DNA of 37,341 nt from a virus, in the IMG/VR virus record IMGVR_UViG_3300046328_000749, positions 1-37,341 of that record, one strand, 5' to 3'. Position 1 is the stretch's first letter, and each line of letters opens with the position of its first letter. The notes below the pieces were generated by a model. It was given only the letters and a program-made list of their open reading frames with translations. It had not been told where the DNA came from and made no database searches. The position numbers and the translations under genes were made by a program. This document shows positions 1 through 37,341 of this stretch, in pieces.

Positions 1-783
1 GTTCCAGATTCAAGTATTTATGGAGGATACCCTGCCAATAATCTTCCAGAATCAAATATGTTCAAAATTCTTGATTCAGCTATGAAAATTGGAGAAAAAG
101 CAGTAATTCCAATGCATAAATCATTTACAAATCATTTAGAGTGGGCAAAGCAGATAGCCGTAGAAGGCGGAACTGGCGGAGGAACCGTTCAGGCGATTGC
201 AAAGTACATACTTAATGACAAAACTAAAGGAATCCCTGATATTACAAAGGTTGCTTATGCTGGTGGATCAAGCAATTTCCCAGAGGCAATTGAAGGCTTA
301 ATGGCCCCTTATGCAGAAGTTGTATTAAAAGAAGTAAATAGACTTAAGCATGGATATGAAACAGTAACAAATGTAGGGGACCCAGTAACAAGGTTAATTG
401 ATGAATATGTATTTGAAGTCTTAGGACACAAAATACCTAAAGACTTCAAGCCACACTATGCCATTGGTGGAGCGATGTCAAGTCTTAATATACCAAAATT
501 TCATGAAGGTGGAGTTGTAAATACAGCATTTGCTAACGGTGAAACAATGGCCCTACTTAAAGATAAGGAGGGCGTGTTTACACAGGAACAAATGTCAGCA
601 TTAGGACAAAGATACAACACGCAGTCTGGAGAAAAAGTCTACAATATTGCTCCAGTAATTCATGCTTCTGAAGGAATGGATGTTCATGCGGTTGCAGACA
701 TTGCTACACGTAAAATGCTTGATCAATTAAAAACTATACAGTATAATGAATCAAGAGCTAACGGTATGGGGAGGTCATTTTAA
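1..783 (+). CDS. tape measure protein, C-terminal part (5' truncated)
   Basis: The reading frame is open from the first base and ends with TAA at 781-783, giving 260 residues, so this is the tail end of a longer gene that starts upstream. The C-terminal half has the segment 'FHEGGVV', then 'ALLKDKEGVFTQEQMSALG'. This Gly-rich patch followed by a 'hide-and-stick' element is typical of the C-termini of long-tailed phage tape measure proteins. Such proteins set tail length and are threaded through the tail tube. The last ATG of the frame overlaps the next gene's start (TAATG), as in an operon. The position directly before distal tail and baseplate-like genes supports the call. The enzymatic or coiled-coil parts cannot be seen here. 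Moderate confidence; the alternative is another large tail-tip protein. Confidence 0.6.
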   Translation, partial: VPDSSIYGGYPANNLPESNMFKILDSAMKIGEKAVIPMHKSFTNHLEWAKQIAVEGGTGGGTVQAIAKYILNDKTKGIPDITKVAYAGGSSNFPEAIEGLMAPYAEVVLKEVNRLKHGYETVTNVGDPVTRLIDEYVFEVLGHKIPKDFKPHYAIGGAMSSLNIPKFHEGGVVNTAFANGETMALLKDKEGVFTQEQMSALGQRYNTQSGEKVYNIAPVIHASEGMDVHAVADIATRKMLDQLKTIQYNESRANGMGRSF

Positions 784-1223
784 TGCAGATGCCTAGAGGT
801 TCCATACTTGCAATTAATTCAGGTGGAACATATTATAAGCTATCTGAGCACAACCGTTCTGAATTTACAATGTCTCCCAACAGAATTGAAAAAAGCCAAA
901 GGATGGCAAATGGAACTTTAAGAAAATTTTGGGTTGCAGATAAAAAGACATTTAGCTTATCTTGGGATATGCTTCCAAACTCTTCAGCATATACCGTGGA
1001 CGGAGCTTGGGGCGCTAGCGAGATAATGAATTTCTATGAGAATTATAACGGCAGGACATCTTTTAAAATTAAAGTTAATCTTGCAAAAAACGGAACTAAT
1101 CAAGAGAATACAGTCGGTGAATATAAAGAGTATACAGTCATGTTTACCAGTGCAAGCTTCGTAGTTCAAAAAAGAGGTATAGAGCCGCACTGGTCAGTTT
1201 CAATTGCCATGGAAGAAGTTTAA
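783..1223 (+). CDS. putative distal tail / minor tail protein
   Basis: This is a 146-residue protein with no membrane segment and mostly beta-type sequence. It includes 'YKLSEHNRSEFTMSPNRIEKSQRMANGTLRKFWVADKK' style hydrophilic strands and ends in 'WSVSIAMEEV'. It overlaps the tape measure stop by one base (TAATG) and is followed one base after its own stop by a large baseplate-like gene. In siphophages the gene just after the tape measure usually encodes the distal tail protein or an adaptor at the tube-baseplate junction, so that is the likely role. This rests on position and composition; no diagnostic motif is visible. A short ORF on the opposite strand here is a shadow. Confidence 0.5.
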   Translation: MQMPRGSILAINSGGTYYKLSEHNRSEFTMSPNRIEKSQRMANGTLRKFWVADKKTFSLSWDMLPNSSAYTVDGAWGASEIMNFYENYNGRTSFKIKVNLAKNGTNQENTVGEYKEYTVMFTSASFVVQKRGIEPHWSVSIAMEEV

Positions 1224-1224
1224 A

Positions 1225-3855
1225 ATGGTTGCTGCTTCTTCATCATTAAAGTCAGTATATAGAAATGATTATTCTGTAAAGATAACATCTGACGCAACAA
1301 TTGAATATAACATGAATATGATGATCGACGGTATAACTGTCTCTAGCTCAATTCCAGATACAGCTTACATGGAACCAGTTGCCGATTCGCAGGGCAAGGC
1401 TTGGCCAAACGGAAAGCCAAATCCTTTTAAAAAGTTGTTTCCATTAGATTCAGTAGTTAAACCCTTTAGACCAGTATCTTCTGGAATTGCATATGCAATA
1501 ACGGGCGCAAATGGAGTTGATATTTATGAGAATCCAAAGAATCAAGAGTATAGCGAATACATCCCAAGGCTTTACTACCCTGGACCAGCAACCACATATA
1601 AATATTGGGTAGCTCCAGCATTTACTAACGCAAATCTAAAAGTAAGATATTTGCAGACTAACGAAACCTGGCAGGAAGCCCTGCTAAATAAAATAGTTCC
1701 AGAGATAGCTACAGTTATTCCGATAGGCAATAAGGCTGCGCTTACAAACAAAATTGTTGTAAGATTTGACAAATGGTCTTTGCCACAAAACTTTACCATA
1801 AAAATAGAATTGATGAATGGTACTTTTGTAACCACGACATCTTTTTTAAAAACTGAAGGCTGGGACGGGTTGGTAGAATTTTACTACAATGGATCTACAT
1901 GGTCTACAACAAAGCCATCAGAATACCCAGCGGGAATATTAATTAAATCAATAGAGCTAAATGCGACTAAGATAGATAGCGCTTCAATAGATGGGGCTAC
2001 TCCTTCAAGAATTGCAGTAATTGAGGTTTCTGCAAGATATATAAAAAATATAAGTGCGGATAAGATAATTGATTACACTCTTACAAAACAAACTTCTGCA
2101 AATGAAAATGACATTCTACCAGTCGGTTTTGTTAACTCAAACAGCTTAAGCATTAATCTTGCGGATTTTAACGAAGAAGCAATAAACTTTAAAGACTACA
2201 ATCGTTACATGTCTTCCTTTGCAAGCTCATCAGGATACATTAATCCAAATACAATATATTTATCAAAAAATGCTGAGGTAAAGCTTTATATAAATACCTA
2301 TCATTCAAATGGAGCTCTAGGATCAACGGACAAATATGATAGAACGCTACAGGGCATTTTTTATATAGATAGCTATTCTGTAGGTCAGGACGGTCAGTCA
2401 AATATCTACTGCTTGGATGGATCAAAATATTTAATGGACACGCTATCTCCAGATCTTTTTCTTAGAGATTATCCAGCGACAGCAGTTCTTAGAGTTCTTC
2501 TTGATAATGTAGGGTTTTCAAATTATAAATTTAATTTAAAAAATAGCACATACGTTGTTGATGACTATCTTGACTTAATGGATGGCCCAGATTTGTCTAT
2601 ACCATCCATAAGATACTGGTGGACGGATGAAAATGCAACAGTGTGGGAAACAATTCAAATGCTGTGTAGAGATATACAAATGAATGCCTTTTTTGATGAA
2701 GATGGAATCCTTCAATTTTATAGCAGAGACTACATGTATTCACAAGACCTAGCATCGTGGACGTTTAGGTACGGTAGCGAAACTTATGTAGACGGCTCAA
2801 CTACAAAAACAAAATTGCCTAATATTATATATTTTGATAAAAAAGAAATAGCCTCAGCAAACCAGGTGATTATTAAATGGAAGAGCCCAATTGAGTCAAA
2901 TTATTTATCTAACTCCACGTACCTCTGGCAATCATCTCCAACCTATCTTGTTGCAGGCGGACTTAGGCAAAGAATACCAGCTCCAACATCTACAATAACA
3001 AATGCTGCCATATCAAATGGAAGAATTAATTATACTGCAATTAATAAATATGTCGTTGGGCAAAAAGTTACGGTGACAGGACTTAGCCCAGATGCATATA
3101 ATGTTACAGATGCAGCTATAGTTTATGCTAACGATACGTCATTTTCTGTAGCAACAGAATCAACAGAGACATTTATTGGCGGAACAGATATAAATACTGC
3201 TACAATAACATCTTTTGAAAAAGGATCGGGCACAACTAAATACTTTGCATCTAATACATTTTCTGTAAATGATATGGTAAAGGTTAAAGGATGTGCCTCA
3301 AGGTTGCTAGATTTTTCATCTTATTATAAAATAATTGAGGCAACATCTTCTTATTTTATTGTAGCTAGACCAGCTAGGGGAACAGACGCCAGTGGTGGAA
3401 TTGCAACTACAAGGGCCTCAGGTTATGGTAAGATATCACCAGAATCCACTGCTTTATATTTAAATATTTCACAACTAAATTCATATTCTAAATTTGTATC
3501 GGGGTTTAACTTTGCGGGGTATTTTATGATAGACTCTGAAATAATAGAGTTTGATGCAATGGAATATCAGTATGTTCCATTACTGACAGACGCTGGTGAT
3601 CCAAATGATGGGGATATTAATATAAAGAGAGTATTTATTTCTTCTAGCTCAGAAATGGCAAAGCATCGCTATTTATCAAAAAATGGATATAAAGATAATG
3701 ATAATCCAGAAACAGCATACTTTAAGCCGACGGGTAGATACAGAATTAAAAATAGAGGTGCATTAGGAACTACACCATCTTTCCATAATGCTACATCGGA
3801 TACACCACTTTCGGCATGGAGAGGAATTCAAATAGGATGGGGTGAGGGAGCATAA
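1225..3855 (+). CDS. large minor tail / baseplate protein
   Basis: A protein of about 876 residues when started at ATG 1225. The frame could open earlier at TTG 1204, but that would overlap the previous gene by 20 bases, whereas ATG 1225 lies one base past the previous stop and has GGAAGAAG at 1211-1218 as ribosome site. The sequence is Ser/Thr/Asn-rich and beta-strand-rich. Its central region (after about residue 370) has 'YCLDGSKYLMDTLSPDLFLRDYPATAVLRVLLDNVGF', resembling the hub domain of phage baseplate proteins where a domain is attached to the tail tip. I infer a structural role in the tail tip from gene order and composition. No enzymatic motif is evident. Arginine codons are mostly AGA, matching the phage tRNA-Arg(UCU). 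Confidence 0.6.
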   Translation: MVAASSSLKSVYRNDYSVKITSDATIEYNMNMMIDGITVSSSIPDTAYMEPVADSQGKAWPNGKPNPFKKLFPLDSVVKPFRPVSSGIAYAITGANGVDIYENPKNQEYSEYIPRLYYPGPATTYKYWVAPAFTNANLKVRYLQTNETWQEALLNKIVPEIATVIPIGNKAALTNKIVVRFDKWSLPQNFTIKIELMNGTFVTTTSFLKTEGWDGLVEFYYNGSTWSTTKPSEYPAGILIKSIELNATKIDSASIDGATPSRIAVIEVSARYIKNISADKIIDYTLTKQTSANENDILPVGFVNSNSLSINLADFNEEAINFKDYNRYMSSFASSSGYINPNTIYLSKNAEVKLYINTYHSNGALGSTDKYDRTLQGIFYIDSYSVGQDGQSNIYCLDGSKYLMDTLSPDLFLRDYPATAVLRVLLDNVGFSNYKFNLKNSTYVVDDYLDLMDGPDLSIPSIRYWWTDENATVWETIQMLCRDIQMNAFFDEDGILQFYSRDYMYSQDLASWTFRYGSETYVDGSTTKTKLPNIIYFDKKEIASANQVIIKWKSPIESNYLSNSTYLWQSSPTYLVAGGLRQRIPAPTSTITNAAISNGRINYTAINKYVVGQKVTVTGLSPDAYNVTDAAIVYANDTSFSVATESTETFIGGTDINTATITSFEKGSGTTKYFASNTFSVNDMVKVKGCASRLLDFSSYYKIIEATSSYFIVARPARGTDASGGIATTRASGYGKISPESTALYLNISQLNSYSKFVSGFNFAGYFMIDSEIIEFDAMEYQYVPLLTDAGDPNDGDINIKRVFISSSSEMAKHRYLSKNGYKDNDNPETAYFKPTGRYRIKNRGALGTTPSFHNATSDTPLSAWRGIQIGWGEGA

Positions 3856-6086
3856 TGGTAAAACCAGCAATAGGATCATTTTTTATTGAAGAAGATGGAA
3901 GTGCAGCAGAGTATTCACACTACAACATTACTTCAGATATTAGTAGAGTTCCATTGCCTTTTGATAAAGGTGATACAACTGTTAGCATAGAAGTTTCATT
4001 CAATATGGATTATGGATCAGATGCCCCAACCGAATATGTTTTATTTTATCAAAGATATTTAGAGGACCCAGAAACTGGCAAGAAAACTGTTGCAGATCAA
4101 AATGTTGATAACGCACAAGGAACAATTAGGTCTACAACTCAAACTATTATTGTCCCAGATTTATTATTAGATAGAATATATGTATTTAGCATCTATGCAC
4201 GTAAAGGTACAAATTTTGGTAAAGACTCATCATTTGAATATAGAACACCGTCAAACTCTGAAGATGCTCTTTCTATGTCAGCACAAGGAATAGATGTTTC
4301 AAGTTTAACTGTTGGAAAATCATATTTAACAATTACCAATAGTAATCAGTCTATGAAAAAAAATAAATTTCAAAGCTTTTATAGAAATTTTGACGCCTTA
4401 AATACTGAGGAGAATGTTGAAGTTGGGTATACAAATGTAGGGTCATTTTCTGTTGAAAGTTATACCAAAGCAGGGGCTGTTGCAGATGAGCCAGTTTGCT
4501 ACTCGTATGGAACATCAGTATATTTTGACCCATCAGAAGATTTCCCATTACAGGGAGCGGCATTTGGATTTTTTGTAGACTCCGCAGGATCTGGAGGCTA
4601 CCATCTTGTTATTGATACAACAAAATATTCGGCAGCAAAAGATCGTAAATCAATTAGAGTAGTTAAAACTGGAGCCCTAACAAACGTAAAAGACATAAGA
4701 GATTCACAAACAGTGAGTAATAAAACGCTTGACGGCATAGTTGCTGGAGTGGAGTATAAAATAAATATTAAGGTTAAAGTATTTAAAAAGAAAATTATAA
4801 TTAAAGCGTATGTAAACGATTTTTTAATTACTGCTACAGATACAACGGCAATGTATGACAAAACTTTAAACAAAATATTTCAGCCAACAGATACAGTGTC
4901 TTTAACATGCAGAGTGGGAACAGCAATATTTGATTATGTTTATGCCTCTGAAATAACTGAAGAAGAATTTAATAACAGTAGCTACAACCCAAATTTTTAT
5001 GATGGTCAGTTTTCAAATGATTTTCTTGCCACCTCATTTGGAGATTTAGTGTACTATTCAAATTCTGAAGCAGATGAGTACAATAAGAAAAAAACAAGCG
5101 TTGATGAATTTGGAACAACAGTAAGAGAGATACAGAAGTCAGATATTAGATTTGATTCAAGGCCATCTTTTCCAATATATTGGTCAACGGGAAATACAGA
5201 GGGCGCAAAAATACTAGGTTCAAATAAAACAAACTTTAAAGGATCCTCATTTGTTTTAAATAATACTTCTACTGTTTTGCCTTTATCTGATGGAGGGTTA
5301 GCTTCATTTTATGTGCTGGGTAATACTCTTGCAGAAGGAGGAGAACTTGTTTATACTACAGACGATCTTGCTGATTATTCTGCAAAAGAGCCAGTCTCTT
5401 TTGAGTCTAATTGGCTTCAGTCAGAAAGTGATGTAAAAACATTTGCTAATTGGATTAAAGATACAGTTATTAATAGAGGGCAAATAGTAAAGATGACTGT
5501 ATTTGGTAACCCGCTATTATCTTTGGGTGATATTATAACAATCAATTATCCTTTTCAAGAACTAAATGGAGAAGAAAGATTTATTATTACTTCAATAGAG
5601 CATGCATACAGCGGAAGTCTTGATACAAATATTCAATGTAGGGCATTAAATAAAACTGCTAAAAAAGCAATTGAAAATACAATAGTCCCAGCTGTAGTAG
5701 GTAATGAAGAGGATGTTGACAATACTTCAGTAATACAAGTTTCGCCGATATCTGAAATAGCCCCAGACTATACTTACTGGAGTGCAATTCCAACACCAGA
5801 GCCAGGCGGTATGAACGGATCGGTATTCCAGTTTAGAAAAGATAATAGCTTAAGTCCTTCTGATCGCATAGTAGTAATGGCAAATGTTGATAATAAATAT
5901 TATCAGTTAGGTAGTTTTTCTGACTACACAAGCAGTATTGACTTTGACAGTTTACCAGACCAGTATGTAACAGATAACGGAAACATACCAGGATGGAAAG
6001 TTGTAAAGATAACCATGTTCCAGGCAAGGAACAGCTCAAGAGGTGGTTTTGTAGATCAGTACATAACGTGGAGCCCTGGGTCTTAA
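3855..6086 (+). CDS. minor tail protein with FN3-like and LamG/ConA-like regions
   Basis: 743 residues, starting at an ATG that overlaps the previous stop (TAATG at 3853-3857). The first about 130 residues look like a fibronectin-type III-like beta sandwich ('TTVSIEVSFNMDY' to 'YVFSIYARKG'). Residues about 170-375 have the strand pattern of a LamG/concanavalin-like jelly roll ('YHLVIDTTKYS', 'YKINIKVKVFKKKIIIKAYVNDFLI'), often a carbohydrate-binding fold. A later part (about 540-610, 'LLSLGDIITINYPFQ') resembles a tail-tip hub segment ('GDIITI'). Together with its position between tape measure and fibres, this fits a tail-tip protein that may contact host surface glycans. The fold assignments are by eye and need profile searches. 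Confidence 0.55.
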   Translation: MVKPAIGSFFIEEDGSAAEYSHYNITSDISRVPLPFDKGDTTVSIEVSFNMDYGSDAPTEYVLFYQRYLEDPETGKKTVADQNVDNAQGTIRSTTQTIIVPDLLLDRIYVFSIYARKGTNFGKDSSFEYRTPSNSEDALSMSAQGIDVSSLTVGKSYLTITNSNQSMKKNKFQSFYRNFDALNTEENVEVGYTNVGSFSVESYTKAGAVADEPVCYSYGTSVYFDPSEDFPLQGAAFGFFVDSAGSGGYHLVIDTTKYSAAKDRKSIRVVKTGALTNVKDIRDSQTVSNKTLDGIVAGVEYKINIKVKVFKKKIIIKAYVNDFLITATDTTAMYDKTLNKIFQPTDTVSLTCRVGTAIFDYVYASEITEEEFNNSSYNPNFYDGQFSNDFLATSFGDLVYYSNSEADEYNKKKTSVDEFGTTVREIQKSDIRFDSRPSFPIYWSTGNTEGAKILGSNKTNFKGSSFVLNNTSTVLPLSDGGLASFYVLGNTLAEGGELVYTTDDLADYSAKEPVSFESNWLQSESDVKTFANWIKDTVINRGQIVKMTVFGNPLLSLGDIITINYPFQELNGEERFIITSIEHAYSGSLDTNIQCRALNKTAKKAIENTIVPAVVGNEEDVDNTSVIQVSPISEIAPDYTYWSAIPTPEPGGMNGSVFQFRKDNSLSPSDRIVVMANVDNKYYQLGSFSDYTSSIDFDSLPDQYVTDNGNIPGWKVVKITMFQARNSSRGGFVDQYITWSPGS

Positions 6087-6096
6087 TAAATGGAAA

Positions 6097-6111
6097 TGGT
6101 ATAATGATAAA
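6097..6111 (+). promoter_or_regulatory. extended -10 promoter for leaderless gene at 6112
   Basis: TGG followed by TATAAT at 6100-6105. Exactly 6 bases (6106-6111) separate the -10 box from the ATG at 6112, so the predicted transcription start is the A of the start codon and the mRNA would be leaderless. There is no purine-rich ribosome site before the ATG. The same geometry is found at 18742, 29057, 31646 and 36359. No good -35 box is visible; TGn may compensate. Confidence 0.65.
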
Positions 6112-6486
6112 ATGGTTAATGTAGAGTTTAATGATCGTAGGGCCCCACAAAGCAATCCAACTGTTCCAGCAGTATTGCCTGAAGGTCACCCAGATACATT
6201 CCTATTAAATCCATATGCCTATATAAAAGATACCGATCCAGCTGCAAAATTTCTTACATCTGCAAGCCCTTTTAGGTCAACACAGGGAGATAAATATTCA
6301 AGCCAAGGCGGACAAGACAATTCAATATCAGATATACTTAATCTAACATCTATAGAAAGTGTGCAGTGGGTTGAAAAATATGATAAAGCAAAAAACTTAA
6401 CATATTCTTTAGTTTTAAAAATTAAAAATACAAGCATATCTCCAGCAGACACGGTTGGCGTAATTGCACAGATTGCGGTGAAATAA
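6112..6486 (+). CDS. hypothetical tail-module protein
   Basis: 124 residues, not recognised. The N-terminal half is polar and proline-rich ('NPTVPAVLPEGHPDTFLLNPYAYIKDTDPAAKFL'). The C-terminal half ('LTSIESVQWVEKYDKAKNLTYSLVLKIKNTSISPADTVGVIAQIAVK') has beta strands. It lies between two tail genes, is preceded by its own extended -10 promoter with no ribosome site, and its stop overlaps the next start (TAATG at 6484-6488). A small virion or tail-assembly role is inferred from position only. It heads a sub-operon with the following fibre genes, so those may get extra transcription late in infection. Confidence 0.55.
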   Translation: MVNVEFNDRRAPQSNPTVPAVLPEGHPDTFLLNPYAYIKDTDPAAKFLTSASPFRSTQGDKYSSQGGQDNSISDILNLTSIESVQWVEKYDKAKNLTYSLVLKIKNTSISPADTVGVIAQIAVK

Positions 6487-7439
6487 TGAAGCTTACTGGA
6501 ACATATACTTTTTATTCTGACGGCAAACAGATAGCTACCTCCAAAAATGTTATTACAAAATTTGGCAGAAGGTTTATGACAAATGTAATAGCGGGCTCCG
6601 TTGATAACTTTAGAAGAGAGCTAGCTGTTGGAATAGGTTCTACGGCAGCTACCCCAAACGATACAAGGCTAGACTTTGAGTGGTACCGAATTCCAGTACT
6701 ATTTGGAAGCACAGACATTCAGACAGTTGATGATGTGACTACATATTCTGTTATATATAAAACAACATTACCACAAAACGTGGCGGGAGAAATTAAAGAA
6801 ATTGGTTTATATCCATTAGATAGAGGATCAGTAAATAACTTTGACAGCAGGTTCTTATCAGAATTTTCTGACACAATAAGATGGTATGATGCTGATGGAT
6901 ACTCACCAGCATCGACATATAATTCTTCTGAAACAACATATTCGAAAATAGGCGACAATGTAATTGATTTTGGAACAGTGTCTGGAGAAGTTGTTGAATA
7001 TTTTTCAAATGAGCTTCTTGATCTTTCGGGCTACAGTGTTAGAGATTCCTTATCTGTATCTTATTATAAGTATGACGCTAACATTTCTTCTTTAAGAATA
7101 AGATTGTATAGCTCAGATACAGCGTACTATCAAGTTTCAATAACACCAACTGCAGGTACGGGACATAAGATTTCTGACGAAATACTGTTTTCTCAAGTTC
7201 TTTCTAATGGCGTAAACAGCCCAGACCCTTCAAAAATATTTAAAATTGGTATAGCCGCAATTCCTACATCGGGCAACGATACTGTTATTGGTATGGATGG
7301 CCTAAGAATAAATGATGAGGATACATTTGATCCAGTTTATGGAATTATAAGCCGATCAGTTTTAACTGATGCTGTTACAAAATCTGCTGGAAGGCAGCTA
7401 GACGTAGAGTATAAGTTGGACCTAAGCTATGGCGAATAA
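6486..7439 (+). CDS. putative minor tail / fibre-associated protein
   Basis: 317 residues. The N-terminus ('MKLTGTYTFYSDGK... VITKFGRRFMTNVIAG') and the stretch 'ELAVGIGSTAATPNDTRLDFEW... TLPQNVAGEIKEIGLYP' resemble phage tail proteins of the fibre-adhesin type, where a conserved 'GIGSGxxxPxxxDxxL' and 'xIxExGLY' pair marks an N-terminal attachment domain. The middle (about 170-270) has a carbohydrate-binding-like beta pattern ('SVRDSLSVSYYKYDANISSLRIRLYSSDTAYYQVSI'). It follows the upstream gene by a one-base overlap and overlaps the next fibre gene by 11 bases. A tail fibre or fibre-anchoring role fits. The family match is from memory of motif shape. Confidence 0.55.
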   Translation: MKLTGTYTFYSDGKQIATSKNVITKFGRRFMTNVIAGSVDNFRRELAVGIGSTAATPNDTRLDFEWYRIPVLFGSTDIQTVDDVTTYSVIYKTTLPQNVAGEIKEIGLYPLDRGSVNNFDSRFLSEFSDTIRWYDADGYSPASTYNSSETTYSKIGDNVIDFGTVSGEVVEYFSNELLDLSGYSVRDSLSVSYYKYDANISSLRIRLYSSDTAYYQVSITPTAGTGHKISDEILFSQVLSNGVNSPDPSKIFKIGIAAIPTSGNDTVIGMDGLRINDEDTFDPVYGIISRSVLTDAVTKSAGRQLDVEYKLDLSYGE

Positions 7440-9078
7440 TGATCTAAATCAAGATATCAGAGTAGATAAAGACTACTTTTATTTAACTATCCCCGACCTG
7501 GATCCAGGCGAAATATATCCAATGCAGTTTATTTGGAAAAAAGAAGATGGATCTTCATCAGATTGGTCTGCAACAAAAGTATTTACAGTACCAGGTAAAT
7601 CAACACTTCCAGTGCCCAAAATAACTTCTTCAGATGTAGAGCTTTCCAATGGTGTTGTTAAAGTTAGGTGGGGCGGCAAGGATACATCTAACAATAATAT
7701 TGACATGCCTAAGATATCTCATATTGGAATTTATATTACAGACGAAGACGACACATTCGGAGAAGTTGAAGCAGGAAGCTTTAAGTCAGCTGGATCAAAA
7801 ACACTTCCACTCCTTACTGGAACATATACATTAAGCCTTGCTTGCGTTTCTTCCGATGGAGGAATTGGCCCAAAAAGCACAGGTATTCCAATTGAAATGG
7901 TCAATGGAGAAACAATTGAAGCTCCAACAAATCCTAATGGATTTACTTTAACTAGAATTTTAAGTGGTCTTGAATTAAAATGGGCAGGGACATATGCAAA
8001 TGGAACATTTAAAGGGTTCAAGGCAATCAAGGTATATGTTGGAAATTCCGCAACAGCAACAGCTGGAACATATGTAGAGGCTGGAGTTCTGACTGGAGAC
8101 CAGCTTGTAAATAAAATTGTGATACCCGAAGACGGTACATATTGTAGATATAGCCAGCCAGTTTATATCCATGTGAGAGCAATAAATAAAAATGATGTTG
8201 AGGGAACGCTGCAAGTAAATGTTGCACACGACGACCTCGGTGCAAGATCTGCAGTTTCTGATGACCTTGCAAATAATATTATTTCAAATGTAAAGCTTGT
8301 AGACGGAGCAATTAGTGAGGCAAAGATAGCAACTGGTGCAATAACTGGTACAAAAATTGCTGACGGATCTATAACATCACCTAAGATTATAGCAAATGCA
8401 ATTACTGCAGATAAGATTGTATCGGGTGCAATTATTGCGGATAAAATTGCTACAAATGCAATCACTGCCACAAAGATCGAGGCTGGAGCAATTGAAGTAG
8501 AAAAACTAGGAGCAACAGTCTTAACAGTAAATAATTTAAAAGCTGGAAATATAAATTCTACATCATACATAAGAGCTGGAACTGCAGATTCTGCAAGAAT
8601 TGAAATATCGTCGTCAGCAGTTTCTGGCACAAACGTGCTAGCAGGACTACATATTTATTCAAGTCAAAATACTGCAATTTTAAAAGCGCCATTAACTGGC
8701 GGACTTGAAATAACTGGTAAAATTACAGCAACCAGCGGAGCAATTACTGGTGACATGACAATTGGAAATATTATTTTTAAAGGTGCAAACACAGATGGAT
8801 TTTTAATTGAAGATACAGACGGCTTTGATGTAATTTATGCACCTTCTAGTGGGGGAAGAATAACTTTAGGGCACTCAGTAGAGGGTCAGGGCAGACAGGT
8901 AGATGTTGCAAGATCAGCACAAATTGCTGGAAACTCACAAGGATCTGGAGCAGAAAACTCTGGAGGGCTAAGAAATATGTACACTGCAACAGTAGCTAAT
9001 TTTGCAGATTACCCAGACGCATATTTAGACCATAGACCATACAGCAATGGAGACGTATTGCTAGTTTGGACTCCGTAA
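7429..9078 (+). CDS. tail fibre protein with FN3-like domains and repeat stalk
   Basis: 549 residues. Two FN3-like domains precede a repeat stalk: residues 1-about 165 ('YFYLTIPDLDPGEIYPMQFIWKKEDGSSSDWSATKVFTV', 'GTYTLSLACVSSDGG') and about 165-270. At about residues 292-363 there are near-repeats of the type 'AITGTKIADGSI', 'AITADKIVSGAI', 'AITATKIEAGAI'. This roughly 10-residue periodicity is common in trimeric phage fibre shafts. The C-terminal part ('ATSGAITGDMTIGNIIF... GFDVIYAPSSGGRITLG') looks like a beta-rich tip. The ATG overlaps the previous stop by 11 bases. I infer a trimeric fibre for host contact. The gene is followed two bases later by the Hint-bearing fibre. Confidence 0.7.
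   Translation: MANNDLNQDIRVDKDYFYLTIPDLDPGEIYPMQFIWKKEDGSSSDWSATKVFTVPGKSTLPVPKITSSDVELSNGVVKVRWGGKDTSNNNIDMPKISHIGIYITDEDDTFGEVEAGSFKSAGSKTLPLLTGTYTLSLACVSSDGGIGPKSTGIPIEMVNGETIEAPTNPNGFTLTRILSGLELKWAGTYANGTFKGFKAIKVYVGNSATATAGTYVEAGVLTGDQLVNKIVIPEDGTYCRYSQPVYIHVRAINKNDVEGTLQVNVAHDDLGARSAVSDDLANNIISNVKLVDGAISEAKIATGAITGTKIADGSITSPKIIANAITADKIVSGAIIADKIATNAITATKIEAGAIEVEKLGATVLTVNNLKAGNINSTSYIRAGTADSARIEISSSAVSGTNVLAGLHIYSSQNTAILKAPLTGGLEITGKITATSGAITGDMTIGNIIFKGANTDGFLIEDTDGFDVIYAPSSGGRITLGHSVEGQGRQVDVARSAQIAGNSQGSGAENSGGLRNMYTATVANFADYPDAYLDHRPYSNGDVLLVWTP
8302..8520 (+). repeat. degenerate 'AIT-x-DKI-x-x-G' shaft repeats
   Basis: About six imperfect copies of a roughly 30-base unit encode Gly/Ala-Ala-Ile-Thr-x-x-Lys-Ile. 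They are diverged at nucleotide level (for example GCAATTACTGCAG and GCAATCACTGCCA), so they are an old coding repeat rather than a recent array. Such units form beta-helical or triple-stranded fibre shafts. Confidence 0.6.
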
Positions 9079-9079
9079 G

Positions 9080-11710
9080 ATGTCTGTAAAGTTAAAAATT
9101 AGCGGAGTATGGAAAGACATTCCAGCAATTAAATTAAAGGTCGGCGGAGTTTGGAAAAATGTAGCCGCAGGATACTTAAAGGTAAGTGGAGTATGGAAAC
9201 AATTTTTTTCCTATGGTGGAATTACTCCAACCATTCAAACCAGAGTAACCATATCTACTAATACAACAACATTTTCTTCTAGCAATCCACCAGTATTAAC
9301 TGGAAGGTTTTATCATTGGTACAACGCAACAACTTATACATATAAATTCCAAAGCTCATCAGATGGAAATAATTGGATTGATTGCACAGGAACAATGTTT
9401 TTTACCCCAAATGCTTCAAACCCTTCAGTTGGTGCAAGTTCTATAGTTACCGCAGAGGTACAGTCCACAGATCTGCTTTCAACATCAACATATTTTAGAT
9501 TTGTTGTAACTGCAGTAAATACAGCTGATGGCGGATCTGCAAGTGCAAACTCAGTTAGCACAAGCATTTCTATAACATATTCCCCGCCAGGAACCCCAAC
9601 AGGGCTGCACCAAAATGTTGACCTTAGTGGATACACAGCAATTAGAATGGAATGGAATTCGCAATCAGATGCAGACTATTTTGAATACTATGCATCATCT
9701 TCAAACTCTTTACCATCAAACCCAACAGCTATAGGCCCAGTTACAGGATCATTTAACTATTCTGTTACTGGATCTACAACCCCAACCACATATTATTTTT
9801 GGATAAGAGCAGTCAATGGAGCAGGAACATCTGCATGGTCTTCTAGTGCATCTGGAACCGCAGTTGCCCAGCCAGAGCCTACGCCAGACCCACCTACTGG
9901 ACTATCCGTTTCATATACATACCCAAACTTTACCGTAACCTGGAACATGATTTCTGGCCTAACATATGACCTCTATTGGTCGGCTGGCCCAGGAGATGAG
10001 CCCACGTCAAATCCAGGACCTGGTGCATACTATAATGTTTCTTCTCCATGGTCGCAGGAAATTCTTGCTAACGGATACACCTCATATTATTATGTAAGAG
10101 CAGTTTATGGCACACTTAGAAGCAACTGGGCAGGCCCAGTGTCAGCTACCACTCCAAGCCTAGAGGCTCCAGCAGGAGGAAGCGTTTCGGTTTACCCTAC
10201 CTCGGGCTACTATAACATAACAACCTTTTCTGCCTCGGCCTCTGGATGGACTGGATCTGGAACTATCTCATACACATATGATTGGCAGTATTTAAATTCA
10301 AGTTTTTATTGGGTGTCGTACGCATCGGGATCAACATTTGAACCGCCAGGAAGCTTATCTTCCGCCTATGCCTGGAGGGTAAAGGTTACAGCTTCAAATG
10401 GTGTTTCTCCAAACGGTATTGCATACGCTGACTTTACTGTAAATAATTATCCAGTTCCGTCAGGTGGCTCGGTCACCCTTTCTGGAGACGGTGCAGCAGG
10501 ATCTACTATAACCGCTACAACCTCAGGTTGGAGCGGAAGCCCAACATCTTATGAGGTTTATTTGTATGCTGGAACAAATGGATCATCATTTCCAGTTCTA
10601 AAAAATTCTTCATCTAGCAACAGCGTATCTTATACAATTACAACAAGCGATGCTTCTGCTCCAGCATATATATTTAAAGCATATGCAACGGCATCAAATG
10701 CAGGTGGTACATCTTCTCAAGTTGAATCAAATACCATCACTTCTTATCTGCCAAAGCCATCTGGGGGGTCGGTATCTCTTTCTGGAAGCGGAGTTGCTGG
10801 AACAGATATAACCGCTACAACCTCAGGTTGGAGCGGAAGCCCAACATCTTATAGCTTGACTATATGGGCAGGCACATCAGATGGAATATGGACTGTTCAA
10901 AAAGCTACAACAACTAGCAGCAGCCTAAGCTACACAGTAACTACTGGAGATGCCTCTTACCCTCCATACTATTTTGTTGCAATTGCGTCAGCTACAAACG
11001 CTTACGGAACATCGTCAACAATTGTATCCTCCTCAATTCTTTCATCATTACCAGCTATCAACACAATTAATACAATCAACACAATTAATACAATCAACAC
11101 AATTAATACAATCAACACAATTAATACAATCAACACAATTAATACAATCAACACAATTGCAACTATTAATACTATTAACACTATTAATACTATTAATACT
11201 ATTAATACAATTGATACAGGTGGAGGGTGCCACGTATTTGGTACGGAGATATTAATGTCTGACGGATCATGGAAAAACATTGAAGATCTTTACATAGGTG
11301 ACGAAATTATGGGAGCCGATGTTCCAGGTGTGCCAGATGATGAATATGCCAACTATCTTGACTCATGGGAGCAGAATGATATATCATCTACTACAATGGT
11401 TCCTTCAACAGTGCTTAACGTAATTGAAAGAACTTATGGAAGATATTATAATATTAATAACGGAATTAAGATAACATGGGAGCACCCAATTCCTTACATG
11501 AGAGACGGCGTTTGGAGATTTGGGATAGTGGATAATTTGCAGATTGGTGACAGTATCATGGACCATGAGCTTAACATTGTTGAGGTTGTGTCAAAGGAAG
11601 AAGTTTATGAAGATGTAAATACAATATCTATTGATATTGATACAAAGGATATTTACTTTACAAGAGGGTTGATGGCTCACAATATTATTGGAGGAGGAGG
11701 AAAGGTATGA
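9080..11710 (+). CDS. tail fibre/adhesin with Ig/FN3-like repeats, (INT)n linker and C-terminal Hint domain
   Basis: 876 residues in modules. Residues 1-45 carry three 'LK(I/V)(S/G)GVWK' repeats, a common phage fibre N-terminus. About 50-650 holds Ig/FN3-like domains, Ser/Thr-rich ('TPTGLHQNVDLSGYTAIRMEWN', 'PDPPTGLSVSY') with two near-identical 100-residue modules. Residues 660-713 are 18 triplets: 16 Ile-Asn-Thr, one Ile-Ala-Thr, one Ile-Asp-Thr. Residues 717-868 match a Hint (intein/Hedgehog-like) domain. Cys717 starts block A ('CHVFGTEILMSDGSWKNIED', 'GDEIMG'), 'TWEH' (T799, H802) is block B, and 'IYFTRGLMAHN' (H867-N868) is the C-terminal block. The residue after HN is Ile, not Cys/Ser/Thr, so ordinary splicing is unlikely; N-terminal cleavage or thioester chemistry is possible. 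It is likely host-contacting and self-processing. The function of processing is unknown. Confidence 0.75.
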   Translation: MSVKLKISGVWKDIPAIKLKVGGVWKNVAAGYLKVSGVWKQFFSYGGITPTIQTRVTISTNTTTFSSSNPPVLTGRFYHWYNATTYTYKFQSSSDGNNWIDCTGTMFFTPNASNPSVGASSIVTAEVQSTDLLSTSTYFRFVVTAVNTADGGSASANSVSTSISITYSPPGTPTGLHQNVDLSGYTAIRMEWNSQSDADYFEYYASSSNSLPSNPTAIGPVTGSFNYSVTGSTTPTTYYFWIRAVNGAGTSAWSSSASGTAVAQPEPTPDPPTGLSVSYTYPNFTVTWNMISGLTYDLYWSAGPGDEPTSNPGPGAYYNVSSPWSQEILANGYTSYYYVRAVYGTLRSNWAGPVSATTPSLEAPAGGSVSVYPTSGYYNITTFSASASGWTGSGTISYTYDWQYLNSSFYWVSYASGSTFEPPGSLSSAYAWRVKVTASNGVSPNGIAYADFTVNNYPVPSGGSVTLSGDGAAGSTITATTSGWSGSPTSYEVYLYAGTNGSSFPVLKNSSSSNSVSYTITTSDASAPAYIFKAYATASNAGGTSSQVESNTITSYLPKPSGGSVSLSGSGVAGTDITATTSGWSGSPTSYSLTIWAGTSDGIWTVQKATTTSSSLSYTVTTGDASYPPYYFVAIASATNAYGTSSTIVSSSILSSLPAINTINTINTINTINTINTINTINTINTINTINTIATINTINTINTINTINTIDTGGGCHVFGTEILMSDGSWKNIEDLYIGDEIMGADVPGVPDDEYANYLDSWEQNDISSTTMVPSTVLNVIERTYGRYYNINNGIKITWEHPIPYMRDGVWRFGIVDNLQIGDSIMDHELNIVEVVSKEEVYEDVNTISIDIDTKDIYFTRGLMAHNIIGGGGKV
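10507..10552 (+). repeat. 46-base direct repeat, copy 1
   Basis: Identical to 10807-10852, exactly 300 bases (100 codons) away in the same frame. It encodes 'TATTSGWSGSPTSY' in two adjacent Ig-like modules of the fibre gene. The perfect identity within otherwise diverged modules points to recent duplication or gene conversion. Confidence 0.9.
10807..10852 (+). repeat. 46-base direct repeat, copy 2
   Basis: Second copy of the repeat at 10507-10552, with no mismatches over 46 bases. Flanking bases differ on both sides. Recombination between copies would remove or add one 300-base module without shifting the frame. Confidence 0.9.
11057..11218 (+). repeat. coding minisatellite of Ile-Asn-Thr triplets
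   Basis: Eighteen 9-base units. The first eleven (11057-11155) strictly alternate ATCAACACA and ATTAATACA, that is an 18-base unit in 5.5 perfect copies. After one odd Ile-Ala-Thr unit, 11165-11209 uses a different spelling (ATTAATACT type), and the last unit encodes Ile-Asp-Thr. The array sits between the Ig-like modules and the Hint domain. Copy-number changes keep the frame, so linker length could vary. The antisense ORFs over it are artefacts of the repeat. Confidence 0.95.
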
Positions 11711-12291
11711 TAGTAGAAAAGCTTGATGACTACATTTATGTATACAAAAACGTTATGGATGAGCAGGTAGATATAATTGAAGAATTAAGCTATATATTTA
11801 ATACATACGATAAAGACTTTTTGCCTGCTACAATAAATAATCATGACTACAACACGTCTCTAAGGTCATGCACAGTTTTTTCTTTATTTTGTGAAGCATT
11901 AACTGATAGTAAAGAGTACAGGGAGTCTAAATATTTTTTAGATAAAAAAATTAGTGAAAGATTGTCAAAGTCTATATTTCATTATATTAAAAACACAGGC
12001 ATTAAAATAAAAGAGCGTGAGCCATGGGAGATATTAAAATACTCAGAAACGCAGGACCTAACTTGGCACTCAGATAATGGAGATCCTCATCCATGCACAC
12101 TGTCATTTGTTTATTATTTTAATGACGACTATGTTGGAGGAGAAATACAATTTAAAGATAAAATAGGATCTACTGCTTACAAGCCAGAGGCCAATAGCTT
12201 AATCATTTTCCCTTCAAGCATAGACTTTGTACATAGAGTCCTTCCAATCCAGTTTGGGACAAAATACGCAGCCATATCGTTTGGTAAATAG
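11707..12291 (+). CDS. 2OG-Fe(II) oxygenase, prolyl-4-hydroxylase-like
   Basis: 194 residues. The iron-binding triad of the 2-oxoglutarate/Fe(II) dioxygenase fold is visible: H121-x-D123 ('TWHSDNGD') and H176 ('DFVHRV'). Lys186 ('GTKYAAISF') stands about ten residues later, where an Arg or Lys normally binds the 2OG carboxylate. Between them 'LSFVYYFNDDYVGGEIQF' is typical of prolyl-hydroxylase-like members. Family knowledge predicts hydroxylation of a protein side chain or other substrate; the real substrate is unknown. The gene overlaps the stop of the Hint-bearing fibre by four bases, so it is co-transcribed with it, and the fibre may be a substrate (inference). A second family member lies at 31658. 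Confidence 0.8.
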   Translation: MIVEKLDDYIYVYKNVMDEQVDIIEELSYIFNTYDKDFLPATINNHDYNTSLRSCTVFSLFCEALTDSKEYRESKYFLDKKISERLSKSIFHYIKNTGIKIKEREPWEILKYSETQDLTWHSDNGDPHPCTLSFVYYFNDDYVGGEIQFKDKIGSTAYKPEANSLIIFPSSIDFVHRVLPIQFGTKYAAISFGK

Positions 12292-12316
12292 ACCTGTTCC
12301 TATAAATAGTCTACTG

Positions 12317-12336
12317 TGATATAATATATAAGGAGG
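12317..12336 (+). promoter_or_regulatory. extended -10 promoter and strong ribosome site for 12342
   Basis: TGA-TATAAT with the -10 box at 12320-12325, followed by AGGAGG at 12331-12336, five bases before the ATG at 12342. No clear -35 box is visible 17 bases upstream. The distance from predicted start (about 12332) leaves little leader, so the Shine-Dalgarno would be at the very 5' end. It may instead act as a ribosome site on read-through mRNA. Confidence 0.5.
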
Positions 12337-12341
12337 ATAAA

Positions 12342-12560
12342 ATGACAATTGAACTAAGTAATGAAGAAAAAATAGGTATTGTTAATCAACATATCAAGAA
12401 TCTTGCATATAACAAGTATAACTTGCAGATGACAATTGCCGAGCTTGAAGCTGTTTCAACACCAAGCCAAAATGATATTGATGATATCAATGCACAAATT
12501 GCAACTGTTGATCTAAAGATCTCTGCATTAAATGCCGAGCTAGTTACTCTTCAGGCTTAA
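12342..12560 (+). CDS. small coiled-coil protein, hypothetical
   Basis: 72 residues, strongly helical. 'IGIVNQHIKNLAYNKYNLQMTIAELEAVSTPSQNDIDDINAQIATVDLKISALNAELVTL' has heptad spacing of hydrophobic residues in two helices broken by 'STPSQND', i.e. a helical hairpin. It has no Cys and no membrane segment. A consensus AGGAGG ribosome site precedes the ATG. The next gene also encodes a similar-sized coiled-coil protein, so the pair may be distant paralogues or partners. The position between tail-fibre genes and probable virion genes suggests a chaperone, whisker-like or structural role; I do not recognise the family. Confidence 0.65.
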   Translation: MTIELSNEEKIGIVNQHIKNLAYNKYNLQMTIAELEAVSTPSQNDIDDINAQIATVDLKISALNAELVTLQA

Positions 12561-12563
12561 TCT

Positions 12564-12743
12564 ATGGATAGAGCTCAGTTAGTAATTACTGCCCTGCAAC
12601 AAAGAATTGGTGAATTAACATCAAACTATGAAATACAGATCGCTGTGCTTCGTGCAGAGATAACCGAACTAGTGGAAGAAATAAATGCTAAAAAACAGGC
12701 GGAACAAGAATACGCAGAGCACCTTAATAGTCTTACCAACTAA
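12564..12743 (+). CDS. small coiled-coil protein, hypothetical
   Basis: 59 residues, starting at ATG 12564 three bases after the previous stop and ending with TAA at 12741-12743. It is almost wholly helical ('LQQRIGELTSNYEIQIAVLRAEITELVEEINAKKQAEQEY'), with regular leucine/isoleucine spacing. The size and pattern resemble the preceding coiled-coil protein. The last 59 bases overlap the long frame that opens at 12685, so one of the two boundaries may be mis-set; the codon quality and coiled-coil pattern up to the stop suggest this gene is real. Function unknown. Confidence 0.6.
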   Translation: MDRAQLVITALQQRIGELTSNYEIQIAVLRAEITELVEEINAKKQAEQEYAEHLNSLTN

Positions 12744-13089
12744 TTTCCCTTCTGGGCTTGCAGTCAAAACAAGCTCGGCAACATATTGGATTAAAGACGG
12801 GAAAAGGTTTAAGCTTATTTCAGAAAGAGCTGAGAAGTCTTGGTCATTTCCAACAGTATATGCCGAAGAATCAGCTTTGGTAAATATGAAAGTAGCAGGG
12901 AAACTTGGATTTAGAGATGGCACATTGATAAAAAACATCGCAGATGGTAAAATATACTTAGTGTCTCAGAATAAAAGAAGGCACGTAGTTAGTCCAGACT
13001 CTTTTGAAAAGTATGGACTAGATAGATCTTTAGTTATAGAAGTAAGTGATATGGAAGCTAATATGCACGACCTAGGAGAAAATTTATAA
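12685..13089 (+). CDS. probable virion protein with two 'DGK-Y-NGKKR'-type repeats
   Basis: 134 residues from ATG 12685; GGAAGAA at 12674-12680 can serve as ribosome site, but this start overlaps the previous gene by 59 bases. The first about 20 residues are basic and unlike the rest, so translation may really begin nearer 'FPSGLAVK'; no other ATG/GTG/TTG is in a good place. Two copies of a short repeat are visible: 'FPSGLAVKTSSATYWIKDGKRF' and 'FRDGTLIKNIADGKIYLVSQNKRRHVVSPDSFEKYGL'. Repeats of the form 'GTLVK-x-YLI-GKKR-F' occur in surface and phage proteins of Actinobacteria and other bacteria. A role on the virion surface is inferred. The stop overlaps the next start (TAATG). Confidence 0.55.
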   Translation: MLKNRRNKNTQSTLIVLPTNFPSGLAVKTSSATYWIKDGKRFKLISERAEKSWSFPTVYAEESALVNMKVAGKLGFRDGTLIKNIADGKIYLVSQNKRRHVVSPDSFEKYGLDRSLVIEVSDMEANMHDLGENL

Positions 13090-13493
13090 TGGCAGATACA
13101 CCAAAGCAAGTTACATTTTACGAGGGAGCCCCCCTGGATGTAAATGCATTAAATGATTTGCAGTCAAATATTACTTTGACGTATCAAGAATCTTTGAGCA
13201 ATACAACAAGCATTAAAGGTTTATCAAAGAATAAAGTAGGCGGAGGAAGGCTAAAGTTTGTTGGAAAAATCGATGCAAATAAAGCTAAACCCGTAGATTT
13301 ATCGCTTACCTCTGTCACCAGCCTTGACTCCACATTCATAGCGTTTGGCATAGAGGAAGGCAATATTCCAGCAGGAGTAGATATAACAATTACTGTTGAT
13401 AGATCAAATGCAGTATGGAAAGTAAATTTAAATTCAAGCAAAACTATAGTTGGACCGATTATAGTAAATTATGTATACGTAGAAGTTTTTTAA
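13089..13493 (+). CDS. probable structural protein, end of tail operon
   Basis: 134 residues starting at an ATG that overlaps the previous stop. The N-terminal 'PKQVTFYEGAPLDVNALNDLQSNI' resembles the start of phage fibre/appendage proteins ('xFyxGxxLdaxdLN'), followed by a short helix and a beta-rich C-terminal half ('STFIAFGIEEGNIPAGVDITITVDRSNAVWKVNL'). No enzymatic motif. It is the last gene before the inverted repeat, promoter and terminator at 13503-13569 and so likely ends the late structural transcription unit. Function inferred from position and the N-terminal pattern. Confidence 0.5.
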   Translation: MADTPKQVTFYEGAPLDVNALNDLQSNITLTYQESLSNTTSIKGLSKNKVGGGRLKFVGKIDANKAKPVDLSLTSVTSLDSTFIAFGIEEGNIPAGVDITITVDRSNAVWKVNLNSSKTIVGPIIVNYVYVEVF

Positions 13494-13502
13494 TATAACC
13501 TA

Positions 13503-13530
13503 TTGACAATACAAACCAATATGTTACACT
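13503..13530 (+). promoter_or_regulatory. sigma70-like promoter at tail/replication junction
   Basis: TTGACA at 13503-13508, a 16-base spacer, and TACACT at 13525-13530 preceded by TGT (extended -10). This is one of the two best -35/-10 pairs in the window. The -10 box lies inside the left arm of a perfect inverted repeat (13521-13543), so a bound repressor would block it. It would drive the metallophosphoesterase and downstream replication genes. Confidence 0.75.
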
Positions 13531-13543
13531 TACGGTGTAACAT
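13521..13543. promoter_or_regulatory. inverted repeat, probable operator
   Basis: ATGTTACAC, spacer TTACG, GTGTAACAT: a perfect 9-base palindrome with 5-base spacer covering the -10 box and the expected transcription start (about 13537). RNA from this promoter would hold only part of the right arm, so a DNA-binding site is more likely than an RNA hairpin for that transcript. The binding protein is unknown. Confidence 0.65.
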
Positions 13544-13544
13544 C

Positions 13545-13569
13545 AAAGTCACGTACCCGTGACTTTTTT
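13545..13569 (+). terminator. intrinsic terminator or 5' leader hairpin
   Basis: A 9-base-pair stem AAAGTCACG / CGTGACTTT with TACC loop, followed by a T run to 13569. It fits a Rho-independent terminator for the tail operon. It also falls about 8-30 bases after the start predicted from the 13503 promoter, so it might attenuate or stabilise that transcript. The next gene starts at 13586 with AAGG at 13576-13579. Confidence 0.7.
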
Positions 13570-13585
13570 CGTATAAAGGCGAACA

Positions 13586-14389
13586 ATGAGTAATGATTTA
13601 AAATGGATGCTTTCATCCGACCAGCAGTTCCCGTACCAAGATGACAAAATGATTGCATTGTGGTTTAAGGTAATGAAGTGGTTCAAGCCAGATGTTGTTG
13701 ACTACCTAGGAGACACAGATGATCAAGCTTGCTACAGCAAGTATACAGAAGGTCGATCAGCTGAATTCATGCAGCTTCATAAAGACGATAGTCGTGATCT
13801 CATTGTTCCAATGATGCGTCACGAAGCAAAGGGCGCAAGAGATTTTTATACAAAAACAAGAGAGATGTTGCCAGACGCACAGCTCTTTTCTGCTCTAGGA
13901 AATCACGATATTCGTATCTTTGATTACATTGATAAGAAGCTTCCAGATTATGCAAACGAAGTAACGCCAGAGGCGCTATGGGGTCTTGATTCTTTGGGTT
14001 ATGAATATATTTATTATGATAGTCTTCCAAAGCGCAGATTTGGAGATATTCATGTGCACCACGGACTTTCAATTGCAGCAGGCGGTGCCGTAAGAAAAGA
14101 CATGGAAGATATGCAGGTATCTTTAATTAGAGGTCATTCTCATAGAATTGCTTCACATATGGTAACATATGAATTAAGAAATAATGGTGAAGGCGAAACG
14201 CTTCGTGGATATGAAATTGGTCACATGTGTGATGAAAAGGGTCCAGGGATGAAGTATACCCAGCACCATGACTGGCAAAAGGGCTTTGCTATTGCACATA
14301 TTGAAAATGGCGAATACCCTCACGTTCAGATGATCCATGTATCTCCAAATTATACATGTGTAGTTGATGGAAAGATGTTTAGCTTATAA
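13586..14389 (+). CDS. calcineurin-like metallophosphoesterase
   Basis: 267 residues with the metal-binding motifs of the metallophosphoesterase fold in order: D12-x-Q ('SSDQQFP'; the usual second residue is His), G42-D43 ('YLGDTDD'), G105-N106-H107-D108, H158-H159 ('HVHHG') and G183-H184-S-H186 ('RGHSHR'). These ligate two metal ions and hydrolyse phosphodiester or phosphomonoester bonds. Phage members of this group are often next to replication genes and are thought to act on nucleic acids or nucleotides; the true substrate is unknown. It is the first gene after the junction promoter, and its stop overlaps the next start. Confidence 0.8.
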   Translation: MSNDLKWMLSSDQQFPYQDDKMIALWFKVMKWFKPDVVDYLGDTDDQACYSKYTEGRSAEFMQLHKDDSRDLIVPMMRHEAKGARDFYTKTREMLPDAQLFSALGNHDIRIFDYIDKKLPDYANEVTPEALWGLDSLGYEYIYYDSLPKRRFGDIHVHHGLSIAAGGAVRKDMEDMQVSLIRGHSHRIASHMVTYELRNNGEGETLRGYEIGHMCDEKGPGMKYTQHHDWQKGFAIAHIENGEYPHVQMIHVSPNYTCVVDGKMFSL

Positions 14390-14574
14390 TGTGGTGTTCA
14401 AAATGTAATGGTAGAGTTTTTGTGGATAGAGTGTTTTCTCAAAAACTGCACAGCGAATTGTTTTGCATAATGTGTGGCAAGCGCTGGATGATTAATAAGG
14501 AAACGAGTGCTTTCGGAAGATGGTTAGAAAAAAAGGAAAACCTGTTCGCAAAAGATTTCTCTATTTCTTCTTAA
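14389..14574 (+). CDS. small zinc-ribbon protein
   Basis: 61 residues, ATG overlapping the preceding stop (TAATG). Two CxxC knuckles, C3-x2-C6 and C26-x2-C29, spaced about 20 residues apart, make a rubredoxin-like zinc ribbon. The tail is helical and basic. Its last 55 bases overlap the next gene in another frame. Zinc ribbons of this size in phage early operons usually bind nucleic acid or a transcription factor; no specific function can be assigned. Confidence 0.65.
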   Translation: MWCSKCNGRVFVDRVFSQKLHSELFCIMCGKRWMINKETSAFGRWLEKKENLFAKDFSISS

Positions 14575-15002
14575 ATGGCAATCTTCATAAGGTGTTAAAA
14601 GCTTCCAGATCTAAAGATGAGCTGATCGCCTGGTGTTATCCAGACAAGAAAAGAGTTCTATATTCATATTCACAAGTTGAAAAGGGTATGGAAAATGCTT
14701 ACACTATGACTCAGGTAGGATTAATACTAGATAAACATAAAGTAACAATTGAAGATTATATTCTTGATGGGAAAATTTCTGCACCACAGAAAGTTTACCC
14801 TATTGGAAATCCAGACAGCACATGGTCTAAATATATGTTTAGCGAGGCTGACATATTAGATCTGCATCAGTTCATATTGGATGCTGGATATTCTTCTAGC
14901 ATGCCCTCACGGGCAGAGCTTTATGCTATTCTCAAAAACAATTTAATATTGTATACTAAGACCCAAGAAGGAAAGTTTGTCCCAGTATGGAAGGCGGAGT
15001 GA
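14520..15002 (+). CDS. helix-turn-helix DNA-binding protein
   Basis: 160 residues. A basic N-terminus ('MVRKKGKPVRKRFLYF'), a conserved-looking segment 'GNLHKVLKASRSKDELIAWCYPDKKRVLYSYSQVEK', then a helix-turn-helix-like region 'AYTMTQVGLILDKHKVTIEDYILDGKI' similar to MerR/excisionase-type winged helices, and 'KYMFSEADILDLHQFIL'. I recall similar phage DNA-binding proteins with this order of elements in early regions. The ATG at 14520 lies 55 bases inside the zinc-ribbon gene; the N-terminal motif would be lost with a later start, so I keep it. It may be the regulator of a nearby operator, which is inference. Confidence 0.6.
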   Translation: MVRKKGKPVRKRFLYFFLNGNLHKVLKASRSKDELIAWCYPDKKRVLYSYSQVEKGMENAYTMTQVGLILDKHKVTIEDYILDGKISAPQKVYPIGNPDSTWSKYMFSEADILDLHQFILDAGYSSSMPSRAELYAILKNNLILYTKTQEGKFVPVWKAE

Positions 15003-15205
15003 TGACAACAAGAGTAAAGGTAGACCTATCGTTTACACGTAATTTAGGAAACTATGAGAGTATCAAGATTGGTATTGGAGTAGAAGATGATGTTCGTCAA
15101 GGAGAGCACGTAGACGAAGCAACAGAACGAGTATATAAGTTTGTCGAAGACAAGCTTATTGAAAAAACTCGTGAGGTAGAGGAAGAGCTAAAGCGTGGCA
15201 AGTGA
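15002..15205 (+). CDS. hypothetical protein
   Basis: 67 residues from ATG 15002, which overlaps the previous stop (TGATG) and has GGCGGAG just upstream. The frame can be extended to ATG 14987 but that adds only five residues within the previous gene. The N-terminal beta hairpin ('TRVKVDLSFTRNLGNYESIKIGIGVEDD') is followed by an acidic helix ('ATERVYKFVEDKLIEKTREVEEELKRG'). This 'KV-x-NLGNYES-x-I' pattern is common in small actinophage proteins next to helicase genes. Function unknown. Confidence 0.55.
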   Translation: MTTRVKVDLSFTRNLGNYESIKIGIGVEDDVRQGEHVDEATERVYKFVEDKLIEKTREVEEELKRGK

Positions 15206-15515
15206 GAAAGAGCCGTATGTTTTAATTGGGCTTTATCAGTCTCTTTATAAGGAGAGGTATGGGAAAATGCCTCAGCTTAATAAGTTTCGTGAAAAATGGG
15301 CTATGCAAGATGTCATTGATAGCGTAGGGTTTGATCGTGCTAAACAGCTTCTAATTTATTATTTTAGTCTTACTAAAGGTGGTCATCCGCTGCAGTTTTT
15401 TTATTATAATTTTGACAGAATGAATAATTCTATTGAAGATGTTGAGCTTGATAAGGAAAGACGTCGTTTGTTATTAGAAGAGACGAAGAAGATGGTTGAA
15501 GAGGGCGGAATGTAA
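15195..15515 (+). CDS. hypothetical protein upstream of helicase, possible helicase-loader-like
   Basis: 106 residues starting with GTG at 15195, overlapping the previous stop by 11 bases; the GTG is the first possible start after the ribosome site AGAGCTAAAG region. All-helical pattern with basic/aromatic content ('YQSLYKERYGKMPQLNKFREKWAMQDVIDSVGFDRAKQLLIYYF'), which could be a DNA- or protein-binding helical bundle. It sits directly upstream of the DnaB-like helicase with TAATG coupling. Helicase loaders and accessory proteins often occupy such positions, but no ATPase motif is present, so the idea is only suggestive. Confidence 0.5.
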   Translation: MASEKEPYVLIGLYQSLYKERYGKMPQLNKFREKWAMQDVIDSVGFDRAKQLLIYYFSLTKGGHPLQFFYYNFDRMNNSIEDVELDKERRRLLLEETKKMVEEGGM

Positions 15516-16756
15516 TGAATACAGAAGCAACATTAATCTCTGCAGTATGCAAGAATAAAGATATTAGCACATTGCTTGCAGACAATGTAGATGATCTATT
15601 TACATCACACAGAGATATTTGGGAAGGCTTGAAGTCATATTACTATAAGTTTAAAGCTGTTCCAGAGGCTGGGGTGTTGCTTGAAAAGTTCAAAGATTTT
15701 GAAGTCGACCCTAATGTAAAGGCAGAAACGGGATACTATCTAGACAAGCTAAAGAACGAGTATCTATCTAATAGACTAAAGAATATTATTTTAAAGAGCG
15801 GCTCAATGCTTAAAGAGGATGCCGCATCTAGAGTATTGTCTGAAATGCAGGCTCAACTTGCATCTCTTAGTAAGTTTACAAGCAATGTTCGAGATCTTGA
15901 TGTTACTGATTCAGAGAATGCAATCAGACACTTTGAGGCTACAAAAGTACGCTCAGCAGAAATGGGCGGATCTCCAGGAATCAAAACTGGATTCAAGGCA
16001 ATTGACCTTGCGTACCCTACTGGAATGGCTCCAGGACACCTTATCGTGGCCATTGGCTGGCCAGGACGTGGTAAGACATGGTTTACTTCATACTTAGCTT
16101 GTAAGGCCTGGGAACAGGGCTTTAAGCCAATGATCGTTTCTCTTGAAATGTCTCCAGAGAATATGCGTGACCGTATCTATACAATGCTTGGGTCAGGACT
16201 ATTTAAGGCCAGCGAGCTGGCTACTGGTGATATTAACCTAGATGATTTTAAGTCTTGGTCTAATAAGAAATTTGAAAATAAAAACGGCTTTGTGCTTGTA
16301 TCCAATGAGGGAATGGCAGAAGTTACTCCTGCAACTATTCAGGGTAAGATTGACCAGCATAAGCCAGACCTAGTTATTCTTGATTATCATCAGCTTTTTT
16401 CTGATAACAAAAAGAGCCAGGGAGCAACAGAACGTAACATGAATATTTCTCGTGAGTTCAAGATGCTAGCCATGACAAATAACATTCCAGTAATTGATAT
16501 TACTGCAGCAACAATGGATGATGTTTCAGATCAAGATAATCCGCCAATGCTTTCTCAGGTGGCGTGGTCAAAGGCAATTGAGTACGATGCGGATATGGCT
16601 ATTGCTATCCACAAGTATACTGGAACTCAAATGGTCGAAGTCGTTTCTAGAAAAAACCGACACGGGTCTGAATTCGGCATGTATCTAGACTGGGATATCA
16701 ACCGTGGTATCGTCAAAGAGATTTATGAGAACCCTTTCCAAAAGAATGAATCATAA
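15515..16756 (+). CDS. dnaB: DnaB-like replicative helicase
   Basis: 413 residues. The N-terminal about 110 residues are helical as in DnaB N-domains. The RecA-like motor follows: Walker A 'GWPGRGKTW' at about 181-189 with Lys187, 'VSLEMSPENMRDR' (H1a-type motif), Walker B 'DLVILDYHQLF' at about 285-293, and 'ISREFKMLAMTNNIPVI' typical of SF4 helicases. A hexameric helicase unwinding the phage fork 5'-3' is expected. It is slightly shorter than cellular DnaB (about 450-470). It is translationally coupled to its upstream and downstream genes (TAATG; the next ATG at 16746 overlaps its end) and is followed by the primase. Confidence 0.85.
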   Translation: MNTEATLISAVCKNKDISTLLADNVDDLFTSHRDIWEGLKSYYYKFKAVPEAGVLLEKFKDFEVDPNVKAETGYYLDKLKNEYLSNRLKNIILKSGSMLKEDAASRVLSEMQAQLASLSKFTSNVRDLDVTDSENAIRHFEATKVRSAEMGGSPGIKTGFKAIDLAYPTGMAPGHLIVAIGWPGRGKTWFTSYLACKAWEQGFKPMIVSLEMSPENMRDRIYTMLGSGLFKASELATGDINLDDFKSWSNKKFENKNGFVLVSNEGMAEVTPATIQGKIDQHKPDLVILDYHQLFSDNKKSQGATERNMNISREFKMLAMTNNIPVIDITAATMDDVSDQDNPPMLSQVAWSKAIEYDADMAIAIHKYTGTQMVEVVSRKNRHGSEFGMYLDWDINRGIVKEIYENPFQKNES

Positions 16757-17045
16757 AAATATAAAGAGATTTCAAGTTAATGTTAGCTTTAAGGATGACT
16801 CTGACATGATTAGGGTTCGTGCTCAATATGAAAATTTGCTAACTCAAGATATGAAAGGGAAAGGCTATGCAAGAGTTCTTGACATAGACCCAAACTTTTC
16901 GGTAGAATTTACAGGTGAAACGTGGTCATTCTTAATGACTATGTACGGCATATATGTGGGAAAGAAGAAGGCATGGCAATCAGAGGGTATAACGCAAGGA
17001 AAATTGATTCCACGCAATACGCACCAAACCATATCAAGTCTATAG
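16746..17045 (+). CDS. hypothetical protein between helicase and primase
   Basis: 99 residues from ATG 16746, which overlaps the helicase stop by eleven bases; an upstream ATG at 16704 exists but would lie deeper inside the helicase gene. Beta-rich start ('KNIKRFQVNVSFKDDSDMIRVRAQYENLL') then mixed sequence. The last 73 bases overlap the primase gene in another frame. No known motif is seen. A small replication accessory or processivity factor is imaginable from position, but I have no sequence evidence. Confidence 0.5.
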   Translation: MNHKNIKRFQVNVSFKDDSDMIRVRAQYENLLTQDMKGKGYARVLDIDPNFSVEFTGETWSFLMTMYGIYVGKKKAWQSEGITQGKLIPRNTHQTISSL

Positions 17046-17968
17046 TTAAAGCTCTAGGCCTTCAGGTAACTGGAGAAGCTAACAACAACTTGATCTTATA
17101 TTGTCCATTTCATGGCAACCGTCATACTCCAAGTTTTAGCATCGGAGAAGATAATGGAGCTTGGCTTTGCTATAACCCCGCATGCGGTGAGACTGGCAAT
17201 CTTATTGAGCTTGTTAAACGAATCTTAAACAAAAATGATTTTGAAACCCTTAGATTTATAGCATCACAAGAAACAGCAGCTTTAGATAACTTTGATGAAA
17301 TGCTGTCGTCTATGATGGAGGATAAGCCTGAGTTTGAAGAGTTTCCGCAAGAAACATTAGATAGGCTTCACGCAGACCTGTATGGATATAAGTCAGCAAG
17401 AGATTATATTGAGTCAAGAGGTATAAATAAAGACTCAGCAGATTATTTTAAATTAGGATACTCTAACGCTATGAACATGGTTGTAACACCAGTACATAGT
17501 CCAGACGGAGTTCCGATTGGAATCGTTGGAAGATCAATTGAGGGTAAATCATTTAAGAACAGTACAAACCTTCCTAAAAGTAAAACGCTATTTAATGTTC
17601 ATCGTGCAAAGAAAATTGGAGACCAGGTTATAATTGTTGAGTCTAACTTTGATGCAATCAGAATCCATCAGGCAGGGTTTCCAAATGTTGTTGCAACCCT
17701 TGGTGGGTTTTTATCACCAGACCAGCAAAAGATATTAAATAGATATTTTAATAAAATTGTTATTATGACCGATGCAGACAATGCTGGCAGAGAGCTAGGA
17801 TTGAGCATAGCCAATAAGCTAAGGATGAAAGATATCTCTTGGGCATCATATGAATATAAAAAGCTTTATCCCCATGATGCAAAAGATGCTGGGGATATGA
17901 CTGATGAAGAAATAAAGACATGTATCAAAAACTCAGTTTCAGATATTGAGTATCGTTCATGGACATGA
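16973..17968 (+). CDS. dnaG: DnaG-like primase (zinc finger plus Toprim)
   Basis: 331 residues from ATG 16973; GAAGAAGG just upstream is a good ribosome site, and the frame's earlier ATG (16922) has none. The N-terminal CHC2-type zinc finger has C44-x2-H47 ('CPFHGNRHTPSF') and C66/C71 ('CYNPACG'), and binds single-stranded template. The Toprim domain has E223 ('VIIVESNFDA') and D267-x-D269 ('TDADNAG'), the catalytic acidic residues. It would make primers for the phage polymerase and lies one gene after the helicase. It is shorter than cellular DnaG because the C-terminal helicase-binding domain is absent. Confidence 0.85.
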   Translation: MAIRGYNARKIDSTQYAPNHIKSIVKALGLQVTGEANNNLILYCPFHGNRHTPSFSIGEDNGAWLCYNPACGETGNLIELVKRILNKNDFETLRFIASQETAALDNFDEMLSSMMEDKPEFEEFPQETLDRLHADLYGYKSARDYIESRGINKDSADYFKLGYSNAMNMVVTPVHSPDGVPIGIVGRSIEGKSFKNSTNLPKSKTLFNVHRAKKIGDQVIIVESNFDAIRIHQAGFPNVVATLGGFLSPDQQKILNRYFNKIVIMTDADNAGRELGLSIANKLRMKDISWASYEYKKLYPHDAKDAGDMTDEEIKTCIKNSVSDIEYRSWT

Positions 17969-17974
17969 TATACT
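17946..17974 (+). promoter_or_regulatory. promoter for the SSB-like gene
   Basis: TTGAGT at 17946-17951, 17-base spacer, TATACT at 17969-17974 with TGA just before it. The -35 box lies in the end of the primase gene. The leader to ATG 18021 is about 40 bases, contains a small hairpin GATGG-loop-CCATC (17984-18000) and a strong AAAGGAG ribosome site. Abundant SSB would suit a separate strong promoter. Confidence 0.7.
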
Positions 17975-18020
17975 AAGATAACAGATGGATCTATACCATC
18001 AACTATAAAAGGAGAAACAA

Positions 18021-18695
18021 ATGGGTATCGTAAAAGGTCTTAAAGGACTAAATCAAGTAATGGATAAGCCTACTTATGTAGAAGGCGATGGAACAAAGGC
18101 TCGTTGGGCCAAGCTGGAAGATGCTGAGAGCGTTAAAATTCGCTTCCTTCAGGAACTAGATCCAGATTCACCAACATATAATGAAAAGAATGGCTTAGGC
18201 TTTATTGCTGTTGAGCACACAAATCCAGCAGACTACCGCCGCAAGGCATTGTGCTCTATGGAAGACCAGGGTAAGTGCTACGGATGCGAGCAGCATCGCA
18301 AGGATTATAAGGCGGGATGGAAGGGTCGTACACGACTTTACATTAACGTTCTTGTTGATGATGGCAAAGAAGATCCTTACGTAGCAATTCTTTCTCAAGG
18401 TTCAAGCGGAAAGACAATTACACCAACACTTATTGAGTACGCTGGAGAAATGGGTTCAATCTCAAATCTTATGTGGCGAATTAAGCGCTCAGGCACAAAA
18501 ACAGATACAAGCTACACAATCATTCCTCTAGGAAAGGATGAGTCTCTATTTGATTCATCTTCATTGGAGCTGTATGATCTTGAAGCAACAGCAGTTCGTG
18601 ATTTGCCATACAGTGAGCAAGAGGCATTCTTTGCTGGCGAAAATGCAAACAGCGAAGAAAAGTCTGAAGCAACAAGCAGCAACCTAGATTGGTAA
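18021..18695 (+). CDS. ssb: single-stranded DNA-binding protein, zinc-containing
   Basis: 224 residues with a good AAAGGAG ribosome site. A Cys-rich loop C78...C86-x2-C89-x2-H92 ('CSMEDQGKCYGCEQH') is consistent with the zinc site of T4 gp32-like SSBs. Basic/aromatic beta strands follow ('GRTRLYINVLVDD'). The C-terminus is acidic and ends in 'NLDW', as in SSBs whose acidic tails recruit partner proteins. It has its own promoter and a strong terminator immediately downstream, so it forms a monocistronic unit, fitting high expression. It lies between primase and DNA polymerase. Family call is by overall pattern rather than identity. Confidence 0.7.
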   Translation: MGIVKGLKGLNQVMDKPTYVEGDGTKARWAKLEDAESVKIRFLQELDPDSPTYNEKNGLGFIAVEHTNPADYRRKALCSMEDQGKCYGCEQHRKDYKAGWKGRTRLYINVLVDDGKEDPYVAILSQGSSGKTITPTLIEYAGEMGSISNLMWRIKRSGTKTDTSYTIIPLGKDESLFDSSSLELYDLEATAVRDLPYSEQEAFFAGENANSEEKSEATSSNLDW

Positions 18696-18702
18696 ATTAA
18701 AT

Positions 18703-18739
18703 AAATAGGGCCAGTCTATTGACTGGCCCTATTTTATTT
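18703..18739 (+). terminator. strong intrinsic terminator after SSB gene
   Basis: A perfect 14-base-pair stem AAATAGGGCCAGTC / GACTGGCCCTATTT with a TATT loop (18717-18720), followed by a T-rich tail. This ends the SSB transcript. The loop and right arm also contain the -35 box of the next promoter (TTGACT at 18719-18724). Confidence 0.9.
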
Positions 18740-18747
18740 AGTAGAAT
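18719..18747 (+). promoter_or_regulatory. promoter nested in the SSB terminator
   Basis: TTGACT at 18719-18724 (inside the terminator loop and right arm), 17-base spacer, TAGAAT at 18742-18747, then exactly six bases to ATG 18754. It would give a leaderless mRNA for the small gene and the DNA polymerase downstream. Confidence 0.7.
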
Positions 18748-18753
18748 GATGCC

Positions 18754-18960
18754 ATGATTTCATACGAGATACCAGATCCATTTGAAGAGTTTGTTATTAA
18801 CAAATACAAGAATTTCAAAGGCATGACATACGACTTCTTTGGAAGAGAGTGGCATGGAAGCTGTTTAGCTTGCAACGATGAGCTATATGCACCAAGTAAA
18901 AAAGAATATATAAAGAATAGACTTTATCATACAAGAAATTTATGCCTAGGCGGTTACTAA
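18754..18960 (+). CDS. small hypothetical protein, leaderless
   Basis: 68 residues, starting six bases after a -10 box and lacking a ribosome site. It has C37-x2-C40 ('CLACNDEL') plus C64 and several His residues, so a zinc-binding site is possible. The sequence is rich in Tyr, Lys and Glu. Its stop overlaps the polymerase start (TAATG), so it is translationally coupled to it and may be a polymerase accessory factor, which is inference. Family not recognised. Confidence 0.55.
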   Translation: MISYEIPDPFEEFVINKYKNFKGMTYDFFGREWHGSCLACNDELYAPSKKEYIKNRLYHTRNLCLGGY

Positions 18961-21900
18961 TGAGTTTTACACATCTTCACGTACATAGCTATTATAGCTT
19001 GATGGACGGACTTAATTCTCCAAAGGAGTTATGTCAGGCAGCCCTGGATGCTGGACAGACAGCTATTGCAATTACAGACCACGGAACGTTGTCTTCACAT
19101 AGAGATATGCAAATTGCTGCAAAAGAGCTGGGAATCAAGCCGATACTTGGAGTAGAGGCATACATCTCTCCAACAGATAGATTTGATAGATCTTCAAAGA
19201 CAGACAAGTCTATCCAGGCTTATAACCACATCATCTTGTTGGCAAAAAATAAAAAGGGCCTAGAGAATATTAATACTCTTCAAGAGCTTGCATGGAACGA
19301 AGGCTTTTATCATAAGCCACGTATTGATAGGGAGATTTTAAATGAATATAAAGAAGGAATTATTGTCTTATCTGGATGCCTTAACGGTCTTATTTCTAAG
19401 GCTATCGAAAAAGGCGAGTTCTCTGAAGCTAAATTAATTCTCAAAGATTTTCAAAAAAATTTCGGTGAAGATTTTTATGTTGAGGTACAGTCTCACAATC
19501 CGTCAGAAATAAATTCAAAGCTTTTAGGGCTAGCAGATGAATTAAATATTAAGGCGGTGGCAACAGGAGATGCACACTTTGCTAAAGAAGAAGATCGTAT
19601 TCTAGAAGAAGCATTACTAATTCTGTCTACATCACCAAAGGCTGATAAAGAAACAGATTTTGACATGTCTCGAAATATGAAGAATATGATGGATAGGTTT
19701 AATTACTTATATCCAGATCGTAGAATTTCATTTCAGGACTATAATCTATTTATCCAAAGCCGTGAAGAAATTAGCTCAGATTTTAATAAGGCTGGAATCT
19801 CACGTACTGATATTTATGATAATACAATGGAGATTGCTAACAAGGTTGAGGAATATGACTTTAACCAGGGCTTAGACCTTTTGCCAGTCCCAAAGACAGA
19901 TGCCGATGAAAGACTAAGGGAGCTAGCCATGAAGGGCTTAGAGAGCCTTCAGAAGGCTTCAGATCAGGCCTACCTAGACCGCCTTGAAGAAGAGCTTTCG
20001 GTAATTGCATCAAAGAATTTTGCATCATACTTCCTTGTTGTGGGAGATATGATTAACTGGGCTAAAGAGACGGGCATTCGAGTAGGACCAGGACGTGGTT
20101 CGGCTGCTGGATCCCTTGTATGCTATTCACTTGGCATTACAGATGTAGATCCAATTAAATACGACCTACTTTTTTTCCGATTTATTAATCCAGAGCGTAA
20201 TGACTTTCCAGATATCGATACCGACTTTGAGGACCGTCGCCGTAAAGAGGTTAAAGAATACCTAAAGAAAAAATTTAAGCACGTAGCTTCTATTTCAACA
20301 TATACTTATTTTAAAGATAAGGGCGTAGTTCGTGATGCTGCTCGTGTATTTATGGTTCCATTGCAAGAGGTTAATCGTGCACTAAAACCAGTAGATACAT
20401 TTGAAGATTTTATGGAGTCTCCAAACACACTAGATTTCCGTGAAAGATATCCAGAAGTTGTTTGGCTAGCAGAGCGCCTACGTGGTCGCATTCGTTCAGT
20501 AGGAGTTCACGCAGCTGGTGTAGTTGTAGCCAAAGACGATCTTAGAAAGTATGCTCCAGTAGAATCTCGTGAAGATGCACAGGATAAGGTTTCAGGCCGA
20601 ATCCCAGTTGTAGCATATGACATGGATACCGTTGCTGATATCGGACTGATTAAGCTTGATGCCCTAGGATTAAAAACTTTGTCTGTTATCTCAGATACAC
20701 TTGATTCTGTTAGCAAGAGGCATGGCAAAAACATTAACTTGTCTGATTTAAAATTAGATGACCCAAAAGTATACAAGATGCTTAGCGAAGGGTATACCAA
20801 GGGTGTATTCCAGGCGGAAGCGACTCCCTATACAAATCTTTTGATGAAGATGGGTGTAGACAAATTTGAAGACCTAGTTGCATCAAATGCCCTTGTGCGT
20901 CCAGGAGCAATGAATACTGTAGGAGCAGCATACATTAATCGTAAGCATGGCAAAGAGGCGGTAGACTATAGTCATACGCTTATGAAGGATTTTACTGAGA
21001 ATACATACGGTGTTATTATTTACCAAGAGCAGGTTATGCAAGCTTGCGTGTATCTAGGAGGTATGTCCTGGTCTGAAGCTGATAAGGTGCGTAAGATCAT
21101 CGGTAAAAAGAAAGATGCAAAAGAGTTTGATCAATTTAAAGACCAGTTTATTTCAGGAGCCTCAAAGCACATTAAAGAAAAGAAAGCAGAAGAACTCTGG
21201 CATGATTTTGAAGCTCACGCTGGCTATTCTTTCAACCGTTCCCATGCTGTTGCTTATTCTATGCTTTCATACTACACAGCTTGGCTTAAAACTTATTACC
21301 CACTTGAGTTTATGTTTTCGATTCTTAAAAATGAAAATGATAAAGATGCTAGAACAGAGTACTTAATTGAAGCAAAAAGACTAGGACTTAGAGTCATGCT
21401 TCCACATGTCAATGAGTCTGATATATACTTTTCATTGCAGCAGGATGGAATCAGATTTGGTCTTGCAGAGATTAAATTTATATCTGACAATATTGCTAAT
21501 AAGATTATTGATAAGCGTCCGTTTAAAGATTATGCTGATCTTGTAGATAAGGCTTCTAAAAAGGGAAGCGGTATTAATAGTCGTGCTATTGAAGCTTTAA
21601 ATGCAATTGGTGGAGCAGCGTTTAAAGATAATCCAAGAACTGGAAAAGAAAAAGACAATTTCTATGAGTATCTTGGAATCCCATCTTTTAATTTAGCAGG
21701 CATTCCACCTAGAATTAAAGCTCAGGCAAGACCTATTGATGACTTTGACGACCTAGGGTCATTCGTTATGTTTGGTATGGTTAAAAGTATCAAGCGTGGA
21801 ACTGGATGGGCACGAGTTGAGCTAGTTGATGAGACTGGAACAATTGGTCTTTTCCATAATGAAGATACTCAAATTGAACCTAACCAAATGTATTTTATTC

Positions 21901-22229
21901 TAGTCGGAGATAATCGTATTGCTAGATATATCAAGGTTAGCGATATTAATCCAGATGCCGCAGATATTTTTGTCGATTACTTATATAGAAAAGAGTACGA
22001 TCTTGAAGAAGATCAGTATATTGTTGTCAACTTTACTCCATACAAGACTAAGGCGGGCAAGATGATGAGCCATATTGTATTTAGCAATAAGGATAAAGAG
22101 CTAACAAGAGCAATTGCATTTCCAACAATGTATAAGATGTCTCTTGCAAAACTACGTGAAGGAATGAAGTGCAAGGTTGTATTATCCAAACTGGATGATG
22201 GAACATTAATGATAAAGGAAATAAAATGA
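18960..22229 (+). CDS. dnaE: DNA polymerase III alpha subunit (DnaE-type)
   Basis: 1089 residues from ATG 18960, coupled to the previous stop. The frame opens earlier at 18942 but 18960 keeps the TAATG coupling and the PHP motif. The N-terminal PHP domain has 'HLHVHSYYSLMDG' (residues 5-17). The C-family polymerase core has 'GPGRGSAAGSLVCY' at about 376 and the catalytic Asp residues 'PDIDTDF' D418 and D420, plus 'KLDALGLKTL' D567. A C-terminal OB-fold region follows ('GMVKSIKRGTGWARVELVDE'). It lacks the long C-terminus of E. coli DnaE. It would be the replicative polymerase, working with the phage helicase, primase and SSB. No separate sliding clamp gene is seen, so a host clamp may be used. 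Confidence 0.92.
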   Translation: MSFTHLHVHSYYSLMDGLNSPKELCQAALDAGQTAIAITDHGTLSSHRDMQIAAKELGIKPILGVEAYISPTDRFDRSSKTDKSIQAYNHIILLAKNKKGLENINTLQELAWNEGFYHKPRIDREILNEYKEGIIVLSGCLNGLISKAIEKGEFSEAKLILKDFQKNFGEDFYVEVQSHNPSEINSKLLGLADELNIKAVATGDAHFAKEEDRILEEALLILSTSPKADKETDFDMSRNMKNMMDRFNYLYPDRRISFQDYNLFIQSREEISSDFNKAGISRTDIYDNTMEIANKVEEYDFNQGLDLLPVPKTDADERLRELAMKGLESLQKASDQAYLDRLEEELSVIASKNFASYFLVVGDMINWAKETGIRVGPGRGSAAGSLVCYSLGITDVDPIKYDLLFFRFINPERNDFPDIDTDFEDRRRKEVKEYLKKKFKHVASISTYTYFKDKGVVRDAARVFMVPLQEVNRALKPVDTFEDFMESPNTLDFRERYPEVVWLAERLRGRIRSVGVHAAGVVVAKDDLRKYAPVESREDAQDKVSGRIPVVAYDMDTVADIGLIKLDALGLKTLSVISDTLDSVSKRHGKNINLSDLKLDDPKVYKMLSEGYTKGVFQAEATPYTNLLMKMGVDKFEDLVASNALVRPGAMNTVGAAYINRKHGKEAVDYSHTLMKDFTENTYGVIIYQEQVMQACVYLGGMSWSEADKVRKIIGKKKDAKEFDQFKDQFISGASKHIKEKKAEELWHDFEAHAGYSFNRSHAVAYSMLSYYTAWLKTYYPLEFMFSILKNENDKDARTEYLIEAKRLGLRVMLPHVNESDIYFSLQQDGIRFGLAEIKFISDNIANKIIDKRPFKDYADLVDKASKKGSGINSRAIEALNAIGGAAFKDNPRTGKEKDNFYEYLGIPSFNLAGIPPRIKAQARPIDDFDDLGSFVMFGMVKSIKRGTGWARVELVDETGTIGLFHNEDTQIEPNQMYFILVGDNRIARYIKVSDINPDAADIFVDYLYRKEYDLEEDQYIVVNFTPYKTKAGKMMSHIVFSNKDKELTRAIAFPTMYKMSLAKLREGMKCKVVLSKLDDGTLMIKEIK

Positions 22230-22435
22230 CAGACACAAACGCAGAAGATATTTTTAAGGATATGAATTTAAGCAAGATTCTTGTCGCAGTGCTAGAAACA
22301 CTAAAGGAGATTAATGTGCCAGCACTGACATTCTTGGATGCAGCAAACGAAGATAAAGAATTACAGGTTGATTATGATTCAGATAATCAGTCATTTACAT
22401 TTAAGTTAAAGGATAAAAATGTCTCAGGAAATTAA
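22226..22435 (+). CDS. small acidic protein, hypothetical
   Basis: 69 residues, starting with ATGA over the polymerase stop. It is acidic, with a helix ('AEDIFKDMNLSKILVAVLETLKEINVP'), then 'LTFLDAANEDKELQVDYDSDNQSFTFKLKDK' strands. No membrane segment or Cys cluster. It overlaps the next gene by 17 bases. The position after the polymerase suggests a small accessory protein; I cannot name it. Confidence 0.5.
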   Translation: MTDTNAEDIFKDMNLSKILVAVLETLKEINVPALTFLDAANEDKELQVDYDSDNQSFTFKLKDKNVSGN

Positions 22436-22769
22436 TATGGTAACAGACTACGGCCTAGATGCCCTATCTGCAGTATTGCATGAAACTGCAATTGAAAAAG
22501 GCTTTTGGGAAGGCCCTAGAAGCTACGACCAGCTGGGCAATAAGCTTGCTCTTGTGCACTCTGAAGTTACTGAAGTTCTAGAGGCTCTAAGAAAAAACAA
22601 AGGATCTCAAGAAATTGTAGAAGAAATTTCTGATATTTTAATTAGAACATTAGATCTTTATGCAGCTATGCGTAATGCAACTTTTGTAGAACATAGCCTA
22701 GACGAAATCTTAAATCAAAAGATTAATAAAAATAAGTCTCGTCCAAAGCTTCACGGCAATTTATTTTAA
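22419..22769 (+). CDS. MazG-like nucleotide pyrophosphohydrolase
   Basis: 116 residues. The MazG/dUTPase-2 superfamily signature is visible: 'LVHSEVTEVLEAL' with E49-x2-E52 and 'EIVEEISDILIRTLDLYAAM' with E69-x2-D72, forming the four-helix metal site that hydrolyses NTPs to NMP and pyrophosphate. AAGG about six bases before the ATG supports the start. Phage MazG proteins are thought to clear damaged or alarm nucleotides, or to affect ppGpp signalling. The gene is followed by a promoter and RecA. Confidence 0.75.
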   Translation: MSQEINMVTDYGLDALSAVLHETAIEKGFWEGPRSYDQLGNKLALVHSEVTEVLEALRKNKGSQEIVEEISDILIRTLDLYAAMRNATFVEHSLDEILNQKINKNKSRPKLHGNLF

Positions 22770-22778
22770 TGCTATACT
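22770..22778 (+). promoter_or_regulatory. extended -10 promoter for recA
   Basis: TGC-TATACT with the -10 box at 22773-22778; a weak -35 (TTCACG) is 17 bases upstream. The predicted start is near 22785, leaving about 14 bases of leader with GAAAAGG as ribosome site before ATG 22799, so this gene has a short leader rather than being leaderless. Confidence 0.5.
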
Positions 22779-22798
22779 AATACAAAGAAAAGGTTTAT

Positions 22799-23806
22799 AT
22801 GACAATTTTAATAGATGATATATTAGCAAAACTAGATCCAAAAACAAGAGCAAGAGTTACAGCGGCACAGGATGTTGTTGTCCAAAAACAATTGACTCCC
22901 AGTATTGGTTTAAATATGGCGCTTAAGGGCGGCCTAGGTTATGGAAGACAAACCCTTGTTTGGGGAAATAAGTCTGCTGGAAAGTCTTCGTTCTGTCTTC
23001 AGATGATTGGCCTTGCTCAACAAGAAGGAAAGACTTGTGCATGGATCGATGCAGAAGATTCTTATGACCCAGCATGGGCGGAAACGCTTGGAGTCGATTC
23101 GACTTCCCTTATCCACTCAAAAGCAAAAACAGTAAACGATATGGTAGATGTTGCTACAAAGCTAATGGATGCAGGTGTTGACGTAATTGTTGTTGACTCT
23201 ATATCCGCTTTGCTTCCAGCAATCTACTTTGAAAAAGATGGAAATGAATTAAAAGATCTGCAAGACACAAAGCAGATCGGTGCCGAGGCAAAGGATATGA
23301 CACATGCAGTTAAAATGCTTAATTACGCAAACAAGAACACGCTTCTTGTTCTTATTTCTCAGCAACGCAATCAATTTGGCAGTATGCATGCAAGTCATAT
23401 TCCTACGGGCGGCATGGCGGTTAAATTCTTCTCTTCTACTGTCATTAAACTTTGGTCTAGTGAGGCTGAGGCTAATGCTATTAAGGCTGGCGTTAAGGTT
23501 GGAGATAAAATCATTGAACAAAGAGTGGGTAGACCAGTAAACTGGATCATTGATTATAATAAACTTGGCCCACCAAATCTATCAGGACAGTATGACTTTT
23601 ATTACCAGGGTGAGTCCATAGGAGTAGACGGTGTTGGAGAAGCTCTAGATGTTGCAGAAATGTGCGGCGTTATTGAAAAGGGTGGAGCTTGGTACACTAT
23701 TTATGGAGAAAGATTCCAGGGTCGTGCAAAAGCAGTAGCATACTTAAGAGAAAATCCAGCTATTGCTGGCAAGCTGATTGAGGAAATTAATGCCAAATCT
23801 AAATGA
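22799..23806 (+). CDS. recA: RecA-like recombinase
   Basis: 335 residues, close to bacterial RecA (about 350). Walker A 'GNKSAGKSSF' begins at residue about 56, Walker B 'DVIVVDSISALLP' at about 127-139, then 'MTHAVKMLNYANKNTLLVLISQQRNQFGSM', which corresponds to loop L1/L2-adjacent core. It catalyses strand exchange and recombination-dependent repair or replication. It has its own short-leader promoter. The C-terminus overlaps the next gene. Host acquisition is possible, but the family is common in phages as UvsX/RecA. Confidence 0.88.
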   Translation: MTILIDDILAKLDPKTRARVTAAQDVVVQKQLTPSIGLNMALKGGLGYGRQTLVWGNKSAGKSSFCLQMIGLAQQEGKTCAWIDAEDSYDPAWAETLGVDSTSLIHSKAKTVNDMVDVATKLMDAGVDVIVVDSISALLPAIYFEKDGNELKDLQDTKQIGAEAKDMTHAVKMLNYANKNTLLVLISQQRNQFGSMHASHIPTGGMAVKFFSSTVIKLWSSEAEANAIKAGVKVGDKIIEQRVGRPVNWIIDYNKLGPPNLSGQYDFYYQGESIGVDGVGEALDVAEMCGVIEKGGAWYTIYGERFQGRAKAVAYLRENPAIAGKLIEEINAKSK

Positions 23807-23981
23807 GTTTCTAAAAGTTAAAGAACAAGAGCAGATCAATACGACATTTGAAAAACTTGAAGGCGTAAGGCCATGTTCACAGTGTGAGGAAGATGTCGTT
23901 GGTGGGTTGTGGGATTCCAATGATAGAGTTATGTACTGGACATGCTCTACGGGACATGAAAATAAATTTGAGGTTGACTAG
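23790..23981 (+). CDS. small zinc-binding protein
   Basis: 63 residues from ATG 23790, preceded by GAGG with six-base spacing inside the recA end; the frame extends to 23778 but that start has no ribosome site. A putative zinc site is C29-x2-C32 ('CSQCEEDV') and C52-x3-H56 ('CSTGHENKF'). Small zinc proteins are frequent in this replication region. Function unknown. The stop overlaps a GTG start of the next gene (TAGTG). Confidence 0.55.
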   Translation: MPNLNEFLKVKEQEQINTTFEKLEGVRPCSQCEEDVVGGLWDSNDRVMYWTCSTGHENKFEVD

Positions 23982-24283
23982 TGTCAGAAAGATCTGAAGT
24001 TAAAAGAGATGGCGCAAAGGCTCAAAAGAATTCTGGACGAGGCGATTATCAAAAGGGCGATGCAAAGTGGAAACAGTTTCTTGTAGACTATAAAGAAGCT
24101 GGTTCAACATTCACCCTCAATAAGCCCGTATGGTCTAAAATCTGTACGGACACATTTAAGGTTAGTCGGGACATGCATCCCGCCTTGAAGATCATTATTG
24201 GAACAGAGTCTAAGGTTAGGCTTGGGATTATTGAATGGGCTGTTCTAGAAGAGCTTATTCAATTCTGGGAGGATAACAATTGA
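23981..24283 (+). CDS. possible PD-(D/E)xK nuclease (Holliday-junction-resolvase-like)
   Basis: 100 residues from GTG 23981 (TAGTG coupling). After a basic N-terminus ('KRDGAKAQKNSGRGDYQKGD') there is a G26-D27 then 'FLVDYKEAG' (D36-x-K38), which fits the spacing of D and (D/E)xK metal-binding residues in the restriction-endonuclease fold. The rest ('TFTLNKPVWSKICTDTFKVSRDMHPALKIIIG') has strand-helix alternation. I therefore suggest a Holliday junction or recombination nuclease, but the RuvC-like protein at 25762 could do that job and this motif is short. Treat as tentative. The stop is coupled with a tiny membrane-protein ORF at 24283. Confidence 0.5.
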   Translation: MSERSEVKRDGAKAQKNSGRGDYQKGDAKWKQFLVDYKEAGSTFTLNKPVWSKICTDTFKVSRDMHPALKIIIGTESKVRLGIIEWAVLEELIQFWEDNN

Positions 24284-24384
24284 TGGGCTTTATAATAGGT
24301 TTATGCCTGGGCTTTGGAGTGGGTTACCCGCTTGGATTATTTGTAGATGCTATAGACAGGAGAGCAAAAATTGGCAGAAGATAA
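24283..24384 (+). CDS. 33-residue predicted membrane protein
   Basis: A short ORF starting with ATG at the previous stop (TGATG at 24281-24285). It encodes 'MGFIIGLCLGFGVGYPLGLF' then 'VDAIDRRAKIGRR': one hydrophobic Gly-rich helix and a basic tail, i.e. a single-pass membrane protein with the C-terminus in the cytoplasm by the positive-inside rule. The coupled start and clear hydrophobic-basic layout support it being real. Role unknown (holin-like or membrane-anchoring are guesses). It overlaps the next gene by 14 bases. Confidence 0.5.
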   Translation: MGFIIGLCLGFGVGYPLGLFVDAIDRRAKIGRR

Positions 24385-24709
24385 AAATACGCTAGAGTTA
24401 ATTAGCGATATTACAGAGTTTAATGACTTACATGAGTTTATGCAAGATGAGCATTTAGATAGAGCCATGTCTATTGTGGTAAAATTGTTGATGAATCCAG
24501 ATGTTCCTTCTGCAAAGGCCCCACATTTAATTATGGAGCTGCAGGCAATGTCAACAAAGTTTGCTGTCCTTGCATCTGTGTACTCTACAATTGCAAAGGA
24601 TAAAGCTGGTACTGTAAACAATAACAAGAAGAACATTTATTATTCAGTAAAGGAGTCCATAGACAAGCTTGTAGATGCACTTAAGTATGTCGTTAGGTAC
24701 AATTCATAA
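24371..24709 (+). CDS. hypothetical helical protein
   Basis: 112 residues, TTG start at 24371 with AGGAGAG at 24358-24364 six bases upstream, which is the best ribosome site in this gap. Helical and mildly acidic ('LELISDITEFNDLHEFMQDEHLDRAMSIVVKLLMNPDVP', 'LIMELQAMSTKFAVLASVYST'). No catalytic motif. It lies between the tentative nuclease and the Cas4-like exonuclease, with TAATG coupling to the latter, so a role in DNA processing is possible. Not recognised. Confidence 0.5.
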   Translation: MAEDKNTLELISDITEFNDLHEFMQDEHLDRAMSIVVKLLMNPDVPSAKAPHLIMELQAMSTKFAVLASVYSTIAKDKAGTVNNNKKNIYYSVKESIDKLVDALKYVVRYNS

Positions 24710-25500
24710 TGGGTAGAGATATAGTAAAGAATTTAAAGTTTAAAAAGCATACGGGCAAGCATTTTGATCCAGAGCTTTTTGCACAACTGCTTGATGAGTC
24801 ATATCGAAATACAAAACGTGCAGATGGTGAGATGACAAAAAAGTCATTTAGTCCAAGCTCACTTGGATATGGTCACGGAACTTGCCCAAGATATTGGTAT
24901 ATGGCTTTTAGCGGAGCAATGTTTATTGATGATAATGATGCTGTTGCTGTTGCTAATATGGCTCAGGGTACGCAGGCTCATGAAAGGCTTCAAAAGCTTA
25001 TTTCTACTATGCCAGAGTGGAGAGCTGAGGAAGAAGAGATCATCAATGAGTATCCACCTATTCGTGGATTTATTGATTTAATCATGGAGTACGATGGCGA
25101 AACTGTGATTGGTGAAATTAAGACGGCTAAGCAAGAGGTGTGGGATACAAGACAGGCAGAGATGAAATCGTCTGCAAACCATATGCTTCAGCTTCTTACC
25201 TACATGAAACTTAAGAATGCAAAAGAAGGATTCTTTTTGTATGAGAATAAAAATACTCAAGAGGTATTAATCATTCCTATATCAATGAATGATAAAAATA
25301 AAAAGATAATTGAAGATGCATTTAGCTGGATGAGAGAAGTTTGGGATAATTTTCAGAATGGAGATTTGCCTATGAGACCAGCTGGCTCAACTAAATCAAA
25401 GATGCCTTGCACATATTGCCCCGTTAAAAAAGAATGCTATGTCAAAGGCGGTCCAGTAGGCACAGTTCAAATTGAATTATTTGAGGCTTCTAAAATATGA
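24709..25500 (+). CDS. Cas4/RecB-like PD-(D/E)xK exonuclease
   Basis: 263 residues. The nuclease residues are visible in order: H91, D123 ('RGFIDLIME') and E136-x-K138 ('IGEIKTAK'), the RecB-family arrangement. Cys residues match an iron-sulphur cluster: C59 ('TCPRYWYMA') near the N-terminus and C233-x2-C236-x5-C242 ('CTYCPVKKEC') near the C-terminus. This is the Cas4/AddB-type layout. Such phage enzymes process DNA ends for recombination or degrade host DNA. There is no CRISPR array or cas1/cas2 nearby, so it is not part of a CRISPR system here. Coupled to its neighbours by overlaps. Confidence 0.8.
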   Translation: MGRDIVKNLKFKKHTGKHFDPELFAQLLDESYRNTKRADGEMTKKSFSPSSLGYGHGTCPRYWYMAFSGAMFIDDNDAVAVANMAQGTQAHERLQKLISTMPEWRAEEEEIINEYPPIRGFIDLIMEYDGETVIGEIKTAKQEVWDTRQAEMKSSANHMLQLLTYMKLKNAKEGFFLYENKNTQEVLIIPISMNDKNKKIIEDAFSWMREVWDNFQNGDLPMRPAGSTKSKMPCTYCPVKKECYVKGGPVGTVQIELFEASKI

Positions 25501-25775
25501 TTTGCGCTAATAAAGAATGTGGAATTGAATTTGACCAAAAAACTCACAACCAGAAATATTGTTCTGATGAGTGCTGCCGTGTTGCAACAAATAGACGGAT
25601 CATGGAAAAATACTATGAAAAGAAAGCAATTCGAAATGGAGCAACTAGGCTTTGTACAAATTGCAAAATTTCTTTAAGCAGATATAATCAATCTGACGTA
25701 TGCTCTTTATGCGAAAAAGACAACGGGAAGGCAAGCAAAAATAAGCTTTTGGGTATGATAAATGAGATTAGCTGA
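25497..25775 (+). CDS. double zinc-finger protein
   Basis: 92 residues, ATGA overlap with the exonuclease stop. Two Cys clusters: C3-x4-C8 with C22-x3-C26 ('KYCSDECCRVA'), and C53-x2-C56 with C69-x2-C72 ('CTNCKISL', 'CSLCEKD'). The first resembles the short zinc finger often seen at the N-terminus of phage HNH or DNA-binding proteins. No nuclease motif follows. Probably a nucleic acid binding protein; target unknown. It overlaps the resolvase gene by 14 bases. Confidence 0.6.
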   Translation: MICANKECGIEFDQKTHNQKYCSDECCRVATNRRIMEKYYEKKAIRNGATRLCTNCKISLSRYNQSDVCSLCEKDNGKASKNKLLGMINEIS

Positions 25776-26328
25776 GCTAGTTAAAACAAAGGCCCATAGG
25801 GTTTTGGGAATTGATGCATCTACCAATTCAATAGCATTTTGTCTTATGGAAAACGATGTCCCATTAAAGTGGGGTAAAATTAATCTTGTTGGGCAAGACA
25901 TTTATGAAAAAATATATGACGCTAAAAAGAAAATGAGCTTGATGCTAGAGGAGCTTAAGGCAGATTATATTGTTGTAGAGGGGGCAATACTTGTAAGATC
26001 ACCTGATGCTGTGATAAAATTGTCTTATGTCTACGGTGTCGTTATTGCTGAGCTTATGGCCAGTGGTGCTAGTGTTATCACTATACCCCCTAGTTCTTGG
26101 CAGGCTTATATTGGAAATAAAAACCCAACCAAAGCAGAAAAAGATGCTATAAGAATAAAAAATCCAGGCTATGCGGAGTCTTGGTATAAAAATCAATTAA
26201 GGAATATGCGTAAACAAAGAACTGCAGATTATTTTAATGCTAAGTATAATCTGTTAATTGATGATTTTGATGTAGCAGATTCATTTGGAATTGCTCATTA
26301 TGCTAATAAGGTGCTGACTGAAAGATGA
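25762..26328 (+). CDS. ruvC: RuvC-like Holliday junction resolvase
   Basis: 188 residues. The RNase H-fold catalytic acids are placed as in RuvC: D18 ('VLGIDASTNSIAFCL'), E73 ('YIVVEGAILVRSPDAVIKLSYVYGVV'), and the C-terminal 'DVADSFGIAHYA' with D170/D173. It would cut recombination junctions before packaging. It lies downstream of RecA and the Cas4-like exonuclease and before an HTH micro-protein. Length is close to cellular RuvC (about 170). Confidence 0.82.
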   Translation: MRLAELVKTKAHRVLGIDASTNSIAFCLMENDVPLKWGKINLVGQDIYEKIYDAKKKMSLMLEELKADYIVVEGAILVRSPDAVIKLSYVYGVVIAELMASGASVITIPPSSWQAYIGNKNPTKAEKDAIRIKNPGYAESWYKNQLRNMRKQRTADYFNAKYNLLIDDFDVADSFGIAHYANKVLTER

Positions 26329-26471
26329 AATTGTATCAAAGTAAAGAATGGTTGCACAGAAGATACTTAGTGCAAAAGAAAACAGTTACTGAAATAGGTA
26401 AAGAGTGTGGTGTTTCTGCTATGACTATACAGAGATATTTAGAGCAGTTTGGATTAATTAAAAAAAGATGA
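26325..26471 (+). CDS. 48-residue helix-turn-helix protein
   Basis: ATG at 26325 overlaps the RuvC stop (ATGA), and its own TGA (26469-26471) overlaps the next ATG. The sequence has a helix-turn-helix of the type used by transposase/HNH N-termini: 'YQSKEWLHRRYLVQKKTVTEIGKECGVSAMTIQRYLEQFG'. The turn is 'CGVSAM'. It is basic and small, so it may be a DNA-binding regulator of the replication operon or a truncated relic of an HNH endonuclease; no nuclease domain follows. Confidence 0.65.
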   Translation: MKLYQSKEWLHRRYLVQKKTVTEIGKECGVSAMTIQRYLEQFGLIKKR

Positions 26472-27118
26472 GTATACCAGTACTAATAATACCCGTTTTA
26501 AATAGGTTTGATCTTCTTGAAGTAATGCTTGATTCAATTGATCATCCCGTAGACGAGATTTTGGTTATAGACAACTCTGGGTCAAATTGGCAACCTAAAA
26601 ACAATAGATTAAATATACGTGTCTTAAATATGCCATCTAACCAAGGCATATCTGGGTCATGGAATTTAGGAATAAAATGTTATCCCCATTCCCCATACTG
26701 GGTATTTGGTTCAGCAGACACATCGTTTAGACCAAATGAACTAAAAAAGTTTGAAGAATTCAGCGGGTCAGACTATTTTATTAAAAGTAATGCACACTAC
26801 AGCTGCTTTTCTTTAGGAGAAAGCATCGTTAAAAAAATAGGTCTTTTTGATGAATACATTTACCCATCATACTATGAAGATAACGATTTTGATGATAGAA
26901 TGGTCCTTGCGGGATTTAGTGAAAAAATATTGTGTCCAGGAATTCAGGTTGATGACAATGGCAGCTCTCAAACAATTAAGAGCGATCCTAAATTTGCACA
27001 AAGGAATAGCATTACGTCTAGTCGTAATGGAGATTATTATAGAAATAAAAAAGCCACAGGCAACTACACTGTAAAAGGCTGGGATTTAACAAGGAGAAGA
27101 GAAAACGAATGGCTTTAA
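26468..27118 (+). CDS. family 2-like glycosyltransferase
   Basis: 216 residues. The start 'IPVLIIPVLNRFDLLEVMLDSI... EILVIDNSG' and 'NQGISGSWNLGIK' are typical of GT-A fold, family 2 type nucleotide-sugar transferases. 'YYEDNDFDDRMVLAG' is the acidic motif near the acceptor side common in rhamnosyltransferase-like members. No membrane segment, so it acts in the cytoplasm. The acceptor is unknown: a virion protein, host surface glycan or DNA base. It is coupled by overlaps to the HTH micro-gene and the methyltransferase and shares the operon with a sugar epimerase, which suggests a sugar-nucleotide pathway. Confidence 0.75.
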   Translation: MSIPVLIIPVLNRFDLLEVMLDSIDHPVDEILVIDNSGSNWQPKNNRLNIRVLNMPSNQGISGSWNLGIKCYPHSPYWVFGSADTSFRPNELKKFEEFSGSDYFIKSNAHYSCFSLGESIVKKIGLFDEYIYPSYYEDNDFDDRMVLAGFSEKILCPGIQVDDNGSSQTIKSDPKFAQRNSITSSRNGDYYRNKKATGNYTVKGWDLTRRRENEWL

Positions 27119-27714
27119 ATTCATTGTATTCATACACAGGGATTCCAAAAGAAAGCTCTGTTGATTTTTTTGCAGAGGTAATGGAAAAGCATGGATCAGA
27201 TAAATCAACTGGACATAATTATCACAAAGTCTATTCAGCACTCTTTAATGACCTGGATTCAGTAAAAAATATCTTTGAAGTCGGAATAGCTGGTGGGTCT
27301 TCTCTTAGAGCATGGAAAGAGATATTCCCATCGTCAGAAGTATTTGGTGTAGATCTAAACATTAGTCATCTAATACAAGAAGACAGAGTACACTCCTTCT
27401 GGGCAGATCAAGGTGATCCAGCTACATTTGATTCAGTAAAAGTAGAAGCTGGAATCAAGGAAGTAGATTTAATCGTAGATGATGGCTCTCATCAACTAAA
27501 GCACAGCATGGACACATTCTCTGCCCTTCTTCCATGGCTATCAGTTAACGGATGGATTGTAATAGAAGACATACATTTCAGCATGAAAGAAGATTGGTTA
27601 GAGTTTCAAAAAAATGTTGGCCCAGAGTATAAAACGTTACTGTTGGACATGATGAATGAGTGTAAATCTGGTTGGGACGATAATATCGTATTTTTAGCAA
27701 AGAGGATAAAGTGA
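27109..27714 (+). CDS. class I SAM-dependent methyltransferase
   Basis: 201 residues. The start 'VMEKHGSDKSTGHNYHKVYSALF' then 'IFEVGIAGGSSLRAW' (motif I, SAM-binding E/D-x-G-x-x-x-G) and 'VFGVDLN' (acidic residue at the end of strand 2) are seen, and 'DLIVDDGSHQLKHSMDTFSALLPWLSVNGWIVIEDIH' matches the catalytic region of macrocin/CmcI-type O-methyltransferases. It probably methylates a sugar hydroxyl, in keeping with the glycosyltransferase and epimerase neighbours. The start overlaps the previous stop by 10 bases. Substrate unknown. Confidence 0.78.
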   Translation: MALNSLYSYTGIPKESSVDFFAEVMEKHGSDKSTGHNYHKVYSALFNDLDSVKNIFEVGIAGGSSLRAWKEIFPSSEVFGVDLNISHLIQEDRVHSFWADQGDPATFDSVKVEAGIKEVDLIVDDGSHQLKHSMDTFSALLPWLSVNGWIVIEDIHFSMKEDWLEFQKNVGPEYKTLLLDMMNECKSGWDDNIVFLAKRIK

Positions 27715-28715
27715 AAGTTTTAATTACTGGCGTTGCTGGATTTATGGGAAGCCATCTAGCAGATTCTTTTTTAGCAAAAGGCTACGAGGTTCACGGCATC
27801 GATAACCTTCTTGGAGGATATGAAGACAATATCCCCGAAGGCGTTATCTGGCATAATGTCGATCTTGGAGAATTTGATTCAGTAAAAGATTTATTTGTTG
27901 GTATGGATTTAGTTGTTCATACGGCATGTACAGCTTATGAAGGGCTTTCTGTATTTTCACCAGCATTGGTAACAAAGAATACTTCACACATTACAACAGT
28001 TGCAGTAAGTGCATCTATTCGTGCAGGAGTTAAAAAGTTTGTTCATATGTCCAGCATGGCAAGATATGGTTCTCAAGATGTTGTCCCATTTGTTGAGTCT
28101 ATGACTCCTAAGCCACAAGACCCATATGGTATTGCTAAGTATGCAGCAGAGATGATAATAAAAAATCTTTGTGAAACACATGGAATGGAGTATGTCATTC
28201 TTGTGCCGCATAATATCATTGGCCCAAGACAAAAGTATGACGACCCATTTAGAAATGTGGCATCGATTATGATTAATAGAATGTTAAAGGGGCAGCAGCC
28301 AATTATATATGGTAACGGAGAGCAAAAAAGATGCTTTTCGTTTATGCAGGATGTAATTGATCCATTAATGATTGCTTGTGAAACAGATGTTGCTAATGGA
28401 ATGACTATAAATATTGGCCCAGATGAGGAGTTTATTACTATAAATGAACTTGCAGTAGTTGTGGCTAAGCTGTTAGATTTTAAACTAGACCCTATATATA
28501 TGCCTGGAAGACCACAAGAAGTTTTTCATGCTAATTGCTCTGCAAATAAAGCTAGAGATATTCTGGACTACAAGACAAAAGTTTCTTTGGAGGAAGGCTT
28601 GTCAGAACTGATAGAATATATTAAAATTAAGGGAGTGAGAGATTTTAATTATCACTTGCCAATTGAATTTATTACAGATAGTACACCTAAAACATGGACG
28701 GAGAAATTAATATAA
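27711..28715 (+). CDS. NAD-dependent sugar epimerase/dehydratase
   Basis: 334 residues from GTG 27711 overlapping the previous stop. Rossmann motif G7-x2-G10-x2-G13 ('GVAGFMGSH') binds NAD(P). The short-chain-reductase catalytic residues are S114/S115 ('MSSMARYG') and Y139-x3-K143 ('YGIAKYAAE'). 'VPHNIIGPRQ' and 'NCSANKARDILDYKTK' are typical of GalE/RmlB-like enzymes acting on nucleotide sugars. It would make a modified sugar nucleotide for the glycosyltransferase in the same cluster. Exact substrate cannot be told from sequence alone. Confidence 0.85.
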   Translation: MKVLITGVAGFMGSHLADSFLAKGYEVHGIDNLLGGYEDNIPEGVIWHNVDLGEFDSVKDLFVGMDLVVHTACTAYEGLSVFSPALVTKNTSHITTVAVSASIRAGVKKFVHMSSMARYGSQDVVPFVESMTPKPQDPYGIAKYAAEMIIKNLCETHGMEYVILVPHNIIGPRQKYDDPFRNVASIMINRMLKGQQPIIYGNGEQKRCFSFMQDVIDPLMIACETDVANGMTINIGPDEEFITINELAVVVAKLLDFKLDPIYMPGRPQEVFHANCSANKARDILDYKTKVSLEEGLSELIEYIKIKGVRDFNYHLPIEFITDSTPKTWTEKLI

Positions 28716-29041
28716 TGGCGGGATATCCAGAAAAAGAAAAAGGCTACCAGATGTGGATTACAGATCTACAGCTAATAGCAACAGACGCACCATCAGGAAG
28801 TAAAATTCTCAAAGAATGTCTAGAGATATCAGAGATGCTTATTAAGAAAAATATTTCATATGGAGACTCAGCATTAAATCCAATGCGACTATTTGCATCA
28901 TCTGATTCAGTTGAACAGCTTAAGGTGCGTATTGATGACAAGCTAAATAGAATTAATAATGCACAGGGCTTTGCTGGCGATAATGATATTGATGATCTAA
29001 TTGGGTATTTAATTCTTCTTAAAATTGCTAATAGATCTTAG
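28715..29041 (+). CDS. DUF1599-like protein (nucleotide-modification associated)
   Basis: 108 residues from ATG 28715, coupled to the epimerase stop by TAATG; an earlier ATG (28694) would only add seven residues and lacks a ribosome site. The segment 'CLEISEMLIKKNISYGDSALNPMRLF' and 'RIDDKLNRINNAQGFAGDNDIDDLIGYLILLKIA' fits the DUF1599/Nmad1-type family: 'KN-x-x-YGDS' plus a final acidic 'D-x-IGYL'. This family has been linked in the literature to phage nucleotide modification systems, but its reaction is not established. It is the last gene before the terminase promoter. Confidence 0.6.
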   Translation: MAGYPEKEKGYQMWITDLQLIATDAPSGSKILKECLEISEMLIKKNISYGDSALNPMRLFASSDSVEQLKVRIDDKLNRINNAQGFAGDNDIDDLIGYLILLKIANRS

Positions 29042-29053
29042 TCAACTAAAATA

Positions 29054-29062
29054 TGGTATACT
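29054..29062 (+). promoter_or_regulatory. extended -10 promoter for the terminase operon, leaderless
   Basis: TGG-TATACT with the -10 box at 29057-29062, then exactly six bases (TGTAAT) to ATG 29069. No ribosome site precedes the ATG. Preceding -35 is poor. Same geometry as four other starts in the window. Confidence 0.65.
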
Positions 29063-29068
29063 TGTAAT

Positions 29069-29611
29069 ATGACAATGGAAATAGATCTTCCCCAGCATAT
29101 GGACAGAATGAATACTGTAGTTGAAAAATTACTGCAGGGAAATTCTGCTACTCAAATTGCTACTCTTACTGGGTTTAAACGCAATGAGGTAGTTGAGCTA
29201 ATAGGCGAGTGGAAAAATATTGTCCACAATGATAATGCTATTCGTGATCGTGCTAAAGAGGCTATATCTGGAGCAGACCAGCATTATGCTATGTTAATCA
29301 AAGAGGCATGGAAAACTGTAGAGGATGCGGACCAGACGGGCCAGCTAGGAATAAAGTCTGGCGCATTAAAGCTAATTGCAGACATTGAGACAAAAAGAAT
29401 TGCAATGCTACAGTCTGTCGGTGTTCTAGAAAACAATGAGCTTGCCACACAGCTTGCAGAAACAGAGCGAAAGCAAGAAGTTCTTGTAAAGATATTAAAA
29501 GAAGTTACTTCTACGTGTCCTAAGTGCAAGCTTGAGGTTGCAAAAAGGCTTTCCCAAATAACTGGAATCGTTGAGTCTGTTGTGATCGAGGAAGATGCAA
29601 GTGGACTTTAG
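29069..29611 (+). CDS. terS: candidate small terminase subunit
   Basis: 180 residues. The N-terminal part is a helix-turn-helix ('LLQGNSATQIATLTGFKRNEVVELIGEW'), then a long helical region ('AIRDRAKEAISGADQHYAMLIKEAWKTVED... IKSGALKLIADIETKRIAMLQ') as in TerS oligomerisation domains, and a C-terminal CxxC ('TCPKCKLEVAKRL'). It lies directly upstream of the large terminase with a 17-base overlap, the usual place. TerS recognises the packaging site and stimulates TerL. The call rests on context and architecture. It is expressed from a leaderless start. Confidence 0.7.
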   Translation: MTMEIDLPQHMDRMNTVVEKLLQGNSATQIATLTGFKRNEVVELIGEWKNIVHNDNAIRDRAKEAISGADQHYAMLIKEAWKTVEDADQTGQLGIKSGALKLIADIETKRIAMLQSVGVLENNELATQLAETERKQEVLVKILKEVTSTCPKCKLEVAKRLSQITGIVESVVIEEDASGL

Positions 29612-31406
29612 TTTTGACGACCTCATCGATATCCTGGACGGAGAAGAATTTGAAGAACGTCCAGTAGATCTAAGGACATTTGTAACGAGCCCAGATTATC
29701 TAGGGCTGCCACCTTTATCTGAGCACCAATATACATTAATTGAGAAGTCTTCTCAGATTTATAAAGAAGCCACACTCATCAAACTTTTTGGAGAAGAAGA
29801 AGGAAAGCGCATGTTTAAGCAAACATGTAATGAAGTAATTGCACAGCTAGGTAAAGGCTCAGGAAAAGATTATTCTTCTACAATTTCTACTGCCTATATT
29901 GTTTATTTATTGCTATGCCTAAAAGATCCTGCAAGTTATTATGGAAAGCCACCAGGAGACTCTATCGATATCCTCAATATTGCTATTAACGCACAACAAG
30001 CAAATAACGTTTTCTTTAAGGGCTTTAAGACACGTATTGAAAGATCGCCATGGTTTGCTGGTAAATATGATATGAAAGCTTCTGAAATGAAGTTTGATAA
30101 AGCTGTAACAGTTCACTCAGGACACTCAGAGCGTGAAGCTTGGGAGGGTTACAACGTTATCGTAGTTATCCTTGATGAAATTTCAGGCTTTGCTGTAGAG
30201 AATACAACAGGGCACGATCAAGCCAAAACAGCTGATGCAATATATGACATGTATCGTGCATCGGTAATGTCTCGTTTCCCAGACTTTGGTAAGGTCATTC
30301 TACTTTCATTTCCTCGCTTTAAGAATGATCCAATTCAAAAATTCTATGAGTCAGTAATTGGAGAAAAAGAAACTATTCTTCGTAGCCAGACTTTAAAAAT
30401 GGATAACGATCTTCCAGACGGAACAGATGGAAATGAAGTCACCGTAGAGTGGGAAGAAGATCATATTAAGTCTTATCTTTATCCTAAAACATTTGCTCTT
30501 AAAAGACCTACATGGGAAGTCAATCCAACAAAAAGCCTAGAAGACTTTAAGGTAGACTTTTACAAGAATATGCCAGATGCCTTGGGTCGCTTTGCATGTA
30601 TGCCACCAGAGATGATTGATGCTTTCTTTAAATCTAGAGAAAAAGTTGAGAGCGCCTTTAAGAATACAGCAATTGCCGTTGATCAATTTGGCAGACTTGA
30701 AGAATGGTTTAAGCCAGATCCAGATAAGAAATATTTTATTCACGTTGACCTTGCACAAAAACATGACCATTGTGCGGTATCTTTAGCACATGTAGAAAGA
30801 TGGGTTAATGTTAGAGTGACAAATGAATACACTCAGCCAGCTCCAATTGTAAGCGTTGATGCTGTCAGGTACTGGACCCCAACACCAGATAAGTCTGTTG
30901 ACTTTACTGAGGTCAAAGACTACATCCTTTCTCTTAAGACAAGGGGATTTAATATTGGAGTTTGTACCTTTGACAGATGGAACTCTCATGATATGATGCA
31001 GCAGCTTATGTCGTACGGTATTAAAACAGAGATTCTTTCAGTTGCAAAAAAACATTATGACGACATGGCAATGGTTATCCTTGAGGAAAGATTAAATGGG
31101 CCTCATATAAAACTTCTTATTGATGAATTGCTTCAGCTAAAAATTATGAGAGACAAAGTTGACCACCCTAGAAAGGGGTCAAAGGACTTGGCGGATGCTG
31201 TATGCGGATCAGTATTTAATGCAATTAGCAGAACACGGGCCAATGTAGACAATGAAATACGTGTTCATACATATGAGTCAATGATAGTAGATAACGATCT
31301 TGGCGATGATGGCAAGGAGCCAGAGGAGTATATCCAAAATATGATTAGAGCGCCAAAGATGCCAGAGCATCTTAAGGAATCAATAGAAAGCATGATGATA
31401 ATATGA
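29595..31406 (+). CDS. terL: large terminase subunit (packaging ATPase/nuclease)
   Basis: 603 residues. Walker A variant G86-KGSGKD92 ('GKGSGKD', Lys91), Walker B with catalytic Glu ('VVILDEISG', D194-E195), and motif III-type 'KVILLSFPR'. The C-terminal RNase H-like nuclease shows D385 ('HVDLAQKHDH') and D531/D534 ('KDLADAVCG'), the metal-binding acids that cut concatemers. GAGGAAG before ATG 29595 supports the start. It pumps DNA into the prohead. Neighbouring head genes are absent here, which means the packaging genes are separated from the tail module in this arrangement. Confidence 0.9.
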   Translation: MQVDFSFDDLIDILDGEEFEERPVDLRTFVTSPDYLGLPPLSEHQYTLIEKSSQIYKEATLIKLFGEEEGKRMFKQTCNEVIAQLGKGSGKDYSSTISTAYIVYLLLCLKDPASYYGKPPGDSIDILNIAINAQQANNVFFKGFKTRIERSPWFAGKYDMKASEMKFDKAVTVHSGHSEREAWEGYNVIVVILDEISGFAVENTTGHDQAKTADAIYDMYRASVMSRFPDFGKVILLSFPRFKNDPIQKFYESVIGEKETILRSQTLKMDNDLPDGTDGNEVTVEWEEDHIKSYLYPKTFALKRPTWEVNPTKSLEDFKVDFYKNMPDALGRFACMPPEMIDAFFKSREKVESAFKNTAIAVDQFGRLEEWFKPDPDKKYFIHVDLAQKHDHCAVSLAHVERWVNVRVTNEYTQPAPIVSVDAVRYWTPTPDKSVDFTEVKDYILSLKTRGFNIGVCTFDRWNSHDMMQQLMSYGIKTEILSVAKKHYDDMAMVILEERLNGPHIKLLIDELLQLKIMRDKVDHPRKGSKDLADAVCGSVFNAISRTRANVDNEIRVHTYESMIVDNDLGDDGKEPEEYIQNMIRAPKMPEHLKESIESMMII

Positions 31407-31642
31407 GTCAGTATCAAGAAAAAGCAAAAGAGTGTAAATGCTGCGGTAAGCACGTACCTCTCCCAACTGTTATGAGAGAGTTTAATGGTGTTACAGTTTG
31501 CCCAACAACATTTGCCAACGTGATGGAATATCAAAGACTGTGGAACATTTTAGGATCTAGGCCAGCAGGTGGAGTAAGAAAGCATTTTTCTGAATACGTT
31601 CAACAATTAGTAGAATCCTCTATTGACAAACCTACGCAATAA
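31403..31642 (+). CDS. small zinc-binding protein after TerL
   Basis: 79 residues, ATGA overlap with the TerL stop. C11, C13, C14 and C33 ('CKCCGKHVPLP', 'VTVCPTTF') could form one zinc site; the rest ('YQRLWNILGSRPAGGVRKHFSEYVQQLVE') is helical. Small zinc proteins after the terminase occur in several actinophages. Role in packaging or DNA handling is inferred only from position. Confidence 0.55.
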   Translation: MSQYQEKAKECKCCGKHVPLPTVMREFNGVTVCPTTFANVMEYQRLWNILGSRPAGGVRKHFSEYVQQLVESSIDKPTQ

Positions 31643-31651
31643 ATATATAAT
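31623..31651 (+). promoter_or_regulatory. consensus sigma70-like promoter, leaderless
   Basis: TTGACA at 31623-31628, 17-base spacer, TATAAT at 31646-31651: exact consensus at both boxes. Six bases (TTACTT) separate TATAAT from ATG 31658, so the mRNA starts at the start codon. The -35 sits inside the end of the upstream gene. Confidence 0.85.
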
Positions 31652-31657
31652 TTACTT

Positions 31658-32248
31658 ATGCAAATGCGATGGCTAGACGAAGATAATAAAATTGCTGCCT
31701 TTAATGGCATCAATGGAGTCGACTCTATCTTTAGTTTAGTTAAAGATGTCGGAAGCATGGATCGGTACAAGTGGTTTGTTTCTGAAAGAAGAGGCACAAT
31801 GTATTTGCTAGAAAGAAAAGCAAATCATGATGGGCTAGCCGTTGTACTGCATGAAAATTTAGAGATATTGTTTAAAACAGTTTATCGTGAGTTTTTGAAT
31901 ACATTGGGCGAATCAGGATTTTCTCCAAGACCAAATTTTGTTATTGCAAATATTCAAAAGTATGAAGCATTTATGTCTCATCAAGATGTTAATCTTGACG
32001 AAGAAACTAATGTTTTAGCAGGATATGTTGCGATGTACTATCTAAATGATGATTTTGAAGGCGGAGAACTTTATTTTGACAAGCTTGGCTTATCGTATAA
32101 GCCAGTGGCTGGAGAAGTAGTCGTGTTTCCATATAACTTATGGCATAGGGTGAAGTCAGTTGAAGGCGGAGATAGATATACAGCGATGATACTTATAGAA
32201 AAATATATAGATAGCTCAGTTGCAAGTACGCCAGATCTTTGGCCGTAA
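31658..32248 (+). CDS. second 2OG-Fe(II) oxygenase
   Basis: 196 residues. Triad and 2OG-binding residues are complete: H108-x-D110 ('SHQDVNL'), H163 ('LWHRV') and R173 ('GDRYTAM'), with 'GYVAMYYLNDDFEGGELYF' between. This is the prolyl-hydroxylase-like type, related to but diverged from the gene at 11707 (both share 'YYxNDD(Y/F)xGGE'). It has the strongest promoter in the window and lies directly before tRNA-CAU. The substrate is unknown; the phage may hydroxylate a protein or sugar. Leaderless start, no ribosome site. Confidence 0.85.
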   Translation: MQMRWLDEDNKIAAFNGINGVDSIFSLVKDVGSMDRYKWFVSERRGTMYLLERKANHDGLAVVLHENLEILFKTVYREFLNTLGESGFSPRPNFVIANIQKYEAFMSHQDVNLDEETNVLAGYVAMYYLNDDFEGGELYFDKLGLSYKPVAGEVVVFPYNLWHRVKSVEGGDRYTAMILIEKYIDSSVASTPDLWP

Positions 32249-32254
32249 TATCGG

Positions 32255-32328
32255 GGAGCGGTAGCTTAGTTGGTTAAAGCCCCAAACTCATAATTTGGTA
32301 ATCGTCGGTTCGAGTCCGACCCGCTCTA
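32255..32328 (+). tRNA. tRNA with CAU anticodon (elongator Met or Ile)
   Basis: Full cloverleaf: acceptor GGAGCGG/CCGCTCT (one G-T pair), D arm GCTT/AAGC, anticodon stem CCAAA/TTTGG with loop CTCATAA (CAU at 32289-32291), five-base variable loop, T arm GTCGG/CCGAC with loop TTCGAGT. Discriminator A, then CA, no full CCA. It is not an initiator tRNA (normal first pair, no GGG/CCC in the anticodon stem). If the C34 is lysidine-modified it would read AUA, which is frequent in this AT-rich genome. Confidence 0.9.
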
Positions 32329-32346
32329 CAATTAAAAGGAGAAAAA

Positions 32347-32637
32347 ATGCAAGACCCTAAATCTTTAGATGATTATATTGCCATGGGTGCAGTAAACATT
32401 GAAGGCGTAAATAAGGATGGAGAATTTATTTTTTCTGTTTCAGAAAAAGCAAAAGACATGGCTCCTCTTTTATGGAAAGCTCATACAGAATACGTTGACA
32501 ATGTACTTATTGAGCTTTTAGAAAAAAATTTAATTAATGTTTCATATAATGAAAATTTAGAGGCATTTGTTGAGCTAAGCGACGATGGTAGGGCAATAGT
32601 AGAAGAGCTAGGCTTATACCCTTTGGATGACGAATAG
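32347..32637 (+). CDS. hypothetical protein after tRNA
   Basis: 96 residues with AAAAGGAG before the ATG. Mixed helix and strand: 'YIAMGAVNIEGVNKDGEFIFSVSEKAKDMAPLLWKAHTEYVDNVLIELLEKNLINVSYNENLEAFVELSDDGRAIVEELG', reminiscent of a winged-helix 'ELSDDG' wing but without a clear DNA-recognition helix. No Cys. Possibly a small regulator. Transcribed together with the upstream tRNA, as no promoter is visible between them. Confidence 0.5.
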   Translation: MQDPKSLDDYIAMGAVNIEGVNKDGEFIFSVSEKAKDMAPLLWKAHTEYVDNVLIELLEKNLINVSYNENLEAFVELSDDGRAIVEELGLYPLDDE

Positions 32638-32642
32638 CTTTA

Positions 32643-32651
32643 TGATATAAT
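32643..32651 (+). promoter_or_regulatory. extended -10 promoter for the micro-ORF/SGNH operon
   Basis: TGA-TATAAT with the -10 box at 32646-32651; TTGGAT at 32623-32628 is a possible -35 with 17-base spacing. The predicted start near 32658 leaves a leader with GGGAGAA (32665-32671) as ribosome site before ATG 32676. Confidence 0.6.
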
Positions 32652-32675
32652 GTATTTGTATTAAGGGAGAAGCTA

Positions 32676-32774
32676 ATGATTGCATTAAAATTTTATGTAT
32701 ATAAAATAATAAATTTAATTTTAATTAAGCTTAAATTAAAAAAAGATCACAAAAAATCAGGATTCATATATTAA
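32676..32774 (+). CDS. 32-residue basic amphipathic/membrane micro-protein
   Basis: ATG 32676 to TAA 32774 with a GGGAGAA ribosome site and a promoter just upstream. The peptide is 'MIALKFYVYKIINLILIKLK' followed by 'LKKDHKKSGFIY': one hydrophobic helix with lysines and a basic tail. It is co-transcribed with the SGNH pair and the carbamoyltransferase. It might be a leader peptide, a membrane micro-protein or toxin-like, but only the promoter/ribosome site argue for translation. Not recognised. Confidence 0.45.
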   Translation: MIALKFYVYKIINLILIKLKLKKDHKKSGFIY

Positions 32775-32775
32775 T

Positions 32776-33726
32776 ATGAAAAATGAAAAGTATGTCTTTA
32801 ATGTAGATGCCTACAAAAGCGAGCTTATATTTTTTAATGAGTTTAAGGTCTCTACAAGAATACAAGACGATATTATCCCAATAGAATATAACTACAACAG
32901 CCTAGGATACAGATCACCAGAATTTGTTGGAGATGAAGATCTAATGATACTTGGCTGCTCATATACAATGGGCGACGGAATGACTGAAGACTTTATGTGG
33001 GCTAACTTGCTTGCAAACAAAATGAACGCAAAGCACGTTAACCTAAGTCTTGGTGGAGACTCAATGGTTGGGCAGGTTACAAAAGCATTTCATTACTTTA
33101 AAACTTACGGACACCCTAAAGTAATTGTAGGGCTGTTTCCTTTATATAGAATGCCAATACCTACATTTATGGGAAACAATTTAGGAAGAAGATATATCAA
33201 TAGGCCAATAGAGAATGAAACGCTTATTCAAAATTGTAATTTAAAGCCAGGGCCTATTAGTAAATATGCAAAGCGTCCATTTGATGCAGAAGAAGTTTTA
33301 TCCCCAGAGGTTGCCATGTTTTATGGGCATACATTTATATCCATGCTTGAGCAATACTGCAAAACAAACAAAATAATTCTTTTGTGGAGCATTTGGGAAA
33401 ATTATGAGGATATATATAATCATTATAAGAATATCAATCCTGATTTTTATAAAAATTATCTTTACTTGAAATCAAATGAATGGCAGTTTGATTTTGAGAC
33501 ACACCAAGATTTATTAAAGATATGCAATTGTTTTGTGGGAGATAAAAATTGTGAATTTCATAACGATCCTACAGGTGCTATTAAATGTCATTTAGAGCAT
33601 AAAGATAACATTTTGTTTCATCGTGCAGCAGACATAAACAACGGGCTTGGACACTGGGGAATACATAGAAATATTCATATTGCAGAAGAGTTTTATGAAG
33701 AGCTAAAGTCAAGGAATGCGGTATGA
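32776..33726 (+). CDS. SGNH/GDSL-like hydrolase, paralogue 1
   Basis: 316 residues. The region 'LMILGCSYTMGDGM' is a GDS-like block I (GCSxT in place of GDS), 'NLSLGGDSMVGQ' is the block II/III Gly-Asn type, and the C-terminal 'GLGHWGIHRNIHIAEEFYEEL' could supply the D-x-x-H catalytic pair. This is the SGNH esterase/transferase fold. Phage members commonly stand next to glycan genes and are thought to add or remove acyl groups on sugars. Its neighbour at 33723 has the same layout and looks like a tandem duplicate. Substrate unknown; start is the first ATG, with no strong ribosome site. Confidence 0.7.
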   Translation: MKNEKYVFNVDAYKSELIFFNEFKVSTRIQDDIIPIEYNYNSLGYRSPEFVGDEDLMILGCSYTMGDGMTEDFMWANLLANKMNAKHVNLSLGGDSMVGQVTKAFHYFKTYGHPKVIVGLFPLYRMPIPTFMGNNLGRRYINRPIENETLIQNCNLKPGPISKYAKRPFDAEEVLSPEVAMFYGHTFISMLEQYCKTNKIILLWSIWENYEDIYNHYKNINPDFYKNYLYLKSNEWQFDFETHQDLLKICNCFVGDKNCEFHNDPTGAIKCHLEHKDNILFHRAADINNGLGHWGIHRNIHIAEEFYEELKSRNAV

Positions 33727-34628
33727 ACTCTAGATTTGATATCAAAAAAAATAATAACTTTAAATTAGTTTTACCAAACAGAGGTCATGAGTACGAGATT
33801 GATGGCGATTACTTAGAGCATAAAAATGTATCGTATAAAATAAACTCAAACGGTTACCGTGGTGAAGATATTGATGGAGTTTCCGACCTAATGACCCTTG
33901 GTTGCTCGTTTACATTTGGAGTTGGCTTGCCAGAAGAAAAGGTTTGGCCAAGCTTACTTGCAGAAAAAATGGGAATGTCTTTAGTAAATTTAGCTAGTCC
34001 TGGGGATTCGGCTATGGGTCAGATAAGAAAAGCTTTTGACTATTTTTCAATTCATGGACACCCTAAAGTAATAGTTTGCTTATTTCCTACACTTAGAATA
34101 GAAATTCCCATAAAGCCAGATCGTCTTTTCCCTAAAAATATGAGCAAAGATAACTATGACCCTATAGCAAAAATTGAGGTTAGAGTTAATGATAGTAAAT
34201 ACGCTAAGGCTCCATTTGATCCGTGTGAAATTTTAACCCCAGAGGTGCCATTTTATTATACACACATGATGATACGTATGCTTGAGCAGTACTGTGAATC
34301 ACACGGGATAAAATTAGTATGGTCTGTGTGGGAAGATTTCTATAAAGATGTTTATAGATTTGTTCAAGCAATTGATTTGAATGTTTATAAGAATTTTTGC
34401 GAGCTATCATTTTCTAAATGGAGTAGACAAATTGAAAATGGTGTCTTGAAGGAATATAAAAATCATGAGCTATCTGTTACCTGTCACAATGAATACCAAG
34501 ACGATTTCTTTTTTCATTCTGCATCGGATACGTTTCATGGAATAGATCAGACGCATGCTGGATTCCACAGGAATATACATATTTCAGAAGAATTTTATGA
34601 CTTTATTAAAAAAGATTTAAATGTCTAA
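33723..34628 (+). CDS. SGNH/GDSL-like hydrolase, paralogue 2
   Basis: 301 residues, ATGA overlap with paralogue 1. The same blocks appear in the same order: 'LMTLGCSFTFGVGLPEE', 'NLASPGDSAMGQIRKAFDYF', 'HGHPKVIVCLFPTLR', and the C-terminal 'HAGFHRNIHISEEFYDF'. The two proteins share these core motifs but differ in length and in the middle, so the duplication is old. They may form a pair acting on the same glycan. The gene overlaps the carbamoyltransferase by 8 bases. Confidence 0.7.
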   Translation: MNSRFDIKKNNNFKLVLPNRGHEYEIDGDYLEHKNVSYKINSNGYRGEDIDGVSDLMTLGCSFTFGVGLPEEKVWPSLLAEKMGMSLVNLASPGDSAMGQIRKAFDYFSIHGHPKVIVCLFPTLRIEIPIKPDRLFPKNMSKDNYDPIAKIEVRVNDSKYAKAPFDPCEILTPEVPFYYTHMMIRMLEQYCESHGIKLVWSVWEDFYKDVYRFVQAIDLNVYKNFCELSFSKWSRQIENGVLKEYKNHELSVTCHNEYQDDFFFHSASDTFHGIDQTHAGFHRNIHISEEFYDFIKKDLNV

Positions 34629-36078
34629 GCCTAGAGTTATAGCTGGAGTAAGCGAAGGTTTTCATGATGCATCATTTTGTATTATTTCAAATGGAAAAAT
34701 ATTGTACGCAGGCCATGCTGAAAGATATAGCAAGCTTAAAAATGATCCCGTCCTAAATAAAAATATAATAGACGATGCAATTCTTTCATCTGGCTTCACT
34801 CCTGATATTATTGCATACTATGAAAGCCCAGTATTAAAAAAAATAAGACTTAAGGTACATGGCGGGATCAATGATAGCCAAAGATACATTGATAAAAAAG
34901 TATTCCCAAGCGCAAAAAGAGTTAACGTTAGTCACCATAAATCTCATGCAGCAGCAGGCTACTATACGAGTAAATTTAATGATGCATGTATAGTTGTACT
35001 AGACGCTATTGGTGAGTTTAATACATCTACCATATGGGTTGGAGAAGATAGTAAATTAAAGAAGGTTTATTCTCAAAACTATCCAGTCAGCTTTGGTTTA
35101 TTCTATTCTGCTTTTACGCAGCTTTTGGGCTTAATGCCAAACCAAGAAGAATATATTATGATGGGAATGGCGGCCTACGGAGACTACAAAAAGCACTATG
35201 AAAAAGTAAATAAGTATTTTCCTTCAATAAATAATCAATCATATAATTTTCATAAGGGCATATCTGACTGGGGATCGATTGAATCAGAGCAGGATAAATT
35301 TGATATAGCTGCCTCAGTTCAAATGGTTTATAGGCAAAGATTAATTGAGTTTATGAGATTTGCAAGAGCCAAAACAGGCAAAGATAATTTAGTGTTTATG
35401 GGTGGATGCGCTTTAAACTCATCGGCAAATACTGCCCTATGGGACATATTCAATGATGTTTGGATAATGCCAAACCCAGGTGATGCTGGAAGCTCAATAG
35501 GTGCAGCAGCAGCTGTTTATGGAAAGCATTTAGATTGGGACGGTCCTTACCTAGGATATGATTTAAGTAACGTTTATCCAGAAGATGAGATAATCAATGC
35601 ATTGATTAACGACAAGGTTGCACCAGTTGCATCAGGCAAAGCAGAGTTTGGACCAAGAGCCTTGGGTAATAGATCAATCCTAGCTGATCCAAGAGATCCA
35701 GATATAAAAGACAAAGTAAATTTAATTAAACAAAGAGAGCTTTTTAGGCCATTTGCACCAGTTGTAATGGAGGAGTTTGCTCATGAGTGGTTCGATATGC
35801 CAGATAACTCTACAAGTCCATATATGCAGTACACATTTAAATGCTTAAGGCCAGAACTTATACCCTCTGTTGTTCATAAGGATGGGACTTCAAGAGTTCA
35901 AACAGTAAATAAGGAACAGCACCCAGGTCTATACAGCGTTCTCTCACGATGGAATGACATAACTGGAGTTCCAGTATTATTAAATACAAGTCTAAATATT
36001 AAAGGGCAGCCTTTACTAAATGACGAAAATGATATAAAATTATGGGAAGATTCATATAGTACAAAGATATGCAGATAG
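34621..36078 (+). CDS. NodU/CmcH-type carbamoyltransferase
   Basis: 485 residues, slightly shorter than the family's usual about 550-600. N-terminal 'GVSEGFHDASFCIISNGKILYAGHAERYSKLKND' (H15) and 'VSHHKSHAAAGYY' (H105, H106, H109) match the Kae1-like fold that binds carbamoyl-adenylate and Fe; 'VFMGGCALNSSANTALW', 'PNPGDAGSSIGAA' and the C-terminal 'FGPRALGNRSILADPRDP' are hallmark NodU motifs. 'FRPFAPVVMEEFAHEWF' and 'TGVPVLLNTSLNIKGQP' complete the domain. It moves a carbamoyl group from carbamoyl phosphate to a hydroxyl of a sugar or other small molecule. In this operon with two SGNH proteins it likely decorates a glycan or a modified base. The protein may end early relative to the family. 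Confidence 0.85.
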   Translation: MSKPRVIAGVSEGFHDASFCIISNGKILYAGHAERYSKLKNDPVLNKNIIDDAILSSGFTPDIIAYYESPVLKKIRLKVHGGINDSQRYIDKKVFPSAKRVNVSHHKSHAAAGYYTSKFNDACIVVLDAIGEFNTSTIWVGEDSKLKKVYSQNYPVSFGLFYSAFTQLLGLMPNQEEYIMMGMAAYGDYKKHYEKVNKYFPSINNQSYNFHKGISDWGSIESEQDKFDIAASVQMVYRQRLIEFMRFARAKTGKDNLVFMGGCALNSSANTALWDIFNDVWIMPNPGDAGSSIGAAAAVYGKHLDWDGPYLGYDLSNVYPEDEIINALINDKVAPVASGKAEFGPRALGNRSILADPRDPDIKDKVNLIKQRELFRPFAPVVMEEFAHEWFDMPDNSTSPYMQYTFKCLRPELIPSVVHKDGTSRVQTVNKEQHPGLYSVLSRWNDITGVPVLLNTSLNIKGQPLLNDENDIKLWEDSYSTKICR

Positions 36079-36081
36079 CTA

Positions 36082-36110
36082 TTGCCAAAACTGTAGCTTA
36101 ATGTTATTAT
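36082..36110 (+). promoter_or_regulatory. promoter for tRNA cluster
   Basis: TTGCCA at 36082-36087, 17-base spacer, TATTAT at 36105-36110 with TGT before it. The predicted start (about 36117) is just before tRNA-Arg at 36121, so the tRNAs have their own transcription, probably continuing into the Dps and endolysin genes. Confidence 0.65.
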
Positions 36111-36120
36111 ATGCATGTAA

Positions 36121-36192
36121 GCCTTCGTAGCTCAGAGGAAGAGCGGAACACTTCTAATGTTTAGGTCATAGGTTCGAATCCTATCGGGGGCA
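36121..36192 (+). tRNA. tRNA-Arg (UCU)
   Basis: Acceptor GCCTTCG/CGGGGGC (two G-T pairs), D arm GCTC/GAGC with a short seven-base loop, anticodon stem GAACA/TGTTT with loop CTTCTAA (UCU, 36153-36155), T arm ATAGG/CCTAT with TTCGAAT. Discriminator A, no encoded CCA. Decodes AGA, the main arginine codon of the tail genes. Confidence 0.9.
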
Positions 36193-36196
36193 CGAT

Positions 36197-36270
36197 GCGG
36201 ATGTTGCATATTGGTAGTGCCTCTGCCTTCCAAGCAGAAGGGGTGAGTTCGATTCTCATCATCCGCTCCA
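36197..36270 (+). tRNA. tRNA-Gly (UCC)
   Basis: Acceptor GCGGATG/CATCCGC, D arm GCAT/GTGC, anticodon stem TCTGC/GCAGA with loop CTTCCAA (UCC, 36229-36231), T arm GTGAG/CTCAT with TTCGATT, discriminator T and encoded CCA (36268-36270). It is the only tRNA here with a genomic CCA. Decodes GGA. Confidence 0.9.
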
Positions 36271-36271
36271 A

Positions 36272-36344
36272 GCCCCTATAGCTCAGATGGTAGAGCAATC
36301 GACTTTTAATCGATGGGTCGTAGGATCGATACCTACTGGGGGCA
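36272..36344 (+). tRNA. tRNA-Lys (UUU)
   Basis: Acceptor GCCCCTA/TGGGGGC, D arm GCTC/GAGC, anticodon stem ATCGA/TCGAT with loop CTTTTAA (UUU, 36305-36307), T arm GTAGG/CCTAC. The T loop is ATCGATA, with A where T54 normally is, which is uncommon. Discriminator A. Decodes AAA, abundant in this genome. Confidence 0.85.
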
Positions 36345-36355
36345 CAAAATAGAAA

Positions 36356-36364
36356 TGGTATAAT
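36356..36364 (+). promoter_or_regulatory. extended -10 promoter, leaderless, before Dps
   Basis: TGG-TATAAT with the -10 at 36359-36364, then six bases (AAGAAT) to ATG 36371. The ten-base core ATGGTATAAT is identical to that before 6112. No -35 and no ribosome site. Confidence 0.65.
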
Positions 36365-36370
36365 AAGAAT

Positions 36371-36826
36371 ATGGAAGCATTAATACAACAACTAAGACTA
36401 TTACAGTCAGGTACATTTATTTATTACACAAAGGCACATGGATACCACTGGAATGTAGAGGGAATTCTTTTTGAGCAGTTCCACTCAATGTTTAGTGATG
36501 TCTATGAGGATGCGTTTAGTGCAGTAGATGAATTTGCTGAATGGATTCGTTCATTCGGCGAAAAGGCAGTTTTTGATGTACAATCAATTTTTTCAGAATC
36601 AAATATAAGATACGATTTGGGAGCAGATGCGGTAAACCCAGTTCAAATGCTACAGTCGCTTCTTGTTTCTAATGAGCAACTTATATTAGATTTAAAAAGA
36701 GCATTTGAAGTAGCAGAGCTTGCTAATGAACAAGGCGTGGCAAACTTTTTTGCAGAAAGAATAACTGCACACGAAAAATGGAGATGGAAATTTACAGCAT
36801 CTCTTAAGTCAATCGTTAATAACTAA
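36371..36826 (+). CDS. dps: Dps-like ferritin (DNA protection protein)
   Basis: 151 residues, near the usual Dps length. 'HGYHWNVEGILFEQFHSMFSDVYEDAFSAVDEFAEWIRSFGE' carries H26, H38, D53 and E57, whose spacing equals H51, H63, D78 and E82 of E. coli Dps, the inter-subunit ferroxidase site. The four-helix bundle pattern continues to the C-terminus. No basic N-terminal tail is evident. It would store iron and detoxify peroxide, possibly protecting phage DNA. It starts leaderlessly right after the tRNAs and just before the endolysin, an unusual neighbourhood for a ferritin. Confidence 0.85.
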   Translation: MEALIQQLRLLQSGTFIYYTKAHGYHWNVEGILFEQFHSMFSDVYEDAFSAVDEFAEWIRSFGEKAVFDVQSIFSESNIRYDLGADAVNPVQMLQSLLVSNEQLILDLKRAFEVAELANEQGVANFFAERITAHEKWRWKFTASLKSIVNN

Positions 36827-36838
36827 TAGGAGAATAAA

Positions 36839-37341
36839 ATGGCAGCGGTACAAGGATCAGCAGCAAGACTAGTGGAAGTAGCACTAGGAGAAATTGGATA
36901 TATCGAAGGTCCAAAAGATAACGAAACAAAGTATGGAGCATTTACAAAGGCTAACTTCCAACCTTGGTGTGGAAGCTATGTCAACTGGTGCGGAAACGAA
37001 GCTGGAGTTAAACTCCCAAATACTGTTTATACGCCAGCAGGAGCACAGGCGTTTATGAAGGCTGGAACATGGCAGCCAGTAGAGACAGCAGCCCCAGCAG
37101 TTGGAGATATCTGTTATTTTGATTTCCCAAATGATGGCGTCGATAGAATTTCTCACGTAGGAATTGTTGTTGCAGTTAATGCAGATGGAACAGTTGATGT
37201 TGCAGAAGGAAATACTAGCCCCGATAAAAAGGGAGATCAGCGAAATGGCGGACAGGCATGTCTTAAGAATCGTGCATACAAAAAGAAGAATGGTTCAAAG
37301 CTTCGCAAGAGCCAGCCAGTATTCATTGTAGGATTTGGTCG
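36839..37341 (+). CDS. CHAP-domain endolysin, 3' truncated by window end
   Basis: Starts at ATG 36839 with TAGGAGAA at 36828-36834 upstream; 167 codons are visible before the window ends, so the C-terminus is unknown. The CHAP (cysteine/histidine amidohydrolase/peptidase) motifs are C44 ('FQPWCGSYVNW'), H106 ('RISHVGIVV') and E123/N125 ('VAEGNTS'). Such domains cut the peptide part of peptidoglycan in host lysis. A cell-wall-binding domain may follow outside the window. Basic residues follow ('KNRAYKKKNGSKLRKSQ'). It sits 12 bases after the Dps stop, so both are one operon. A tail-associated lysin is possible but less likely given position. Confidence 0.8.
   Translation, partial: MAAVQGSAARLVEVALGEIGYIEGPKDNETKYGAFTKANFQPWCGSYVNWCGNEAGVKLPNTVYTPAGAQAFMKAGTWQPVETAAPAVGDICYFDFPNDGVDRISHVGIVVAVNADGTVDVAEGNTSPDKKGDQRNGGQACLKNRAYKKKNGSKLRKSQPVFIVGFG

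Follow-up and report, generated by a model that had tools for sequence, protein, structure and literature searches.

Bacterial intein-like (BIL) domains were recognised two decades ago, and there is little agreement on their natural purpose. In the related hedgehog C-terminal autoprocessing domain (1at0) the terminal His-Asn (HN) is absent, a sterol-recognition region follows the Hint core and the nucleophile is a sterol. BIL domains that lack a nucleophile at the +1 position are known to cleave and some have been reported to splice (PMC7664689 and works it cites), while BUBL1 BIL2, from the polyubiquitin-like locus of the ciliate Tetrahymena thermophila, is reported to form an isopeptide between a C-terminus and a Lys epsilon-amine in an ATP-free manner and to be able to pass ubl4 to various substrates (PMC8616854). 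BUBL1 BIL2 is located between two ubiquitin-like domains, and the Lys lies in the folded ubl5.

We found a BIL-like Hint domain at the C-terminus of a tail-fibre-like protein that is encoded in a 37,341-nucleotide stretch of viral DNA (IMG/VR record IMGVR_UViG_3300046328_000749, hereafter the window; Table 1). This domain shares with A-type BILs the Hint fold, the N-terminal Cys, the block B TxxH, the C-terminal His-Asn, the lack of a conserved +1 nucleophile and the variability of the host proteins, but unlike these it is found in phage fibres, with few exceptions right at the C-terminus and followed by a Lys in the tail, and its activity is predicted. Like BUBL1 BIL2, its best structural match, it sits after the C-terminus of the protein that would be processed and has a Lys (Lys875) in the C-side sequence, yet this C-side comprises eight residues instead of a folded ubiquitin-like domain. 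The Clostridium thermocellum BIL (2lwy) has the fold in common with the fibre domain, but is part of a bacterial protein without a fibre context. With hedgehog the fibre domain has in common the fold, the (predicted) thioester at the N-junction and the C-terminal position, but it does carry the HN, and the protein ends eight residues later.

Table 1. Coordinates of the Hint-ended fibre gene, its elements and the adjoining oxygenase gene in the window.
Feature	Position	Strand	Basis
Tail-fibre-like protein, 876 aa, with C-terminal Hint domain	9080..11710	+	ORF
Tandem repeat (9/18 bases) coding for (Asn-Thr-Ile)n linker, just before Hint	11057..11218	+	TRF
Gly714-Gly716, end of N-extein; G716-C717 is the predicted scissile bond	11219..11227	+	sequence
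Hint domain (BIL-like), Cys717 to Asn868, 152 residues	11228..11683	+	profile, structure, relatives
Cys717, block A nucleophile	11228..11230	+	Cys conserved in 33/35 distinct relatives
Block B T-x-x-H, Thr799-Trp-Glu-His802 (TWEH)	11474..11485	+	Thr 31/35, His 32/35
Block F Asp857 (D-I-Y-F)	11648..11650	+	Asp 33/35
Block G His867-Asn868	11678..11683	+	HN 34/35
Eight-residue C-tail IIGGGGKV, then stop	11684..11707	+	unconserved apart from Lys
Lys875, proposed nucleophile (inferred)	11702..11704	+	tail-Lys pattern; BUBL1 BIL2 precedent
2OG-Fe(II) oxygenase gene, start overlaps fibre stop (ATGA)	11707..12291	+	PF13640, E 1.5e-12

The Hint domain at residues 717-868 is real and not a chance resemblance, as confirmed by profile searches in which the domain alone matched Pfam PF05203 (Hom_end_hint) with E 2.6e-7 and 31.3 bits, a score just below the Pfam cut-off of 32.1, and PHROG 38766 ('virion structural protein') with E 7e-11 over domain residues 1-152. 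Near-full-length tblastn matches of the domain were detected in 52 phage records, and sequence matches in the PDB, to a BIL domain and to PI-SceI, carry little weight by themselves (E about 0.1). With 152 residues only, the domain has no homing endonuclease region. Residues 1-54 of the fibre match PHROG 25859 (E 2.4e-11), residues 158-258 give a weak Pfam match to fn3 (E 1e-4) and the genes upstream match tail and minor tail PHROGs, while the Pfam scan of the fibre returned no ubiquitin-like domain upstream of the Hint domain.

A sequence-only reading of the locus had located Cys717, the TWEH motif and the terminal His-Asn correctly, and had rightly noted that Cys, Ser and Thr are missing at +1 and that just eight residues remain. 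It had also described Gly-rich flanks on both sides, which is accurate for the three Gly before the Cys, while the GGGG starts two residues after the HN (HN-II-GGGG); because this Gly run is not conserved, being absent from all relatives, the accompanying idea of a re-joined ancestral splice product fails. A standard intein can be ruled out, as Ile869 at +1 is not a nucleophile and there is no C-extein (eight unconserved residues). Nonetheless, to state that normal splicing is blocked was too strong, since BILs without a +1 nucleophile cleave and some reportedly splice (PMC7664689) and BUBL1 BIL2 ligates to Lys (PMC8616854). The suggestion that the domain performs cleavage or thioester transfer is plausible, and N-terminal thioester chemistry is the most likely role.

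An AlphaFold2 model of the domain built from 23 phage relatives (pLDDT 89.2, pTM 0.84) adopts a Hint fold with disordered flanks, and a model of the (NTI)n linker together with the Hint domain showed the linker at low confidence and devoid of regular structure. Foldseek ranked Tetrahymena BUBL1 BIL2 and a Clostridium BIL on top (E 4e-9 to 1e-8), followed by inteins and hedgehog. Structural alignment with VIA-align gave Z scores between 14 and 20 for BIL, intein and hedgehog structures: 19.8 for BUBL1 BIL2 (6y75/6tmm; 140 residues, 1.8 A, 19% identity), 18.2 for 2lwy (131 residues, 1.6 A, 24% identity), 14-18 for inteins, with phage inteins among those resembled, and 16.8 for hedgehog. As rows within 1 Z unit count as ties, the assignment to BILs rather than inteins is based chiefly on the absence of a +1 nucleophile and on the architecture. 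The domain has an ordinary fold, is of a known kind and is apparently intact.

The catalytic residues are near-universal among 35 distinct domains (counts in Table 1), and both Cys717 and His802, whose loss in close relatives would have spoken against a Hint domain, are retained there. By contrast, the +1 residue is variable (I, K, A, N, L, Y, F, Q, V, M, T, S or G), and Gly precedes the Cys in 19/35 relatives, with Ser, Thr, Leu, Gln or Lys in the others. The domain is under purifying selection, with dN/dS values of 0.07-0.23 among six near relatives (Nei-Gojobori; given only where dS could be estimated, with one pair saturated and dS above about 1.5 rough), and the C-tails show mostly 0.4-0.7 nonsynonymous differences per site over their few codons. 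Exceptions include L027, in which Cys1, TxxH and HN are all gone and the fold is kept as judged by profile match, as well as NCTB BN7874_135 and L152, which have lost Cys1 and still possess the HN. The converse, Cys1 kept and HN lost, was seen in L150, L151 and L156, which may possibly perform N-cleavage only. These three are second Hint-ended proteins in the L009, L014 and L012 contigs, respectively (L150, 614-2023 on the minus strand; L151, 620-2005; L156, 548-1930), and have no C-terminal Lys. Free-standing degenerate Hint ORFs without Cys1 also exist (L005, 744-1205; L104, 3492-4112; L086, 3466-4152), each adjoining an intact Hint-ended protein upstream, in phages that are unrelated. The Hint domain is probably catalytic.

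A survey of related phages revealed that the C-terminal placement of the Hint domain recurs. One scan with the single domain and another with four sequences identified near relatives (about 50-60% identity) from approximately 12 distinct phages; in each, a large fibre-like protein terminates in the domain, which follows a low-complexity linker. One alignment offered no segment with enough conservation to scan a collection with. The linkers are unlike between phages, comprising (NTI)n, (IAT)n, (GGSTNS)n, (PPxFF)n and QNTQVASPPAP-type sequences. Across the relatives, in which (GFTPF)n occurs too, they are tandem repeats whose composition varies as though low complexity and length alone counted. 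Among distant relatives, C-terminal Hint domains occur in virion proteins of Erwinia, Dickeya and Yersinia jumbo phages, in the Alcaligenes and Salmonella records Afa-NA1 and Sen-NF, in phage NCTB, which has three Hint-ended proteins in tandem, in an uncultured 484-kb phage, in marine phages with two Hint-ended proteins and in a PASTA-domain family. The jumbo-phage and NCTB proteins (PHROG 38766; 24-33% domain identity) resemble the fibre in their C-terminal placement and in ending with HN plus 3-10 residues including Lys, but have collagen-like or other bodies and no adjoining 2OG oxygenase gene. Some Hint-ended fibres (L014, 3358-6489; L085, 2641-3624) feature Listeria-Bacteroides (Flg_new) repeats or a PASTA domain, modules that are typical of cell-wall and surface proteins. 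In a marine family (L053-L063) the Hint domain is internal, and HN-K-GG leads there into a C-extein of roughly 100 residues that is Fn3-like.

Several of these relatives are already annotated as 'intein domain' or 'Hint domain' proteins (for example 'large intein domain protein'), hence Hint-ended phage proteins are not new as such, and such a fibre end, which the sequence-only reading had called unusual for a phage, occurs in many. A scan of 84,980 bacterial and archaeal genomes yielded no relatives of the domain at the sensitivity of that scan, and among plasmids the matches were limited to HINT of polymorphic toxins and a calcium-binding protein, at 24-27% identity, and to a single partial match that spans 31 residues. 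In the literature searched, which includes few of the subscription journals, we found no paper on the function of Hint-ended phage proteins, and searches for Hint or intein domains in tail fibres returned only inteins of TerL, ribonucleotide reductase and minor head proteins.

Apart from the Fn3 families and L152, every family has just 1-12 residues after an intact HN. These short tails share neither length nor sequence (e.g. ISEKQQVE, LSAKT or K), but they share a Lys, a feature that the sequence-only reading had not mentioned. Each of the 41 distinct short tails that follow an intact HN (distinct at <90% domain identity) contains Lys, against an expectation of 18.4 derived from C-termini of matching length in 512 neighbouring ORFs. 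This control may misrepresent fibre ends that are exposed, since a charged residue there could shield from proteases. The pattern persists upon dereplication to <70% (25/25), <50% (16/16, product p 8.5e-8), <40% (12/12, p 1.3e-5) and <35% identity (10/10, p 6.6e-5), p values that assume independence between the dereplicated families, an assumption that holds only approximately. No other residue is enriched comparably, the next ones being far behind. Exactly one Lys is found in 17/20 representative tails, at positions from +1 to +11, and shuffling residues among the tails reproduced Lys in all 20 in none of 20,000 trials; together with the neighbouring-ORF comparison, this shows that a general richness of C-termini in Lys is insufficient as a cause. 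In five near relatives the Lys is fixed at +4 while the remaining tail residues vary, and in the PASTA family the tail is a single Lys (HN-K-stop). Conversely, the three HN-lost domains that passed the filters have no Lys (Fisher p 7.6e-5, uncorrected for relatedness). The Lys pattern was first spotted in the data, before the hypothesis and the test were set down. Loci that were fetched after the test had been written down agree with it (HN-KH in LR756508; HN-K in L104, L109, L153 and L154), although this independent test is small, since the only new families are LR756508 and, loosely, L152 with its long C-extein.

A Lys that is ever-present at variable distance after the Asn, and absent where the Asn is lost, fits a flexible nucleophile. 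Given the linkage of a Gly C-terminus to a Lys epsilon-amine that has been reported for BUBL1 BIL2, and given the tail-Lys pattern, we tentatively favour a reading in which an active Hint domain resembling A-type BILs processes the fibre C-terminus and the tail Lys forms an isopeptide. Cys717, aided by Thr799 and His802, would convert the Gly716-Cys717 bond into a thioester by an N-S shift, at which stage the fibre body would bear a terminal Gly-Gly-Gly. The epsilon-amine of a C-tail Lys, either Lys875 in cis or one from a neighbouring fibre subunit, would then attack the thioester to give a Gly-Lys isopeptide, and cyclisation of Asn868 with the help of His867 would release the Hint domain. 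With Gly716 as its new terminus, the mature fibre would carry a Lys-bearing peptide as a cap or be joined through it. Such processing would most likely serve to mature the fibre tip or to join it covalently. Several points argue against this reading: the cis product would bear only a tiny branched peptide, the Gly at -1 is not universal in the aligned relatives, and the Cys1-less NCTB BN7874_135 and L152 retain the Lys after the HN.

Among other explanations, hydrolytic self-cleavage only, in which the Hint domain cuts itself off at both its N- and C-terminal junctions, like classical A-type BILs, to mature the tip, water ends the thioester and the Lys is otherwise used, is unlikely but survives best. 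A-type BILs are reported to yield mainly cleaved products (PMC7664689, PMC7765530), every residue required for cleavage is present and a tail of 1-12 residues cannot serve as a useful extein, yet hydrolysis leaves unexplained why the tail Lys is universal and why it is absent where the HN is lost. We consider it rather improbable that the activated Gly716 is transferred in trans to a putative acceptor, an amine or hydroxyl on another virion protein, a neighbouring subunit or the host surface, in a conjugation resembling that of ubiquitin or sortase: while ubl4 is passed on by BUBL1 BIL2 to further substrates, Ras among them (PMC8616854), Gly-rich ends before the Hint domain are common in the relatives and the fibres contain modules of the cell-wall or adhesion type (fn3, PASTA), the conserved HN and tail Lys indicate a reaction in cis as well.

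Still more doubtful is a removable domain for folding or trimerisation that is there to remove itself once the fibre is assembled, as the S74 intramolecular chaperone does in other tail fibres. S74 domains act in this manner in phage fibres (PMC7824862) and are likewise self-removing C-terminal fibre domains, the Hint domain is always placed at or near the C-terminus of fibre-like proteins after low-complexity linkers, and L027 keeps the fold with all catalytic residues gone; however, near-universal catalytic residues are more than a passive fold needs, S74 is an unrelated family with a Ser/Lys dyad and the Pfam scan of the fibre gave no S74 match. Finally, that the domain is a decaying selfish intein with no function for the fibre is most improbable, as the similarity of the fold to phage inteins and the few dead copies (L027, L150, L151) are outweighed by the low dN/dS and retained catalytic residues, the lack of a homing endonuclease region and of a C-extein, and the Ser or Thr that canonical inteins in the same scan carry at +1.

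The gene that overlaps the fibre stop, also missing from the sequence-only reading, encodes a 2OG-Fe(II) oxygenase. A reciprocal scan identified 11 distinct close relatives of the oxygenase, two of which are truncated where their contig ends. The close relatives lie directly behind a Hint-ended fibre in 17/17 contigs that show the upstream region, and two distant relatives, in L085 and L086, are near a PASTA-Hint protein. As the oxygenase is absent from L009 and from all jumbo phages, it is an accessory of one clade. That it modifies the fibre protein in the clade of the window is a reasonable guess, no more, and an action on the repeat linker is not favoured, as the linkers ahead of the oxygenase genes differ completely. 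As far as the literature was searched, the tail-Lys rule and the linkage to the oxygenase are undescribed. Oxygenase genes also occur in tandem, three in L014 (6474-8201) and two in L024 (2875-4065), and a second ORF that weakly matches the same 2OG oxygenase profile (E 7e-8) is located near the end of the window (31643-32248). The window additionally encodes a Nol-like carbamoyltransferase (34621-36078; PHROG 1601, E 2e-99) and a 603-residue ORF (29595-31406) with two stretches that match terminase large subunit PHROGs, either a divergent terminase or an insertion.

At its broadest, and with clear reservations, our proposal is a widespread phage system in which a C-terminal Hint domain would link the Gly-rich end of a fibre, through an ATP-free isopeptide, to a Lys of that fibre's tail, of an adjacent subunit or of a partner, yielding covalently joined or capped tips. 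One clade would have added a dedicated oxygenase of the 2OG-Fe(II) type, with the fibre or the Lys as possible target of hydroxylation. This large phage family places a BIL-like domain at the end of a receptor-binding-type fibre, between Gly residues on one side and a stub that bears a Lys on the other, providing a concrete setting in which the function of such a domain can be tested by a single substitution. If the Lys is the nucleophile, these phages would possess a virion-borne, enzyme-free analogue of ubiquitin-type conjugation, and the domain would be a compact ligation tool that requires just a short Lys tag.
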